Of a DNA stretch of 64,000 bases, positions 1-64,000 are shown one piece after another. Source of the DNA: Sphingomonas phyllosphaerae 5.2 (GTDB taxonomy: Bacteria; Pseudomonadota; Alphaproteobacteria; Sphingomonadales; Sphingomonadaceae). Numbering within the stretch: position 1 is the first letter of the stretch; each line of letters begins with the position of its first letter. The DNA lies in the NCBI RefSeq assembly GCF_000419605.1, contig NZ_ATTI01000001.1, positions 62,001 to 126,000 of the forward strand, written 5' to 3'. Position numbers and translations under genes: made by a program. The notes below the pieces were generated by a model. That model was not told the DNA's origin, did not search any database, and saw nothing but the letters and a program-made list of their open reading frames with translations.

Positions 1-306
1 GCCGCGCGCCCGTCGACGCTGTCGGGCGGCGAGCAGCAGCGTGCGGCGATCGCGCGCGCGGTGATCGCACGTCCGGACATCCTCCTCGCCGATGAGCCGA
101 CCGGCAACGTCGACGATGCGATGGCCGACCGGCTGATCCAGTTGTTTGTATCGCTCAACGCCTTGGGCACCACCGTCGTAGTGGCGACGCACGACGCCCA
201 GTTGTTGGCCCAGGTGCCCGCCGCGCAGACGATGCGGATCGCCGGCGGGCGGCTGGCCGATCCGGCCGGCGCGTCCCGCGTCCCGGCCTGGCGCGAGCGC
301 GCATGA
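1..306 (+). CDS. ftsE: Cell division ATP-binding protein FtsE (3' part)
   Basis: This is the C-terminal 101 residues of an ABC-type ATPase; the Walker A half lies before the window. The signature LSGGEQQR is at visible residues 7-14, Walker B (ILLADEPTG) follows at 27-35, and the H-loop histidine (VVVATHD) is near 64. The stop overlaps the ATG of the next gene (ATGA), and that gene is ftsX. This pairing, rather than the generic ABC motifs, is the reason for calling FtsE. FtsEX spans the inner membrane at the septum and activates peptidoglycan hydrolases during division. Confidence 0.9.
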
Positions 307-1175
307 CCGCAGCGACTGCCCGTGTCCTCGATACTGCGAACGAGGGCCGCATGATGGCCGGCGTGCTGGCGATCATGCTGTTCCTGACAATGCTCGCGGC
401 GGCTGGCGGGATCGGCGCGGCGCGTGGGGCAGAGGCGTTGCGCGAAGCGCTGGCGGGGCGCGCAACGGTCCAGATCGTGATGGCCGACGCGGCGAGTCGG
501 AAGGCGATCGCCGCGCGGGTACTGGCGACCTTGCGCATTGCGCCGGCGGTACGCCGTGCTAGTCCCGTGCCGCCCGCCGAACTGGCGCGACTGCTCGGCC
601 CGTGGCTGGGCGATACGGCGGCCAGTGCCGACCTGCCGGTTCCGGCGTTGATCGATATCGAGCTGGCGCCGCGTCCGGATGCGCTGGCACAAGTTCGTGC
701 CGCTTTGTCAGCGATCACACCGGCGGCGCGAGTGGATGCACATGCCGATGCACTTGCAGGGACTGGCACGCTGCTGACTACGCTTACGGTGTTGGCGGGC
801 ACGACGGTCGTGCTGATGATCGCGGCCAGCGCAGCGGTGGTGTTGCTGGCGATCCGCTCGGCGCTCGGCGCGCATCACACGACGATCGAGATCATGCACG
901 GGCTCGGCGCGACCGATGCGCAGGTGGCGCAGCTGTTTCAACGACGTATCGCGCGCGACGCCGGCTTCGGCGCGGCGGCGGGCAGTGTGGCGGCCTGGGG
1001 AGTGATCCTGCTGCTCGGGCAGCTTGCCGGCGTTACCCGATCGCAACTGCTGGACGGTATGACGCTGGGCCAAAACGGTTGGATCGCGATAATTGCGCTG
1101 CCGTTCGCGTTCGTCGGGTTCGCGGCGACGGTGGCGTACGTGGCGGTCGTGCGTGCGTTGGGGCGGGTAGCGTGA
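303..1175 (+). CDS. ftsX: Cell division protein FtsX
   Basis: This 290-residue permease-like protein has the FtsX layout. A cytoplasmic N terminus precedes a first membrane helix at about residues 16-38. A periplasmic domain follows (about 40-155), then three more helices at about 157-185, 215-238 and 255-280. It lacks ATPase motifs and works with FtsE, whose stop overlaps its start. In the family the periplasmic domain binds hydrolase activators; the partner here is not visible. Its own stop overlaps the GTG of a DUF218 gene, so the three are probably translated together. Confidence 0.9.
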
Positions 1176-1708
1176 CAAAGCGACTTTTCGCCCTGGCACT
1201 ATTGGCCTGGATGTTGGGGTTCGCGCTCTTCATGCTGGCGTTGCCCGCGCCTGCCGATCCGCGGGTGCTGACAGACGGTATCGTGGTGCCGACCGGTGCG
1301 GCGGGACGGACCGCCCGCGGGCTTGACCTGCTCGAGCATGGCCGGGCGCGGCGGATGCTGGTGACCGGGACCGCGCCGGGCGTCACCCGCGCCGACCTCG
1401 CGCGCGTCGCCGGTCATGCCGCGACGATCGCCTGCTGCGTCGATCTCGGTGCGGAAGCGGTCGACACGCGCAGCAACGCCGAGGAGACAGCCGCCTGGGT
1501 GCGGGCGCGTGGCTATCGCTCGATCCGGCTTGTCACCTCGAACTGGCACGCCCGGCGCGCGGCCTTGGAACTCGGGCCGGTGCTGGGGACGGAGGTGACC
1601 GTCATAGTCGACGGCGTGCCGGCGCAGCCGACGCTGACCCAGGCATTCAATGAATATAACAAGCTGCTGCTTCGCCGCGTGGTCTTGTGGGGGGAGAACT
1701 GGCGGTGA
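1172..1708 (+). CDS. YdcF/ElyC-type DUF218 membrane protein
   Basis: The 178-residue protein starts at a GTG overlapping the ftsX stop (GTGA). An N-terminal membrane segment (about residues 4-25) precedes a DUF218 fold. Landmarks are DGIVVPTG, the RMLVTG strand, a conserved TRSNAEETA stretch and VTSNWHARRA. Family members such as ElyC and SanA act at the periplasmic face and influence envelope integrity, but the biochemical reaction is unsettled. Its place between ftsX and an acyltransferase fits an envelope role. The substrate is unknown. Confidence 0.8.
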   Translation: MTKRLFALALLAWMLGFALFMLALPAPADPRVLTDGIVVPTGAAGRTARGLDLLEHGRARRMLVTGTAPGVTRADLARVAGHAATIACCVDLGAEAVDTRSNAEETAAWVRARGYRSIRLVTSNWHARRAALELGPVLGTEVTVIVDGVPAQPTLTQAFNEYNKLLLRRVVLWGENWR

Positions 1709-2391
1709 ACTGGTTTCGCACGATCGCATTCCGGACGTTATTCTACATCCTGTCGGTGCCGATCGTGGCGACGACGCCGATTGCCGGCTTGTTCGGGCAA
1801 CGCGTACTGATCGCGCATTCCGATCGCTGGTCGCGACTGCACCGGTTCCTGATGCGGCGGGTTCTCGGTATCACACCGCGCATCGAAGGAGTGATCCCAA
1901 CGGGCCAATATCTCTTCGTCGCCAAGCACGAGGCGATGTACGAGACGCTGGAACTGCAACTGCAGCTCGGGTCGCCCGCAATGGTGTTGAAGCGTGAGTT
2001 GATGCGCATTCCGCTGTGGGGATGGTCGGCGGTGAAGTACGGGGCGATCGTCGTCGATCGCGAGGCGTCGTCCAAGGCGTTGCGCGCGCTGATGCGGGAG
2101 GCGGCGGCGGTACGCGCTACGGGGCGGTCGGTGATCGTCTATGCCGAGGGGACACGCGTTCCGCACGGCGAGAGCCCGCCGCTCCGCTCGGGATTCGCCG
2201 GGCTCTACAAGGCGCTCAACTTGCCGGTGGTGCCGATCGCGCTCGACAGCGGGCGGTTGCTGCCGAAAAAAGGGCCGAAGCGGTCGGGCGTCATCACGAT
2301 CCGGATCGGCGCGCCCATCCCGCCGGGGCTGCCGCGCCGCGACGCAGAGGCGCGGGTGCACGCCGCGATCAACGTGCTGAATCAGCCCTGA
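1705..2391 (+). CDS. plsC: 1-acyl-sn-glycerol-3-phosphate acyltransferase (PlsC type)
   Basis: The protein has 228 residues from a GTG that overlaps the preceding stop; a GGGGAG stretch lies 8 nt upstream, which is why this start is preferred over the GTG at 1687. It carries the acyltransferase motifs HX4E (KHEAMYE, a variant of HX4D common in alphaproteobacteria) and EGTR (YAEGTRVP). An N-terminal hydrophobic segment anchors it in the inner membrane. It would transfer an acyl chain to lysophosphatidate, giving phosphatidate for phospholipid synthesis. Its 3' end overlaps the convergent DUF177 gene by 10 bp. Confidence 0.88.
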   Translation: MNWFRTIAFRTLFYILSVPIVATTPIAGLFGQRVLIAHSDRWSRLHRFLMRRVLGITPRIEGVIPTGQYLFVAKHEAMYETLELQLQLGSPAMVLKRELMRIPLWGWSAVKYGAIVVDREASSKALRALMREAAAVRATGRSVIVYAEGTRVPHGESPPLRSGFAGLYKALNLPVVPIALDSGRLLPKKGPKRSGVITIRIGAPIPPGLPRRDAEARVHAAINVLNQP

Positions 2392-2912
2392 TCCTTCGCC
2401 TCCAGTCGCGCCTTCAACCCTGCGAGCGCGCCGAACGCGCCGGCTTCCTCTTCGCTAAGCACTCCCGCACGCTTGAGTACCGCGCCAGCATCCGGGCTAC
2501 GCGGAAACGGGTCGAGCGCCAGCACCATCGTCTCGGCGGCCGCTTCGCCGAGATCGACCCCGCCGCCCTCGATCTCGATCGTGTCGAGCGCGTCGCCGGC
2601 CAGTTCGATCTCCTCCTCGCCGGCACGTGCCGGCTCAACGAAGCGCAGCGCTACGCGTTCGTCGACCGTCGCCGGCAGCGGATCGCCGGTGACGGTGCAG
2701 GCCTGCACGACCCGCGCAGTGACCCGGCCGTGCGCCATAATGCCATTAGCCTCACGGCGGATCGCGAGATCGGCCTGTAACCGCTCGACCGCCAGCAATC
2801 CGAAGCGCTGCGCCAGCGCCATGCGCTCGGCGTCGTTGGCCTCAATCATTACTTGCCGGTCTTCGCCGCCGATCTCGTCCAGCCGCTCGATGCGGGAAAA
2901 TTCCGTCGTCAT
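2382..2912 (-). CDS. DUF177 (YceD family) protein
   Basis: This 176-residue acidic protein matches DUF177/YceD, shown by the central VQACTVTGDPLPATVDE region and the acidic DTIEIEGGGVDLGEAAAE stretch. In many bacteria YceD precedes rpmF and is linked to 23S rRNA accumulation; no rpmF is adjacent here. It sits directly after the bc1 chaperone gene, with ATG and stop overlapping (ATGA), as in many sphingomonads. The molecular function is not established. Confidence 0.85.
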   Translation of the reverse strand: MTTEFSRIERLDEIGGEDRQVMIEANDAERMALAQRFGLLAVERLQADLAIRREANGIMAHGRVTARVVQACTVTGDPLPATVDERVALRFVEPARAGEEEIELAGDALDTIEIEGGGVDLGEAAAETMVLALDPFPRSPDAGAVLKRAGVLSEEEAGAFGALAGLKARLEAKDQG

Positions 2913-3418
2913 GGCACCCGTCCTTCTATCATTTGCGGCACCGTCACCGCATCAAGTGCGCCGCGCAGCGCGACCAGACCGTCGCGGGTATGCGCCAGCG
3001 CCGCCTCGCCGGGCGCGGTGCCGCGATACAAGTTCCTGATCAGCGCCGCGTCGAGGTCGCCGCTCGCCAACCCGTCGCGGTAGACGCCGAGCCGACCGCC
3101 CAGCATCCCCATCATCCGCCCGACATGCTTGCCGACCACCATGTCGCCGAAGCCGATCTGGCGCACCTGCGCGTCCATGTCGTCGATGAATCGCTCGGTG
3201 AGACGCGCGGTCGGTTCCGGTCCGTCGGGATCCTCCTCCAGCCGGAGCAACACCATCGCCAGCACCGCCGCCACCATGTCGAACCGCCCGTCCAGCGTAT
3301 CCGGCACCGCGCCGTCCAGATACCAGTGCGGCGCGCGCGCGCGAGCGACCACCGCGTCGTACAGCGGCAGCGCCGCGCTTCGGTCGCGCCGCCGCAATAC
3401 CTTCGTCAACCAGCCCAA
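2909..3418 (-). CDS. Ubiquinol-cytochrome c chaperone family protein
   Basis: The 169-residue protein resembles the CBP3/UQCC1 chaperone domain, with HWYLDGAVPDTLDGRFDM near the N terminus and DDMDAQVRQIGFGDMVVGKHV in the middle. Homologues assist cytochrome b and bc1-complex assembly. I place the start at a TTG (protein begins MGWLTKVL) because AAGGGA lies about 7 nt upstream and the frame beyond it gives only arginine-rich, low-complexity sequence. It overlaps the following DUF177 gene by 4 bp. Confidence 0.82.
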   Translation of the reverse strand: MGWLTKVLRRRDRSAALPLYDAVVARARAPHWYLDGAVPDTLDGRFDMVAAVLAMVLLRLEEDPDGPEPTARLTERFIDDMDAQVRQIGFGDMVVGKHVGRMMGMLGGRLGVYRDGLASGDLDAALIRNLYRGTAPGEAALAHTRDGLVALRGALDAVTVPQMIEGRVP

Positions 3419-3536
3419 CCCGTCTTCCCTTCGATCGTGCGCACACCCGCGACGGCGCGCGCTTGTCTCGCCCCGCCTGTAAGCATATTGAGGCCGCTGG
3501 CCGCAAAGTCCACGCGCGCCTGTGACCGGAGTATCG

Positions 3537-4004
3537 ATGCGCCCGCTGATCTTCCTTGCCCTGGCCGGCGTCCTCGCCGCGGGCTGCACGCCGCTCCGCT
3601 CGCATCAGGGCTATATCGTCGATGCCGACCTGGTGAACTCGATCCAGCCGGGGGTCGACAATCGCCAGTCGGTGCTCGCGACGCTCGGTACGCCCAGCTT
3701 CGCCGCGCAGTTCAACCAGGGCGACTGGTATTATATCGCGCGCGACAGCCGCAACTACGCCTTCAACGCGCCCAAACCGCGCGATCAGCTGACGTTGCAG
3801 ATCAGCTTCGACCAGACCGGCAACGTCAGCGCGATCCGCAAATCCGGGGTCGAGCAGGTCGTCAACCTTGCGCCATATGGCAAGACGACTCCGACGCTTG
3901 GCCGCGATCGGGGCTTCTTCCAGGACCTGTTCGGCAACATCGGCGCAGTCGGCGCGGCCGGCGGCCCGGGCGGGGCGGGGCCGACTGGACGCAACGGCCA
4001 ATAA
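3537..4004 (+). CDS. bamE: Outer membrane assembly lipoprotein BamE (SmpA/OmlA)
   Basis: The 155-residue lipoprotein begins at an ATG with GGAG 6 nt upstream. A short hydrophobic signal ends in the lipobox LAAGC, making Cys17 the acylated residue. The SmpA/OmlA core follows: QPGVDNRQSVLATLGTPSF, then WYYIARDSRNYAF and the strand LQISFDQTGNV. In the family it stabilises the BamD-BamA contact of the outer-membrane beta-barrel machine. The C terminus (about 135-155) is a Gly/Ala-rich tail not needed for the fold. The transcript may run on into the RcnB-like gene 110 bp downstream. Confidence 0.9.
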   Translation: MRPLIFLALAGVLAAGCTPLRSHQGYIVDADLVNSIQPGVDNRQSVLATLGTPSFAAQFNQGDWYYIARDSRNYAFNAPKPRDQLTLQISFDQTGNVSAIRKSGVEQVVNLAPYGKTTPTLGRDRGFFQDLFGNIGAVGAAGGPGGAGPTGRNGQ

Positions 4005-4061
4005 GGATCCTGTCGCTTCGCTGACGGCCGCGTTCGCGGCACATTCAGCGGGCAGCGGCCA

Positions 4062-4110
4062 TATCCTCTCCAACGAAGCGGTAGTGCCGCTTCGTTGGGT
4101 ATGGAGGATA
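4062..4110 (+). promoter_or_regulatory. Hairpin covering the Shine-Dalgarno of the RcnB-like gene
   Basis: A perfect 12-bp stem (4070-4081 with 4087-4098, loop TAGTG) is extended by a 7-bp outer stem (4062-4068 with 4104-4110). The 3' strand of the outer stem contains most of the GGAGG Shine-Dalgarno at 4103-4107, just before the start codon. No T-run follows, so it does not look like a terminator. As drawn, the RNA would hide the ribosome site. Whether this is a thermometer, an attenuator or a protein site cannot be told from sequence. Confidence 0.6.
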
Positions 4111-4113
4111 GTG

Positions 4114-4659
4114 ATGCGTAAGATGATCACCGTGGTCCTGCTTGCCGTTACCGCGCTGCCTGGGATCGCGATATCCGTTCCCGCGGCGGCGCAATCGCGC
4201 GGCGAGGTATGGCGCGACCGGCAGGATATTCGTCGTGAGCAGCAGCAATTGGATCGTGCCCGCGCGCGCGGCGACTGGCGTGACGTGCGCGAGCAGCGAC
4301 AGGATCTGCGCGAGGCGCGGCGCGAGTTCCGTGACGATCGTCGCGACCTGCGGGACCGTCGCCAATGGCGGCGCGATCGTCGCGAATGGCGCGACGAGAT
4401 GCAGCGCTGGCGTTCCGGGCACCGCGACCTCTACGCTCGTGGCGGCTGGCAGGCACCGTTCCGCTATCAGTCGTTCCGACCCGGCGTCAGGATTGCGCCC
4501 ACCTACTACGGGGCGCGTTACGTGATTGCCGATCCGGGGCGATACCGCTTGCCGACCGCGCCACGGGCGGCGCGTTGGGTGCGTCATTACGACGACGCGC
4601 TCTTGGTCGACCACCGTCGCGGGGTCGTGCTCGACGTGGTGCGCGGCTTCTACGGCTGA
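4114..4659 (+). CDS. RcnB-like periplasmic protein
   Basis: The 181-residue protein has a signal peptide ending in AAAQS (about residue 26), then a long Arg/Asp-rich helical segment (about 30-105) full of RR/RD/RQ repeats. It ends in an RcnB-type C-terminal domain with YYGARYVIADPGRYRLP and HYDDALLVD. E. coli RcnB is a periplasmic protein affecting Ni/Co homeostasis. This version has a much longer charged linker, and no metal-export gene is nearby, so a metal role is unproven. ATG 4114 is preferred over GTG 4111 because spacing to GGAGG is better. Confidence 0.75.
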   Translation: MRKMITVVLLAVTALPGIAISVPAAAQSRGEVWRDRQDIRREQQQLDRARARGDWRDVREQRQDLREARREFRDDRRDLRDRRQWRRDRREWRDEMQRWRSGHRDLYARGGWQAPFRYQSFRPGVRIAPTYYGARYVIADPGRYRLPTAPRAARWVRHYDDALLVDHRRGVVLDVVRGFYG

Positions 4660-4734
4660 TCCCAGCGCCGACCCGCGGTTCGGCCGCGCCGCCCTGTACG
4701 CGGCGACGCGGCCGGTACCGGCTTGGGTCGGCAC

Positions 4735-4760
4735 CGGTCCCGAAAGGGGGAAAGGGACCG
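4735..4760. repeat. Inverted repeat in the gap after the RcnB-like gene
   Basis: CGGTCCC at 4735-4741 pairs with GGGACCG at 4754-4760 around a purine-rich 12-nt loop. It lies 75 bp after the RcnB-like stop in a 231-bp gap with no convincing gene. No T-run follows, so it could be a Rho-assisted terminator or just a processed 3' end. Confidence 0.4.
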
Positions 4761-4890
4761 TGCGGCAAACGTTCTTTCCGCCATTCGGTTCTTATCGGGT
4801 CATCGGTTCTTCCTAGTCCGTTGCCATTCTGCAACAGCCTTGCCATCGTCGCGACGGTCGGGGGACGAGCAGCATGGATCGTAACGGGGC

Positions 4891-6252
4891 ATGAACGCCG
4901 CACTCGGCGGTTTCGATCGCATCCTGCTGGAAGTGGCGCTGTTCGGCGCGGCGATCATCCTGGCGGGTGGCATCGATGATCTGCTGGTCGATCTGACGTG
5001 GTGGCGGGTACGGCGCGAGGAGCCGCTTCGCACCGACATGCCGTCGGCACCGCCGCTGCCGCTTGCGGTGTTCGTTCCCGCCTGGGACGAACAGCGGGTT
5101 ATCGGCGCGATGTTGGCGGCGACGCTGGCGCGCTACGATCACCCGGATTACCGCCTGTATGTAGGCTGTTACCCCAATGATCCCGGTACCTGCACAGTCG
5201 TCCGGGCGATTGCATCAGGCGACGCGCGCGTCCGTGTGGTGATGGCGCCACATGACGGGCCGACCACCAAGGCAGATTGCCTGAATCACATGTGGCGCGC
5301 GTTGTGCCGCGACGATGAGCGCGTGGATCGGCGCACCGCGGGGGTGGTGCTGCACGATGCCGAGGATGTCGTGCATCGTGCCGAGCTACGTCTGTTCGAC
5401 GATCACCTTCGCGATGTGGCGCTGGTACAATTGCCGGTCGTCCCATTGATCGATCCGCGCCGACGGCTGGTGTCCGGGCATTATGCCGATGAGTTCGCCG
5501 AGTCGCATCGGCGTGACCTCGTCGTACGCTCGGCGTTGGGAGCGGCGTTGCCGTTGGCGGGCGTCGGTTGCGCGATCCGCCGCGACGCATTGGAACGACT
5601 CGCCGCAGGACGCGGGATGCCCTTTGAGCCGCAGAGCCTGACCGAGGATTACGAACTGGGCCTGCGCGTCGCGGCGTTCGGCATGCCGGCGCGGTTCGTA
5701 CGGTGGCGCGAGCGGGCAGGCGGGGCGCTGATCGCCACGCGCGCATATTTCCCGGACACGATCGACGCCGCCGTGCGGCAGAAAGCGCGCTGGGTTACCG
5801 GGATCGCATTGTCGGGATGGGATCGCACCGGTTGGGGGCATCGGCGCAATCCGGCCGAATACTGGATGCGCATGCGCGACCGGCGCGGATTGCTGGCGGT
5901 AATCGCGCTGCTTGCGGCTTACGCCGCGCTCGTCGGCTGGAGTGTCTCGTGGCTGGCGCATGCGTGGAACGGCACCGTGCCAGCGCCGGTCGGCGCCGGG
6001 CTGCGTGTGTTGCTAATGCTCAATGCCGCGCTCCTTTGCTGGCGCTTGGCAGCGCGCGCCGCGCACACCGCCGCCGAACATGGCTGGCGGGAGGGATGCT
6101 GGTCGATCCCGAGGGCGTTGGTCGCCAATTATATCGCGCTGCTCGCGGCGCGGCGCGCGCTGACGCGCTACGTCGGCACCCTGCTCGGCGCGGCCCCGCG
6201 CTGGGACAAGACGGCGCACCGTTTCCCAGAATCGCTGCCCGACTCGCAATGA
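4891..6252 (+). CDS. NfrB-like family 2 glycosyltransferase
   Basis: This 453-residue inner-membrane glycosyltransferase resembles the N-terminal part of NfrB (phage N4 adsorption protein B). A first membrane segment ends in the NfrB-like GGIDDLLVDLTWW. The GT2 core has VFVPAWDEQ, HDAEDVVH (the DxD region), TEDYELG and the acceptor motif QKARWVTGI. Two C-terminal membrane helices lie at about 333-358 and 370-395. The regulatory MshEN domain found at the C terminus of E. coli NfrB is missing. The stop overlaps the start of an NfrA-like gene, so the pair probably makes and exports a glycan. Confidence 0.8.
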   Translation: MNAALGGFDRILLEVALFGAAIILAGGIDDLLVDLTWWRVRREEPLRTDMPSAPPLPLAVFVPAWDEQRVIGAMLAATLARYDHPDYRLYVGCYPNDPGTCTVVRAIASGDARVRVVMAPHDGPTTKADCLNHMWRALCRDDERVDRRTAGVVLHDAEDVVHRAELRLFDDHLRDVALVQLPVVPLIDPRRRLVSGHYADEFAESHRRDLVVRSALGAALPLAGVGCAIRRDALERLAAGRGMPFEPQSLTEDYELGLRVAAFGMPARFVRWRERAGGALIATRAYFPDTIDAAVRQKARWVTGIALSGWDRTGWGHRRNPAEYWMRMRDRRGLLAVIALLAAYAALVGWSVSWLAHAWNGTVPAPVGAGLRVLLMLNAALLCWRLAARAAHTAAEHGWREGCWSIPRALVANYIALLAARRALTRYVGTLLGAAPRWDKTAHRFPESLPDSQ

Positions 6253-7262
6253 TGGGTGCCGGCCGACCCCTGCGCTTCCTGGCGCTGGTGCTGGGCGCGT
6301 GGATCGGCATGCGAACGTGGCAGCTGTGGCCGGACACGCCGTTGCCCCCGGTTGTCCGTGACGCGATGCGGCGGGTGATCGCGCGCGGTACGCCGCGATC
6401 CTATCCACGACCGGCGGAGCAGCTACCGCCGCGGCGGACGCAGCGGACGATATTCGGCCCGCATCAACTGGCGGCGCAGGCGAAGGTGGCGGAGTTGCCG
6501 CCTCTGCGATCCGTCACGTCGTCTGGTGACCCCGCTGCCGCCGCGCCGGTCGAGGAACGTGCTTCCTACGTTCTCGGCTTGCTCGGCATGATTCGATACG
6601 GTGCGCCAGAGCCGCCGCCGCCCACCGCGCGGCGCTGGTCGGCGAGTGGCTGGGCGATCGTTCGCGGTGCAGGGCCGGGCGGCGGCGTCGCGACGCCGCA
6701 ACTCGGCGGCGGGCAGGCGGGAATACGGATTGCGCGAACGCTCGATGCGCGCGGCCGGTTGGCGGTTGCGGCGCGGGTGGCCGCCGCGCTCGGCACGAGG
6801 CAGCAGGAGGGCGCGCTTGGCGTCGAATGGCGGCCGACCCGCCTGCCGGTCCGCATTGTCGCCGAGCGTCGCTTCGGGCTCGTCAACCAGCGCGGCGGGG
6901 CCGCGGTGGGGATGGTCGGTGGGGTCAGCGAACAACCGCTTCCGATCGGCTTCCGCCTCGACGGTTACGCGCAGGTCGGTGCGGTGCTGCGCGACCGGGT
7001 GGAGAGCTATGCAGACGGCGCGCTGCGCGTTGCGCGTCCGGTGTTTCGTTCCAACGGCGGAACCGTCCTGTCGCTGGGTGCCGGCGCGTGGGGCGCGGCC
7101 CAGCGTGACGCACACCGTGTCGACATCGGCCCGGCCGCGATCCTGGAGGTACCGCTAGGCAATGCGCCGCGCTTGAGGATCGCGCTCGAATGGCGCCAGC
7201 GCGTTGCGGGCGAGGCCCGGCCGGGATCCGGGCCGGCACTGTCGATCGGTGCCGACTATTGA
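6249..7262 (+). CDS. NfrA C-terminal-domain-like outer membrane protein
   Basis: The 337-residue protein starts at an ATG overlapping the NfrB-like stop. It has an N-terminal hydrophobic segment (about residues 8-28), a Pro/Arg-rich linker, and from about residue 130 a Gly/Arg-rich amphipathic-strand region typical of a beta-barrel. The end, with RLRIALEWRQRVAGEA and SGPALSIGADY, resembles the C-terminal domain of NfrA. The long TPR region of E. coli NfrA is absent. It would be the outer-membrane half of a secretion pair. The assignment rests on context and weak similarity. Confidence 0.6.
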   Translation: MMGAGRPLRFLALVLGAWIGMRTWQLWPDTPLPPVVRDAMRRVIARGTPRSYPRPAEQLPPRRTQRTIFGPHQLAAQAKVAELPPLRSVTSSGDPAAAAPVEERASYVLGLLGMIRYGAPEPPPPTARRWSASGWAIVRGAGPGGGVATPQLGGGQAGIRIARTLDARGRLAVAARVAAALGTRQQEGALGVEWRPTRLPVRIVAERRFGLVNQRGGAAVGMVGGVSEQPLPIGFRLDGYAQVGAVLRDRVESYADGALRVARPVFRSNGGTVLSLGAGAWGAAQRDAHRVDIGPAAILEVPLGNAPRLRIALEWRQRVAGEARPGSGPALSIGADY

Positions 7263-7302
7263 TGGCGTCATCGGCGCGAAGCGGGTAGCGCTGCGAGCCG
7301 TC

Positions 7303-8217
7303 ATGGACATCTATCTGCCGATCGCAAACCTCTCGGTGAACGCGCTGGTGATGATCGCGCTGGGCGCGGGCGTCGGGCTGCTCTCGGGGATGTTCGGGGT
7401 CGGCGGCGGGTTCCTGACCACGCCGCTGCTGATCGTCTACGGCATTCCGCCGACCGTCGCCGCCGCCTCCGCCGCCAGCCAGGTGACGGGTGCGAGCGTC
7501 TCGGGAGTGTTCGCGCATTTCCGCCGCGGCGGCGTCGATACGCGGATGGGCACGGTGCTGGTGATCGGCGGTGTGCTCGGCTCATTGTTCGGTGCGTGGC
7601 TTTTCCGGCTGCTCCAGCAATGGGGGCAGATCGATACGACGATCGCGATCACCTACGTGCTGCTGCTCGGCTCGATCGGGCTAATGATGCTCAAGGAAGC
7701 CGTGGAGGCGGTCTTGATCGCCAAGGGCCACCGCACGGCACGGCCGCGGCGTCGCCGACATCACCCGCTGGTCGCCAGCCTGCCGTTCCGCACCCGCTTC
7801 TATGCCTCCGGGCTCTATATTTCGCCGCTCGCGCCGTTGCTGCTCGGCTTCTTCACCGGCATCCTGACGATCCTGCTCGGCGTCGGCGGCGGATTCGTGC
7901 TGGTGCCGGCGATGATCTTCCTGCTCGGCATGTCGACGACAGTGGTGGTGGGGACCAGCCTGTTTCAGATTCTGTTCGTCACCGCCGCCGCGACGCTGGT
8001 CCATGCGACCACCACGAAAGCCGTGGATATCGTGCTTGCGGGCCTGCTGCTGGTCGGTTCGGTGGCGGGGGCGCAGGTCGGTGCGCGCTTCGCGGCGAAG
8101 GCCAGGCCGGAATATCTGCGGCTCGCATTGGCGTTGATGGTACTTCTGGTCGCGGGGCGGATCGCGCTCGGGCTTGGCTGGCGCCCGGACGAGATCTACG
8201 CGGTTGAGCTGTCGTGA
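7303..8217 (+). CDS. TauE/SafE family sulfite/anion exporter
   Basis: This 304-residue polytopic membrane protein has the internal duplication of the TauE/SafE family: GVGGGFLTTP in the first half (about 28-37) and GVGGGFVLVP in the second (about 196-205). A basic cytoplasmic loop (RPRRRRHHP) separates the halves. Family members export sulfite, sulfoacetate or related organosulfur anions. Its stop overlaps the start of a TIGR02186 protein, a standing partner in alphaproteobacteria. The true substrate is not evident, since no sulfonate catabolic gene is nearby. Confidence 0.88.
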   Translation: MDIYLPIANLSVNALVMIALGAGVGLLSGMFGVGGGFLTTPLLIVYGIPPTVAAASAASQVTGASVSGVFAHFRRGGVDTRMGTVLVIGGVLGSLFGAWLFRLLQQWGQIDTTIAITYVLLLGSIGLMMLKEAVEAVLIAKGHRTARPRRRRHHPLVASLPFRTRFYASGLYISPLAPLLLGFFTGILTILLGVGGGFVLVPAMIFLLGMSTTVVVGTSLFQILFVTAAATLVHATTTKAVDIVLAGLLLVGSVAGAQVGARFAAKARPEYLRLALALMVLLVAGRIALGLGWRPDEIYAVELS

Positions 8218-8972
8218 GGGCGGCGCTGCTGCTCGCGCTCGCCGCGCCGCTGATGATGGCGCAGGCCAAGCCGCTGCTGGTGCCCGACGTGTCGCAGCGG
8301 CAGATAGACATCGCCTACAGCTTCACCGGCGCGGAACTGCTGCTGTTCGGCGCAATCATCTATCCCGGCGGACGCCTGCCGGTCGGCGACAAGGGCACCG
8401 ACGTCGTGGTGGTCGTTAAGGGGCCGACGCAATCGGTAGTGATCCGCGAGAAGGAGAAGGTGGCGGGCATCTGGGTCAACGCCGGGCGGCTGCGCTATCG
8501 TTCGGCACCGTCATTCTATGCCGTGGCATCGTCGCGTCCGCTGGGGCGTCTGGTCGACGAGCGGACGCGCGCGATTTACGAACTGGGGCTCGACAGCCTG
8601 CAATTGTCGCCCGCCTCCGCCGCCCCGTCGGACGTGCAGGACCGTTTCACCCGCGGCCTGGTCGAGCAGCGGACGCGAACCGGGCTGTTCTACGAAGCGC
8701 CGCGGGCGGTGGAGATCACCGACGGCGTGCTTTACCGGGCGCGCGTATCGATCCCCGCTCGCGTGCCGGTGGGGCGCTTCACCGCGGAGACGTTCCTGAT
8801 TCGCGACGGCCGCGTGCTGGCGGTGGCGGTGCGTGAGATCGATATCCGTAAATCGGGCTTCGAGCGATTCGTAGCGCAGGCCGCGGATCGTCACGAATGG
8901 CTGTACGGCGGCGCGGCGGTGCTGTTGTCGGTAGCACTCGGCTGGGGTGCGGGGCGGCTGGCGCGGCGCTGA
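8214..8972 (+). CDS. TIGR02186 family membrane-anchored protein
   Basis: The 252-residue protein starts at GTG 8214 in a GTGA overlap with the exporter gene. It has an N-terminal signal (to about residue 18), a large extracytoplasmic beta-rich domain and one C-terminal membrane helix (about 228-248) followed by RLARR. Conserved stretches are YSFTGAELLLFGAI and PGGRLPVGDKGTDVVVVVKGP. The family is found almost only in alphaproteobacteria beside TauE/SafE exporters, suggesting an accessory subunit. No activity is known. Confidence 0.85.
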   Translation: MRAALLLALAAPLMMAQAKPLLVPDVSQRQIDIAYSFTGAELLLFGAIIYPGGRLPVGDKGTDVVVVVKGPTQSVVIREKEKVAGIWVNAGRLRYRSAPSFYAVASSRPLGRLVDERTRAIYELGLDSLQLSPASAAPSDVQDRFTRGLVEQRTRTGLFYEAPRAVEITDGVLYRARVSIPARVPVGRFTAETFLIRDGRVLAVAVREIDIRKSGFERFVAQAADRHEWLYGGAAVLLSVALGWGAGRLARR

Positions 8973-9040
8973 CGGCTCCACCGGTTGTTTACGAAGCCGG
9001 TGCTAGAGTCACGTGTCAGACGCCAGAAAGCGCCAACCAC

Positions 9041-10714
9041 ATGAACGACATACCAGGCTCGCACGCCTTCGATGCCGCAATCGCCGCCGCCTTTTCGGGC
9101 GCGCCGCCACTGCACGATGCGAGCGGCGCGATCGGCTATGTCCGGCAGATCGCCGGTGGTCGGGGCGAACTGATGCTCGACGGGGCGATGCTCGCGGCGC
9201 TGCAGGCCGACGCCGATCCGACGCTTGCGATGGCGGGGCAGGTCGGCGGGCAGGTAAAGGCGCGTGTCGGCGCGACCTGGCTGATCGCCACGATCCGCGC
9301 GCTAAGCCTGGTGGGCGGGCCGCGTGATCCGGTCGCCGCGGAGGTCGACTTCCTCGGCGAAGGTGATGAGGAGCGACTGACAGGGCGGCTCCACGGGTTC
9401 CGCCGCGGGGTCACCCGCTATCCGACGCCGGGGACGGAAGTGTTCGCGGTCGGTGGCAACGATCTCAAGGAAATCTATGCCGCGACCGGACGCGCCGCCA
9501 TCGAGATCGGCACCGTTCACCCGACCCGCGACGTGCGCGCTTCGCTCTACATCGACGCGATGCTTGGCAAGCATTTCGCGTTGCTCGGCTCGACCGGCAC
9601 CGGCAAGTCGACCGCCGCGGCGCTGATCCTCCACCGTATCTGCACGCTTGCGCCGCAGGGGCGTGTCGTGATGATCGACCCGCACGGCGAATATGGCGCC
9701 GCGTTCGGCAAAGCAGGCGCGCTGTTCGATGTCTCGAATTTGCAGATGCCGTATTGGTTGATGAACTTCGACGAGCATTGCGAGGTGTTCGTCACCTCCG
9801 AAGGCACGGCACGGCAAGTTGACGCCGATATCCTCGCCAAATGCCTGCTCGCCGCCAAGGCCAGGAGCCGCGCGGGGCAGGAGATCGCGAAACTTACCGT
9901 CGACGCCCCGATTCCATATCTGCTCAGCGACCTGACACAGATCATCCAGCAGGAAATGGGGAAGATGGACCGCGCGGGCGATACCTCGCCTTATCTGCGG
10001 CTGAAGAACAAGATCGACGAAGTGCGCGCTGATCCCCGCTACGGCTTCATGTTCTCCGGCATGCTGGTCGGCGACACGATGGCGGCATTCGTGCAACGCA
10101 TCTTCCGTCTGCCTGGTGAGGGCAAGCCGATCTCGATCATCGACGTGTCGGGCGTACCGAGCGAGATCACGTCAGTGGTGGTCGCGGTGCTGGCGCGGAT
10201 GGTGTTCGACTTCGCGATCTGGTCGCGCGGCGAGGCGCAGCGGCCAATCCTGCTGGTCTGCGAGGAGGCCCACCGTTACGTCCCCGCCGATCCCGCCGCT
10301 CGGGGATCGGTGGCGCAGATCCTCGGCCGGATCGCCAAGGAAGGGCGCAAGTACGGCGTCGCACTGGGGCTGGTGACGCAGCGCCCGTCGGACCTGTCGG
10401 AGGGCGTGCTGTCGCAATGCGGTACGATCATCTCGATGCGGCTGAACAACGATCGCGATCAGGCGTTCGTCCGCGCCGCAATGCCCGAAGGCGCGCGTGG
10501 CTTCCTCGACGCCCTGCCGGCGCTCCGCAATCGTGAGGCGATCGTCTGCGGCGAGGGCGTCGCGATCCCGATCCGGGTGGCGTTCGACACGCTGGAGGAA
10601 GGGCGGCGGCCGGCATCCGATGACCCGATCTTCTCCGAATTGTGGCGGAACACCGGCGGCGAGGAGGAGATGGTTGCCCGCACTGTGCACCGCTGGCGGT
10701 CGCAGGGCCGCTAG
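9041..10714 (+). CDS. HerA-like DUF87 ATP-binding protein
   Basis: The 557-residue P-loop ATPase has Walker A LGSTGTGKST at about 182-191 and MIDPHGEYG shortly after. A Walker B-type strand ILLVCEEAH lies near 405, with LGRIAKEGRKYG and VTQRPSDLSEG after it, as in the HerA/FtsK group. An N-terminal beta-barrel-like region (1-150) fits the HAS-barrel of HerA. HerA normally works with the nuclease NurA in end processing, but no nurA gene is next to it. It ends tail to tail with a DUF1810 gene, sharing the stop bases. Confidence 0.82.
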   Translation: MNDIPGSHAFDAAIAAAFSGAPPLHDASGAIGYVRQIAGGRGELMLDGAMLAALQADADPTLAMAGQVGGQVKARVGATWLIATIRALSLVGGPRDPVAAEVDFLGEGDEERLTGRLHGFRRGVTRYPTPGTEVFAVGGNDLKEIYAATGRAAIEIGTVHPTRDVRASLYIDAMLGKHFALLGSTGTGKSTAAALILHRICTLAPQGRVVMIDPHGEYGAAFGKAGALFDVSNLQMPYWLMNFDEHCEVFVTSEGTARQVDADILAKCLLAAKARSRAGQEIAKLTVDAPIPYLLSDLTQIIQQEMGKMDRAGDTSPYLRLKNKIDEVRADPRYGFMFSGMLVGDTMAAFVQRIFRLPGEGKPISIIDVSGVPSEITSVVVAVLARMVFDFAIWSRGEAQRPILLVCEEAHRYVPADPAARGSVAQILGRIAKEGRKYGVALGLVTQRPSDLSEGVLSQCGTIISMRLNNDRDQAFVRAAMPEGARGFLDALPALRNREAIVCGEGVAIPIRVAFDTLEEGRRPASDDPIFSELWRNTGGEEEMVARTVHRWRSQGR

Positions 10715-11124
10715 GTGCGTTCGCCAAGCAGCCGCAAGGTGGCGTGGTCGGGCCCGTCGAACAACGCCTTCAGCGTCTCGGCGACAATCGCCGGGGCGCC
10801 GGCACGATCGAACAGTGTCAGGGACGAGCGCAGCTTCATCGCGTCGACCACGCCCATGATCGAATCGGCCGACCGTCCACGATGCGGGCCAAGCGCAGTG
10901 ACACATTCGAGATAGCGACGGCCGAGTAGCGGATGCGCCAGATAGGCGCGCGCTTCGTCCACATCGCGGATAGCATAATGCCGGGCGGTGGCGCTCTGGC
11001 CCAAGCCGGCGACTTGCGGAAAAACGAACCACATCCAGTGGGTGCGCTTGGCGCCCTGCGTCAGTTCGCGGAGTGCGGTGTCGTAAAGGGGCGCCTGAGC
11101 GGCGACGAAGCGGGCGAGATCCAT
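10711..11124 (-). CDS. DUF1810 family protein
   Basis: The 137-residue soluble protein matches DUF1810: MDLARFVAAQ at the start, the hallmark THWMWFVFPQVAGLG, the YAIRDVDEARAYLAHPLLG segment, and a C-terminal helix around LFDGPDHATLRLL. The function is unknown. ATG 11124 is preferred to a TTG 9 nt upstream because the TTG has no ribosome site. The stop TAG shares the CTAG at 10711-10714 with the convergent HerA-like gene. Confidence 0.85.
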   Translation of the reverse strand: MDLARFVAAQAPLYDTALRELTQGAKRTHWMWFVFPQVAGLGQSATARHYAIRDVDEARAYLAHPLLGRRYLECVTALGPHRGRSADSIMGVVDAMKLRSSLTLFDRAGAPAIVAETLKALFDGPDHATLRLLGERT

Positions 11125-11164
11125 CCCTGCCAAACGCGCGGGAGGGTGGAGCCGGTCCGTTCGG

Positions 11165-11272
11165 TCAGGCCGTGATCGCCGTCACTGCGTCAACGTAGAG
11201 CAGAAGTGCCGTGGTGGCGAAGCTGGCGGCGCTGATCAGCAGCGAGCGGGCGAGCGTGGGATAGTGCGACAT
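11165..11272 (-). CDS. Small membrane protein, 35 aa (second of a tandem pair)
   Basis: The short frame encodes 35 residues beginning MSHYPTLARSLLISAASF and ending in DAVTAITA. One hydrophobic helix spans about residues 10-26. GGAG sits 9 nt before the ATG. It lies only 14 bp after a second, similar-sized membrane peptide in the same direction, and both follow a sigma-54-like promoter. I do not recognise a named family. Size, spacing, ribosome site and shared architecture make a random frame unlikely. Confidence 0.6.
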   Translation of the reverse strand: MSHYPTLARSLLISAASFATTALLLYVDAVTAITA

Positions 11273-11286
11273 CGGGCTGGCTCCGG

Positions 11287-11397
11287 TCAGGCGATCGGGG
11301 TGACGGGGACGGCGGCGCTGACCATCACGACGGCGACGGCGACGGCGGCGGCGATCGAGAACAGCGACTGGCGGAGAGCGGCGAAACGGATGGTCAT
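11287..11397 (-). CDS. Small membrane protein, 36 aa (first of a tandem pair)
   Basis: The 36-residue peptide begins MTIRFAALRQSLFSIAA and ends in AAVPVTPIA, with a basic N terminus and one long hydrophobic helix (about residues 12-32). An ideal AGGAG lies 8 nt upstream of the ATG. It could be a single-pass membrane peptide or a secreted one, since AAVPV could be cleaved. It sits 53 nt downstream of a sigma-54-type element and directly before a second 35-residue membrane peptide. Function unknown. Confidence 0.65.
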   Translation of the reverse strand: MTIRFAALRQSLFSIAAAVAVAVVMVSAAVPVTPIA

Positions 11398-11450
11398 TTG
11401 GTGAACTCCTGATGCGTCGGGCCGGTCGATCCGGCCGATGCCAGGTTCAC

Positions 11451-11466
11451 TGCAGGGACCGTGCCA
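11451..11466 (-). promoter_or_regulatory. Sigma-54-type promoter for the small membrane protein pair
   Basis: Read on the minus strand this is TGGCACGGTCCCTGCA. It matches the RpoN consensus TGGCACG-N4-TTGCW at all but one position and keeps the GG (-24) and GC (-12) pairs exactly 10 nt apart. It stands 53 nt before the ATG at 11397, leaving a normal leader with AGGAG. Confidence 0.6.
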
Positions 11467-11506
11467 ATTGGCTGCCAAGAGGGATCGACGTCGTGTCGCC
11501 ACAAAA

Positions 11507-11523
11507 CTGGCGCGATCCGCCAG
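11507..11523. promoter_or_regulatory. Inverted repeat upstream of the sigma-54-type promoter
   Basis: CTGGCG at 11507-11512 and CGCCAG at 11518-11523 form a perfect 6-bp inverted repeat with a 5-nt spacer, about 40 bp upstream of the -24 element. RpoN promoters need an enhancer-binding activator, so this is a candidate site. It is rather close compared with usual enhancers. Confidence 0.35.
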
Positions 11524-11559
11524 CTGTTTCCGGTAAGCTCCGCCAGATTGCGGCGCGGA

Positions 11560-12618
11560 TTACGATGCGGTGATCGTCCGCGCCCGCCCCTGGTCCTTGG
11601 CGCGGTACAAGGCAGCGTCGGCGCGCGCCATCAGCGCGGCGCGTCCCTCGCCCACACGCCCCTCGGCGACGCCGGCGGAAAAGGAGACGGTACCGATCAG
11701 TTCGCCGGTTTCGCGCACACGCGGGCGGCGCTCGGCGATCACCTGGCGGATGCGTTCGATCACCTGTGCGGCCTCGTCGAGAGGGGTGTCCTCGAACAGT
11801 AGCGCGAACTCCTCGCCGCCATAGCGGGCGACCATCATGCCCTTTTCGGACGCGAGCATCTGCGCGACCATTCGGATCACGCGATCGCCGACCGCATGGC
11901 CGAAATTGTCGTTGACGCGCTTGAAGTGGTCGATGTCGCAGATTGCGACGGTGACGGCCGTATCACGATGCAGCGACGCGAAGGTCTCGTCGAAGGCGCG
12001 TCGGTTCGGCAGGTCGGTGAGCGGATCGGTGCGTGCCGAGCCGCGTGCCTCGTCGAGCGCGGTGCGCAGTTCCTCGGTCTCGCGCAGCGCGTGGTCGAGC
12101 TTCGATTCGGCACGCTGCACGCGCTGGATCATGTCGGTGGTCAGCGCCGCGATTGCCTCGATTCCGGCCTCCGCACCCATGTCCCGCATCGTGTCGGCGG
12201 AGCGTTGCAGGTCACGACCGAAGTCGTTTGCCTCGGCATGGACGACGCGCATCGTGTCGTCGAACCCGTCCAGTTGAAGCATCATCCGCTCCATCATCGC
12301 CTGATGCGCGTCGGCATCTCCGGTCAGCGGCACATCGTCGCCGTCGTCGTCGCCAACGAGTGGCACGCCAGCGACCGCGCTGCCGCCAAGCGACGCGATG
12401 TCATGGGTGGTCAACCGCACGCCGCCATCGGTGATCGCCGCGACGCGCCGGGCGACCAGCCCTTCGCAATTGGCGATCACTTCATAGGCGAAGGCGTAAT
12501 GCGCCGGTTCCGGGCTGAGGCGGTGGGCGGCGAGGAACGCCCCGATGCGGGCGAACAGCCGGTCTCCCCCGTTCGCTTGCCCGGCATCGACCGCCCTGCT
12601 CGCCATCGCCCGTCCCAT
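11560..12618 (-). CDS. Diguanylate cyclase (GGDEF domain)
   Basis: The 352-residue protein has an N-terminal helical region (1-180) with no recognised sensor or membrane helix, then a GGDEF domain (about 190-350). [15 protein letters not shown] opens the domain, [15 protein letters not shown] binds metal and substrate, and the active loop is RYGGEEF, so it should make c-di-GMP. The inhibitory RxxD motif expected just before the loop is replaced by EKGM, so product inhibition may be absent. It lies about 4 kb from an NfrB-like glycosyltransferase, a c-di-GMP-dependent pathway in E. coli. That link is inference. Confidence 0.88.
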
Positions 12619-12681
12619 ATTGTCCCCACTTCGATGGGAGCGCTATAATGCGGGAACTCCTAAGATATCCTAAGCACCCGC

Positions 12682-13215
12682 TTAGTGTCCGGCGAGCCGG
12701 GTTACCGCCTCCAGCGAACGCGAGACGTGCTCGGCGGGGTTCATATCGGAATAGACCGAAGCGATCCGGCCGTCGCGGGCGATGACGTAGCTGGTCCGGC
12801 TGGTTACCTGCCGCCCCTTGACTTCACGTCCGAGCGCGACGTCGTAGCCCGCGACCACCTTCGGTCCGGCACTGGCCACGGTAAACTTGCCCGCGCACTC
12901 GCTGGACGAGAAGCGCTGGAGATCGGGCACGTTGTCGGCGGACATGCCGATCACCGTCGCACCGGCGGCACGGAACGCATCGACCTTCTCGGCAAAGGCG
13001 CGCGCCTCCGCATTGCAGCCGCCGGTGAAGGCGGCGGGGAAGAAGTAGAGGACGACCGGCCCGCGCTTCAGCGCATCGGCGAGTCGCACCGGCACCACCT
13101 TGCCGGCCATCGCGCCGCGGGTGGAGAAATCGGGCGCCTTCGCACCGGGCGCCAGAGCGGCAAATGCCGGGGTGGCGAGTGTGAGAGCGAGGGTGGCGGC
13201 AAGCAGGCGGCGCAT
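12682..13215 (-). CDS. Periplasmic peroxiredoxin (BCP/PrxQ-like)
   Basis: The 177-residue thioredoxin-fold protein starts at an ATG with GGAG 9-10 nt upstream. A signal peptide ends in TPAFAAL (about residue 20). The peroxidatic cysteine is Cys67 in AAFTGGCNAE, preceded by VVLYFFP; Cys107 in SSSECAGKF may resolve it. It would reduce peroxides in the periplasm. It is divergent from crtY, so an antioxidant pairing with carotenoids is plausible but not shown. Confidence 0.85.
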   Translation of the reverse strand: MRRLLAATLALTLATPAFAALAPGAKAPDFSTRGAMAGKVVPVRLADALKRGPVVLYFFPAAFTGGCNAEARAFAEKVDAFRAAGATVIGMSADNVPDLQRFSSSECAGKFTVASAGPKVVAGYDVALGREVKGRQVTSRTSYVIARDGRIASVYSDMNPAEHVSRSLEAVTRLAGH

Positions 13216-13339
13216 CGGGCAATCTCCGGCAGGGACGGTGGCGAACAAGCCTTCGTAGCGGGGGTCGGCGCCGCCAGCCAGCCCGCTCGCGCATCACCGA
13301 TCGCCGGGCTTCCGCATCGTCCGGCAATCGGGTAGCGCG

Positions 13340-14503
13340 ATGGCCATGCCATCCACCTTGAAATGCGACCTCGCGATCGTCGGCGGCGGCCTGTCCGGCG
13401 CGCTGGTCGCGCTGGCGGTGCAAGCGCGGCATCCGGGGCTGGAGGTGCGGCTGATCGACGCTGGCGACGCGATCGGCGGCAATCACTTCTGGTCGTTCTT
13501 CGGCGCCGATCTCGACGGCCCGGAGCTGGCGCTGGTGGCGCCGGTGATCGCGCATGGCTGGCCCGATTACGACGTCCGCTTCCCCGGCCATGCGCGGACG
13601 CTGGACCAGTCTTACTACACGGTCCGCTCGGCGGCGCTGGACGCGCACGTTCGCGCCATGCTGCCGCGGCGCGCGGTGATGACCGGGCGTAACGTTCTGG
13701 CATGCAGCGCGACTGCGGTGGTGCTGGGCGACGGCGACCGGCTGAGTGCTGGCGGGGTGATCGATGCACGGGGTGCGGGCGACCTGTCGTTGCTGAAGGG
13801 GGGGTGGCAGAAGTTCGTCGGGCACGAACTGCGCGTCGTCGGCGGGCATGGCGTGACGCGCCCGGTCGTGATGGACGCCACCGTGCCGCAGCTGGACGGC
13901 TATCGCTTCGTCTATCTGCTGCCGTTCTCCCCCGACACCTTGCTGGTCGAGGACACCTATTACAGCGATACGCCCGAACTGGACGAGCCGACGCTGGCGA
14001 CTCGGATCGGCGACTATGCCCGAGAGAGGGGCTGGCACGCCGAAATCGTCCACCGCGAGCGCGGCGTGCTGCCTGTGGTCAGCGGCGGCGACTTCGACGC
14101 GTATTGGCGTTCGACCGGCGCGAAGGTCGCCAAGGCCGGGGTGCGCGCCGGGCTGTTCCACCCGACCACCGGCTATTCGCTGCCGGACGCGGCGCGGCTG
14201 GCGGTGTTGATCGCGCAACACAGCGATCTTTCGGGCGCGGCGCTGCACGACCTGACTTTTCGCCACGCCGCGCGTTTGTGGCGACAACGAGGTTTTTACC
14301 GGATGCTCGATCTCATGCTGTTCAAGGCCGCCAATCCCGACCAGCGCTACCGGGTGCTGGAACGATTCTATCGCTTGTCGCCCGATCTGATCGCGCGCTT
14401 CTATGCCGCACACTCGACGACGCTCGACAAGTTGCGGGTGCTTTCGGGGAAACCGCCGGTGCCCGTGGGTCGCGCGATCGCCGCGCTGAGTGGGCGGGCA
14501 TGA
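13340..14503 (+). CDS. crtY: Lycopene beta-cyclase CrtY
   Basis: The 387-residue flavoprotein has the CrtY dinucleotide-binding start DLAIVGGGLSGALVA. The cyclase-specific GGNHFWSFFG follows, then HGWPDYDVRFP, YRFVYLLPFSPDTLLVEDTYY and GLFHPTTGYSLPDAARLA. It cyclises lycopene ends to beta-ionone rings, giving beta-carotene. ATG 13346 is an alternative start. The stop overlaps the ATG of crtI. No crtB is adjacent; the phytoene synthase gene is about 19 kb away on the other strand. Confidence 0.93.
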   Translation: MAMPSTLKCDLAIVGGGLSGALVALAVQARHPGLEVRLIDAGDAIGGNHFWSFFGADLDGPELALVAPVIAHGWPDYDVRFPGHARTLDQSYYTVRSAALDAHVRAMLPRRAVMTGRNVLACSATAVVLGDGDRLSAGGVIDARGAGDLSLLKGGWQKFVGHELRVVGGHGVTRPVVMDATVPQLDGYRFVYLLPFSPDTLLVEDTYYSDTPELDEPTLATRIGDYARERGWHAEIVHRERGVLPVVSGGDFDAYWRSTGAKVAKAGVRAGLFHPTTGYSLPDAARLAVLIAQHSDLSGAALHDLTFRHAARLWRQRGFYRMLDLMLFKAANPDQRYRVLERFYRLSPDLIARFYAAHSTTLDKLRVLSGKPPVPVGRAIAALSGRA

Positions 14504-15987
14504 TGCCGCCGGCATCCCGGCGCGCGGTCGTCGTCGGCGCCGGGTTCGGTGGGTTGGCGCTGGCGATCCGGCTGCAGTCGGCTGGAGTCGCTACCACGAT
14601 CGTCGAGTCGCGCGACAAGCCGGGCGGGCGTGCCTATTTCTGGGAGCAGGACGGCTTCACCTTCGACGCCGGGCCGACCGTAATCACCGATCCGGCCTGC
14701 CTGGAGGAATTGTGGGCGTTGTCGGGGCAGAAGCTGGCCGACGATGTCACACTGGACGCGGTGCAGCCGTTCTACCGGCTCAACTGGCCGGACGGGACCA
14801 ACTTCGACTACACCAACGACGATACGATATTGCGCGCCGAGATTGCCAAGCTGAACCCGGCCGATGTGGCCGGCTACGCCAAGTTCCTCGACTATGCCGC
14901 GGGTGTCTATCACGAAGGCTATGAAAAGCTCGGTACCGTCGCCTTCCTCGACTTTGCGTCGATGATCAAGGCTGCGCCGGCGCTCGCCAAGTATCAGGCG
15001 TGGCGGTCGGTCTACTCGATCGTGTCGAAGTTCGTCGCGGATGAGCGACTCCGGCAGGCATTGTCGTTCCACACGTTGTTGGTCGGGGGCAACCCGATGA
15101 CGACGAGCGCGATCTATGCGCTGATCCACAAGCTGGAGCGCGACGGCGGCGTATGGTTCGCCCGTGGCGGGACAAACCGGCTGGTGGCCGGCATGGTCGC
15201 GCTGTTCGAGCGGCTGGGCGGCACGCTGCGGCTGGCCGACCCGGTGACGCGGATCGAGACGCTGGGCGACCGCGTCACCGCGGTCGAGACCGCAAGCGGG
15301 TGGCGCGAGCCCGTGGACATGGTCGCGGCCAACGCCGACATCATGCACGTCTATCGCGATCTGCTGCCCGAATCCGGTGCGGCCCGACGCACGGCGTCGC
15401 GGCTGGAGCGCAAGCGCTATTCGCCATCCCTGTTCGTCATCCATTTCGGGGTGAAGGGCACGTGGCCGGGCATCCCCCACCACATGATCCTGTTCGGGCC
15501 GCGTTATAAGGGGCTGCTCGACGACATCTACGAGCATGGCGTGCTGAGCGAGGACTTCTCGCTCTATCTCCACCACCCGACGGTGACCGACCCGTCGCTG
15601 GCGCCCGAGGGTGATTCGACCTTCTACGTGCTGGCCCCGGTTCCGCACATGGGCAAGTTCACCGGCGACTGGGAGACGGTGCGCCCGATCCTGGAGAAAC
15701 GCATCCTCGACGAAGTGGGGCGGCGCTTGATCCCGGACATCCACGATCGGATCGTCACCAAGTTCAGCTACGCACCGACCGACTTCGCGCACGATCTGAA
15801 TGCGCATCTCGGCAGCGCCTTCTCGCTGGAGCCGATCCTGACCCAGAGCGCGTATTTTCGCGTGCACAACCGCGACGATGCGATCCCGAACCTGTATTTC
15901 GTGGGCGCGGGGACGCATCCGGGGGCGGGGATCCCCGGCGTCGTCGGCAGCGCGAAGGCGACTGCGGCGCTGATGCTGGAGGGCTGA
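14500..15987 (+). CDS. crtI: Phytoene desaturase CrtI
   Basis: The 495-residue FAD-dependent desaturase begins with VVVGAGFGGLALAIRL (about 10-25), followed by the CrtI substrate region GFTFDAGPTVITDP. It ends in the family signature YFVGAGTHPGAGIPGVVGSAK. It converts phytoene to lycopene in four steps. It starts inside the crtY stop (ATGA), so the two enzymes are translationally coupled and act in order: CrtI product, then CrtY. Confidence 0.95.
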   Translation: MMPPASRRAVVVGAGFGGLALAIRLQSAGVATTIVESRDKPGGRAYFWEQDGFTFDAGPTVITDPACLEELWALSGQKLADDVTLDAVQPFYRLNWPDGTNFDYTNDDTILRAEIAKLNPADVAGYAKFLDYAAGVYHEGYEKLGTVAFLDFASMIKAAPALAKYQAWRSVYSIVSKFVADERLRQALSFHTLLVGGNPMTTSAIYALIHKLERDGGVWFARGGTNRLVAGMVALFERLGGTLRLADPVTRIETLGDRVTAVETASGWREPVDMVAANADIMHVYRDLLPESGAARRTASRLERKRYSPSLFVIHFGVKGTWPGIPHHMILFGPRYKGLLDDIYEHGVLSEDFSLYLHHPTVTDPSLAPEGDSTFYVLAPVPHMGKFTGDWETVRPILEKRILDEVGRRLIPDIHDRIVTKFSYAPTDFAHDLNAHLGSAFSLEPILTQSAYFRVHNRDDAIPNLYFVGAGTHPGAGIPGVVGSAKATAALMLEG

Positions 15988-16550
15988 GGCAAGCCGTGGT
16001 ATTTCGGTGGCGCGTGTAGACCGCCCGGCGCCGTTCAGTGGACGCGGGGCAAAGGGGTAGTACTGATGAGCCACCTTTTGCTTCAACCAAAGCATGGCAA
16101 CCTGGTCAGCCGCCGAGCATCCTTGTCGCCGCAATATGGCGATCGATCGATCCGCGTGCGCTGACGAGGCATATTGCGGAACCGCAGCAGGAACGTGGTG
16201 AGCGCCCTTCATGCTTGCGCTGTTTGCGGGATCGCTCCCGTACAGCAGATCCTCTTCGCGATGCTGTCCAGGACGGGGCCGAGCGCGGCGACGGCGACGG
16301 GGTCGCGGCATTGTCGAGACGCGATCAGTCAACGAACGCTGTTGACAGTCGGAAAGCGGGATTATCCGACACGCCGATGGCGCGCTGCCCTATTCCGACA
16401 CTCGCCGGGCACGCCAGTCGGCCGTTCTACCGCGGCCTCGATCGCACCAAGGCCTTGTATGTCGTCCCACGCGCCGATGTGACATGAAGGCCATTCGATG
16501 CGGCTGAAATAATCGAGGGGGGGGCGCTACGCGACCCACCCCTCCCCGCG
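15988..16550. other. 563-bp gap between crtI and thiC, no gene supported
   Basis: Open frames here (for example 16038-16487 on plus) have no recognisable domain, signal or ribosome site, and composition is less biased than in the neighbouring genes. The only structure seen is a 10-bp inverted repeat at 16129-16179. A poly-G run lies near 16516-16525, just past the thiC stop. Confidence 0.5.
16129..16179. repeat. 10-bp inverted repeat with 31-nt spacer
   Basis: CCGCAATATG (16129-16138) is the exact reverse complement of CATATTGCGG (16170-16179). It sits inside the 563-bp gap. The arms are AT-richer than their surroundings. It may be an RNA hairpin or a paired protein site. Confidence 0.4.
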
Positions 16551-18413
<1,863 letters not shown>

Positions 18414-18448
18414 CTACGGGAGGAAGACGAGGGTCCGGGGACGCCGCA

Positions 18449-18545
18449 TCCACTCCCTACGCCGGTGTCAGCCGGATCAGGTTCGGCGGGTCGAGGACTG
18501 CGGCCCTCCTCTCAACCGCAGCATCGGCGGTCCCCCGGGGAAGCG
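18449..18545 (-). promoter_or_regulatory. TPP riboswitch upstream of thiC
   Basis: On the minus strand the leader has the THI-box core in order: a TTGAGAGG element (CUGAGA variant), then CCGAACCTGATCCGGCT, then ACACCGGCGTAGGGAGTG. These match the conserved pyrimidine- and pyrophosphate-sensing halves of the TPP aptamer. A CCGGGG-GAC stretch at the 5' end can also pair with GTCCCCGG just past the aptamer (about 18433-18442), a possible expression platform. The downstream gene is thiC, the usual target. Confidence 0.9.
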
Positions 18546-18577
18546 GCCGGTATAGGCGCGTCGGCATCGCAGCACCA

Positions 18578-18616
18578 ACGAAAAAGGCCGCATCCGCAAT
18601 CACGGACGCGGCCTTT
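18578..18616 (-). terminator. Rho-independent terminator after the ferritin-like genes
   Basis: A 14-bp stem (18583-18596 with 18603-18616, one mismatch, loop of 6) is followed on the minus strand by TTTTTC. It lies about 20 bp after the stop of the ferritin-like gene at 18635. Confidence 0.8.
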
Positions 18617-18634
18617 GTTCGCTCGGTCGTGCGA

Positions 18635-19705
18635 TCAGCCGTTGGCGCCGCTGCTGCGCAGCGCGTCGATCGAATTGTTGGTGCCGGCCGGGAAGAACCC
18701 GCCGCTGACCGCCGCCGCCTTGTTGAGGTAAACGATGTTGTGCACCTGCGTCGGCGAGCGGCTGTACGCGATGCCGTTGCTGTCGGCGGGCACGATATTC
18801 GCGACCTGCGCGCCGTTCACCGTGCGGGTGATGCCCTCGTCCAGCTCGTTCAGGTTGGGGAGCTTGTCAGTGCCGACACCGTCGAGGCTGTCGCGCGCGT
18901 TGGAGATCGCGTTGGCGCCGGTGATCGCCTTCGATGTAGTTGGTGACAGCAGGCCGAGCCGGTAGAGTTCGGCGCGGATCAGGCCGGCGTGATACGCCTC
19001 TGCGGCGAGGATGCCGGCCGCTGCCTCCAGATAGATCGCGCTGCCGATCAGCGGCGATGCGCCCTTGTAGGCCGTGACGCCGACGTCCTCGAACAGGAAA
19101 GCGGCGAGCAGGAAGTTTTCGTCGCTTTCGTACGGGTCGAAGGTCCCGGTCGCGCCGACGATCCCCGCCGCACGTGCCGCCTGGGTGAAGGCGCCGTTCG
19201 CGCCGCCGTCGATGTTGATCGCGGGCTGGTTGATGACCAGCGTCGACCCGGCGGCGGTGATGACGGCACGCAGCGCGTTGACGTGCGCGATCTCGTCGCC
19301 GGCGATCTCGCGCGCATAGCTGGCGATGATCGGATCGCTGAAGTTAACCTTCCGACCGCCGGTGACCGCCCCCAGCGCGCCGACGCTGCCGGTGGTGCTG
19401 GCGGTGGGCAGGGCCTGACCGAAGGCGGCAGCCGAGTAGAATTGCGCTTCGAGATATTCGAGGTTCAGCGCGAGTTGCAGGATGCCGATGTCGGTGGAGA
19501 CCCCGGAGGTTGGGGTCGCGGTCGGGGTGGGTGACGGCGTCGGGCTGGGGCTTGTGCTGTTATCGTCGCTGCTGCCGCACGCGGACAGCAAGGCGAGGCC
19601 GCCGGCAGTCGCGGCGCCGGCACCGGCGAGCTTCAGGAAGCGGCGGCGCTCGGCGCGGCGAACCTCGGCAAGCTCGAGCGCGGCGAAAATGGAATCCTTG
19701 ATCAT
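18635..19705 (-). CDS. Tat-exported ferritin-like lipoprotein
   Basis: The 356-residue protein has a twin-arginine signal (RRRFLKLAGAG) ending in a lipobox (LLSAC), so it is probably a Tat lipoprotein. A Pro/Ser/Thr linker follows (about 48-66). The ferritin-like four-helix domain (about 70-270) shows metal ligands in LNLEYLEAQFY, GDEIAHV (ExxH), LFEDVGV and AEAYHAG (ExxH). Fold and ligands suggest a diiron or dimanganese centre; the reaction is unknown. It is the second gene after a paralogue, 61 bp away, divergent from an ECF sigma/anti-sigma pair. Confidence 0.82.
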   Translation of the reverse strand: MIKDSIFAALELAEVRRAERRRFLKLAGAGAATAGGLALLSACGSSDDNSTSPSPTPSPTPTATPTSGVSTDIGILQLALNLEYLEAQFYSAAAFGQALPTASTTGSVGALGAVTGGRKVNFSDPIIASYAREIAGDEIAHVNALRAVITAAGSTLVINQPAINIDGGANGAFTQAARAAGIVGATGTFDPYESDENFLLAAFLFEDVGVTAYKGASPLIGSAIYLEAAAGILAAEAYHAGLIRAELYRLGLLSPTTSKAITGANAISNARDSLDGVGTDKLPNLNELDEGITRTVNGAQVANIVPADSNGIAYSRSPTQVHNIVYLNKAAAVSGGFFPAGTNNSIDALRSSGANG

Positions 19706-19766
19706 GGCATCATTCCCTTGTGCGGGGCGGGTGGGGCGGGACGGGGACGGGGGGTGGCCGCCCGCG

Positions 19767-20777
19767 TCAGCTCGCCGCCGCGCTCGTCTTGATGTTGCCG
19801 TTGACCCCGGCCGGGAAGAATCCGCCGCTGCTGACCGCCGCCCCGTTGAGGTAGACGATGTTGAGCACCTGTGCGGGCGAGCGGCTGAAGGCGATGCCGT
19901 TCGAGTTGAGCGGCACGATGTTCGATACCGGCGCGAGCGGGTCGGTGTTGTTAGGCGCAATGCCCTGGTCGTCGCTGGGGGCGATGCCACGCACCAGATC
20001 CACGGCCGGGTTGCCGTCGAGACGGTCGCGTGCCGCCGAAATAGCGGTCGTCGCCTCGATCAGTTGCAGCGACGGGGTCGCAATGCCCTTGCGATACAGC
20101 ACCGAGCGGACGATCGCGGCGTGATACGCCTCCACCGCGAGGATGCCGGCCGCAGCCTCCAGATACAGCTTGTTGTTGATGAGCGCGGGCGCCGCCCCCT
20201 TGTAGGCGGTGACGCCGACGTCCTCGAACAGATACGCGCCGAGCAGGAAATCCTCATCCGAGGCATAGGGGTCGAAGCTGGCCGGGAGCCCGGCGGCGCT
20301 GGCCGCGGCGCTAAACGCCTTGGTGCTCAGGTCGATCGCAGGCTGTGCGAGCACCGTCGTGCTGGTGAACTGGTTGCGCAGGAAGCGGACGTGCGCCAGC
20401 TCGTCCTGGTAGATCTCGTTGGCATATTGCTGGACGACCGGATCCTTGAACGTGACGGCACGCCCGCCGGTCGCCGTACCCGCGGTGCCGAACGCGCCGG
20501 CGGTGTCGGCACTGGCGAGGGCTGCACCCGTCACCGCGAAGGCGTAATAATTCGCCTCCAGATATTCGAGGTTCAACGCGAAGTTCAGGATGTCCGCTTC
20601 GGTAAAGGTCGCGGTGGGCGACGGCGTCGGCGACGGCGTGGTCTGCGCCTGCGCGGCGTTCGACAGCACCGCGGCCCCGGCGGCGGCGCCGAGTACGCCG
20701 GTGAAGAAAGTGCGACGAGAATCGCGGCGTCGCACGCGTGCGTCGAGCGTTTCGATCAGCTGCTCGCTATCCGTCAT
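19767..20777 (-). CDS. Tat-exported ferritin-like protein (paralogue)
   Basis: The 336-residue paralogue of the next gene has a twin-arginine signal (SRRTFFTGVLG) with likely cleavage after AAQAQ, then a Pro/Thr-rich linker. The ferritin-like helices carry LNLEYLEANYY, DELAHVRFL (ExxH), LFEDVGVTAY and VEAYHAA (ExxH). The two share VSGGFFPAG-type C-terminal motifs and NIVYLN. Unlike its partner it has no lipobox cysteine. It heads the two-gene operon facing the ECF sigma factor, which probably controls it. Confidence 0.82.
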   Translation of the reverse strand: MTDSEQLIETLDARVRRRDSRRTFFTGVLGAAAGAAVLSNAAQAQTTPSPTPSPTATFTEADILNFALNLEYLEANYYAFAVTGAALASADTAGAFGTAGTATGGRAVTFKDPVVQQYANEIYQDELAHVRFLRNQFTSTTVLAQPAIDLSTKAFSAAASAAGLPASFDPYASDEDFLLGAYLFEDVGVTAYKGAAPALINNKLYLEAAAGILAVEAYHAAIVRSVLYRKGIATPSLQLIEATTAISAARDRLDGNPAVDLVRGIAPSDDQGIAPNNTDPLAPVSNIVPLNSNGIAFSRSPAQVLNIVYLNGAAVSSGGFFPAGVNGNIKTSAAAS

Positions 20778-20846
20778 GGCAGGCTCATCCCTCAAGTTTG
20801 TTTTCGCGCCGACTGGCTGGCATAAACGAGCAATAGGCCCGCCGGG

Positions 20847-20871
20847 TACGGCGGCGGAATAGGAAGGATGC
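20847..20871 (-). promoter_or_regulatory. Candidate ECF-type promoter of the ferritin-like operon
   Basis: The minus strand reads GCATCC, 15 nt, then CGTA, about 70 nt before the ATG at 20777. Both half-sites and spacing resemble ECF -35/-10 elements. The site is in the divergent gap beside the sigma gene. Recognition by that sigma factor is inference. Confidence 0.35.
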
Positions 20872-20905
20872 GCGGCTTGGGCAAATTTCTTTACGATATC
20901 GCCGC

Positions 20906-21481
20906 GTGAACGCTGCCGGTTTGGAGGCCGACGGTGGTCGCGCCGCGCTGGTCCGTGCATTGCTGCACACGGCGATGGAGGACCGTGCGGCCTTCCAACA
21001 GCTTTATCGCATGACGTCCGCGAAGCTGTTCGGCATCTGCCTGCGTATCTGCGGGGAGCGGCAGGCAGCGGAGGATGTGTTGCAGGACGTCTACGTCCAG
21101 GTGTGGCGGCGCGCGGGCGCCTATGAGCCGGGGCGCGCGAGCCCGATCACCTGGCTGGCGACGATCGCCCGCAACCGTGCGCTCGATTGGCGCCGCGCGC
21201 ATGCGCGTACGCCGCAAGGCGCGGATGCGGAGCTGCCCGAGATCGCCGATCCCGCACCGGACGCAGAGGCCGAATTGATCGATGCCGACGAGGCGGCGCG
21301 AGTGCGGGCCTGTCTGGAAGAGCTGGAGGCGCGGCAACGCAATGCGGTGCGCACCGCCTTCTACGAGGGCGTGACCTATGCCGAGCTTGCGGCGCGCGAA
21401 TCGGTGCCGCTGGCGACGATGAAGAGCATGGTGAGACGGGCGCTGATCCGGTTGCGGGGGTGCTTGTCCGATGACGTCTGA
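20906..21481 (+). CDS. ECF-family RNA polymerase sigma factor
   Basis: The 191-residue sigma factor starts at GTG 20906. Region 2 is AFQQLYRMTSAKLFGIC through AEDVLQDVYVQVWRR (about 27-72). Region 4 is the helix-turn-helix EGVTYAELAARESVPLATMKSMVRRALIRLR (about 150-185). It groups with SigK-like ECFs that pair with RskA anti-sigma factors. The next gene overlaps its end and encodes such an anti-sigma; the divergent ferritin-like genes are the likely regulon. Confidence 0.9.
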   Translation: MNAAGLEADGGRAALVRALLHTAMEDRAAFQQLYRMTSAKLFGICLRICGERQAAEDVLQDVYVQVWRRAGAYEPGRASPITWLATIARNRALDWRRAHARTPQGADAELPEIADPAPDAEAELIDADEAARVRACLEELEARQRNAVRTAFYEGVTYAELAARESVPLATMKSMVRRALIRLRGCLSDDV

Positions 21482-22184
21482 GGATCGCGCACTCGCCGCC
21501 GAGCTGGTGCTCGGATTGCTCGACGCGAGCGAACATGCCGCTGCCCGCGCGCGTCTGCTGACCGACCGCGATTTCGCGGTGGAGGTTGCCTATTGGCAGG
21601 CATGGCTGATGCCGCTGGTGCATGCCGCGCCCGACGTGGCGCCACCTGATACGCTGGAACCCAAGGTGATGGCCGCGATCGAGGGCGATGTCCCGGGTGC
21701 CGCCACGCGACGTGGCGGGTGGCGTGGGCTGGCGTTCGCGGTTGTCGCAGCGGCGGCCGCCATCGTGGCGCTGCTCCTCGGGCCGCTGCATACGCCGACT
21801 CCGGTCCCGCCACCACGTAGCGCGGTGTCGGCGCCGTTGCTCGCTGCGCTTGCAGTACCGGCGGACCAGCAGGCCACGGGCCGGGCCGCGCTGGCGGCGG
21901 CGGTGGACGCGGGGGCAGGGGTTGTTCGGGTGTCGCCGGTCGCGGCGGTGCCGTCGCGACGGGCGGCCGAGCTGTGGGCGATCGGGGCCGATGGCGCGGC
22001 GCCGGTGTCGCTTGGCCTGCTCGCCGCGAACGGTTCGACCCGGATCGCAGTGCCCGTGGCGGCGCGGCGATTGTTGCGTGCAGGGACGACGCTGGCGGTG
22101 TCGATCGAGCCGGTCGGGGGATCGATGACGGGTGCGCCAACCGGTCCGGTGGTGGCCGCGGGTGTGATCGCGGCTGCTGGATGA
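21471..22184 (+). CDS. RskA-type anti-sigma factor
   Basis: The 237-residue membrane protein overlaps the sigma gene by 11 bp. Residues 1-80 are cytoplasmic, with the VLGLLDASEHAAARARL helix typical of anti-sigma K family members. One membrane helix spans about 84-104. The periplasmic RskA domain has AELWAIGADGAAPVSLGLLAANG and ISIEPVGG-like VSIEPVGGS. It should hold the sigma factor at the membrane until an envelope signal releases it by proteolysis. The signal is unknown. Confidence 0.88.
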   Translation: MTSEDRALAAELVLGLLDASEHAAARARLLTDRDFAVEVAYWQAWLMPLVHAAPDVAPPDTLEPKVMAAIEGDVPGAATRRGGWRGLAFAVVAAAAAIVALLLGPLHTPTPVPPPRSAVSAPLLAALAVPADQQATGRAALAAAVDAGAGVVRVSPVAAVPSRRAAELWAIGADGAAPVSLGLLAANGSTRIAVPVAARRLLRAGTTLAVSIEPVGGSMTGAPTGPVVAAGVIAAAG

Positions 22185-22515
22185 GAGGGTGATCGATCGG
22201 GACGGCGGCAGGGTGCCGCCTCCCGGTCGTGGCGGTGTACGCGCCACTCGCAGGCTTGGTGCGGATCGACAATCATCGCCCACCTTCGCCTATCATCACC
22301 CTCGCCTTGAGCGAGGATGACGGGCAATGGATTATTCGGTCACGAGCCGGTAACTTCGATGTCGAACCGAAAGTCGAAGACTACGGGGAGGTCGTACCGG
22401 CGATGTGCCGCTTTCGCCGAGGCCGAGGCGGCAAACCGCGTCGGCGGTCTGGGCTCACGCCCGCCGGGCGAGCTCGGGCGTGTCCCGACGCAGCATGCGC
22501 CGGGACGCCTAGCGA
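22185..22515. other. 331-bp gap, no gene supported
   Basis: The gap lies between the anti-sigma gene and the 3' end of the MipA/OmpV gene. Open frames on plus (22229-22519 and 22317-22622) have no recognisable domain and run into the antisense of MipA. A 6-bp inverted repeat (GTCCCG with CGGGAC, near 22483-22506) is the only structure noticed. Confidence 0.4.
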
Positions 22516-23397
22516 CTAGAAGGTGTAGCCGATGCCCAGCGCCGCCAGCCACTGGCTGCGCGAACCCGCCACAGACACCACCGGCGAATCACCGAAGTCG
22601 TTCAACATCTTCTTGTAGGTGACGCCGCCGATCGCCTTCCACCCCTTCAACAGGTTGCCGCTCAGCGAATACGTGCCGGCGATCCCCGCGGTCCAATGTT
22701 TCCACCCGCCGCGCGTGCGGAACTGCGGCAGACCGCTGGCCAGCGCCTGCGCGCCGTCGACGTCGAAATAGGAACGCGCGAACCTGCGCTCGACGCGCTC
22801 GGCCGATGCGAACAGGCCGACGCCCGCCTTCAGGCTGAGCGGCGTGAAGTAATTGACCGACGGACTCCAGATTCCGCTGTCGTGGACGCCGTTCACGTCG
22901 TGGCGGTAGCTGACCGAGGCGGACAGCTTGTCATACGGGCTGGTGAGCACCCCGGTCTTGCCGATGCCGACGTAGCCGCCCAGTTCGATCGCGGTGCCAC
23001 GCTCGCCCAGTGCGCGGACGCGGCGGTCGTCGATCGCATTGTTGTTGGTACGGTTGAAGTTGATGACGCCGACCGGACCGGCCTGCAGATCCCACGACGG
23101 CCCGCTCGGATTCGGGATCAGGTCGATCGAGGCCCGGTTGCCGAGAATCTGGAACGCGAAATTGTGGAAGGAGCCGATCGCCGCCGGCCCGGGCACGAAG
23201 CGGTAATCGTTCGAACCCTCGTAATCCGGCAGATAGGCTGCGGCGACCGCGACGGTTGCGGTGTCGCCGACCAGCATTGGATCAGGCGTCGGATTCGGCT
23301 CGGCCGGGATTGACGCGCTTTGCGCCAGCGCCGGGATGGATAGGCAGGCGAAGGCGGCGGCAGCAAGCGAGCGAAGCGCAATACGGGTAACGTTCAC
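22516..23397 (-). CDS. MipA/OmpV family outer membrane protein
   Basis: The 293-residue protein starts at a GTG with AAGGGA 9 nt upstream. A signal peptide ends in PALAQS (about residue 26). The beta-barrel has family marks YLPDYEGSNDYRFVPGPAA near the N terminus, ELGGYVGIGKTG in the middle and a C-terminal aromatic strand LAALGIGYTF. Family members are outer-membrane scaffolds or porin-like proteins; the substrate is not known. It is transcribed after the DUF2141 and desaturase genes but separated by 64 bp with its own ribosome site. Confidence 0.88.
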   Translation of the reverse strand: MNVTRIALRSLAAAAFACLSIPALAQSASIPAEPNPTPDPMLVGDTATVAVAAAYLPDYEGSNDYRFVPGPAAIGSFHNFAFQILGNRASIDLIPNPSGPSWDLQAGPVGVINFNRTNNNAIDDRRVRALGERGTAIELGGYVGIGKTGVLTSPYDKLSASVSYRHDVNGVHDSGIWSPSVNYFTPLSLKAGVGLFASAERVERRFARSYFDVDGAQALASGLPQFRTRGGWKHWTAGIAGTYSLSGNLLKGWKAIGGVTYKKMLNDFGDSPVVSVAGSRSQWLAALGIGYTF

Positions 23398-23461
23398 GTA
23401 GATTCCCTTTCGATACGGTCGTGCAACCGTCCTCCAGGTATTTCGCTCCACCTTATCGATG

Positions 23462-23911
23462 TTAGAGGATGTAACGCATCCGGACCTGTTGCTCTTCGGC
23501 ATCAGTGGCGAGCGTGAAGCGCGCCGCGGCAAAGCGCGGCGGCCCGAAGCGTATCGCGGGATTGCGCGAGAAGCCGAAGCCTTCCTTCGGAATGCCCGCG
23601 AACGTATCCAGCTTCTTGTTGTCGTTCTCGTCGTGAATCACTGCGACAGCATAGTCGCCGCGTGGCAACGCGGTGAAGCGGATGCTGTGCTGATCGGCGG
23701 GGACCGAGCGCGTCACAGCATCGCGATCGTCGACGCAATTGGGGAAGTTGGCGGGATCAGCCGTCAGGCAGATTCGGATCATGCCCTTCGCTGAACGCAG
23801 CTGCGCGATGTCGACCTGCAACGCCCCCACCGGAGCCGCGCCAATCAGCGGCACCGCCAGCAGAGCCAGCGCCATGGCTCCCAGCCGCTTGCGCCCGTTG
23901 TGCCCGGGCAT
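23462..23911 (-). CDS. DUF2141 secreted protein
   Basis: From ATG 23911 the protein has 149 residues: a basic start (PGHNGRKRLG), a hydrophobic signal segment and likely cleavage near PVGAL. The DUF2141 domain follows with AKGMIRICLTADPANFPNC, a DYAVAVIHDENDNKKLDT motif and IPKEGFGFSRNPAIRFGPP. The conserved acidic DENDNKKLD resembles a Ca-binding loop. Function unknown. The frame stays open to 24004, and the upstream desaturase frame runs 155 bp into this gene, so the exact start is uncertain. Confidence 0.8.
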   Translation of the reverse strand: MPGHNGRKRLGAMALALLAVPLIGAAPVGALQVDIAQLRSAKGMIRICLTADPANFPNCVDDRDAVTRSVPADQHSIRFTALPRGDYAVAVIHDENDNKKLDTFAGIPKEGFGFSRNPAIRFGPPRFAAARFTLATDAEEQQVRMRYIL

Positions 23912-24638
23912 GCGCGCGCGCAAAATCCCCAAGACCGGCGTCGGTGCCGCACAGCCGGTCCCAGAAGCGGAAATATAGGCCATAATTACATCCGTACCGT
24001 TCATGGTGCCGCTGGTGATGGCTGGCCGTGATCAGCCAGCCGCCTACCCTGCCCCCCCACATGAAGCGGGGGAAGATCTCCCACCCCATGTGATTGGTTA
24101 CACCCATAACCGTCATGATCGTCAGCACCATCCCGAGCGCGGCGACATGGATCGGAATCACGAAGACCAGTAGCGGAATGGCAACAGCCCCGGTCAGTGC
24201 CTCGATCGGGTGGAAGGCCATTGCCGCCCAGGCAGTCGGCGGTCGGCTGGCATGGTGCACGGCATGCGCCAGCTTGAAGACGCGCGGGCGGTGCATCCAG
24301 CGATGCGTCCAGTAGAACCAGGTGTCGTGCGCCAGCAGGTAAAGCAGCACCGAAACCGGCAGATACCATAGCGGCCAGGCGTGCGCGTCGTCGTAGATCC
24401 GCGTCCAGCCGCGGTTCTGCCAGCCCCAGGCGACGACCCCCGCCGGCGTGCCGTAGATGAACGCCGAGGCGAGGCTCCACGCGATCTCGCGGCGGATCTG
24501 CGGGTCCAGCCCGGCGTAGAGCCGCGGATGGCGCAGCCGCGTGGCGAGCGCGAAGCCGCCGCTGGCGGCGAGGTAGCGCACGCCGACGATGGCGCTCATC
24601 GCCAGCGCGGACAGGAGGATGGCGATTACGGCGGACAT
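23757..24638 (-). CDS. Sterol desaturase / fatty acid hydroxylase family protein
   Basis: The 293-residue membrane enzyme has four hydrophobic segments and the three histidine clusters of the di-iron superfamily: HDTWFYWTHRWMH, LAHAVHH and ASHHQRHHERYGCNYG. It could hydroxylate or desaturate a lipid or carotenoid. CrtZ-type hydroxylases are shorter (about 160-170 residues), so I do not call crtZ. The normal family end is near WDRLCGT; the last 65 or so residues are low-complexity Gly/Ala/Arg and overlap the DUF2141 gene, so the true stop may reflect a frameshift or recent extension. Confidence 0.78.
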   Translation of the reverse strand: MSAVIAILLSALAMSAIVGVRYLAASGGFALATRLRHPRLYAGLDPQIRREIAWSLASAFIYGTPAGVVAWGWQNRGWTRIYDDAHAWPLWYLPVSVLLYLLAHDTWFYWTHRWMHRPRVFKLAHAVHHASRPPTAWAAMAFHPIEALTGAVAIPLLVFVIPIHVAALGMVLTIMTVMGVTNHMGWEIFPRFMWGGRVGGWLITASHHQRHHERYGCNYGLYFRFWDRLCGTDAGLGDFARAHARAQRAQAAGSHGAGSAGGAADWRGSGGGVAGRHRAAAFSEGHDPNLPDG

Positions 24639-24684
24639 GGTATGCCTTCTAGCCTGTTGGCGGCGCAGGCGATAGGCAGGTATC

Positions 24685-25503
24685 ATGCCCGTACGCCCCG
24701 CAGACATCGCCCTCGCTCATCGCCTCGCCGACGCCGCCGGCGCGGTGATCCGTCCCTATTTCCGCCAGCCGGCCGGGCTGGAGCTGAAGGCCGACCGCTC
24801 GCCCGTCACCCGCGCAGACCGCGAGGCGGAGGAGGCGATGCGCCGGCTGCTGGACGCGGAATGTCCGGCCGACGGGGTGGTCGGGGAGGAGCATGGCACG
24901 AAAGACGGCGTGACGGGCCGGCAATGGGTGCTGGACCCGATCGACGGGACTCGCAGCTTCACCGCCGGGCGCGCGATCTTCGGCACGTTGATCGCACTGG
25001 TCGAGGACGGCTGGCCGGTGCTGGGGATCATCGACCAGCCTGTGCAGCGCGAGCGCTGGACAGGGGTGGCGGGCCGACCGACGCTGCTGAACGACGCGCC
25101 GGTGCGGACGCGGGCGTGCGCCGCGCTGGACGGGGCGATCGTCGCGACGACCAGTCCGCATCTGTTCGAGGAAGCGGACGTACCGCACTTCATGGCGTTG
25201 GTGACGGCGGCGAGCGGCGGCGCGGCGCGGCAAGGGCCGGTATATGGAGGTGACTGCTACAATTATGGGCTGCTGGCGAGCGGGTTCCTCGACATCGTCT
25301 GTGAGTCCGGGTTGCAACTCTACGACTTCGCGGCGCTGGCGCCGATCGTTGAGGGCGCGGGCGGGCGAATGTGCGACTGGAACGGCGATCCGCTGACCGC
25401 CGCAAGCGCGGGACATGTGCTGGCGATCGGCGACCCGGCGCGGACCGATGATGTTCTGGAGGCGCTGCGCAGCGTCGCGGGGCACGATCACCACGACCAT
25501 TGA
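24685..25503 (+). CDS. hisN: Histidinol-phosphatase HisN (inositol monophosphatase family)
   Basis: The 272-residue enzyme has the metal-binding motifs of the IMPase family: VGEEHG (about 70-75), WVLDPIDGTRSF (about 91-102) and GGDCYNYGLLASGFLDIVCE. The combination GTRSFTAGR with GGDCYNYG is typical of alphaproteobacterial HisN, which removes phosphate from histidinol phosphate in histidine synthesis. It could also act on inositol phosphates. It is divergent from the desaturase gene. The tail GHDHHDH is histidine-rich. Confidence 0.82.
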   Translation: MPVRPADIALAHRLADAAGAVIRPYFRQPAGLELKADRSPVTRADREAEEAMRRLLDAECPADGVVGEEHGTKDGVTGRQWVLDPIDGTRSFTAGRAIFGTLIALVEDGWPVLGIIDQPVQRERWTGVAGRPTLLNDAPVRTRACAALDGAIVATTSPHLFEEADVPHFMALVTAASGGAARQGPVYGGDCYNYGLLASGFLDIVCESGLQLYDFAALAPIVEGAGGRMCDWNGDPLTAASAGHVLAIGDPARTDDVLEALRSVAGHDHHDH

Positions 25504-25881
25504 GGATGGTGACGTGGTCGGGGGGTGTGACCTGCTTGGCTGATGCTGATCTACGGCGAAGAGGGGAGCGATCCTTTTCGTGATGGTCCGCTCCGGCACG
25601 GGCACTGCAGCTCGTGATGCCGAACCATCGGGACACGCGGCGTCGCAAGTCAGCGAGCGACCTTAAAGTCTTCGAATCCGGCTATTAACGGGAACGGAAA
25701 TCCGCTTGTCTGAGGGTTGAGATGGCCTGTTCCTGGCATCCTGGACGTATCCACGTCGCCTGCGATCTCAATGTCCGCAAGCCGCGTCGGTCGTGCGTGA
25801 TGCGAAGCCGTTGATATAAGAACGGATATGCGGTTGGCGGCGGCTTCGGCCCATTCGGGCCGGGGCACGCGGCGCCGGTGC
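25504..25881. other. 378-bp gap between hisN and GH43 gene, no gene supported
   Basis: The two genes converge on this gap. Frames crossing it are continuations of frames antisense or out of phase to the flanking genes, with no domain or ribosome site. No clear hairpin with a T-run was seen. Confidence 0.45.
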
Positions 25882-27465
25882 TCACGGCTTTGACAGCGTG
25901 AACCGGTCGATGTCGAGCCACCCGCCCTTTTCGGCGGGATTGTAGCAGGATAGCGCGAACTGGACGCCCTGGAAGGTGCCGGTCTGCCAGTCGAAGACCA
26001 GCGGCACCGCACCACCGACGGCGGTGAAGCGGCGGCCGTCCTCGCTGTAGGACAGCAACGCGGTCTTCGCGGGGAAGTCCATGTCGGTGCGCAGCCACAG
26101 ACGGGTGCCGCGAAAGGAGCGTCCGGGCTCACGAATTTCGACATTCGGACCGTTTTTTCGATCCTCGGTGACACGCATGGTGAGCAAATTCGCACCACCC
26201 GCGACCGACAGCTGCGCGCTGAACTTGCCGAGCGTGCCGAAGCCGCAGATGTCGCCGCGCTTGAGGCCGCGGGTGTCGATCAACACCTCGCCACGGGCAC
26301 GCGGCGCCTGGCCTTTCTGCACGAGCGTGTTCCGCGCCCACCAGAATTGCGTGCCGGGCGCGGCGTGGAGGCGGAGCCAGCCGGGCCGCTCCGTGAGCGA
26401 CCAGTGGCGTGCGAGCGGATCGTGGTTCCACTGCCATTGCCGTCCGAGCGTGGGGCGCGCGAAATCGTCGCTGGCCGGCGGCTCGACGAAAGGCTGCCCG
26501 GCGATCGGCTTGCGCGCGACGTCGGGCACGCGGCCGGGCGCATCCGGGGTACCCCAGACCGGCCAGTCGTCGCGCCAGAAGATCGGGCTGATGTTGGTCA
26601 CGCGCCCGATCGCGCCGGCATCGCGCATCACGAAGCCGTACCAGCCGCCCCCGGCGCTCCCGGCAGGCAGATCGACGATCGCGCCCTGATGCCCGCCGGT
26701 GGTGTCGTCGATCTGCGCGCGCGTTTCCCACGGGCCGGTCAGCGCGCGCGAACGTGAGACGGTGAGCGCGAGTTTGCCGGGGATGGCGTTGAAGAGGTAG
26801 TAATAGCCGGCGCGCTTGATGAGCTTCGAGCCCTCCGCGCCCTTGTTGTAGTGGATGACGCGCGACGCGGTGATCCGTGTCACGTCGTGGTCGAGGGTGT
26901 GGAGCGTGATCGTCCCGTCGCTGCCGATCGACGTGGCGAGATAGGCCGCGCCGTCGTCGTCGAAGAACAACGCCGGATCGAAGGCGGCGCGATCGAGCGA
27001 GACGTAGCGCCACGGTCCCCTGGGATCGCGCGCGCTGTAGATGCGGGTGTGCTGCCCGACGGGAGTGACCGCGACGTAGAAGATGCCGTCGCGATGACGC
27101 AGGCTGGGGGCGTAGATGCCGTGGCGGTACGAGCCGCCGTGCCGCGCATCGAACGGCGGCTCGCCATCCAGCCGCGGGATCAGGTGCGAGAGGATGTCCC
27201 AGTTCACGAGATCGCGCGAGTGCAGCAGCGTGAGGCCGGGGACGTTGGCGAACGTGGTGCTGGCGAAATAGAAGTCGCGGCCGACGCGAATGATGTCGGG
27301 ATCGGGATAATCCGCGTTGAGCGGGGGATTGGCGTAGCTGCCGTCCCCACGGTCGCTGCGCCAAACCTGTGCCTCCACCGCCACCGCGCCGGCAATCAGC
27401 GCGACCGTGGCAAGAATGCCGCGTGTGGCGGATCGCGTATACCGACTGTCTGCCCGAACGCGCAT
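25882..27465 (-). CDS. Glycoside hydrolase family 43 protein, secreted
   Basis: The 527-residue protein starts at an ATG with GGGAGG 8 nt upstream and has a signal peptide to about residue 32 (VAVEAQ). The five-bladed GH43 domain shows the catalytic base in LNADYPDPDI (about D55), the pKa modulator in AFDPALFFDDDG (D163) and the general acid in KGAEGSKLIK (E211). From about residue 330 a beta-sandwich of the xylosidase C-terminal type follows. Likely substrates are xylan or arabinan oligosaccharides. It is divergent from a TonB receptor. Confidence 0.88.
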   Translation of the reverse strand: MRVRADSRYTRSATRGILATVALIAGAVAVEAQVWRSDRGDGSYANPPLNADYPDPDIIRVGRDFYFASTTFANVPGLTLLHSRDLVNWDILSHLIPRLDGEPPFDARHGGSYRHGIYAPSLRHRDGIFYVAVTPVGQHTRIYSARDPRGPWRYVSLDRAAFDPALFFDDDGAAYLATSIGSDGTITLHTLDHDVTRITASRVIHYNKGAEGSKLIKRAGYYYLFNAIPGKLALTVSRSRALTGPWETRAQIDDTTGGHQGAIVDLPAGSAGGGWYGFVMRDAGAIGRVTNISPIFWRDDWPVWGTPDAPGRVPDVARKPIAGQPFVEPPASDDFARPTLGRQWQWNHDPLARHWSLTERPGWLRLHAAPGTQFWWARNTLVQKGQAPRARGEVLIDTRGLKRGDICGFGTLGKFSAQLSVAGGANLLTMRVTEDRKNGPNVEIREPGRSFRGTRLWLRTDMDFPAKTALLSYSEDGRRFTAVGGAVPLVFDWQTGTFQGVQFALSCYNPAEKGGWLDIDRFTLSKP

Positions 27466-27615
27466 TCGCTGCCCTCCCAAACCCCAACAGGCATCCGAGA
27501 CCCGATGGCCCTCAAAAAACCGGCGCAGGTGAAACGCCTGGACACTGATGAAAATTGCTGTGCTGTTTGTGCCACACATGTTGCGCGTCAGCGTCGATAT
27601 AGACCTTATTCTTGA

Positions 27616-27648
27616 TTGACAGCGGCTTACCCCCTGATAGCGATATCA
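27616..27648 (+). promoter_or_regulatory. LacI-family-type operator with candidate -35 for the TonB receptor
   Basis: TGATAGCGATATCA (27635-27648) is a 14-bp near-palindrome: six of seven base pairs are symmetric, with the central CG typical of LacI/GalR operators. TTGACA lies at 27616-27621, so the operator covers the expected -10 region. It is 65 bp before the receptor ATG and 170 bp before the GH43 start, so it could control one or both. No lacI gene is in the window. Confidence 0.5.
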
Positions 27649-27712
27649 CCAAGCGCGCAGCAGAGCGTGAATGATAACGCGGCGAACGGGCCGCGAAAAA
27701 CTGGAGGGGATT

Positions 27713-30700
27713 ATGAAGGGAAGCCAAATTCTCGGCGCGCTCGCGCGCTCGTCGTCGGTGTGGGCGCTGGCCGTCAGCGTCGGCGTGACCGGCGTGGCCG
27801 GCGCGCAGACCGCCACCGGCGGCACGACCGCGAGCCCGACCAACGCCCAGCCGGGCGCCACCACGCTCGCGCAGGACACCGCGACCCCGACCACGGCCGT
27901 GGGCGAGGACAGCGCCGGGGGTGACGACATCGTCGTTACCGGCGTGCGCGCCAGCCTCGACCGCGCGATCGCGATCAAGCGCGACTCGCCGGGCGTCGTC
28001 GACGCGATCAGCGCGGAGGATATCGGCAAGTTCCCCGACACCAACCTCGCCGAATCGTTGCAGCGGATCACCGGCGTCTCGATCAACCGCGTGAACGGCG
28101 AAGGTTCGCAGGTCTCTGTCCGCGGCTTCTCGGGCGGGTTCAACCTGGTGACGATCAACGGGCGTCAGCTGCCCGCGACCAACATCGACACCAGCGGCGG
28201 CAATCTGTTCGCACGCGGCGCGGGCCGCTCGTTCGACTTCCAGAACATCGCCTCGGAAGGCGTCAGCGGGCTGGAGGTCTACAAGACGGGACGCGCCTCG
28301 GTGCCGACCGGCGGCATCGGCGCCACGATCAACATCGATACGCGCAAGCCGCTCGACTCGCGTGAGAGCGGCATGACCGGCTCGATCGGCGCCAAGGCGC
28401 TGTACGACACGTCGGTAGAAAAGTCCGAGGACAGCAAGCACCGCGTGACCCCGGAAGTGTCGGGGCTGCTCAACTACAAGAACGACGAAGGCACGTTCGG
28501 CGCGGCGGTGTTCGGCAGCTACCAGCTGCGTTACTCGGCGTCGGCGCAGTCGAACCCGAACTACTGGAACGTCGTTCCGACCGCGGACTTCTTCAATCCC
28601 GGCACGTTCATCAACTCGACCACGGTCATCGACGGCACGCGTCCGACCGCGCCGTACGTGCTGGTGCCGAACGACAGCCGCTACCAGTTCTCGGAAAACC
28701 GCCGCGAGCGCATCAACTTCCAGGGCGTGTTGCAGTTCAAGCCGACCGACACCCTGGAATTCACGGTCGACAGCCTGTTCGCGCAAAACCGCCTGCGTGA
28801 GCAGCGCAGCGAGCAGACGAACTGGTTCAACCGCCCGTTCAGCGAAGTGCGTTTCGACGACAACCCGAACATGGCGACCGCGATCTTCCTGCGCGATTAC
28901 CTGCCGAACGGCCCGAAGGACGAAGGCTTCGAGCAGCAGCAGGCGGCGACCAAGGCACGGCTGGGATCGGTCGGCCTGAACGCCAAGTGGGAGTTCATGC
29001 CCAACCTGACGTTGACCGTCGACGGGCACCATTCGGTGTCGACCTCGTCGCCGGACAACCCCAACGGCACCACCGCGACGACGGTGGCGCTGGGCGCGCC
29101 GGTGATCCAGGGCCACTCGCTCGACTTCAGCACCGGCTTCCCGCAGCAGGCGCAGGTCATCAACGACTGCTATCGCGCGACGCCAACGTCGATCGCCAGC
29201 GGCAATTGCAACGGCGTGCTCGACATCGGCGACCTGGGCTCCGCCCCGGCGCGCACGATCATCTCGCGCCAGCGGCAGCAGATCGACCAGCTGCAGGCGC
29301 GGCTCGGCTGGGATCTGGGCGGCGGCAGCCGCTTCGATGCCGGTGGTTCGTACACCGACTCGAAGATGCATTCGACGCAGACGCAGACGCAGCAGACGCT
29401 GGGCGACTGGGGCCTGCAAAATCCGGGCATCATCTCGCAGCTGGCACCGGAGCTGGTCCAGCAATATTGCCTGACCTGCAAGTTCGACCACTTCAACCCG
29501 GCGTCGGAAGGCCAGTCGCTGATCGCGTTCCGCGGCAATGCGATCGACCTCTACAACGTGCTGAGCCCCTATTACACCGGGCTGGGCCAGCCGCCGGCAC
29601 CGTCGGCCCCCGCCGACGACACCGTCCGCGAAAAGATCTGGGCGGTGTTCGGCCAGTTCACGTGGAACGGCGAAGTCGCAGGCAAGCCGGCGAACCTCGT
29701 CATCGGCGCACGGTACGAGCAGACGCGGGTCCAGTCGGACGCGGTGCAGACCTACAACAACATCGTCTGGACGGCCGACAACGACTTCCGCGGCGATTCG
29801 AGCGGGGTGTTCACGAGCCGACGCCAGCGCGGCAATTACGAGAACCTGTTGCCGGCGGTCGATTTCAGCATCGAGCCGATCACCAACGTGAAGGCGCGCG
29901 TCTCGTTCAGCCGCACGCTCGCACGGCCCGACTACGGCAACCTGTTCGCGACCGAATCGGCGGGTGCGCCGGGCCGTCCGACCGCGCTGGGCGGCATCCC
30001 GACCGGCAACAAGGGCAATGCCAACCTGCTGCCGCTGCTGTCGGATAACTTCGACGTGTCGCTGGAGTGGTATTACAAGCCGTCCAGCTTCGTCTCGATC
30101 GGGTTCTTCGACAAGCGGGTCGCCAACTTCCTGGGCACCGGGGTCATCAACCAGAACCTGTTCGGGTTGCGCGACCCCAGCTCCGGCGCGGCCGGATCGC
30201 GTTCCGGCACGGCGGCGGCATACCTGCGTGGCGCCGGACGCGACCTGAGCGACGTGAATCTGTTCAGCTACACGGCGTTGCTGGTGCAGAACAACGGCAA
30301 TCAGGCGGCGGCGACCTCGCAGTTCGAGGCGAATTACGTCACCGGCCCGAATGGCGGCGGCGCACTCAACCAGTCGTTCGTCAACAGCCTGCTGGCGGCG
30401 GTCGACATCGCCTCCGATCCGAACGATCCGCTGTTCAACTTCTCGGTCTCGCAGCCGATCAACAACCGCGAGGGCAAGATCCACGGCTTCGAACTGGCGT
30501 GGACGAACTTCTTCGGGAACACCGGCTTCGGTTTCGCGGGGTCGTTCACGAAGGTGAGCGGTGACGTGAACGTCGATCCGTACGCGGACCCGACGGTCAA
30601 CATCTTCGCGCTGACCGGATTGGGCAACAGCGCGAACGCCACCGGCATCTACGACAAGAACGGCCTGTCGGCGCGTGTCGCGTACAACTGGCGCGACAAG

Positions 30701-30931
30701 TACCTGGTCGCGACCAACCAGGGCGGCAACCGCAACCCGTTGTTCGTGGCGCCGTTCGGCACGCTGGACGTCAACATCAGCTACGACGTGAACGACCATG
30801 TCGCGGTCACGCTGGAAGGGATCAACCTGACCAGCGAGAGCGTGAAGACCTATGGCCGTACCGAGCGTAACCTGGTGCTGGCGCAGGAATTGAAGCCGCG
30901 TTTCCTGCTGGGCGCGCGCTATCGCTTCTGA
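27713..30931 (+). CDS. TonB-dependent receptor (Caulobacter type)
   Basis: The 1072-residue outer-membrane receptor starts at an ATG behind GGAGGGG. The signal peptide ends near GVAGAQT. A Thr/Ala-rich stretch leads to the TonB-box-like DDIVVTG, then the plug domain with KRDSPGVVDAISAEDIGKFPD and LAESLQRITGVSINR, typical of the TIGR01782 group. The 22-strand barrel ends in FLLGARYRF. It imports a bulky substrate using TonB energy. The context (GH43 divergent; SapC, cupin and halogenase downstream) points to plant-polymer fragments or an aromatic compound. Confidence 0.93.
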   Translation: MKGSQILGALARSSSVWALAVSVGVTGVAGAQTATGGTTASPTNAQPGATTLAQDTATPTTAVGEDSAGGDDIVVTGVRASLDRAIAIKRDSPGVVDAISAEDIGKFPDTNLAESLQRITGVSINRVNGEGSQVSVRGFSGGFNLVTINGRQLPATNIDTSGGNLFARGAGRSFDFQNIASEGVSGLEVYKTGRASVPTGGIGATINIDTRKPLDSRESGMTGSIGAKALYDTSVEKSEDSKHRVTPEVSGLLNYKNDEGTFGAAVFGSYQLRYSASAQSNPNYWNVVPTADFFNPGTFINSTTVIDGTRPTAPYVLVPNDSRYQFSENRRERINFQGVLQFKPTDTLEFTVDSLFAQNRLREQRSEQTNWFNRPFSEVRFDDNPNMATAIFLRDYLPNGPKDEGFEQQQAATKARLGSVGLNAKWEFMPNLTLTVDGHHSVSTSSPDNPNGTTATTVALGAPVIQGHSLDFSTGFPQQAQVINDCYRATPTSIASGNCNGVLDIGDLGSAPARTIISRQRQQIDQLQARLGWDLGGGSRFDAGGSYTDSKMHSTQTQTQQTLGDWGLQNPGIISQLAPELVQQYCLTCKFDHFNPASEGQSLIAFRGNAIDLYNVLSPYYTGLGQPPAPSAPADDTVREKIWAVFGQFTWNGEVAGKPANLVIGARYEQTRVQSDAVQTYNNIVWTADNDFRGDSSGVFTSRRQRGNYENLLPAVDFSIEPITNVKARVSFSRTLARPDYGNLFATESAGAPGRPTALGGIPTGNKGNANLLPLLSDNFDVSLEWYYKPSSFVSIGFFDKRVANFLGTGVINQNLFGLRDPSSGAAGSRSGTAAAYLRGAGRDLSDVNLFSYTALLVQNNGNQAAATSQFEANYVTGPNGGGALNQSFVNSLLAAVDIASDPNDPLFNFSVSQPINNREGKIHGFELAWTNFFGNTGFGFAGSFTKVSGDVNVDPYADPTVNIFALTGLGNSANATGIYDKNGLSARVAYNWRDKYLVATNQGGNRNPLFVAPFGTLDVNISYDVNDHVAVTLEGINLTSESVKTYGRTERNLVLAQELKPRFLLGARYRF

Positions 30932-30960
30932 GGCGCGGGCGACACGCCGGCGATTACCGG

Positions 30961-30992
30961 AGGGCCACCGCTTGCGGTGGCCCTTTGCGTTT
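30961..30992 (+). terminator. Hairpin between the TonB receptor and sapC-like gene
   Basis: A perfect 10-bp stem (30961-30970 with 30975-30984, loop CTTG) is followed by TTGCGTTT. It starts 30 bp after the receptor stop and 23 bp before the SapC start, so it may cut expression of the downstream three genes relative to the receptor. Confidence 0.7.
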
Positions 30993-31006
30993 GGAAGAAT
31001 GATCCG

Positions 31007-31705
31007 ATGACCTTCGTCCCACTCGACAATGTCGATCACCACGCGCTGACCGTCGCGGTGCGCGCCGGCGCCGAATTCGGCGACCACGCGAACCTGCTGC
31101 CGATCGTGCCGGCCGAATTCGAGGAGGCGCAGCGCGACCTGCCGATCGTCTTTCGCCGCGGCGGCGACGGGATCGCGGCCTTCGTGCTGCTCGGCTTCGA
31201 TCGCGGCGAGAATTTGTTCGTCGCGGATGGGCAGTGGACGACCCGCTATGTGCCCGCGGTGCAGCGGCGCGGGCCGTTCGCGCTGGCGCGGTCGGCGACC
31301 GGCGAGGAGGCGATCGAGGTCGATCTCGACGATGCGCGGGTCGGGGCGGCGGACGGGTTGCCGCTGTTCCGCGATCATGGCGGCGACGCGCCGTATCTGG
31401 AGCATGTCACCGCGGCGTTGCGGCTGCTGCGCGACGGGCAGGCGAGCGCGGCCGCGATCCATGCCGATCTTGCGGCGGCGGGGCTGCTGCGCGACGTGAC
31501 GCTGCGCATCGATCTGGGCGACGCCGGGGGATATGAACTGACCGACCTGCTGACGATCGATCAGGCGGCTCTGGCGGGATTGTCGGGCGCGGTGTTGGAG
31601 CGGCTGCACGGCAACGGCCTGTTGCGTGCGGCGACGATGGCGGCGGCGTCGCTGGGGAATATCGAGCGGCTGATCGAGTTGAAGACGCTGCGGGTGGCGG
31701 GGTGA
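31007..31705 (+). CDS. SapC family protein
   Basis: The 232-residue protein starts at an ATG with GGAAG 9 nt upstream. SapC marks are VPLDNVDHHALTV at the start, ANLLPIVPAEFEEAQRDLPIVF, and FDRGENLFVADGQWTTRYVPAVQRRGPF. Family members often follow Caulobacter-type TonB receptors. The name comes from an S-layer context in Campylobacter, but the function here is unknown; no signal peptide is seen. Its stop overlaps the GTG of the cupin gene. Confidence 0.88.
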   Translation: MTFVPLDNVDHHALTVAVRAGAEFGDHANLLPIVPAEFEEAQRDLPIVFRRGGDGIAAFVLLGFDRGENLFVADGQWTTRYVPAVQRRGPFALARSATGEEAIEVDLDDARVGAADGLPLFRDHGGDAPYLEHVTAALRLLRDGQASAAAIHADLAAAGLLRDVTLRIDLGDAGGYELTDLLTIDQAALAGLSGAVLERLHGNGLLRAATMAAASLGNIERLIELKTLRVAG

Positions 31706-32727
31706 GCGCGGCGATCACCGACGTGCGCGCGCGCGAGATCGCGGCGGACGATCCGGCGGCGCGCGACCTTCCCGCGCTGGTCGCGGGCGGGCAGCCGGTG
31801 GTGGTGCGCGGGCTGGCCGCGGACTGGCCGCTGGTGGTGGCGGGGCAGGCGGGGCCGAAGGTGGCGGTCGATTACCTGCTGCGCTTCTACGGCGGGCGAC
31901 CGGGGGCGGGCTATACCGCGGCGGCGGACCGGGGCGGGCGGTATTTCTACGACGAGACGCTGACGCGGCTCGATTTCGCGGCGGAGCGGGTCGCCCTCGA
32001 CGATTACCTGGCACGGATGCTGGCGTCGCTGGAGGAGGTGGGCGCGCCGTCCTTCTACATCGGCTCGACCGACCTCGACCAATTCTTCCCCGGCATGACC
32101 GGCGAAAACCCGCTGCCGCACGCCGATGTTGCGCGCGTGCTGCGCAGCATCTGGATCGGGACACGGACGATCGCGTCGGCGCATTACGACATGTCGAACA
32201 ACATCGCGGTATGCGCGGTCGGGCGGCGGCGGTTCACGTTGTTCCCGCCCGAACAGGTGGCGAACCTCTATCCGGGGCCACTGGAGCCGACACCGGGCGG
32301 GCAGGTGGTGTCGCTGGTCGATTTCCGCGCGCCGGACCCGACGCGCTACCCGGATTTCCCGAAGGCGGTGGCGGCGGCGCAGGTGGCGGAGCTGGGGCCG
32401 GGCGACGCGGTGGTCTATCCGGCGCTCTGGTGGCACCATGTCGAGGCGCTCGATCCGTTCAACGTGCTGGTGAACTATTGGTGGAACGACGCGCCCGCGT
32501 TCATGGACACGCCGATGAACACGCTGCTCCACGCGCTGCTGAGCCTGCGCGACCGCCCGGCGGCGGAGAAGGCGTCGTGGCGGGCGCTGTTCGATTACTA
32601 CGTGTTCGACGACGCCGGCCGCGCCGCGGCGCATTTGCCGGAGGCCGCGCGCGGGCCGCTCGCCCCGCTCGACGATATCGCGGCGCGGCGATTGCGCGCT
32701 GACTTGCTGAGGAAGCTGAACCGATGA
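31702..32727 (+). CDS. Cupin-like / JmjC-domain oxygenase
   Basis: The 341-residue protein begins at GTG 31702 (GTGA overlap). It has the cupin_8/JmjC fold: QPVVVRGLAADWP near residue 31, FYIGSTDLDQFFPGM, iron ligands H161 and D163 in SAHYDMSNN and the distal His in ALWWHHVEA (about 245). This matches Fe(II)/2-oxoglutarate hydroxylases. It is fixed between SapC and flavin-halogenase genes in many sphingomonads and Caulobacterales, suggesting a shared substrate. The substrate is not known. Confidence 0.86.
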   Translation: MSAAITDVRAREIAADDPAARDLPALVAGGQPVVVRGLAADWPLVVAGQAGPKVAVDYLLRFYGGRPGAGYTAAADRGGRYFYDETLTRLDFAAERVALDDYLARMLASLEEVGAPSFYIGSTDLDQFFPGMTGENPLPHADVARVLRSIWIGTRTIASAHYDMSNNIAVCAVGRRRFTLFPPEQVANLYPGPLEPTPGGQVVSLVDFRAPDPTRYPDFPKAVAAAQVAELGPGDAVVYPALWWHHVEALDPFNVLVNYWWNDAPAFMDTPMNTLLHALLSLRDRPAAEKASWRALFDYYVFDDAGRAAAHLPEAARGPLAPLDDIAARRLRADLLRKLNR

Positions 32728-34187
32728 CACGCGTACGGCGGGTGGTGATTGCCGGCGGCGGGACCGCGGGCTGGCTGGCGGCGGCGATCCTGACCAAGCA
32801 GGTCGGCGCGATGGTGGAAGTCACGCTGGTCGAATCGGAGGAAATCGGCACGGTCGGCGTCGGCGAATCGACGATCCCGACGGTGCGCGCCTTCCATGCG
32901 CTGCTGGGGATCGACGAGCGCGAGTTCGTGCGCGCGACCGGCGCCAGCTTCAAGCTGGGGATATCCTTCGAAGGCTGGTCGCGCGAGGCGGAGCGCTACA
33001 TGCACTCTTTCGGCAAGCTGGGCCATTCGACGTGGATGGCGGACTTCCACCATTTCTGGCTGGAGGGCCGCGCGCAGGGCGTCGCCGACGAGCTCGGCGC
33101 CTATTGCGTCGAGCATGAGGCGGCACGCGGCGAGCGATTCGCGGGCGGGCAGGATGCCGCGCTGAACTATGCGTATCATTTCGATGCCGGGCGCTATGCG
33201 CGCTATCTGCGCGAACGCTGCGAGGCGGACGGCCTGACGCGCGTCGAGGGCAAGATCGCGCGGGTCGAGCGCGACGGCGAGAGCGGCGACATCGCGGCGC
33301 TGATCATGGAGGATGGCGCGCGCGTCGAGGGCGACCTGTTCCTGGATTGCACCGGTTTTCGCGCGCTGCTGATCGGCGACGCGCTCGGGGTCGGATACGA
33401 GGACTGGCGCGAGTGGCTGCCGACCGACCGGGCGATCGCGGTGCAGACGACCGCGACGGGGCCGGCGGTGCCCTATACGCGCGCGATCGCGCATGACGCA
33501 GGGTGGCAGTGGCGCATCCCGCTCCAGCATCGGCTGGGCAACGGAATCGTCTATGCCAGCGATTACCTGAGTGAGGACGAAGCGCGGGCGCGGCTGCTGT
33601 CGACGGTTACCGGCGAGACGCTGATCGAGCCGCGCACGATCCGCTTCCGCACCGGGCGACGGGTGAAGGCGTGGGAGCGCAATTGCGTGGCGCTGAGCCT
33701 GGCGGGCGGGTTCGTCGAACCGCTGGAGTCGACCAGCATCCACCTGATCATGATCGCACTGACGCGATTGTTGCAGCTGTTTCCGTTCGACGGGGTCAGC
33801 GAGGCGGCGGCGGCGCGCTTCAACGACATGGCGCAGCGCGAGGTCGAGGGGGTGCGCGACTTCATCATCCTGCACTACACGCTCAACCAGCGCGACGAGC
33901 CGTTCTGGCGACGGATGCGCGACATGCCGCTACCCGATTCGCTGGCGACGCGGATCGCGCTGTTCCGCGAGAGCGCGCAGGCGTTCCAGGCGAGCGACGA
34001 ACTGTTCACGGTGACGTCGTGGGTGCAGGTGATGCTGGGGCAGCGATTGATGCCGGACACGCACAACCGGCTGGCGCGGATGATGCCGCCCGGGCGATTG
34101 CAGCAGACGCTGGGACAGCTCGCCGGGCAGGTGGCGGGCGCCGTGCGCGGATTGCCCGTGCATCAGGCCTATCTGGACCGGATGTAA
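32724..34187 (+). CDS. Flavin-dependent tryptophan halogenase family protein
   Basis: The 487-residue protein has the FAD motif GGGTAGW (11-17), the catalytic lysine in ATGASFKLGI (K77) and the halogenase signature WxWxIP in GWQWRIPL (261-266), so the key residues for making a lysine chloramine or bromamine are present. The likely reaction is halogenation of tryptophan, indole or a related aromatic ring using FADH2 from a separate reductase, which is not in the window. Related enzymes beside TonB receptors, such as BrvH of Brevundimonas, prefer bromide and indole. The start overlaps the cupin stop (ATGA). Confidence 0.9.
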   Translation: MTRVRRVVIAGGGTAGWLAAAILTKQVGAMVEVTLVESEEIGTVGVGESTIPTVRAFHALLGIDEREFVRATGASFKLGISFEGWSREAERYMHSFGKLGHSTWMADFHHFWLEGRAQGVADELGAYCVEHEAARGERFAGGQDAALNYAYHFDAGRYARYLRERCEADGLTRVEGKIARVERDGESGDIAALIMEDGARVEGDLFLDCTGFRALLIGDALGVGYEDWREWLPTDRAIAVQTTATGPAVPYTRAIAHDAGWQWRIPLQHRLGNGIVYASDYLSEDEARARLLSTVTGETLIEPRTIRFRTGRRVKAWERNCVALSLAGGFVEPLESTSIHLIMIALTRLLQLFPFDGVSEAAAARFNDMAQREVEGVRDFIILHYTLNQRDEPFWRRMRDMPLPDSLATRIALFRESAQAFQASDELFTVTSWVQVMLGQRLMPDTHNRLARMMPPGRLQQTLGQLAGQVAGAVRGLPVHQAYLDRM

Positions 34188-34209
34188 CGCGCCGTCGCCG
34201 CGCCGATCT

Positions 34210-35145
34210 TCAGCGCGGGCGGGTCCAGAGCCGGTGATCGCGCGGCGTGTCGGGGAGCGATTGCCGGCGCGCCGCCTGCACCGCGGCGCGCGCGATCCAG
34301 CCGAGCTTCGCGGCCTTCGACGTGGTGACGCGGTGGTCCCACGCGCGTTCGCCGCGCGCGGCAACGGCACGGGCGATGTCGCCGTAGATGCCGGCCGCGG
34401 CGAGCACCGCCCACGCCGAGCGGAACGACAGCGCCTTGGTGCCGATCGCCGCGCTGTCCTCGTGCAGTTGCGCGCGCGTGGCGAGCCGGCGCGCAAGCAC
34501 CGCGAGCCGCGGGCGAAACGGCGGCTTCATGTGCTGGCCGGGCGGCATGTCCATCTCGGCAAGCCACTCGTCGGGCAGGTAGCAGCGCGCGACGCGGTCA
34601 TCCTCGTCGATGTCGCGCGCGATATTGGCGAGCTGGAAGGCGAGGCCGAGGTCACAGGCACGGTCGAGCGTCGCGTCGTCGTCGGGCGACACCCCCATCA
34701 CTACCGCCATCAGGCAGCCGACGGCACCGGCGACATGGTAGCAATAACGATAGAGGTCGTTTTCGCTGCGCGGGCGCCAGTCGTCGGCATCGAGCTGGAA
34801 ACCGTCGATCACGTCGTGGACGAAGCGGCGCGGCAGCCCGGTCTCCCGCGCGACGACGCCCAGCGCGTCGAAGGCGGGCTCGCCGGTGGCTTGCCCGTCG
34901 AGCGCCATGTCACTGAGTGCGCGGACCCTGTCGACCTGCGCCTGCGCGTCGGTGACGATCGTGCGGTCGTGGCCGTGATCCTGCCCGTCGACCAGATCGT
35001 CGCAGGCGCGGCACCAGGCGTACAGCAGCCACGCACGCTCGCGCACGACCGGGGCGAACAGTTTCGAGGCGGCGGCGAAGCTCTTCGACCCGCGCGCGAT
35101 CGAGGCGCGGGCGCTTTCGACCAGCGCCGCGCGCGTTTCGATCAC
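34210..35145 (-). CDS. crtB: Phytoene synthase CrtB
   Basis: The 311-residue prenyl synthase starts at a GTG with AGGGAG 10 nt upstream. It has KSFAAASKLF, the first aspartate-rich motif CRACDDLVDG, and the second in AFQLANIARDIDEDDRVARCYLP, plus YCYHVAGAVGCLM. It joins two geranylgeranyl diphosphates to phytoene. Squalene synthase-type homologues are similar, but the crtI and crtY genes in the same window favour CrtB. It is not in their operon. It converges on the halogenase gene. Confidence 0.9.
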   Translation of the reverse strand: MIETRAALVESARASIARGSKSFAAASKLFAPVVRERAWLLYAWCRACDDLVDGQDHGHDRTIVTDAQAQVDRVRALSDMALDGQATGEPAFDALGVVARETGLPRRFVHDVIDGFQLDADDWRPRSENDLYRYCYHVAGAVGCLMAVVMGVSPDDDATLDRACDLGLAFQLANIARDIDEDDRVARCYLPDEWLAEMDMPPGQHMKPPFRPRLAVLARRLATRAQLHEDSAAIGTKALSFRSAWAVLAAAGIYGDIARAVAARGERAWDHRVTTSKAAKLGWIARAAVQAARRQSLPDTPRDHRLWTRPR

Positions 35146-35157
35146 CGGATGCGCTCC

Positions 35158-35739
35158 CTAAAGATCCGACGCGGCCATGCGCACGATCGGCTGCGTCGGA
35201 ACATGTGCGGCCATGCGGTCGAGCAGCCCATCGAGCGTCGCGTCGACGATCAGCAGCTCGCGGTGCTGCGCGCGCAGGAAGCCGACCTCGCCCATCTTCT
35301 CCCAGAAGGCGACGATCGCGTCGTAATAGCCACGCGCATTGAGCAACCCCACCGGATCGGCGTGATAGCCGAGTTGCGCCCAGCTGAGCGCTTCCCACAA
35401 TTCGTCCATCGTGCCGGTGCCGCCGGGCAGGGTGACGAAGCCGTCGGCGAGGTCGGTGAACAGCTGCTTGCGCTGGTGCATCCCCGTCACAACGTGCAAC
35501 TCGGCGAGGCCGCGATGTGCGACTTCCGCGTCGACCAGCGCCTGCGGGATCACGCCGATCACCTCGCCGCCCGCCGCCAGCGCCGCATCGGCGATCGCGC
35601 CCATCAGCCCCAGCCGCCCGCCGCCATAGACGACGCCGATCCCGCGGGTGGCGAGCGCATGCCCGACCTCCCGTGCCAGATCGACGTAGAAGGGGTCGGC
35701 GGGCGTGGCGGAGCCGCAGTAGATGGCGAGGCGCTTCAT
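35158..35739 (-). CDS. LOG family / TIGR00730 nucleotide-5'-monophosphate phosphoribohydrolase
   Basis: The 193-residue Rossmann-fold protein has YCGSATPADP near the start, VYGGGRLGLMG, MHQRKQLF and the active-site signature LPGGTGTMDELWE. Homologues cleave cytokinin riboside monophosphates or other nucleoside monophosphates; the bacterial substrate is generally unknown. It is the first gene before crtB, 12 bp apart, so the two are likely cotranscribed. Confidence 0.88.
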   Translation of the reverse strand: MKRLAIYCGSATPADPFYVDLAREVGHALATRGIGVVYGGGRLGLMGAIADAALAAGGEVIGVIPQALVDAEVAHRGLAELHVVTGMHQRKQLFTDLADGFVTLPGGTGTMDELWEALSWAQLGYHADPVGLLNARGYYDAIVAFWEKMGEVGFLRAQHRELLIVDATLDGLLDRMAAHVPTQPIVRMAASDL

Positions 35740-35770
35740 ACGCTGGGCGCTACGGGATCGCGGGAGGCAG

Positions 35771-36127
35771 GGCAACCGTATCGGCCGTACGCCGCGACGT
35801 TGATCGGGGCCGACGCCTCTCGTCGTCGTGAGCGCAGCAAAGCGACCCCCGATCGGACCAGGACGCGCTGAATCGCTTCGCTACGCCCGCCATGACGGAT
35901 CGGTTCGACCGCTCCGTGCGGTGGCTACGCATCGTGCAGTGACAGCGCACCTGCGCGATCGATCGACGACGCAGGCAACCGTATCGGCTGCGTCATGCGA
36001 TGTTGATCGGGGCTGACCCCGCCGCGCGTGATGGCGAGCGCAGCAAAGCAATAACGGGTTCGACCGGGACGCTCTGGATTGCTTCGCTACGCTCGCCATG
36101 ACGGATGGGTTCGACCATGCCGTGCGG
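35771..36127. repeat. Two tandem copies of a ~150-bp intergenic repeat with palindromic core
   Basis: Copy 1 (35771-35921) and copy 2 (35974-36127) share start (GGCAACCGTATCGGC), middle and end (GACGGAT-GGTTCGACC), period 203 bp. Each contains an inverted pair: a GAGCGCAGCAAAGC arm and a GCTTCGCTACGC-CGCCATGAC arm (copy 2: 36028-36052 and 36078-36101). These arms resemble the widespread alphaproteobacterial intergenic palindromes. They fill most of the 626-bp gap 35740-36365, which holds no supported gene. Confidence 0.75.
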
Positions 36128-36365
36128 AGCCCAAGCCTGCTGCAGTGGCAGGACACCTGCGTGACCGATCGCCTCCGTAACGGCCTTCGCTCTTGCCGCC
36201 ATTCGCCGGGCAGCGCGCGTTCGCGATCCGCGGGATGCTATTGCCGTTGCGAAATCCTCCTGCGGAGGTCCCACCACCAGAGCCGTGATTGGCACGGGAG
36301 TCGCCCGATCAAGCCCGCCAGTGACGGCAAACGTCGACGGCCGGCGTACGTCGATCCGGCGACGA

Positions 36366-37073
36366 TCACGCCAGCGGCGGGACGGTCCAGTCGATCGTGC
36401 CGCGGCCATGCGCTTCGAGGAAGGCGTTGGCCTTGCTGAAATGACCCGAGCCGAACCAGCCCTTGTACGCCGACAGCGGCGAGGGGTGGGGAGCGGTGAG
36501 GATCAGATGTCGCCCGTGCGGATCGGCGGCGCGGATCAGCGGGATCTTTGCCTGCGCGTGGCTGCCCCAGAGCATGAACACGGTCGGCGTCGCACGCGTC
36601 GCGACCGCGCGGATGATGGCGTCGGTCAACTGTTCCCAGCCACGCCCGCGGTGAGCGGCGGCGCGGCCTTCCGCAACGGTCAGCACGGTATTGAGCAGTA
36701 GCACCCCCTGCCGCGCCCATGATTCGAGGAAGCCGTGCGTGGGCGGGGCGATGCCGCAGTCGCTGGCGAGTTCGCGGTAGATGTTGGCGAGGCTGGGCGG
36801 GGGCTTCACGCCCGGGCGGACCGAGAAGCACAGGCCATGCGCCTGACCGGCGCCGTGATAGGGATCCTGCCCGAGGATCACGACCCGCACGTCGGCGAGC
36901 GGGGTGAGTTCGAGCGCGCGGAAGCGGTCGGCGGCCGGCGGGAAGATGCGTGCGCCCCCGGCTTCCTCAGCAGTGAGGAAACGCTGGAGCGCGCCCATCG
37001 TGTCGCTGGCCAGCGCGGCGGCGAGCGCCGCGCGCCAGCCCGGGTCGACCGGTGCGGTGAGGGCGTCGGTCAT
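36366..37073 (-). CDS. ung: Uracil-DNA glycosylase (family 1)
   Basis: The 235-residue enzyme removes uracil from DNA to start base excision repair. The water-activating motif is [11 protein letters not shown] (catalytic Asp70). The [11 protein letters not shown] strand and [19 protein letters not shown], with the DNA-intercalating loop, follow. [11 protein letters not shown] is also family-typical. Its start overlaps the stop of the acylphosphatase gene. Confidence 0.95.
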
Positions 37074-37348
37074 TGCGTCGGGTGGCGCATGAAGCCGGCG
37101 AGCGGTTCGAACGTCGCGGCGTCCGTCACCGCGACGTTCGCGACGCGCGCGGCGGGCGGGCCGTGCCGGGCGGCGGTCGCGAGCTGGTCCAGGATGTCGG
37201 ACGCGCCCTCGACTAGTGCCTCGACGCTGCCGTCGCTGCGGTTGCGGACCCAGCCCGCGACGTCGTGTGCGCGCGCCTGCGCGACGAACCAGTCGCGATA
37301 GCCGACGCCCTGCACGCGGCCGGTGATGGTGAAGTGGCGGCGCGTCAT
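37070..37348 (-). CDS. acyP: Acylphosphatase
   Basis: The 92-residue protein has the acylphosphatase signature [12 protein letters not shown] with the phosphate-binding arginine, and [17 protein letters not shown] with the catalytic asparagine. It hydrolyses acyl phosphates such as acetyl or carbamoyl phosphate. The start overlaps the cyclophilin stop and its own stop overlaps ung, forming a tight three-gene unit. Confidence 0.92.
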
Positions 37349-37995
37349 CCGTCGCGGCGATGTTCGAGCAGCCACGGCCGCGGGCGACCGGTCGGTTTCG
37401 GCGTGCCGTCGAGCCGGATCGCGCGGGTGACGACCACCGGGCGGAGCATCAGCGTACCGTTCATCTGCTGCCCGGTCGGCTCGGCGAGGATGCGCTTGAC
37501 CGTCTTCTGCCCGGCAACGACGCGGCCGAAGGCGGCATAACCCGGATCGCGCGGGCTCCAGTCCATGTACGCGGCCGGACCGACCGTGATGAAGAAGTTG
37601 CCGTTCGCCGATCCCGGCGGGCCCTTGCGCGCCATCGAGATCGTCATGTTCAGATGGCGGATACCGGTCTTCTTCGTGGATTCGTGCGGGATCATGTCGA
37701 GGAAGCGGCGCGCGTCGGTGCGGATGCCCGACTGGATGAAGCCGGTGCCGGGCAGCTTCCTGCTTCGCGCGGTACGATAGAAACTGACCCCGTCGAAGCG
37801 GCCGTCATCGACGTAGCGCATGAAATTGTCGGTAGTGGCCGGCGCGTGGCGGCGGTCGAGCGCGAGGACGATCGGGCCGTCCGCGGTCTCCAGCCGGACG
37901 CGGACCCAGCCGGGCACGGCCCGATCGGCGCGTTGCGCGGCGGCCGGGAGCGGGGCGAGGGCGAGCAGGGCGAGGAGCAGGCGGGGGAGGCGCAT
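37345..37995 (-). CDS. Cyclophilin-type peptidyl-prolyl isomerase, exported
   Basis: The 216-residue protein has a signal peptide ([16 protein letters not shown]) and a cyclophilin domain: [40 protein letters not shown], the core [19 protein letters not shown] and [14 protein letters not shown]. It should act on prolines of periplasmic or outer-membrane proteins. No strong ribosome site is seen before ATG 37995. It is first in the unit with acylphosphatase and ung. Confidence 0.9.
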
Positions 37996-38036
37996 GAGCA
38001 GCGATGTACGGATCGCCTGCGACGATCGCAACGCCG

Positions 38037-38640
38037 TCAGATCCCCGGCCACTTGAGCCCGGCGGGCAGCGCGTCAGCGGCATAGTCGACCTGCGACACG
38101 CGGCGGCGGCGATGGCCATGCGCCGCGGCGGACGCGTGGAGGATAGCGGTGGCATAGCACCAGATGTCGCCCGCCGCGGCGACGCAACGGATCGTGCCGC
38201 AGCGTGCGACGGTGGCGCGACCGCCTCCCCCCCCCCCCCCCCCGGCGATCGGCCCAGCCGGGGCGATCAGCAGGGGCGCATCGTCGTCGGGCATGTCGTC
38301 CAGGTGCACGCGCAGCGTCAGCATTGCGGCGGTGACGGCGAAGGGCGGCTCGACATGGACGATTCCCTGCTTGATCGACCGTAGCCGGCGACGTCGACGC
38401 GCGCGTACCGCGATGGCCCGATCCTGATGCCAGCCAGGCGCCCAGTTCGTCGCGGCGCGCTTGTCGAACAGGACGGCGCGGACCGGGCGCGCGCGGGTGC
38501 CGAGGCGGCGGACGGCGACGGCATGATCGGCCCGGCGGCGAGCAGGCCGGGGAGGGCGGGATTATGCAAGAGCGTCGCCCTGCGTCGATCCATCATCGTC
38601 ATGACGAACGTTGCGCCACGCTCCAGCGCGTGCGGGGCGG
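38037..38640 (-). pseudogene. Phytanoyl-CoA dioxygenase family gene, disrupted
   Basis: On the minus strand a PhyH-like protein can be pieced together. PALPGLLAAGPI is in one frame. A second frame gives RARPVRAVLFDKRAATNWAP, the iron motif WHQD, then SIKQGIVHVEPPF, LRVHLDDMPDDDAPLLIAP and the C-terminal VARCGT, AGDIWCYAT, VSQVDYAADALP. At least one frameshift separates the parts and no start codon serves the main frame. The segment that normally holds the distal iron histidine (APGSH) reads AGPIAGGGGGGGG, encoded by a 17-nt G run. Either a decayed gene or a poorly assembled region. Confidence 0.7.
38227..38243. repeat. C17 homopolymer
   Basis: Seventeen consecutive C on plus (G on minus), inside the disrupted dioxygenase gene. 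Such a tract is prone to slippage and to assembly error. No other homopolymer of this length was seen in the window. Confidence 0.9.
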
Positions 38641-38716
38641 GCGCTTGATTGGTTCGCGATGCTCACAGGGGGGCGGGGCAGTGACGCGGGCGTGACGCTC
38701 GCTCGGGTGCGGAACC

Positions 38717-38747
38717 GGCGGGCAGCATCGCTTCGCGGCTGCCCGCC
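38717..38747 (-). terminator. Terminator-like hairpin after etfA
   Basis: A perfect 10-bp GC-rich stem (38717-38726 with 38738-38747, loop of 11) begins 9 bp past the etfA stop. No T-run follows, so termination may need Rho. Confidence 0.5.
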
Positions 38748-38755
38748 GTCCGTCG

Positions 38756-39685
38756 TTACAGCTTCCCGGTCAGTTCCGGGATGATCTTGAACAGGTCGCC
38801 GACCAGTCCGAGGTCGGCGACCTGGAAGATCGGCGCGTCCTCGTCCTTGTTGATCGCGATGATCGTCTTGCTGTCCTTCATGCCCGCAAGATGCTGGATC
38901 GCGCCCGAAATGCCGACCGCGACATAGACCTCCGGGGCGACGATCTTGCCGGTCTGCCCGACCTGATAATCGTTGGGGACATAGCCCGCGTCGACGGCGG
39001 CGCGGCTGGCGCCGACGCCCGCGCCCAGCTTGTCGGCGAGCGGCTCGATCAGTTCGTGGAACTTCTCGCCCGAGCCGAGCGCGCGTCCGCCGGACACGAT
39101 GATCCTGGCGCTGGTCAGTTCCGGGCGCGTGGACGCGGCGATTTCCTGGTTGACGAAGGTGGCGAGGCCGGTGTCGCCGGTCGCGGCAACCGCCTCGATG
39201 GTTCCCGAACCGCCCTCGGCGGCCGCCTTCTCGAACGCCGTGCCGCGGACGGTGATGACCTTCTTGGCGTCCGATGTACGGACGGTGGCGATCGCGTTGC
39301 CGGCGTAGATCGGGCGCGTGAACGTGTCCTCGCCCTCCACCGACAGGATGTCGCTGATCTGCATGACGTCGAGCAGCGCGGCGACCCGCGGGGCGACCGC
39401 CTTGCCGGTGGTGGTCGCCGGCACGACGAACGCATCGTGGTGGCCCATCAGTTCGACCACCAGCGGCGCGACGTTCTCGGCCAGCGCATGCGCATAGGCG
39501 GCGTCGTCCGCGACATGGACCTTGCCGACGCCGGCGATCTTCGCCGCCGCATCCGCGACGCCGCCGACGTTCTGCCCGGCGACGAGCAGGTGTACCTCGC
39601 CCAGCTTCGCCGCGGCGGTGACCGCGGAGAGTGTGGCGCTTTTGACGGCCGAACCGTCGTGTTCGACCCAAACCAGAGTCTTCAT
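38756..39685 (-). CDS. etfA: Electron transfer flavoprotein subunit alpha
   Basis: The 309-residue subunit opens with [11 protein letters not shown]. Its C-terminal FAD domain has the signature [16 protein letters not shown], then [41 protein letters not shown] (read as separate family blocks) and [24 protein letters not shown]. It carries electrons from acyl-CoA and other dehydrogenases to ETF-ubiquinone oxidoreductase. It follows etfB with a 17-bp gap. Confidence 0.95.
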
Positions 39686-39702
39686 GTCCGTTCTCCCGCC
39701 GC

Positions 39703-40452
39703 TTACTTCGCGATGCCCATCGACTTCAGCTTGTCGACGAGCGCATCCACGTCCGCCACCTTGATGCCGGCCTGGCGCTTGGCCGGTTCGGCGACGCTGA
39801 TCGTGGTCAGCCGCGGCGTGACGTCGACGCCGAGATCGGCGGCGGTCCTGGTCGCCAGCGGCTTTGACTTGGCCTTCATGATGTTGGGCAGGCTGGCGTA
39901 GCGCGGTTCGTTGAGGCGCAGGTCGGTAGTGACGATCGCCGGGAGCTTGAACGTGTCCGTCTCCAGGCCGCCATCGACTTCGCGCGTCACGGTGACGACG
40001 TCGCCGCCCAGCTCGACCTTCGACGCGAACGTGCCCTGGCCCCAGCCGAGCAGCCCCGCGAGCATCTGCCCGGTCTGGTTGTTGTCGTCGTCGATCGCCT
40101 GCTTGCCGAGGATCACCAGCTGCGGCTGTTCCTCCTCGACGATCTTCGCAAGCAGCTTGGCGACGCCCAGCGGCTCGACCTTGGTGTCCGACGTGACGAG
40201 GATCGCGCGATCGGCGCCCATCGCCAGCGCGGTGCGCAGCGTGTCCTGCGCCTTGAGCTCGCCGATCGAAACGACGACGATCTCGGTGACCGCACCCTTT
40301 TCCTTCAGGCGGATGGCTTCCTCGACCGCAATCTCGTCGAAGGGGTTCATGCTCATCTTGACGTTGGCCAGGTCGACGCCCGAACCGTCCGCTTTCACGC
40401 GGGGCTTCACGTTGTAGTCAAGCACGCGCTTGACCGGCACCAAGACCTTCAT
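39703..40452 (-). CDS. etfB: Electron transfer flavoprotein subunit beta
   Basis: The 249-residue subunit begins [19 protein letters not shown] and has the AMP-binding family pattern [34 protein letters not shown] and the signature [26 protein letters not shown]. It is the structural partner of EtfA, the next gene. GGAG lies about 10 nt before the ATG. Likely the first gene of the two-gene operon. Confidence 0.95.
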
Positions 40453-40572
40453 CGAGGCTCCTTCCGGGGATCGTTCTTTACAGACATTCTCGGCGCGAGA
40501 TGTGGCGGTTCGGCGCGGGTTTCGCAAGTCGGGTACGGTCCCGCGGCGATGTCGTAGCGTCAGCGCGCATGA

Positions 40573-40607
40573 AAACGGGCCGGGACGCCGATGCGCCCGG
40601 CCCGTTT
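40573..40607 (-). terminator. Rho-independent terminator after sucC
   Basis: A perfect 12-bp stem (40573-40584 with 40596-40607, loop of 11) is followed on the minus strand by TTTTC. It starts 27 bp past the sucC stop and separates it from etfB. Confidence 0.8.
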
Positions 40608-40633
40608 CGACAAATCACCGATTCGGGAAGAGG

Positions 40634-41833
<1,200 letters not shown>

Positions 41834-41981
41834 GGGGCTCTCCCAGGTGCAGCGATAAAATCGCGCCAGCCTAGAGCACAATGGTGCAAGCGAATCCACC
41901 CTTTATCGTCCAGCATCTGCGAAGCAAGTGCAATAAGCGGAAGAAGTTGCCAGAACGTTCCCGCTGCGCCATGCCGGAGAC

Positions 41982-44690
41982 GTGATACGGCTTCCGCATC
42001 CGGCGCTGCACGCCAGCCATTCCGGCATCTGGGTGGCGGAAGGCGACGCGACGCGTGCCTTGTCGCGCGGCGAGGCGATCCGGCTGGCGGCCGACACGCC
42101 GGTGATCCTGTTGAACGCGCCGCTGATCGGACAACGGCTCGGCTATGCCGAGCTGTCCGGCCTCGACCTGCTCGAACTGTTCGCGTTCCTGCACCCGGCG
42201 CGGTTCATGGTGCCGACCCCGAAGGGTGTGGCAGATGCGTGCGGGCTGCCGGTTCCCACGCGTGACGACGAGATCGCCGCGTTCCTGCGTGCGGCGGCCG
42301 AGCGGATGCTGGCGGTAACGGACGGCGCCTGGGTCGAGCGCGAAGGGGCGTGGACCGCGGCGCAGTCGCTCACCCGCGCGCGTTGGGCATGGGCGCCGAT
42401 GGTGGCGGCGCGCATCCCCAAGCCGCAGCAGAACGAACGCTGGCTGTTCTCGCGCCTGCCCGAATGGGAGGAGGTCGCGCCACGCCCGGCGCCGCGCAGC
42501 GTGACGCTGGAGGATCGCGCGGTGCTCGAGCGCCTCGACCGGCTGACCGGACAGGGTGCGGAAACGCGCGTGGGGCAGCGTGCCTATGCCGCCGCCGCCA
42601 GCACCGCCTTTGCCCCGCGCGCGGCGCGCGACACGCCCAACCTGGTGCTGGCGGAGGCGGGGACCGGGATCGGAAAGACGCTCGGCTATCTCGCGCCGGC
42701 CAGCCTGTGGGCGGAGCAGGCGGGCGGGGCGGTGTGGGTGTCGACCTATACCAAGGCGCTGCAACGGCAACTGGGGCACGAGACACGGCGGCTCCACCCC
42801 GATCGCGCGGTCCGCAAGGCAAAGGTCGTGACGCGGAAAGGGCGCGAGAATTACCTGTGCCTGCTCAACCTGGAGGACGCGCTGCAGGGCGGGTTCGCGG
42901 GGCGCGCGGCGATCCTGGCGCATCTGGTCGCGCGCTGGGCGGCGTATACCGACGATGGCGACATGATCGGCGGCGACCTGCCGGGATGGCTGGTGGCGCT
43001 GTTCCGCCGCAACGGGACGACCGCGCTGACCGACCGGCGCGGCGAGTGCGTGTATGCCGGCTGCCCGCATTACCGGAAATGCTTCATCGAGCGCGCGGCG
43101 CGTGCGTCCGCGGAAGCGGATCTGGTGATCGCCAACCACGCGTTGGTGATGGTCAATGCCGCGCGTGGGCGCGAACTGGCGACACGCCCGACCCGCTACG
43201 TCTTTGACGAAGGACATCATCTGTTCGATGCGGCCGACGCGATGTTCGGCACGGTCCTGTCCGGTGCGGAGACGATCGAGTTGCGGCGCTGGATCATCGG
43301 GCCGGAGGGGACGGCGCGCGGACGACGGCGCGGGTTGCAGGCGCGACTGTCCGATGTCGCCAGTTACGACGAACAGGGCGGACGCGCGGTCGGCGAGATC
43401 GTGACAGCGGCGCAGGCACTGGCATCGGACGGATGGCTGGCGCGGGTTGCGGAGGGGCAACCGTTCGGCGCGGTCGAGGCGCTGCTGGGGGCGGTGCGCG
43501 GGCTGGCCTATGCCCGCGCCGAGGAACGCGGCGCGGACGCCGGCTACGGGCTGGAAACCGAACTGGCCGAGCCGTCGCCCGAGTTGATCGAAGCCGCGGC
43601 GCCCGCTGCGCACGCGCTCGACGCGCTGGTGCGGCCGATGGTGGCACTGGGCAAGCGGCTGGAGGCGGTGCTGGCGGAGGGGCCGGACTGGCTGGACGGC
43701 GCAGCGCGCGCGCGGGTGGAAGGGGCGATCGCCTCGCTCGGCTGGCGCGCGGAGACGGTGGCGTCGTGGCTGGCGTTGCTGGCACGCGTCGGTGGGCCGG
43801 CGGACCCGCGCTTCGTCGACTGGCTGGCGGTCGACCGGGTCGAAGGGCGCGAATACGATATCGGGCTGCACCGGCGCTGGCTCGACCCGACGCTGCCCTT
43901 CGCCGAGACGGTGCTGAAGGGGGCGCACGGCGCGCTGGTGACCTCGGCGACATTGACCGCGGGCGGCGACTGGGACACCGCCGAGGCGCGGGTCGGAGCG
44001 CCGCACCTGCCACGTGCCGCCGGGCGCTTCCAGGCGGCGAGTCCGTTCGATTACGCAGCGCGCGCCGAAGTGGTGATCGTCACCGATGTGAAGCGCGGCG
44101 ACATCCCCGCGCTTGCCAACGCGTATGCGCGGCTGGTCGAGGCGAGCGCCGGGGGGGCGCTGGGGTTGTTCACCGCGATCCGGCGGTTGCGCGCCGTCCA
44201 TGCGCGGGTCGCAGACCGGCTGGCACGCGCCGGGCTGCCGCTGCACGCGCAGCACGTCGATCCGGTGGATACGGGCACGCTGGTCGACATCTTCCGCGAC
44301 GATCCGCACGCCAGCCTGTTCGGCACCGATGCGCTGCGCGACGGCGTCGACGTACCCGGCCATTCGCTGCGGCTGGTGGTGATGGAGGGGGTGCCATGGC
44401 CGAAGCCGACCGTGCTTCACGGCGCGCGGCGGCTGGCCGGCGGCGGCAGCGCCTATGACGACCGGATCGTGCGCGCGCGGCTGGCGCAGGCGTTCGGGCG
44501 GCTGATCCGGCGCGAGAGCGACGCAGGGCTGTTCGTGCTGCTGTCCGCGGCGATGCCGTCGCGCTTGCTCGATGCGTTCCCGCCGGGTGTGCCGGTGACG
44601 CGCGTGCCGCTGGACGAGGCGGTGGAAAGAGTAAGGCGGCGGCTATCCACAAGCGGTGACATCGGGCATGACGCGCGCCTCGACGCCTGA
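41982..44690 (+). CDS. DinG-like ATP-dependent DNA helicase (XPD family)
   Basis: The 902-residue protein starts at GTG 41982. After a 190-residue N-terminal region of unclear origin comes the SF2 core: Walker A LAEAGTGIGKTLGY, then the iron-sulfur cysteines in ENYLCLL and GECVYAGCPHYRKCF, LVIANHALVM and the DEGH box (YVFDEGHHLFD). The second RecA domain has ALVTSATLTAGGDWD, LFGTDALRDGVDVPG and QAFGRLIRRESDAG (motif VI). It should unwind DNA 5' to 3' in repair or R-loop removal. The N-terminal region is longer than in E. coli DinG. Confidence 0.87.
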   Translation: MIRLPHPALHASHSGIWVAEGDATRALSRGEAIRLAADTPVILLNAPLIGQRLGYAELSGLDLLELFAFLHPARFMVPTPKGVADACGLPVPTRDDEIAAFLRAAAERMLAVTDGAWVEREGAWTAAQSLTRARWAWAPMVAARIPKPQQNERWLFSRLPEWEEVAPRPAPRSVTLEDRAVLERLDRLTGQGAETRVGQRAYAAAASTAFAPRAARDTPNLVLAEAGTGIGKTLGYLAPASLWAEQAGGAVWVSTYTKALQRQLGHETRRLHPDRAVRKAKVVTRKGRENYLCLLNLEDALQGGFAGRAAILAHLVARWAAYTDDGDMIGGDLPGWLVALFRRNGTTALTDRRGECVYAGCPHYRKCFIERAARASAEADLVIANHALVMVNAARGRELATRPTRYVFDEGHHLFDAADAMFGTVLSGAETIELRRWIIGPEGTARGRRRGLQARLSDVASYDEQGGRAVGEIVTAAQALASDGWLARVAEGQPFGAVEALLGAVRGLAYARAEERGADAGYGLETELAEPSPELIEAAAPAAHALDALVRPMVALGKRLEAVLAEGPDWLDGAARARVEGAIASLGWRAETVASWLALLARVGGPADPRFVDWLAVDRVEGREYDIGLHRRWLDPTLPFAETVLKGAHGALVTSATLTAGGDWDTAEARVGAPHLPRAAGRFQAASPFDYAARAEVVIVTDVKRGDIPALANAYARLVEASAGGALGLFTAIRRLRAVHARVADRLARAGLPLHAQHVDPVDTGTLVDIFRDDPHASLFGTDALRDGVDVPGHSLRLVVMEGVPWPKPTVLHGARRLAGGGSAYDDRIVRARLAQAFGRLIRRESDAGLFVLLSAAMPSRLLDAFPPGVPVTRVPLDEAVERVRRRLSTSGDIGHDARLDA

Positions 44691-44705
44691 CGGAGAACCT
44701 CGCGC

Positions 44706-45245
44706 GTGAAGACGCTGACGCTGTTGCGCCACGCCAAGTCGGGCTGGGACGATCCGGTGGCGCGCGACTTCGATCGCCCGCTGAACCCGAAGGGGCGCCG
44801 CGCCGCGGCGACGATGGGGCGGCATCTGCGCGAGCTTGGCTTGCAGTTCGATCGCGTGATCGCTTCGCCCGCGGTGCGCGTCGAAGAGACGGTGGCGGAG
44901 ATCGAGCACGGGCTGGGGCGCGCGCTCTCCCCCGAGTGGGACCGTCGGCTGTACCTCGCCTCCGCCGCGACGTTGCTCGATCTGGTGCACGAATTGGGCG
45001 GGGCGTCCGCCTCGATCCTGCTGATCGGGCACAATCCCGGGCTGGAGGACCTTACGCTGTTGCTGGTGTCCGATCAGGCGGGCGGGCTGCGCGAGGCGGC
45101 CGAGGAGAAATATCCCACCGCAACACTCGCCGAGCTGACGTTCGACACGGACGACTGGCAGGACGTCGCGGCCGGGCGCGGGTTGCTGCGCCGGTTCGTG
45201 CGGCCGCGCGATGTCGATCCAACGCTGGGGCCGGATTCGAATTGA
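44706..45245 (+). CDS. SixA-type histidine phosphatase
   Basis: The 179-residue protein starts at a GTG with GGAG 10 nt upstream. It has the RHG active-site motif in TLLRHAKSGWDD, ARDFDRPLNPKGRRAA, VIASPAVRVEET and the second histidine in LLIGHNPGLEDL. Small members of this branch remove phosphate from phosphohistidine proteins; the target here is unknown. It follows the helicase gene with 15 bp between. Confidence 0.88.
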   Translation: MKTLTLLRHAKSGWDDPVARDFDRPLNPKGRRAAATMGRHLRELGLQFDRVIASPAVRVEETVAEIEHGLGRALSPEWDRRLYLASAATLLDLVHELGGASASILLIGHNPGLEDLTLLLVSDQAGGLREAAEEKYPTATLAELTFDTDDWQDVAAGRGLLRRFVRPRDVDPTLGPDSN

Positions 45246-45395
45246 CCCGGATCGCTGCCGGGCGAGCAGCGGCGTTTGTTCGTCACGCTCGATCGTGCCG
45301 GGCGGGCGTGCGGTGAGCGTGTCGAAGATAGCGGCGGTGCGGCCTGCACTATCAATGCCGTGTACCGCGCGACGCCCCGTCGACCGCGCTTCGCT

Positions 45396-46079
45396 CTACG
45401 TGGCGGGCGCCTGACGGGCGCCGCACACGACATTGGCAGGCTTCGCGGCGCGGATCGTGCATTGCGGCCGTCCGGCGATCGATACCTGCGCGTCCGGGCC
45501 GGCGGTGACCTGCGCGGCCGTGCGGGCGGCGGCGCGGACGATGATGTCGCCCATCGCCTGAACCGCGATCCGGTCCGATGCGACGCCCGCCACGTCGATG
45601 GTGCCGGGACCGTTGCCCGTCACCCGCACCTCAGCCGCGCGCCCGGCGGCGGTAATCGTACCGTCGCCGACCAAAGTCGCGGCGAAGCTGTCGGCGTCGA
45701 CACGCGCGATCGTGATCGTGCCCGTGCCAGCGACAGATGCGCTCGCCCGGCTGCCGCGCAGCGCGTCGAGTGTGACAGTCGCCGGGACGAACAGCGCGAT
45801 CGACTCGACGCGCGGGGTAAAGATCGTGACGTGGCCGATCGGCGCGGATGCACGCGGCGCGCGGATCGTCAGCGTATTGCCGTCCACGCGAACGTCGAGC
45901 GTGTCGAGCGCGGCGCGCCCCGGCCCGGTTGCGCGCACGCCGGTGCCGGCCCCTGTGGTGATGCGCACGTCAATCGGCGCCTCGATCCGGATACGTTCGA
46001 CGCTGCCGACCGGCCACCGGCGCTCGGCGGCGTGCGCCGGTACCGCAAGCGTCGCGAGCAGCGGGATCAGCCGCCGCAG
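45396..46079 (-). CDS. GIN-domain (DUF2807) exported protein, non-canonical start
   Basis: The frame encodes about 227 residues: LRRLIPLLATLAVPAHAAE is a good signal peptide, followed by RWPVGSVERIRIEAPIDV, a DUF2807/GIN start, and a repetitive beta-helix region. No ATG, GTG or TTG exists in front of the signal peptide; the CTG at 46079 (or 46070) is the best start, overlapping the stop of the preceding GIN gene. The first standard start, GTG 45968, would remove the signal and part of the domain. Translation may be coupled to the upstream gene. Confidence 0.65.
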   Translation of the reverse strand: MRRLIPLLATLAVPAHAAERRWPVGSVERIRIEAPIDVRITTGAGTGVRATGPGRAALDTLDVRVDGNTLTIRAPRASAPIGHVTIFTPRVESIALFVPATVTLDALRGSRASASVAGTGTITIARVDADSFAATLVGDGTITAAGRAAEVRVTGNGPGTIDVAGVASDRIAVQAMGDIIVRAAARTAAQVTAGPDAQVSIAGRPQCTIRAAKPANVVCGARQAPAT

Positions 46080-46777
46080 CGTACGTCGCCCGAGCCGGCC
46101 TTGCGAACGGTGCAGCGCGCCTCCGCGCCGAGGTCGACATCGCCCGAGCCGCTTGCCGACACCGTCGCGTCGCCGCGGACAGTGACCCGGATATCGCCCG
46201 AGCCCGCCGACTGGACGTGCGCGGTGCGCGCGATCAGTTGCGCGGCGGCGACGTCGCCCGATCCGGTCGCGTCGATCGCGAGCTGTCGCGCTTCACCCCG
46301 GGCGGCGAGCCCGCCCGAGCCGACGATCGAGAGGCGGAGCCGATCGACCGCGACCTGCGCGAGCGTCAGGTCTCCCGATCCGGTGAGGCGCGCATCGAAC
46401 GACGCGCCGCGCACCTGGTCCACGCGCAAATCGCCCGAACCGTCGAGCGCGGCCGCGGTAAGCGCGGGCGCCGTGACATGGATGCGCGCGTCACCATCGC
46501 CGGACGACCAGCTGCGGGAGATCGTCAACTGCCTGCCGTTCTTGCTGATCTTCAGCTTGTCGAGGATTTTCGGATCGCCCTCGGCGCGTATCGAGAAGGC
46601 TCCCCCGACGCGGACGTCGACATCGTCGCTGCCCGCGAGGCGGACCGCGTCGAAGTCACGGACGTCATAGCTGCGGGAGCTGCCGGTACCGTTCGGCGCG
46701 TTCCCCGACTTGCCATCGTCGCCGTTGTTGCCGCACGCCACCAGCGGCAGCAGCGCCGCGAGAACCATCGTCCGCAT
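46067..46777 (-). CDS. Head GIN-domain (DUF2807) lipoprotein
   Basis: The 236-residue lipoprotein starts at an ATG with AAGGGAG upstream. The lipobox is LPLVAC. A polar linker leads to SYDVRDFDAVRLAGSDDVDVRVG, the GIN start. The rest is a beta-helix of short repeats, each with a GSGD-type turn: DGSGDLRV, TGSGDLTL, VGSGGLAA, TGSGDVAA, AGSGDIRV, SGSGDVDL and AGSGDVRC. The family is thought to bind at the cell surface, but no function is proven. A second GIN gene overlaps its stop. Confidence 0.85.
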   Translation of the reverse strand: MRTMVLAALLPLVACGNNGDDGKSGNAPNGTGSSRSYDVRDFDAVRLAGSDDVDVRVGGAFSIRAEGDPKILDKLKISKNGRQLTISRSWSSGDGDARIHVTAPALTAAALDGSGDLRVDQVRGASFDARLTGSGDLTLAQVAVDRLRLSIVGSGGLAARGEARQLAIDATGSGDVAAAQLIARTAHVQSAGSGDIRVTVRGDATVSASGSGDVDLGAEARCTVRKAGSGDVRCGG

Positions 46778-46833
46778 CACCCGTCTCCCTTGTGTGTTGC
46801 GATGCTAATACACGCCTGCGGCCGGCACAAACG

Positions 46834-46863
46834 AAAAAAGGGCGACCGTCGCCGGCCGCCCTT
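46834..46863 (-). terminator. Rho-independent terminator after carD
   Basis: AAAGGGCG pairs with CGCCCTTT (46837-46844 with 46856-46863), and on the minus strand the hairpin runs into TTTTTT. It lies 30 bp past the carD stop. Confidence 0.8.
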
Positions 46864-46892
46864 TCCGCACGCAACAGGGTCAGGCGACCGCG

Positions 46893-47426
46893 TCAGGCGG
46901 GCACCTTGTCCTTGTTGTAGATCGCTGCGGCCTTGCGCAGGATATCGAGGATCTTCTCCTGCGCCGCCGGCTCGTCGATCTGCTCCATCGCGGCCAGCTC
47001 GCGGGCGAGGCGGCTGCACGCCCCCTCGAAGATCTGGCGCTCGGAATAGCTCTGCTCGGGCTGGTCGTCGGCGCGGAACAGGTCGCGGACCACTTCGGCG
47101 ATCGACGCGAGGTCGCCCGAATTGATCTTCGCCTCATATTCCTGCGCGCGACGCGACCACATCGTGCGCTTCACCTTGGGCTTGCCCTTGAGCGTCTCCA
47201 TCGCCTCGCGCATCGTCTTGTCCGACGACAGCTTCCGCATGCCCACCGATTCGGCCTTGTTGGTCGGCACGCGAAGCGTCATGCGCTCCTTCTCGAACCG
47301 CAGGACATAAAGCTCCAGCTGCATGCCGGCGATTTCCTGTTTCTGCAGCTCGATGACGCGCCCGACGCCGTGCTTGGGATAGACGACATAGTCGCCGACA
47401 TCGAAATGCAGAGCCTTGGCAGCCAT
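46893..47426 (-). CDS. carD: CarD family transcription regulator
   Basis: The 177-residue protein starts at an ATG behind GGAAAGG. The N-terminal RNA-polymerase interaction domain is FDVGDYVVYPKHGVGRVIELQ and VLRFEKERMTLRVP. The C-terminal helical DNA-binding domain has KRTMWSRRAQEYEAKINSGDL, VRDLFRADDQPEQSYSERQIFE and ARELAAMEQID. It binds RNA polymerase and stabilises open complexes, as at rRNA promoters. It belongs to a block with FdxA, S4 and helicase genes common in alphaproteobacteria. Confidence 0.94.
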   Translation of the reverse strand: MAAKALHFDVGDYVVYPKHGVGRVIELQKQEIAGMQLELYVLRFEKERMTLRVPTNKAESVGMRKLSSDKTMREAMETLKGKPKVKRTMWSRRAQEYEAKINSGDLASIAEVVRDLFRADDQPEQSYSERQIFEGACSRLARELAAMEQIDEPAAQEKILDILRKAAAIYNKDKVPA

Positions 47427-47625
47427 AGGTGGCCTTTCCAATGTTGTGGCCCCAACAGGCGCGACCCGTGACGCGAGCACCGCGAAACGACAATCAGGCT
47501 GGGGCGATAAGGTTTGGACGTCTCCGGCGAACGCTGACGAAGCGCCCGTGCCGGACGTATATAAACGCTTTGCAACAAAATTTCCAGCCTGTTTAGGGCA
47601 GGGGCGCTGACGAAGCGGAACTTTC

Positions 47626-48615
47626 TTACAATCGGGACGTGTCGTGACGCGCCAGCCAGCCGCGCAGGATGCCGACGGTCTCGACCGGGCGGTCCGACAG
47701 AGTGCCGTGCGCCGCGCCTGGAATGACTGCGACTTCGGCACCGCCCGGCACGCGCGCGGCGAAGCCGGCGGCGGTGACGGGGCGCGCCTCGTCATACTGG
47801 CCGACCATGAACAACGTGCGGGCGCCGTCGAGCCGGGCGAGCAGCGGCGTGCCGTCGTAATCGCGGAGCGTGCCGGTCGCGACGAACTCGCTCTTCCCCC
47901 ACATCGTCTCGTAAAGTCGTTGATTGAAGCCGCGATTCCCGATCACGCGCGCGGCATCGCGCAGCGCGGCCGGGGCGTCCTCGCGGCGATTGTAGTGGCG
48001 GTAGAAAACGTCCGTAGCACGGTCGCAGGCCGCGGCGGGCGGCGGCGTGTCCCCTTCGCAGGCGACCAGCGTGTCGCGCGCATCGGCCGGGAGCGCGGCG
48101 CGCAGCGCGGCGGCATCGGCGAGCCACGCGCCGGTCGCGATCAGCGGGCCGCCGAGCACGACGCCGGCGAGTGCGGCCGGCCGGCGCGCGGCATATTCGA
48201 GCGCGATCGTACCGCCCCAGCTGAGGCCGCAAACGTGCCAGTGCGGGACATTCAGCCCGACACGGACCGCCTCCAGCTCGTCGACGAAGCGCGCGACGCG
48301 CCAATTGGCCGGCGCCTGCGGCCACTCCGAGCGACCGCTGTCGAGCTGGTCGTAGAGGATCACGGCGCGTTCGTCAGCGAGTGCCAGCGCGTCGAGCAGC
48401 GACGTGTGCGTGCCGCCAGGCCCGCCATGGATCAGCACGAGCGGCGCGCGCGGCCCGCGCAGGTCGCCGTTGACGCGGACATAGACGCGCCCGCCCGGTA
48501 CCGGCAGCATCGCCTCGCGCGTCGGACGCGGATAGCTGGCGTCTCGCGCGAACGCCGGTCGCGCGAGCAGCCCCGCCGCGCCCGCGGCAAGGAGCGCGCG
48601 GCGCGACAGGTGCAT
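47626..48615 (-). CDS. Exported alpha/beta hydrolase (proline iminopeptidase-like)
   Basis: The 329-residue protein has a Tat-like signal (HLSRRALLAAGAAG, cleavage near AFARD). The hydrolase core has the oxyanion motif VLIHGGPGG, YDQLDSGRS, the nucleophile elbow GLSWGGTIALEY, the acid in VGQYDEARP and the histidine in GAAHGTL. This pattern is that of the S33 proline iminopeptidase group. Substrate unknown. It sits between fdxA and carD, which are usually closer neighbours, so it looks like an insertion in a conserved block. Confidence 0.83.
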   Translation of the reverse strand: MHLSRRALLAAGAAGLLARPAFARDASYPRPTREAMLPVPGGRVYVRVNGDLRGPRAPLVLIHGGPGGTHTSLLDALALADERAVILYDQLDSGRSEWPQAPANWRVARFVDELEAVRVGLNVPHWHVCGLSWGGTIALEYAARRPAALAGVVLGGPLIATGAWLADAAALRAALPADARDTLVACEGDTPPPAAACDRATDVFYRHYNRREDAPAALRDAARVIGNRGFNQRLYETMWGKSEFVATGTLRDYDGTPLLARLDGARTLFMVGQYDEARPVTAAGFAARVPGGAEVAVIPGAAHGTLSDRPVETVGILRGWLARHDTSRL

Positions 48616-48620
48616 CGGCG

Positions 48621-48962
48621 TCAGTCGCCCTTGCCGGGCTCGGCCGAGAAGAACTTGTCGTACTTGCCCTCCACGCCCTTCATCTCGTCGGCGTCGGGCG
48701 GCGTCTGATCCAGCTTGCGCGTGACGTTGGGCCATTGCGCCGAGAAGGTATTGTTGAGCTCAAGCCATTGTTCCAGCCCGCTTTCAGTGTCGGGCAGGAT
48801 CGCTTCGGCGGGGCATTCCGGCTCGCACACGCCGCAGTCGATGCATTCCGACGGGTTGATGACGAGCATGTTATCGCCCTCGTAGAAGCAGTCGACCGGA
48901 CATACTTCCACGCAGTCCATGTACTTGCAGCGGATGCAGGCGTCGGTGACGACATAGGTCAT
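48621..48962 (-). CDS. fdxA: Seven-iron ferredoxin FdxA
   Basis: The 113-residue ferredoxin has cysteines at 9, 12, 17, 21, 25, 40, 43, 46 and 50 in [20 protein letters not shown] and [13 protein letters not shown], the pattern for one 3Fe-4S and one 4Fe-4S cluster. The acidic C-terminal tail (60-113) matches the Azotobacter ferredoxin I type. It is a soluble low-potential electron carrier. It lies 13 bp after the S4 gene. Confidence 0.95.
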
Positions 48963-48975
48963 GGTCGGCTATTCC

Positions 48976-49314
48976 TTACTTCTCGGGCGCCGCTTTCGCG
49001 CCGGTCGTCGCGCGCGTCAACGCTTCTGGCGTAGAAAGCGGCGCGGCCAGTGCCAGTTCCTGATAGCATTCCTGCGCTTCGGGCGCGGCACCGCGACGAA
49101 CGGGCAGCGCTTCGACGCGCAGCACGCGCACGCGGCCGCCGTGAAAGAAGGTGAGGATGTTGCCGACCCGCACCGGTGCATGCGCGCGGTCGATCGCGCG
49201 TCCGTCGAGCCGCAGGTGGCCGTTGCTGGCGAGCGCCTGCGCCACGTCACGCGTCTTGGCGAGTCGCGCGAACCACAGGAAACGGTCGAGCCGCATCGTG
49301 TCGGCGCCGCTCAT
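48976..49314 (-). CDS. S4-domain RNA-binding protein (HslR-like)
   Basis: The 112-residue protein starts with an S4 domain: MRLDRFLWFARLAKTRDVAQ, SNGHLRLDGRAID and VGNILTFFHGGRVRVLRVEAL. HslR rescues stalled 50S subunits with peptidyl-tRNA after heat shock. The start overlaps the stop of the helicase gene (ATGA). The short C-terminal tail is Ala/Thr-rich. Confidence 0.88.
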   Translation of the reverse strand: MSGADTMRLDRFLWFARLAKTRDVAQALASNGHLRLDGRAIDRAHAPVRVGNILTFFHGGRVRVLRVEALPVRRGAAPEAQECYQELALAAPLSTPEALTRATTGAKAAPEK

Positions 49315-51794
49315 CGCCCGACCAGCCCGGCAAGCGCGGCGAAGGCATTGCCGGGATCAGGCGCGATCGCCTTGGCGCGTGCGCGCCCGCGCCACACATA
49401 GTGCGGCGCTGCGTCCGGGACAGTCACGGGGCGGAAGCCGAGCTCCGCCATCAGCCGCGCGACCGTCGCCGGCTCCAGCCCGATCGAGACGGCGAGCGCG
49501 GGATCGGGGGCGAAGGGCGCGCGGCCGCTCGTCCCGCGCGCATCGTGCGCGGCACGGGCGACGCGTTCGACCAGGTCGATGCGCACCGCCTGCCCGCCGA
49601 GCGCGCGATATCCCATCAGCGGCACCGCGCCCGGCGCGCCGCGCGGCAGCGTCGTGGCGCCCGGCCGCGGTAGCGGGAGCGGTGGCGTGCCATCGGCGGC
49701 GAGCAGCGCGCGCCGCCAGCCTTGCGCGGCGGGCTTGAGCAGTCGCGCATCGAACAGGTCGAGCGCGCCGATTGTGATCCGCTGCTGCCGCAACCAGTGG
49801 CGTTGGCCCGGCGAAAGCGATTCGATCGCGTCCCGGAGCGGCAGGCGTTCCGCAAATCCGGCACCGGCCTCCATCGCGCCGGCGATGCTGCGCAATGCGG
49901 GGCCGGCGTCGGCAGCACGGCTCGCGGTCGCCAGCGCGGCGACCGCTGGCAGGGTGCGCGCGATCGTGTCGGCGGTCCAGCGCCGCAACCGCTCGATCAC
50001 GCGCGTCCGCAGCGCCGCGTCGAGACAGTCGAGCGCGTCGTCGAGCACGACCTGCGGACGCGCGAGCGAGGTGCCGCGCGCGAGCCGCGCGACCGCCAGC
50101 CCGTCGACCGCGATCGCGCCGTCCTCGCTAAGCGCGAGTCGCGCATCGTCGCTGGCGATCAGCGCCTCGGCACGGCGGCGGCGCTCACCGGCGAGGCGCT
50201 TCTCGGCGGTGGCGAGCAGCAGCCGCTTGTCACTGGCGCGCGCGTCGGGCGCGACCACGAAGCGGAAGCCGTCGAGCCGGCCGATCGTGTGCGTGTCGAT
50301 CGTCACCTCGCCCTGCGCGTCGATCTCGACCGGCAATGCGCCGACTCCACCGCCGATCTTGCGGGCGAGCGCCGTGGTCCGCTTGTCGACGAACCGCTGC
50401 GTCAGTCCGGCATGGAGCGCGTCCGACAGCCGCTCCTCGATCTCCAGCGTCCGCGCCGCCCATGTCTGCGGATCGGCGAGCCAGTCGGGGCGCTGCGCGA
50501 TATAGGCCCAGCTGCGGATCGCGGCGATGCGCCCGGCGATCGTCTCGACATCGCCCTCGATGCGGTCGAGCCGCGCGACCTCGTCGGCGAACCATTGGTG
50601 CGGGATGTGGCCGTGCGACAGATAGCCGAACACGCGCCCGACGAAGCGCGCGTGCGGGTCCAGCCCGAGCTTGGCGAAATCGGGGATGCCGCATGCCGCC
50701 CACAGCCGCGCGACGTTGCCACCGCGTGCGCGGTCGCGAACGCCGGCCTCTTCGGCGAGCCGTTTCAGGATCTTGAGGTCGAGCGCCTCGGGTGCGGCCC
50801 GCAGCCGGTCGCCGTCGGGTCGCTCCGACAGACTGGCCACCAGCGCATCGATGCTCGACAGGTCGGGGCTGCCGTTCCGCCAATAGAGCCAGTCGAGCTT
50901 CGGAAAGCGATGCCCCTCGATCGCGGCGACCTCCTCGGGCTCGAACGCATCCGGGCCTTCCTCGGTAAGGGCGCCGAACGTGCCGTCGCGCTGGTGGCGA
51001 CCGGCGCGGCCCGCGATCTGCGCCATCTCCGCCACCCGCAAGCGGCGGCGCTGCTGCCCGTCGAACTTGTGTAGCCCGGCAAAGGCGACATGTCCGACGT
51101 CGAGGTTCAGCCCCATGCCGATCGCGTCGGTGGCGACGAGATAGTCGACCTCGCCCGCCTGGAACATCGCGACCTGCGCGTTGCGGGTGCGCGGGGAGAG
51201 CGCCCCCATCACCACCGCCGCGCCGCCGCGCAACCGCCGCAGCATCTCCGCGGTGGCGTAGACCTCCTCGGCGGAGAAGGCGACGATCGCCGAACGCCGC
51301 GGCAGGCGCGACAGCTTCCTGGCGCCGACGTAACTGAGCGTCGAGAAGCGCGGACGCTCGACGATCTCGATGCCGGGCACCAGCGCGCGCAGCACCGGAC
51401 GCAGCGAATCGGAACCCAGGATCATCGTCTCTTCGCGGCCGCGCGCCCGCAGGATCCGGTCGGTGAAGACATGCCCACGTTCACGGTCGCTGCCGAGTTG
51501 CGCCTCGTCCAGCGCGACGAACGCGACGTCGCGCTGCATGGGCATGCTCTCGGCCGTGCACAGGAACCAGCGCGCGTCCTTCGGAACGATCCGCTCCTCG
51601 CCGGTGATCAGCGCCACGCGATCCGCGCCCTTGATCGCGACGACGCGGTCATAGACCTCGCGCGCCAGCAGCCGCAGCGGAAAGCCGATCATCCCACTGG
51701 AATGCGCGCACATCCGTTCGATCGCGAGATGCGTCTTCCCGGTGTTGGTCGGCCCCAGCACGGCCGTAACGCGGGGTCGGTCGATAGCCACCAT
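49311..51794 (-). CDS. Suv3-like SF2 RNA/DNA helicase
   Basis: The 827-residue helicase has Walker A VLGPTNTGKTHLAIERM, the DEAQ-type motif II VALDEAQLGSD, FSAEEVYATAEMLRR, TDAIGMGLNLDV (motif V) and AQIAGRAGRHQRDG (motif VI), all in the first 300 residues. The Suv3-specific GHRFPKLDWLYWRNG region follows. The C-terminal 450 residues are Ala/Arg-rich and less conserved. Mitochondrial Suv3 unwinds RNA for degradation; the bacterial role is not settled. It leads the operon with S4, fdxA and probably the downstream genes. Confidence 0.9.
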   Translation of the reverse strand: MVAIDRPRVTAVLGPTNTGKTHLAIERMCAHSSGMIGFPLRLLAREVYDRVVAIKGADRVALITGEERIVPKDARWFLCTAESMPMQRDVAFVALDEAQLGSDRERGHVFTDRILRARGREETMILGSDSLRPVLRALVPGIEIVERPRFSTLSYVGARKLSRLPRRSAIVAFSAEEVYATAEMLRRLRGGAAVVMGALSPRTRNAQVAMFQAGEVDYLVATDAIGMGLNLDVGHVAFAGLHKFDGQQRRRLRVAEMAQIAGRAGRHQRDGTFGALTEEGPDAFEPEEVAAIEGHRFPKLDWLYWRNGSPDLSSIDALVASLSERPDGDRLRAAPEALDLKILKRLAEEAGVRDRARGGNVARLWAACGIPDFAKLGLDPHARFVGRVFGYLSHGHIPHQWFADEVARLDRIEGDVETIAGRIAAIRSWAYIAQRPDWLADPQTWAARTLEIEERLSDALHAGLTQRFVDKRTTALARKIGGGVGALPVEIDAQGEVTIDTHTIGRLDGFRFVVAPDARASDKRLLLATAEKRLAGERRRRAEALIASDDARLALSEDGAIAVDGLAVARLARGTSLARPQVVLDDALDCLDAALRTRVIERLRRWTADTIARTLPAVAALATASRAADAGPALRSIAGAMEAGAGFAERLPLRDAIESLSPGQRHWLRQQRITIGALDLFDARLLKPAAQGWRRALLAADGTPPLPLPRPGATTLPRGAPGAVPLMGYRALGGQAVRIDLVERVARAAHDARGTSGRAPFAPDPALAVSIGLEPATVARLMAELGFRPVTVPDAAPHYVWRGRARAKAIAPDPGNAFAALAGLVGR

Positions 51795-52000
51795 GACTCG
51801 CCCTACATCGGGGCGCGAAGGCGTGGTTGCAATCGTCGCATATCAAGCGCCTCCACTTCGCCGCTGGTCATAAACGCTTTGCCGCAGCGCTGCGCTCCGC
51901 ATGCCGGGGTTAATTTGACTTTAGCGAATCGCCTTCACAACGCTGCGCCAGTCACATGCCGCATGGGCGGCGTGCTTTTCGTCAGGGGCGGGACGCCGGC

Positions 52001-53461
52001 GTGTTCTTGCGCGAGCATCAGGGTCTGGAATGGGCGGGCGCCGCGGGTGCGCGCGTGTCCGGCCGGACGCTGGTGCCGCTGGCCGAGCGCAGCACGATCG
52101 ACCGGTTGCGGATCGCCGCGGCGCAGACCGACTGGGTGCCCGATCTGGGGCGTGACATCGGCAGCCGCACCTGGTGGCGCGGCATGGCGACCTGCACCGC
52201 GCTATGCGCCGGCGCCTGGTTCCTGTCGCCGGGCTGGCAGCCGATCCTGGGCCATGGCGCGCCGGTGATGACGGAGGCGGCGTTCGAGGAAGCGCGGACG
52301 CAGTCGTTCGCACCGCTGGCGCTGGGGGCGACCACCGGCCGGCGAATGGCGGCGGGTGCGCTGGTGCGGCCGCTGAAGGAAACCCCCGAGCGCCCGCAGA
52401 TCGAGCTGACCGCGGCGCTGACCGATGGCGACACTCTGCCGGGCGCCTTGCAGCGTGCCGGGGTGGGCGGGCACGAAGCCACGCGGGTCGCGGCGCTGAT
52501 CGGCGGGGCGACCTTGCGCCCCGGCACGATCCTGTCGCTGACGCTGGGACGCCGTCCGACCAGGTTTCAGCCGCGCCCGCTGGAAAAGCTCGATTTCCGT
52601 GCGGCCTTCGACCTGAACATGACGGTGCTGCGCGCCGGCGACGCGCTGAGCGTGATCCGCCGCCCGATCGCGATCGACCGCACGCCGCTGCACATCCGCG
52701 GGATCGTGGGCGCCAGCCTCTATCGCTCGGCGCGGGCCGCCGGGGTGCCGGCGCGGGTGGTGGAGAATTATCTCAAGGCGCTGGGCGCCCACATGCCGAT
52801 CGAGCGGATCGCGGCGAGCGACACGTTCGATATCGTCGCCGACCAGCAACGCGCCGCCACCGGCGAGGTCGAGGTCGGCCAGCTGCAATACGCCGGGCTG
52901 GACCAGGGACGCCGTGCGATCACGCTGGTGCGCTGGGGCGACCGCGACGGCAGCGGTGGCGAGCTGATGAACCCTGGCGGGCAGGTCGAACGGCGCGGGA
53001 CGATGGGGATGCCGGTCGCCGGGCGCGTCACCTCCACCTTCGGGATGCGGATGCACCCGCTGCTGGGCTTCATGCGGATGCACAAGGGCACCGACATCGG
53101 TGCGCCCTATGGCAGCCCGATCTATGCCGCCATGGACGGGGTGGTGCAGTTCGCCGGGCGATCCGGCGGGTACGGCAATTTCGTCAAGCTGGCGCATGCC
53201 GGTGGACTGGCGAGCGGTTACGGGCACATGAGCCGCTTCGCGGTGCGACCGGGAATGCGCATCGAGCGCGGGCAGGTGATCGGCTATGTCGGATCGACCG
53301 GCATTTCCACCGGGCCGCACCTGCATTGGGAAGTGTGGCAGAACGGGCGTCCGGTGAACCCGCGCTCGATCGCGATGAGCAGCCTGCAGGCGCTGCCCGC
53401 AGCGACGATCCGCGCGATGAAGGCGAAGATCGCGCGACTGGCAGGCACGCCGCTGCAATAG
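52001..53461 (+). CDS. M23 family metallopeptidase (peptidoglycan endopeptidase)
   Basis: From GTG 52001 the protein has 486 residues; an ATG at 51956 is an alternative with no ribosome site. One membrane segment lies near residues 55-80 (MATCTALCAGAWFLSPGW). A LysM/OapA-like region covers about 115-170. The C-terminal M23 domain has GRVTSTFGMRMHPLLGFMRMHKGTDIG (HxxxD zinc ligands) and the second pair in GPHLHWEVW. It should cut peptide cross-links of the cell wall. A near-match to a CtrA box lies about 80 bp upstream. Confidence 0.88.
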   Translation: MFLREHQGLEWAGAAGARVSGRTLVPLAERSTIDRLRIAAAQTDWVPDLGRDIGSRTWWRGMATCTALCAGAWFLSPGWQPILGHGAPVMTEAAFEEARTQSFAPLALGATTGRRMAAGALVRPLKETPERPQIELTAALTDGDTLPGALQRAGVGGHEATRVAALIGGATLRPGTILSLTLGRRPTRFQPRPLEKLDFRAAFDLNMTVLRAGDALSVIRRPIAIDRTPLHIRGIVGASLYRSARAAGVPARVVENYLKALGAHMPIERIAASDTFDIVADQQRAATGEVEVGQLQYAGLDQGRRAITLVRWGDRDGSGGELMNPGGQVERRGTMGMPVAGRVTSTFGMRMHPLLGFMRMHKGTDIGAPYGSPIYAAMDGVVQFAGRSGGYGNFVKLAHAGGLASGYGHMSRFAVRPGMRIERGQVIGYVGSTGISTGPHLHWEVWQNGRPVNPRSIAMSSLQALPAATIRAMKAKIARLAGTPLQ

Positions 53462-53623
53462 GGACTGGCGACGGCGCGGTTTGCGTTTGCCGGTGTCCGG
53501 TCGCTGTCGCCGCGGGCGTCCTCTACAATTCCGCACTACGTCCGCTCGCCCGGTCCGGCTGAAATACGCGCGGTGTCGTAAATGCTTGCGGGATGCGCCG
53601 GCGCGACCCACATCGCGCCTCCC

Positions 53624-54031
53624 ATGCCGCTCCATCTCACCAAGGTCGCGTTCGGCGCGGCCAGCGTCGACCTGCTGGCCGATCGGTTGCGCGCGCGTGC
53701 CGCTGCCGGGCCGGTGTTCCTGACGACGCGCTATCTGCCCAAGCGCCACGAGGAAGTGGCGGGGCAGGGCTCGCTGTTCTGGATCATCAAGCACCAGCTG
53801 GTGGCGCGTTCGCCGATCCTGTCGTTCGGCGATGCCGAGGGCGGGCGCGTGGCGATCCACATCGATCCCGAACTGCGGCTGGTGCTCGCACAGCCGCGGC
53901 GCGCGCATCAGGGCTGGCGATACCTCGAGGCGGGCGATGCGCCGCTCGACCTGGGCGGTGACGTGGCCGACGGGCTGGCGGCGATGCCACCGGCGCTGAT
54001 GGGGCAATTGAGCGCTTTGGCGCTGATCTAG
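53624..54031 (+). CDS. DUF1489 family protein
   Basis: The 135-residue protein begins MPLHLTKVAFGAASVDLLA and has the DUF1489 blocks TTRYLPKRHEEVA, SLFWIIKHQLVARSPILSF and RRAHQGWRYLEAGDAPLDL. The family is confined to alphaproteobacteria and has no known role. A frame extension to 53582 lacks a ribosome site. It converges on tyrC. Confidence 0.87.
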   Translation: MPLHLTKVAFGAASVDLLADRLRARAAAGPVFLTTRYLPKRHEEVAGQGSLFWIIKHQLVARSPILSFGDAEGGRVAIHIDPELRLVLAQPRRAHQGWRYLEAGDAPLDLGGDVADGLAAMPPALMGQLSALALI

Positions 54032-54084
54032 GGCGCGCCCGTCATCCCGATCATCGCGGGGTATGACCGGCGAGTGCGTTGTCT

Positions 54085-54993
54085 TCAGTCGTGCTTGCGC
54101 CCGAAATCGGCGGCCGCATCGTCCTGGCCCTGGTCGACGATCGAGCGGCGGATCGCGCGCGTCCGCGCGAAGCGATCGTGGAGCGCGTCGCCGTCGTCCC
54201 AGCGGATCGCGCGCTGCAATTGGCTCAGGTCCTCGCTGAAGCGTTGCAGCATCTCCAGCACCGCTTCCTTGTTCGACAGGAACACGTCACGCCACATCAC
54301 CGGATCCGAGGCGGCGATCCGCGTGAAGTCGCGGAAGCCGCCGGCCGAGAATTTGATCACCTCCGACTGCGTCACCTGTTGCAGGTCGTCGGCAGTGCCG
54401 ACGATCGTATAGGCGATCAGGTGCGGCAGGTGGCTGGTCACCGCGAGCACGAGGTCATGATGGTCGGGGGCCATCCGCTCGACGTCCGCGCCCAGCCGGC
54501 GCCAGAATTCCTCCACGCGCACCGTGGCCGCCTCGTCGCTCTCGGGCAGCGGGGTGACGATGCACCAGCGACGGCGGAACAGTGTCGCGAAGCCCGCCTC
54601 CGGGCCGCTCTGCTCGGTGCCGGCGACCGGGTGCGCCGGGATGATGCGGGCGGGCGGGAGTACCGCCGACAACGCCTGCGCCACCGACGCCTTGCAACTG
54701 CCCACGTCGCTGACGATCGCGTCGGCGGGCAGGTCGGCCGCGATCTCGGCGGCGACCGCGCCCATCGCGCCGACCGGCACGCACAGGATCACGAGATCGG
54801 CGTCGATCACCGCCGCGCCGGCGTGGTCGGCGACGTCGTCGAGCAGGTCGATGCGCCGCGCCGTCTCGCGCACCGCGGCGCTGGCGTCATGCCCGGTCAG
54901 CCGCACGGTCGGCATATATTGCCGCACCGCCCGCGCGATCGAGGAGCCGATCAGCCCGAGGCCGATGATCGAGACGCGGGCGAACGGCAGCAT
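54085..54993 (-). CDS. tyrC: Prephenate/arogenate dehydrogenase (TyrA/TyrC)
   Basis: The 302-residue enzyme has the NAD-binding start VSIIGLGLIGSSIAR. ADLVILCVPVGAMG and SDVGSCKASV follow, then the substrate motif IPAHPVAGTEQSGPEAG and a catalytic-region HDLVLAVTSHLPHLIAYTIVG. It oxidatively decarboxylates prephenate or arogenate on the way to tyrosine. The cyclohexadienyl dehydrogenase of sphingomonads uses either. Its ATG overlaps the hisC stop. Confidence 0.92.
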   Translation of the reverse strand: MLPFARVSIIGLGLIGSSIARAVRQYMPTVRLTGHDASAAVRETARRIDLLDDVADHAGAAVIDADLVILCVPVGAMGAVAAEIAADLPADAIVSDVGSCKASVAQALSAVLPPARIIPAHPVAGTEQSGPEAGFATLFRRRWCIVTPLPESDEAATVRVEEFWRRLGADVERMAPDHHDLVLAVTSHLPHLIAYTIVGTADDLQQVTQSEVIKFSAGGFRDFTRIAASDPVMWRDVFLSNKEAVLEMLQRFSEDLSQLQRAIRWDDGDALHDRFARTRAIRRSIVDQGQDDAAADFGRKHD

Positions 54994-56141
54994 CAGCCGC
55001 GCTCGATGCCCTTGTCGGGTGCGGTGGCGTGGGCCGGGGCGGCGCCGCGCTCGACGATCCCGCGCAGCGCCGCGGCGACGCCGCGCGTCTCCTCCTCGGT
55101 GCCGATCGTGATCCGCAGCCCTTGCGCCAGGCCCTGGCCGGGGAGCCAGCGGACGATATAGCCGGCGTCCATCAACCCCTTGTAGGCGGTCTCGGCGGTC
55201 ACCGCCCCTTCGAAGACGACGAGCACGAAGTTCGCTTCGCTGGGGATCGCGCGCAGCCCGGCATTCCCGAGCCTGGCGATCTCGTCCGAGAACCAGGCGC
55301 GCCACGTGGCGTTGTGGGCGCGGGTATGTCCGACGAACGCCGTGTCCTCGATCGCCGCGACGGCGGCGCGTTGTCCGCCGATCGTGATGTTGAACGGCAG
55401 CCGGATGCGGTGCAGCGCCTGGATGATGTCGACATGTGCATAGCCCCAGCCGATCCGCTCGGCAGCGAGGCCGTGGATCTTGGAGAAAGTGCGCGTGACC
55501 AGCACGTTGGTGGCGGTCTTCGCCAGCGCCAGCCCGCCGTCGTCGTCGGCATCGGCGAGGTACTCGGCATAGGCCTGGTCGAGCACCAGCAGCACGTTTG
55601 CCGGCAGCGCGGCGTGGAGGCGGGCGATCTCCGCGGCCGGTGCGAAGGTGCCGGTCGGGTTGTTGGGATTGGCGACGTAGACGACGCGCGTGCGATCGGT
55701 GACGCAGGCGAGGATCGCATCGACGTCGGTCGCGTAATCGCGATCGGGCGCGATCACCGGGGTGGCGCCGACGCGCCGCGTCGCGATCTCGTACACCGCA
55801 AAGCCGTAGCGGACGAAGATCACCTCGTCGCCCGGACCGGCGAACGCGCCCGCGACGAGGTGCAGGATCTCGTCCGAACCATTGCCGTAGATGATGCGCG
55901 CCGGGTCGAGCCCGAAGCGCGCGCCGATCGCCTCGCGCACGATCGCACCGCTGGCATCGGGGTAGCGCTCCAGCGTGTCAGCGGCCGAGGCATAGGCGGC
56001 GCGCGCGGCGGGCGAGGTGCCGAGCGGGTTCTCGTTCGAAGACAGTTTCGCGACCGTCCGGCCATCGTCGGTGGTCGATCGCCCCGGGATGTAGGGTGCG
56101 ATGTCCATGATCCAGGGCTTGGGCGTGGGAGCGTTCGTCAT
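54993..56141 (-). CDS. hisC: Histidinol-phosphate aminotransferase HisC
   Basis: The 382-residue class I/II aminotransferase has [13 protein letters not shown] at the start, [31 protein letters not shown], the acidic residue in [11 protein letters not shown] and the PLP lysine in [17 protein letters not shown]. It makes histidinol phosphate in histidine synthesis and can serve aromatic amino acids. It overlaps tyrC. The region before its ATG (56141 up) is the first copy of a 259-bp tandem duplication, so its promoter may be doubled. Confidence 0.93.
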
Positions 56142-56657
56142 GGCCGATGCGGGTAGCGCGCGCGCGGGCGCGGGGGAAGTGGGGACGCGACCGGGATCGG
56201 GCGTGTAGGTTGTGAGCGTCCGGACCACGTGGCACTTGCCGGTCGGCAGGGGCGACGCCGGGCGGCTTGCCAGCTACGATCCAGACGCCGGTATGACGCC
56301 ATGGATCGTACGAAAGGTCATGTTGAAGCGTGAACCGTCCACGGTCGCACGTTTCGGCACGGCATGTTTCCAGTGCCGCTGAAGCTCGCCCCGCATCAAT
56401 GGCCGATGCGGGTAGCGCGCGCGCGGGCGCGGGGGAAGTGGGGACGCGACCGGGATCGGGCGTGTAGGTTGTGAGCGTCCGGACCACGTGGCACTTGCCG
56501 GTCGGCAGGGGCGACGCCGGGCGGCTTGCCAGCTACGATCCAGACGCCGGTATGACGCCATAGATCGTACGAAAGGTCATGTTGAAGCGTGAACCGTCGA
56601 CGGTCGCACGTTTCGGCACGGCATGTTTCCAGTGCCGCTGAAGCTCGCCCCGCATCA
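56140..56657. repeat. 259-bp tandem direct duplication (2 copies)
   Basis: Copy 1 (56140-56398) and copy 2 (56399-56657) are head to tail and differ at only two positions seen (CCATGG against CCATAG near 56302/56561, and GTCCACG against GTCGACG near 56338/56597). The unit contains the last 125 bp of the alkB gene and the hisC upstream region. The copy next to hisC carries a free alkB 3' end with one changed residue. Confidence 0.93.
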
Positions 56658-57303
56658 GGAGCAGGGTACCGTGCTGCAGGGGGATGGTGATCTTCTCGGC
56701 ATGATCGCTGTTGCGGCGCAACTGGAAGTCGCGCGTCGCGCCGAAATTGGCGGAGGCGATCACGGGATCCACGCCCAGTTCCTTTTCGTCGTCGGCGTGC
56801 CAGCTAAGGCTGTCCTTGCCGTCGCGATACCAGTTCAGCAGCACGCAGTTGAACGTGCTGCCGCTGGCATCCTCGATCCGATCTTTGATATGAAGCAGGC
56901 CGTCGGTCCAGGGATTGGGCTCGGACTTTATACCCGAATAGGTATAGGCGGCGCCGGGATCGCCGTACCACGCGGTCAGCCGCGGCAATGGAATATCCTT
57001 GCCGTACAGTTTCATGCTGTCCTGCTTCCAGCGGACGTTCGTGAAGCCGATCTGCCCGAGCGCTTCCGCCGACACCTTCCGCCAGTCGATCGTGCGCCAG
57101 TCGGCGCTGTCGTTCTCCTGAAGGTAGGCGAACATGCGGTCGCTCCACGCCTTGCTGAAGAAATGCTCCGCGTAGAAGAACGCGCCGCCCGGCACCGTAA
57201 CGTCGAAACCGTTGCGATCCTTATTCCACGACACGTCGTACCCCGGAGCGGCCGGCAGGACGAAGGGCGGTGTCGGCGCCGCCGGAGCAAAAAGATCAGC
57301 CAT
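56533..57303 (-). CDS. AlkB-like Fe(II)/2-oxoglutarate dioxygenase
   Basis: The 256-residue protein has an AlkB core at about 95-250: PRLTAWYGDPGAAYTYSG, FNCVLLNWYRDGKDSLSWHADDEKELG with the iron HxD, FGATRDFQLRRN, the distal histidine in LQRHWKHAVPK and the 2OG-binding arginine in SRFNMTFR. The form is that of ALKBH2/3-like DNA dealkylases. Its last 41 codons lie in the duplicated segment. It is followed, on the opposite side, by a frameshifted methyltransferase gene overlapping its start by 8 bp. Confidence 0.9.
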   Translation of the reverse strand: MADLFAPAAPTPPFVLPAAPGYDVSWNKDRNGFDVTVPGGAFFYAEHFFSKAWSDRMFAYLQENDSADWRTIDWRKVSAEALGQIGFTNVRWKQDSMKLYGKDIPLPRLTAWYGDPGAAYTYSGIKSEPNPWTDGLLHIKDRIEDASGSTFNCVLLNWYRDGKDSLSWHADDEKELGVDPVIASANFGATRDFQLRRNSDHAEKITIPLQHGTLLLMRGELQRHWKHAVPKRATVDGSRFNMTFRTIYGVIPASGS

Positions 57304-58053
57304 CCTTGACCTCGAACTCGCACAGCCAGCCGATCCCCGCGGACCGGCCGGGATTGTCGCACGTAAATCGCTCCACCGTCGACCGGCAATCGATCAGGTG
57401 GCCGTCCTTTCCCGCTTGCGTCATGGTCGCCGCGAGTGCTTCGACCTGCGGCGATCCCCCGTTGAAGTCGCGGTCGTGACTGACCGACAGTATCGTATGC
57501 CGGCCCGCCCGCACCGTCGCTATCAGCAATGTCAGCGCATCAAACCCGGGTAAGTCTAGGAATTGGAAAACAGGTGCAGGGTCGCGCCCGGTGAGGTGGC
57601 AGGTACCTGTTCCTTGTCCACCTCGTCGAAGCGCCGGTTGATGGCGGTCACCTTCGCATCAGGCGCCAGGCGCGCGTATAGCGCCACGGCCCGCGCCAGC
57701 GCGAGCGATGATGGTTCGACCAGTACGATGTCGCGCGCCTGCCCGAAAAGCCGGCCCCTGGTCAGATCGTTGGCGAGAAGGCCCGCCAAACCCTGTCCGC
57801 AGCCATAATCGAAGACCGTCGTCGGTGGTTCGACGGCGGCGAGCAGGTGTGAGATCCTCTCCCACTGGCTACGGATCATCGGCCCGTAGCTGTGGAGATA
57901 CTGGTCCAGATCGTCTGTCGTGCCGATCACGGCGTGTCCGAAGTCCAGCGCACCTTTCGCTCCATGATCCCGCCTGAACGCGGATCTGAACCACGAAAAG
58001 TTCAGCTCGCCACGCGCCACGTCGCCGATCGCGCCAATCGCCCTGTCGTCCAC
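57296..58053 (-). pseudogene. SAM-dependent methyltransferase with frameshift
   Basis: Two frames form one protein of about 252 residues. The first (58053-57556) has VFDYGCGQGLAGLLAND (motif I), IVLVEPSSLALARAVALYA and ends in TLHLFSNS with a stop. The next frame continues as FLDLPGFDALTLLIATVRAG, then ILSVSHDRDFNGG and CEFEVKDG. A normal protein would read HLFSNFLDLPGF, so one T is missing near 57560. The second half has no usable start of its own. Either a true inactivation, programmed slippage or a sequencing error. Confidence 0.78.
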
Positions 58054-58155
58054 CGCAAACCTCTCGCCACCCGAGCGCGGCTAATGTGCCGCGTTCCGGA
58101 GATAGACCGGCGGCGGCCTGTCGACGGCGAAGGCGCCTCCATTCCGGAGCAATCC

Positions 58156-58222
58156 CGGGAAGGGGGCACCATGCGCCTTCCCGTCTCGACACCCCGCCCC
58201 CGCCGCGCGTAAAGGCAGGGGC
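58156..58222 (+). promoter_or_regulatory. Structured leader of metX
   Basis: CGGGAAGG (58156-58163) pairs with CCTTCCCG (58176-58183). Further on, GCCCC (58196-58200) can pair with GGGGC (58218-58222), hiding the purine-rich ribosome site just before ATG 58226. No known SAM riboswitch class could be matched. Confidence 0.35.
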
Positions 58223-58225
58223 TCG

Positions 58226-59356
58226 ATGCTCAGCACGCCTTCCTCGCTCGACCAGCGGTTCGGCCTGTCGCGGCGTGTCGCGCTGCCGGGGCCGCTCAGG
58301 CTCGACGGCGGCGCGCTGCTCGCGCCGGTCGAGATCGCCTACGAAACCTATGGCACGCTCGCGCCCGGTGGCGGCAACGCGATGCTGGTGTGCCATGCGC
58401 TGACCGGCGACCAGCATCTGGCGAGCGCGCATCCGCGCACCGGCAAGCCGGGGTGGTGGCAACGGATGGTGGGGCCGGGCCGGCCGATCGACACCGATCG
58501 CTATTTCGTGATCTGCACCAACGTGCTCGGTTCGTGCATGGGAACGTCGGGGCCCGCGAGCATCGATCCGGCGACCGGCCGGCCGTTCGCGATGACGTTC
58601 CCGGTCATCACGATCCGCGACATGGTGCGCGCGCAGGCACTGCTGCTCGATCACCTCGGCGTGGCGCGGTTGGCGGCGGTGGTCGGCGGATCGATGGGCG
58701 GGATGCAGGCGCTCAGCTGGGCGGCGACCTTCCCGGAGCGCGTCGCGAAATGCGTCGTGATCGCCTCGACCGCGCGCCATTCGGCACAGAACATCGCCTT
58801 CCACGAGGTTGGACGACAGGCGGTGATGGCCGATCCGAACTGGCGCGGCGGCGACTATTACGACGGTGATCCACCGGCGGCAGGCCTGGCGGTGGCGCGG
58901 ATGGCGGCACACATCACCTACCTTTCGGAGGCCGGGCTCACCGAGAAGTTCGGGCGGCGCTTGCAGGCGCGCGAGCAGAAGTCGTTCGGATTCGACGCCG
59001 ACTTCCAGGTGGAGAGCTACCTGCGACACCAGGGGCTGGCGTTCTCCGACCGCTTCGACGCGAACAGCTATCTCTACATCACCCGCGCGCTCGACTATTT
59101 CGACCTTGCCGAGGAGCATGGCGGCATGCTGGCGAACGCCTTCCGCGGAGCGGCGACGCGGTTCTGCCTCGTCAGCTTCGATACCGACTGGCTGTACCCG
59201 ACCTCCGAGTCGCGCAGTATCGTCCATGCCCTGATGGCGGCCGGCGCACCGGCGAGCTTCGTCGAATTATCGAGCCCGTTCGGGCATGACGCGTTTCTGC
59301 TCGAGTCACCCGAGCTGGACCGGGTGATGCACGGCTTCCTGAGCGCCGCGGCATGA
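58226..59356 (+). CDS. metX: Homoserine O-acyltransferase MetX
   Basis: The 376-residue alpha/beta hydrolase-fold enzyme has [29 protein letters not shown] (as separate blocks), [15 protein letters not shown], the nucleophile Ser156 in [19 protein letters not shown] with the catalytic Asp and [10 protein letters not shown] with the His. It acylates homoserine in methionine synthesis; acetyl or succinyl donor cannot be told here. Its stop overlaps metW, the usual partner. Confidence 0.95.
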
Positions 59357-59946
59357 GCCTGCGCCCCGATCTCGCGATCATCGCCGGGCATGTGCCCGCG
59401 GGCGCGCGGGCGCTGGACGTCGGCTGCGGCGACGGCGAGTTGATGGCCGCGCTGCGCGACGAGGCGCGCGTCGACGTGCGCGGGCTGGAGATCGACGCTG
59501 CGAACGTCGCCGCGGCGGTCGGGCGCGGACTGTCGGTCATCCAGGGCGATGCCGATATCGATCTCGCCGGCTATCCCGACCAGAGTTTCGACTATGCGAT
59601 CCTGAGCCAGACGTTGCAGACGGCGCGCGCGCCCGATCGCGTGCTGGACGAGTTGCTGCGCATCGGGCGCTTCGCGTTCGTCAGCTTTCCCAACTTCGCG
59701 CATTGGCGGGTACGGCTGTCGCTGTTGTGGGGCGGGCGGATGCCGGTGACGCGGCTGCTGCCGGAACGCTGGTACGACACCCCGAACATCCACCATGTGA
59801 CCATCGACGATTTCCGCGCGCATCTTGCCGAGCGCGGCGTGATCGTGGAGCGCGCGTGGTTCCTGTCCGGCGACAAGCGGACCGGCGGCGCGGCGGCGAA
59901 CATGTTCGCCGAACACGCGGTGTTCCTGCTGCGACGGGAACCATGA
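59353..59946 (+). CDS. metW: Methionine biosynthesis protein MetW
   Basis: The 197-residue methyltransferase-like protein has [56 protein letters not shown] and the MetW signature [24 protein letters not shown] followed by WYDTPNIHH. It works with MetX, probably as an activating partner. The ATG lies within the metX stop. Confidence 0.94.
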
Positions 59947-59970
59947 CGTTTGATCTCGGTTAAGATCGGC

Positions 59971-60384
59971 GTGACCGACCATTCCGCACCCCCCACCGCG
60001 CTGATCGTCGAGGACGAGATTTTCGTCGCGCTCGATCTCGAGCGTATCCTGGAGGATGCCGGCTATACCGTCGTTGCGATCGCGGCGGACGCCGCATCAG
60101 CGCTGAGCGCAGCACCGGGATGTTGCTTCGCATTCGTCGACGTCAATCTGCGCGACGGCGCGACCGGGCCGGAGATCGCCGAGCGTATCGCGCGCGAACA
60201 CGGCGTGAAGGTCGTTTTCGTCACCGCCAATCCGGGTCAGATCACCAACCGCGACACCGCGCTCGGCTATGTTCGCAAGCCGTTCAACGAAGAGGCGATC
60301 CTCGCCGCCGCACACACCGCTTCACGCGCGGTCGACGTTGCCGGCGACAATATCGATTTCGTCAGGTGGTCGCCAGTCGGCTGA
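59971..60384 (+). CDS. Single-domain response regulator
   Basis: The 137-residue receiver has the acidic pair ALIVEDEIFVALD (about 14-16), the phospho-acceptor Asp57 in FAFVDVNLRDG, VVFVTANPGQ and the lysine in GYVRKPFNEE (K103). No output domain follows. The pattern is that of receivers paired with HWE/HisKA2 kinases, and the convergent neighbour is such a kinase, overlapping by 23 bp. I chose GTG 59971; a TTG at 59950 is possible. Single-domain receivers of this kind feed the general stress response in Sphingomonas. Confidence 0.85.
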   Translation: MTDHSAPPTALIVEDEIFVALDLERILEDAGYTVVAIAADAASALSAAPGCCFAFVDVNLRDGATGPEIAERIAREHGVKVVFVTANPGQITNRDTALGYVRKPFNEEAILAAAHTASRAVDVAGDNIDFVRWSPVG

Positions 60385-61924
60385 ACGCCTCGCGTGGGAC
60401 GCGCACCTCGACCCGCAGTCCGTCCGCATGCCATTCCCGCACCAGCGTCCCGCCCAGCTGACGCTTGGCGCTCATTTCGATCAATTGCGAGCCGAAGCCG
60501 TGCTGCGTCGGTGCGTCGTGAAGCGTCGGCCCGCCCTGTTCATGCCATAGCAGGACGACGTCCCGACCGGTGTCGGTGACGATCATCGTTACCCGCCCGT
60601 CGATGCTGGACAGCGCGCCATATTTGCTCGCGTTGGTCGCCAGCTCGTGGAAGATCAGCGCCAGCGGGGTGGCGGCGCGATCGTCGACCACGACATTGTC
60701 GCCCTTGATCGTGAAGCGCTCGCCGCTGCGCGACTGATAGGGGATGAAAAGCTCCTCGAGCAGGCCGTGCAGGCTGTCCTGTCGCACGCTCGGGCGCGAC
60801 TGGTCGCTGTGCGGGCGGACGAAATCATGCGCGCGGCCAAGCGCGGTGATGCGCTGACGCAGCTCGCCCAGCAGCCCGGCGAGCGGCGGGTGCGTGCGCC
60901 CGGTCAGGTGCACCAACCCCGCGACGACCGAGAAGATGTTCTTGATGCGGTGGCTCAGTTCCTGGCTGACGATCTCGCGCTCCTCCATCGCCAGCCTCTG
61001 CTGATGGATGTCGGTGCAGGTGCCGAACCAGCGCGTGATCGTGCCCGCGGCATCGCGGATCGGCAGCGCGCGGCCCAGCACCCAGCGATAGGTGCCGTCA
61101 TGGTGCCGCAGCCGATATTCGATCTGATACGGCTCGCCTGTTCCCAGCGCGTGGCGCCACGCCGCCCACGCACGCTCCTGATCGTCGGCGTGGAACATCC
61201 CGTTCCAGGCTTCGCCGTCCGTCGAGCCCTCCGGCGTGCCGGTGAAGGCGTACCAGCGCGCATTATAGTAATCGTGATAGCCGTCCGGCAGCGTCGACCA
61301 CACCATCTGCGGCATGGTGTCGGCCAGGATGCGGAAGCGCGTCTCGCTATCCTCGGCCTCGCGGCGCGCGACCTGCGAGACGGCGTGATCGCGCGAGCCG
61401 TGGACGCGCGCCATGACGGCGGCCCCCAGCACGCGCAGCCCGCCCAGCTGGAGCGCGGTCAGCCCGGCCGGGCGTGGCGACGTGCCGAGCACGCACAACG
61501 CCCCGAGCGGGACTCCTTCCTCGGTGACCAGCGGCGCGCCGGCATAGAAGCGCACGCCCGGATCGACGAGCAGTGGATTGTCGGCGAACCGCGGGTCCTG
61601 CGTCGCGTCGGGGACGACCATGATGTCGTCCTGCCACATCGCATAGGCGCAGAACGACATCGCGCGCGGCGTGCCGTCGAGGTCGGTGCCGGTCGCGGAG
61701 AGGAACGATTGCTCGTCCTCCTCGACCAGCGAGACCAGCGCGATCTCCGCCTCGCACAATCGTGCCGCGAAGTCGGTGATCTGCTTGAGCGCGGCGGCGC
61801 GGCGAAGCGCGACGAGATTGTACGCGTCGATCGTCGCACGACGCTGCCGCTCGTCGATCGGGCCGGCACCCGCGATCGTGGCTGGCGCGGCATCCGCGGG
61901 GCAGAGGGGTGCGCTCACCGGCAC
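60362..61924 (-). CDS. GAF-PAS HWE-family sensor histidine kinase
   Basis: The 520-residue soluble kinase starts at GTG 61924. A GAF domain covers about 40-175 (SLVEEDEQSFLSATG, FYAGAPLVTEEGVPLGALCVL). A PAS/PAC covers about 195-312 (GYHDYYNARWYAFTG, RWVLGRALPIRDAAG). The phosphorylated His325 is in SQELSHRIKNIFSVV. The ATPase has HELATNASKYGAL and the W-x-E in LLWHEQGG that names the HWE group. No membrane helix is present, so it senses an internal or light/redox cue; no LOV cysteine motif was seen. It faces a response regulator. Confidence 0.88.
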   Translation of the reverse strand: MPVSAPLCPADAAPATIAGAGPIDERQRRATIDAYNLVALRRAAALKQITDFAARLCEAEIALVSLVEEDEQSFLSATGTDLDGTPRAMSFCAYAMWQDDIMVVPDATQDPRFADNPLLVDPGVRFYAGAPLVTEEGVPLGALCVLGTSPRPAGLTALQLGGLRVLGAAVMARVHGSRDHAVSQVARREAEDSETRFRILADTMPQMVWSTLPDGYHDYYNARWYAFTGTPEGSTDGEAWNGMFHADDQERAWAAWRHALGTGEPYQIEYRLRHHDGTYRWVLGRALPIRDAAGTITRWFGTCTDIHQQRLAMEEREIVSQELSHRIKNIFSVVAGLVHLTGRTHPPLAGLLGELRQRITALGRAHDFVRPHSDQSRPSVRQDSLHGLLEELFIPYQSRSGERFTIKGDNVVVDDRAATPLALIFHELATNASKYGALSSIDGRVTMIVTDTGRDVVLLWHEQGGPTLHDAPTQHGFGSQLIEMSAKRQLGGTLVREWHADGLRVEVRVPREAFSRLATT

Positions 61925-61929
61925 GGACC

Positions 61930-62487
61930 TCAGAACGGTACGTCGTCGTCGAGATCGTCCGCGAAGCCGCCGCCGTAGCTGCCACCGCGCGCCGCACCGC
62001 CGCCAGCGGACCCGCCGCCGCTCGCGCCGCGCGAACCGCCCGCACCGCCGCCACGCGGGGCACCGCCGCCGTAACCACCACCGCCACCGAAGTCATCGCC
62101 GCCCATGTCGTCACGAGCGCCGCCGCCACCGCCGCCGGGGCCGTCGAGCATCGTCAGCACGGAGTTGAAGCCTTGCAGCACCACCTCGGTCGAATAACGA
62201 TCCTGCCCCTGCTGGTCCTGCCACTTACGCGTCTGCAGCTGGCCCTCGATATAGACCTTGCTGCCCTTGCGCAGGAACCGCTCGGCGACGTTGGCCAGCC
62301 CTTCGTTGAAGATCGCGACCGAATGCCATTCGGTCTTTTCCTTCTTCTCGCCGCTGTTGCGGTCCTTCCACGATTCGGACGTCGCGATCCGCAGGTTGAC
62401 GACCTTGCCGCCGTTCTGGAACGAGCGCGACTCGGGATCGCGCCCGAGATTGCCGACGAGAATGACCTTGTTGACGCTGCCTGCCAT
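61930..62487 (-). CDS. ssb: Single-stranded DNA-binding protein
   Basis: The 185-residue protein has an N-terminal OB fold ([71 protein letters not shown]), a Gly/Arg-rich linker (about 118-173) and the partner-binding acidic tip DDLDDDVPF. It coats single-stranded DNA in replication and repair. The linker is rich in GGGG runs, making it low-complexity at DNA level. Confidence 0.96.
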
Positions 62488-62587
62488 CGAAACCTCTATC
62501 TGGCCGGTCCATGCCGGCGACGGTGCGGCCCGGCTTCTCGATCGACGGCGACGGGCCGGACGGGAAGCGGGCGGTGCGGCCCTTTAA

Positions 62588-64000
62588 TCAAAGCCCGGCG
62601 AGCACCGCCAGCCAATACGTGATCCCCGCCATCACATAAGCGGTCACGAACAGATAACCGAGCATGAACATCGGCCATTTCCAGCCGTTCGTCTCACGCC
62701 GGGTCACCGCGATCGTGCTGATGCATTGCGGCGCGAACACGAACCACATCAGAAAGGCGAGTGCGGTGGGCAGCGACCAGCGCCCGCGCAGGTGATCGAC
62801 CAGGCTTTTCGATCCGGCCGCATCCTCGGTATCGTCGATCGCATAGGCCGTGCCGATCGCTGCCACCGCCACCTCGCGCGCCGCCATCGCCGGGATCAGC
62901 GCAAGCGCGATGTCGTGATTGAAGCCGATCGGCCGCACCACGACCTCCAGCCCGCTGGCGATCCGTCCCGCGATCGAATATTCGACCTGGCTCTGTCCGC
63001 GCGGCGCCTGCGGGAAGCTGAGCAGCGCCCACAGCACGATCGTCGTCAGCGCGATCGTCGTGCCGGCGCGCTTCAGGAAGATCGCCGCACGGCTCCACAG
63101 CCCGATCGCGACGTCACGCAGGCGGGGCAGCTGATATTTGGGCATTTCCATCATGAAGCCCGACGATTCGCCCTTCGTCACCGTGCGGCGTAGCAGCAGC
63201 GCGGCGACGAACGCCCCGACGATGCCCAACAGGTACAGCGCGAGCAGCACCAGTCCCTGCAAGCCGACGAACGGCACCACCTCCCGCGCGGGAATGAATG
63301 CACCGATGATGATCGTATAGACCGGCAGCCGCGCCGAGCAGGTCATCAGCGGCGCGATCAGGATCGTCGTCAGCCGGTCCTTTTCGTCGTCGATCGTGCG
63401 CGTCGCCATGATCCCCGGCACCGCGCATGCGAAGCTGGACAGCAATGGGATGAACGCGCGCCCCGACAGCCCGACGCCAGCCATCAACCGATCCATCAGG
63501 AAAGCGGCCCGGACCATATAGCCCGAGGCCTCCAGCACGAGGATGAAGAGGAACAGGATCAGGATCTGCGGCAGGAACACCACGACCGCGCCGACCCCGG
63601 CGATAACGCCATCGGTCAGCAGCGAGCGCAGGAAGCCGGCGGGCAGCGCGCCCTTGATCGCCGTCTCCAGTGCGGCGAAGCCGTCCTCGATCCAGCCGAT
63701 CGGCGCTTCCGACCAGCTGAACACCGCCTGGAACATCACGAACAGCAGCGCGACGAGCAGGATCGGGCCGAACACCGGGTGGAGCGCGACTCCATCCAGC
63801 GCGTGGTGCCAGCGGCGCGTCGGCGTCTCGCTGACGGTCGCGGCCTTCGACAGGTCGCGTGCGCGGCGTTGCAGCGTCCGAATGTCCTCGTCGGGCGCGG
63901 CGGCGACCGCGGCATCGGGTGCGATGCCGACGATCCCGGTCAGCGCGGCGCGCAGCACGTCGATGCCGCGCCGCCGCACCGCGACGGTTGGCACCACCGG
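62588..64000 (-). CDS. feoB: Ferrous iron transporter FeoB (3' part)
   Basis: About 470 residues of the membrane part are visible; the GTPase domain is outside the window. It has the Gate domains with FVMFQAVFSWSEAPIGWI, GVGAVVVFLPQILILFLFILVLEASGYMVRAAFLMDRLM (as separate blocks), the core SFACAVPGIMATRTI, and APLMTCSARLPVYTIIIGAF, which contains the cysteine proposed to take part in Fe(II) transfer. The end FAPQCISTIAVTRRETNGWKW is typical. It imports ferrous iron. The residue before the window edge is still in frame, so the gene continues. Confidence 0.95.
   Translation of the reverse strand, partial: PVVPTVAVRRRGIDVLRAALTGIVGIAPDAAVAAAPDEDIRTLQRRARDLSKAATVSETPTRRWHHALDGVALHPVFGPILLVALLFVMFQAVFSWSEAPIGWIEDGFAALETAIKGALPAGFLRSLLTDGVIAGVGAVVVFLPQILILFLFILVLEASGYMVRAAFLMDRLMAGVGLSGRAFIPLLSSFACAVPGIMATRTIDDEKDRLTTILIAPLMTCSARLPVYTIIIGAFIPAREVVPFVGLQGLVLLALYLLGIVGAFVAALLLRRTVTKGESSGFMMEMPKYQLPRLRDVAIGLWSRAAIFLKRAGTTIALTTIVLWALLSFPQAPRGQSQVEYSIAGRIASGLEVVVRPIGFNHDIALALIPAMAAREVAVAAIGTAYAIDDTEDAAGSKSLVDHLRGRWSLPTALAFLMWFVFAPQCISTIAVTRRETNGWKWPMFMLGYLFVTAYVMAGITYWLAVLAGL

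Follow-up and report, generated by a model that had tools for sequence, protein, structure and literature searches.

Within the window, by which we mean the whole analysed stretch of 64,000 nucleotides from Sphingomonas phyllosphaerae 5.2, two short reading frames lie in tandem on the reverse strand. ORF1 (11397-11287) encodes a predicted single-pass membrane peptide of 36 amino acids, MTIRFAALRQSLFSIAAAVAVAVVMVSAAVPVTPIA, and ORF2 (11272-11165) a predicted membrane peptide of 35 amino acids, MSHYPTLARSLLISAASFATTALLLYVDAVTAITA. The frames are separated by 14 nt and a ribosome site is found ahead of each; that of ORF1 was read from the sequence as AGGAG (11410-11406, reverse strand). Each peptide carries one hydrophobic 19-mer, with a Kyte-Doolittle mean of 2.59 for ORF1 and 1.69 for ORF2. 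Coordinates, gap and hydrophobic segments agree with an earlier sequence-only reading, which had described two adjacent short frames with one hydrophobic helix each, 14 bp apart. The assignment of ORF1 was based on a profile, on pN/pS and on a helix model, and that of ORF2 on a frame count and pN/pS.

The ORF1 model, calculated from the single sequence, consists of one helix covering residues 2-29 with a mean pLDDT of 88. Both the length of ORF1 and its C-terminal P-x-A end are conserved. Since lysine and arginine are absent beyond residue 20 in 69 members, the topology is likely to be N-terminus in and C-terminus out.

Pfam and NCBIfam were searched with 23 members of ORF1 and 19 members of ORF2. 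The best E-values were at chance level, 0.036 (Pfam) and 0.28 (NCBIfam) for ORF1 and 0.39 (Pfam) and 0.013 (NCBIfam) for ORF2, and no family was found for either peptide, just as none had been recognised from the sequence before. The value of 0.013, given by one ORF2 member against an antiporter subunit, is attributed to a hydrophobic stretch matching by chance. No PspG match was present among the hits of these 23 and 19 members up to E = 1, and neither the PspC (PF04024) nor the PspB domain (PF06667) was found in ORF1 or ORF2 members. That the two frames are copies of each other was considered and dropped (hhalign 19%).

The upstream neighbour on the same strand is a syntenic GGDEF (diguanylate cyclase, PF00990) gene of 352 amino acids (11560-12618), with its stop at 11560; it does not belong to the unit. 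On the other flank lies a DUF1810 gene (10711-11133, reverse strand), on which a gene for a HerA-type helicase (DUF87; 8897-10714, forward strand) converges. Elsewhere in the window, a TPP riboswitch (Rfam RF00059, 57.5 bits; 18437-18547, reverse strand) is located directly upstream of a thiC gene (16551-18413, reverse strand). No Rfam match was found near the ORF1-ORF2 unit.

A sigma-54 promoter of the -24/-12 type, TGGCACG-N4-CTGCA, is positioned upstream of ORF1 at 11466-11451 (reverse strand, TGGCACGGTCCCTGCA) with exact GG-N10-GC spacing. It is preceded by a proximal enhancer dyad, a predicted PspF site, at 11522-11508 (reverse strand, TGGCGGATCGCGCCA). This dyad is a perfect TGGCG-GATCG-CGCCA inverted repeat, agreeing with the consensus TGGCG-N5-CGCCA in 10 of 10 positions. 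A distal, degenerate dyad at 11545-11531 (reverse strand, TGGCGGAGCTTACCG) agrees in 7 of 10 positions and stands at -79 from the start of the -24 element. We also looked for a sigma-70 promoter or an intrinsic terminator for the unit and found neither; for the promoter, consensus scans, which are weak in a GC-rich genome, gave no sigma-70-like site on either strand of 10650-11650.

The leader contains a stem-loop (11414-11441, reverse strand) that begins at or beside the predicted transcription start and whose apical helix covaries in relatives. For 40 of the 67 distinct leaders, pairing in the apical helix amounts to 84%, compared with 72% in shuffled sequences; cells with changes on both sides number 18 (shuffles: 5.1), and the covariation score is 0.384 (shuffles: 0.164). 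Slid controls lower all three measures. The numbers of pairs and pair types separate poorly, 39 and 14 of 500 shuffles, respectively, being as high and one slide being equal. The mean folding z-score over 68 leaders is -1.96, and in the window leader the main stem stops short of the ribosome site. We infer that the structure acts as an mRNA-stabilising 5' hairpin.

Conservation of the unit was evaluated at several levels. A search with the single ORF1 sequence gave matches in 24 of 61 genomes (its own included) at E <= 1, all of the same genus, and at the same threshold a profile built from 23 members found ORF1 in 182 of the 201 genomes of the genus, some of the best matches being weak. The profile matches listed go down to E 2.3e-6, and 69 loci picked from the strong matches were read. 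The -24/-12 element is found 66-77 nt ahead of the ATG in 68 of the 69; the exception is the second copy in a tandem duplication of ORF1 (L060, G016:C1:16149-16400), which is without a promoter of its own. An ORF2-like frame occurs downstream of ORF1 in 61 of 68 loci, being missing in seven, and in none of the 68 when the opposite strand is read; the count of 61 leans upwards as the ORF2 model was made from 19 members of the family itself. The loci of the 13 nearest relatives of the GGDEF gene (L296-L308, e.g. from S. endophytica and S. phyllosphaerae) all have the promoter and the ORF1 peptide.

In 19 of the 201 genus genomes the ORF1 profile had no match. Ten of these were also included in the pattern scan described below, and five of the ten (G004, G023, G070, G081, G102) carry a diverged unit. 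The earlier reading would have been given up had the peptides or the -24/-12 element lacked conservation; both are conserved in the genus, and the promoter with exact GG-to-GC spacing that it had pointed out is the very element retained in the 68 loci.

In the clade of seven genomes to which the window belongs, the in-frame pN/pS of ORF1 is 0.29 and that of ORF2 0.35, compared with 1.1-6.5 in shifted frames, and by these substitution patterns both frames are, we would say, translated. The same values bear on the possibility that the transcript is a small RNA or a leader in which the frames are incidental, an idea to which the conserved and covarying 5' stem-loop lends something. Selection in frame, the constant length of ORF1 with its P-x-A end, and a downstream gene that is variable rather than fixed (DUF1810 in 26 of 69 loci) all argue against it, and we regard it as highly improbable.

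In 62 of the 69 loci, the unit is preceded by a related GGDEF gene of the same orientation. The peptides could thus be thought to work with the diguanylate cyclase, in c-di-GMP signalling or in motility control at the membrane. The pair, however, has its own intergenic promoter and enhancer, and the synteny may be simple inheritance. Furthermore, promoter, ORF1 and ORF2 are all retained in the seven loci where tblastn at 1e-8 showed no GGDEF relative within 1.5 kb (the ORF1 sequences of six of these loci are alike), for which reason a dependence of the pair on this neighbour was dropped. In two sister genera ORF1 is found beside a PspC-domain gene instead (see below), and a partnership with the cyclase seems quite unlikely.

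That the unit is real beyond chance follows from its conservation and not from single motifs. When the whole genome was scanned with the promoter pattern allowing at most one mismatch, 81 matches were obtained compared with 188 for the reversed control, and the exact dyad was found at 65 places compared with 20 for its reversed control. With the reversed promoter being the commoner and the exact dyad present at 65 places, neither motif was retained as evidence alone. The earlier reading had proposed to look for the same promoter motif elsewhere in the genome: there are six exact matches, that of ORF1-ORF2 included, and the motif by itself is not found beyond chance. Two of the six precede genes that we take to be flgB and the P-II gene; upstream of both, the best dyad reaches 7 of 10 positions, away from the conserved offsets. 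For the five other exact-promoter loci together the best dyad has 6-8 of 10 positions, and none lies at the conserved offsets save one of 7 at -69 (L005).

An rpoN gene is present in the genome, as are six strong sigma-54 activators (bEBPs). One of them is PspF, which exceeds the cut-off of TIGR02974 (NCBIfam) with 467.3 bits against 443.55; the other five are presumably NtrC, NtrX, a flagellar activator and two response regulators, the latter being L035, with GAFAGA, and L037, without the loop. The pspF gene is divergent from an operon consisting of a 45-amino acid hydrophobic frame, pspA, pspB and pspC; TGGCG-CATAT-TGCCA and TGGCACG-N5-TGCAA are found in the DNA between pspF and this operon. 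Since 200 of the 201 genomes of the genus have PspF, its presence or absence is no test of a link between PspF and the unit. The arrangement of the locus and its intergenic motifs led us to compare the upstream regions of ORF1 with those of psp.

For this comparison, 68 ORF1 and 64 psp upstream regions were used, with dinucleotide shuffles as control. The sigma-54 promoter is present in all 64 psp loci read. A dyad with at least 8 of 10 positions was found in 82% of the 68 ORF1 loci (17% in shuffles) and in 91% of the 64 psp loci (15% in shuffles). The mean dyad score peaks at -67 and at -90/-89 in the ORF1 loci and at -90 in the psp loci; in the clade of the window the proximal dyad is closer by approximately a helical turn, at about -57. 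The majority letters, TGGCG-CAATT-CGCCA for both ORF1 dyads and TGGCG-CAAAT-TCCCA for psp, are much alike and not identical. In several ORF1 loci the best dyad has only 6-7 of 10 positions (6 in G071 and G151; also G190). In E. coli K-12, the pspF-pspA region contains TTAGTGTAATTCGCTAA, which agrees with the extended dyad in 9 of 12 positions, and the DNA upstream of E. coli pspG gives a best match of 7 of 12, which is not a good one.

Of the 68 ORF1 loci, 31 have an IHF-consensus-like site between the proximal dyad and the -24 element, where about 3 would be expected; in most cases it stands at one of two fixed positions. Among the 64 psp loci just 4 have such a site, and it is absent from the window and its clade; it was dropped as a general part of the unit.

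Sigma-54 control had been proposed earlier, with the inverted repeat as a possible activator site, and a phage-shock-like system had been suggested; all of this is supported. The occurrence of a near-identical dyad between pspF and pspA sharpens the last to probable membership of the PspF regulon. The features on which we judged such membership from the sequence were all found: a -24/-12 promoter, upstream dyads like those of pspA (the distal copy in the window being weak), and pspF and rpoN in the same genome.

A combined pattern of enhancer and promoter, TGG-N9-CCA-N46..76-TGGCAC-N6-TGC, was used for scanning 101 genomes of the genus. It gave 178 matches compared with 29 for the reversed pattern, and at least one match in 93 of the 101 genomes. 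Classes were assigned from the 150 matches listed of the 178, with the kinds of genes read in 20 regions and two others. Of these 150, 44 adjoin a pspF place (among the PspF matches listed) and 46 represent the ORF1-ORF2 unit, 37 by adjoining an ORF1 match and nine as diverged units (L272, L274, L276-L282). Four precede single small PspC-domain genes (L283, L284, L289, L292; PF04024, E 1.4e-6 to 5.3e-8). Seven matches precede small exported proteins (L285, L286, L288, L290, L291, L293, L294) that share a loose YC...C...W pattern. One precedes a gene for a VTT-domain (DedA-type) protein (L287, G071:C1:1747000-1748900; PF09335, 4.5e-14), which thus has the enhancer pattern together with a sigma-54-like promoter. 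The other 48 of the 150 fall in no class, some because the PspF matches listed are not the full set, and part of them are surely due to chance.

A gene similar to those of the seven exported proteins is found in the genome of the window itself (L005, G000:C1:3134676), where it stands under a sigma-54 promoter. Its small exported protein gave no match in Pfam or NCBIfam.

Outside the genus, the ORF1 profile was applied to 147 genomes of the order and matched 18 at E <= 0.01; of these 18, nine belong to Sphingomonas. Four of the nine other matches were read, three from one genus (G297, G314, G334) and one from another (G316). In all four, the ORF1 homolog has a -24/-12 element upstream and is followed by its operon partner, a PspC-domain gene of about 60 amino acids (PF04024, E 3e-11 to 4.9e-13); in G316 two tandem copies of ORF1 stand ahead of the PspC-domain gene. 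The enhancer pattern of the scan is present in G297 only of these four loci. The PspC-domain partner links ORF1 with the Psp system independently of the enhancer. As for the pattern itself, it has a match in 34 of 80 genomes from the order; since several matches lie inside apparent coding frames, its use beyond the genus was dropped and only selected places there were read. In other genera of the family, a frame of 50-51 amino acids comes directly before the frame containing the PspA start (L424, L425, L427).

With five further strong bEBPs in the genome, the unit might depend on sigma-54 and yet be controlled by a different activator, i.e. NtrC, NtrX, the flagellar activator or one of the response regulators L035 and L037. 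We consider this very unlikely, since the near-identical dyad occurs in the genome's own pspF-pspA region and is a regular feature of the psp loci, while the promoters of the presumed flgB and P-II genes have none of this quality at the conserved offsets. Additionally, PspC-domain genes recur both under the enhancer pattern and beside ORF1. Control by PspF is our preferred reading, and from the sequence data ORF1-ORF2 is very likely a satellite transcription unit of the Psp regulon.

The frame that opens the psp operon, MTNTITSKLTALALTVLVSATMVLGAVGPATALATTPAVSAHAAA (L034, G000:C1:2257840-2258120), encodes a hydrophobic leader peptide of 45 amino acids, and a small frame precedes pspA in 63 of 64 psp loci. 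A profile of this leader found 462 database proteins; the named ones among the 120 matches listed are called hypothetical or uncharacterized. The leader (about 45 amino acids) resembles the peptides of the unit in its type of promoter and enhancer and in having one hydrophobic stretch; it differs in carrying GAVGPA and a longer tail. ORF2 as a copy of the psp leader was dropped (hhalign 0.8%), as was ORF1 (hhalign 7%, and 12-20% local and about 2% global with larger ORF1 sets). Only the two ORF1 homologs of G316 match the leader, with 85% local and 18% global. As these figures are low apart from G316, a shared ancestor of ORF1 and the leader is no more than a suggestion.

In E. coli, PspA keeps hold of PspF for as long as the inner membrane is undamaged, according to excerpts of PMC9239133, PMC2763126 and PMC3709507. 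In the preferred reading, inner-membrane damage would likewise cause PspA to release PspF, which would bind the tandem TGGCG-N5-CGCCA dyads and activate the sigma-54 polymerase at the -24/-12 element. A short mRNA with the stem-loop at its 5' start would then be made, and the two small peptides would enter the inner membrane as single helices, with the N-terminus in and a short uncharged C-terminus out. They might work there beside PspA and PspC, in protecting the membrane or the pmf or in tuning PspC, as PspG presumably does in E. coli. By this analogy, a role as Psp effectors in the membrane is somewhat favoured.

The peptides could, conversely, act as membrane-depolarising brakes, resembling type I toxins or YohP, which would lower metabolism under stress and not protect. 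Their size and hydrophobicity are compatible with this. There is also a precedent in the small membrane protein YohP of E. coli, which dissipates the membrane potential, triggers the phage-shock response and increases resistance to stress (PMC12719787, in excerpt). On the other hand, no antisense antitoxin RNA or promoter was recognised in 10650-11650 or by Rfam nearby, both being weak tests, and the enhancer of PspF type and the pairing with a PspC-domain gene speak for repair. We hold a brake to be unlikely and the effector role remains the one preferred.

The nearest known counterpart is PspG of E. coli and Yersinia, described in excerpts of PMC9239133 and PMC2763126 as a small inner-membrane effector encoded in a separate PspF-activated sigma-54 unit away from pspABC. 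The pspG gene is the sole known PspF target outside the psp operon of E. coli, and its role is not fully understood (PMC9239133, in excerpt). The likeness consists in a small membrane protein and a separate, here predicted, PspF-driven sigma-54 unit away from pspABC. In contrast to PspG, which has 80 codons and two predicted helices, there are two tandem peptides of 36 and 35 amino acids with one hydrophobic segment each, a two-dyad enhancer and a leader stem-loop; matches in Pfam and NCBIfam are absent and there is no sequence kinship. PspC and PspB are membrane parts of the regulon to which the peptides are predicted to belong, and in the four sister-genus genomes a PspC-domain gene follows ORF1, whereas their domains are absent from both peptides. 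LiaI of B. subtilis and PspM of mycobacteria are small membrane partners attached to a PspA-type system (PMC11237479, in excerpt); compared by description only, they differ in having other regulators and in being encoded with the PspA-family gene.

Among the matches listed, no open-licence full text dealt with PspF or small sigma-54 peptides in sphingomonads; subscription literature is outside this scope. Such peptides were not found in the available parts of two phylogenomic surveys of Psp (PMC11237479, PMC9239133). Database entries for ORF1 may exist as 'hypothetical protein'. A PspF-controlled small membrane protein outside psp is thus known in PspG, and as far as our tools reach the family and the two-peptide form are new.

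A wider reading, which we offer tentatively, is that sphingomonads possess a micropeptide layer of the Psp response. It would comprise ORF1, ORF2 and the leader of about 45 amino acids, induced by PspF together with PspABC, the PspC-domain singletons and the small exported proteins, with ORF1 and the leader going back to one ancestor and acting with PspC. If this is true, the Psp response of sphingomonads depends for the most part on peptides overlooked by gene callers. The pair by itself, kept across a genus behind an apparently shared enhancer and found beside a PspC-domain gene in sister genera, would extend the phage-shock regulon to proteins small enough for annotation to miss, and the readable PspF motif offers a means of cataloguing and testing this regulon throughout a large group of environmental bacteria.
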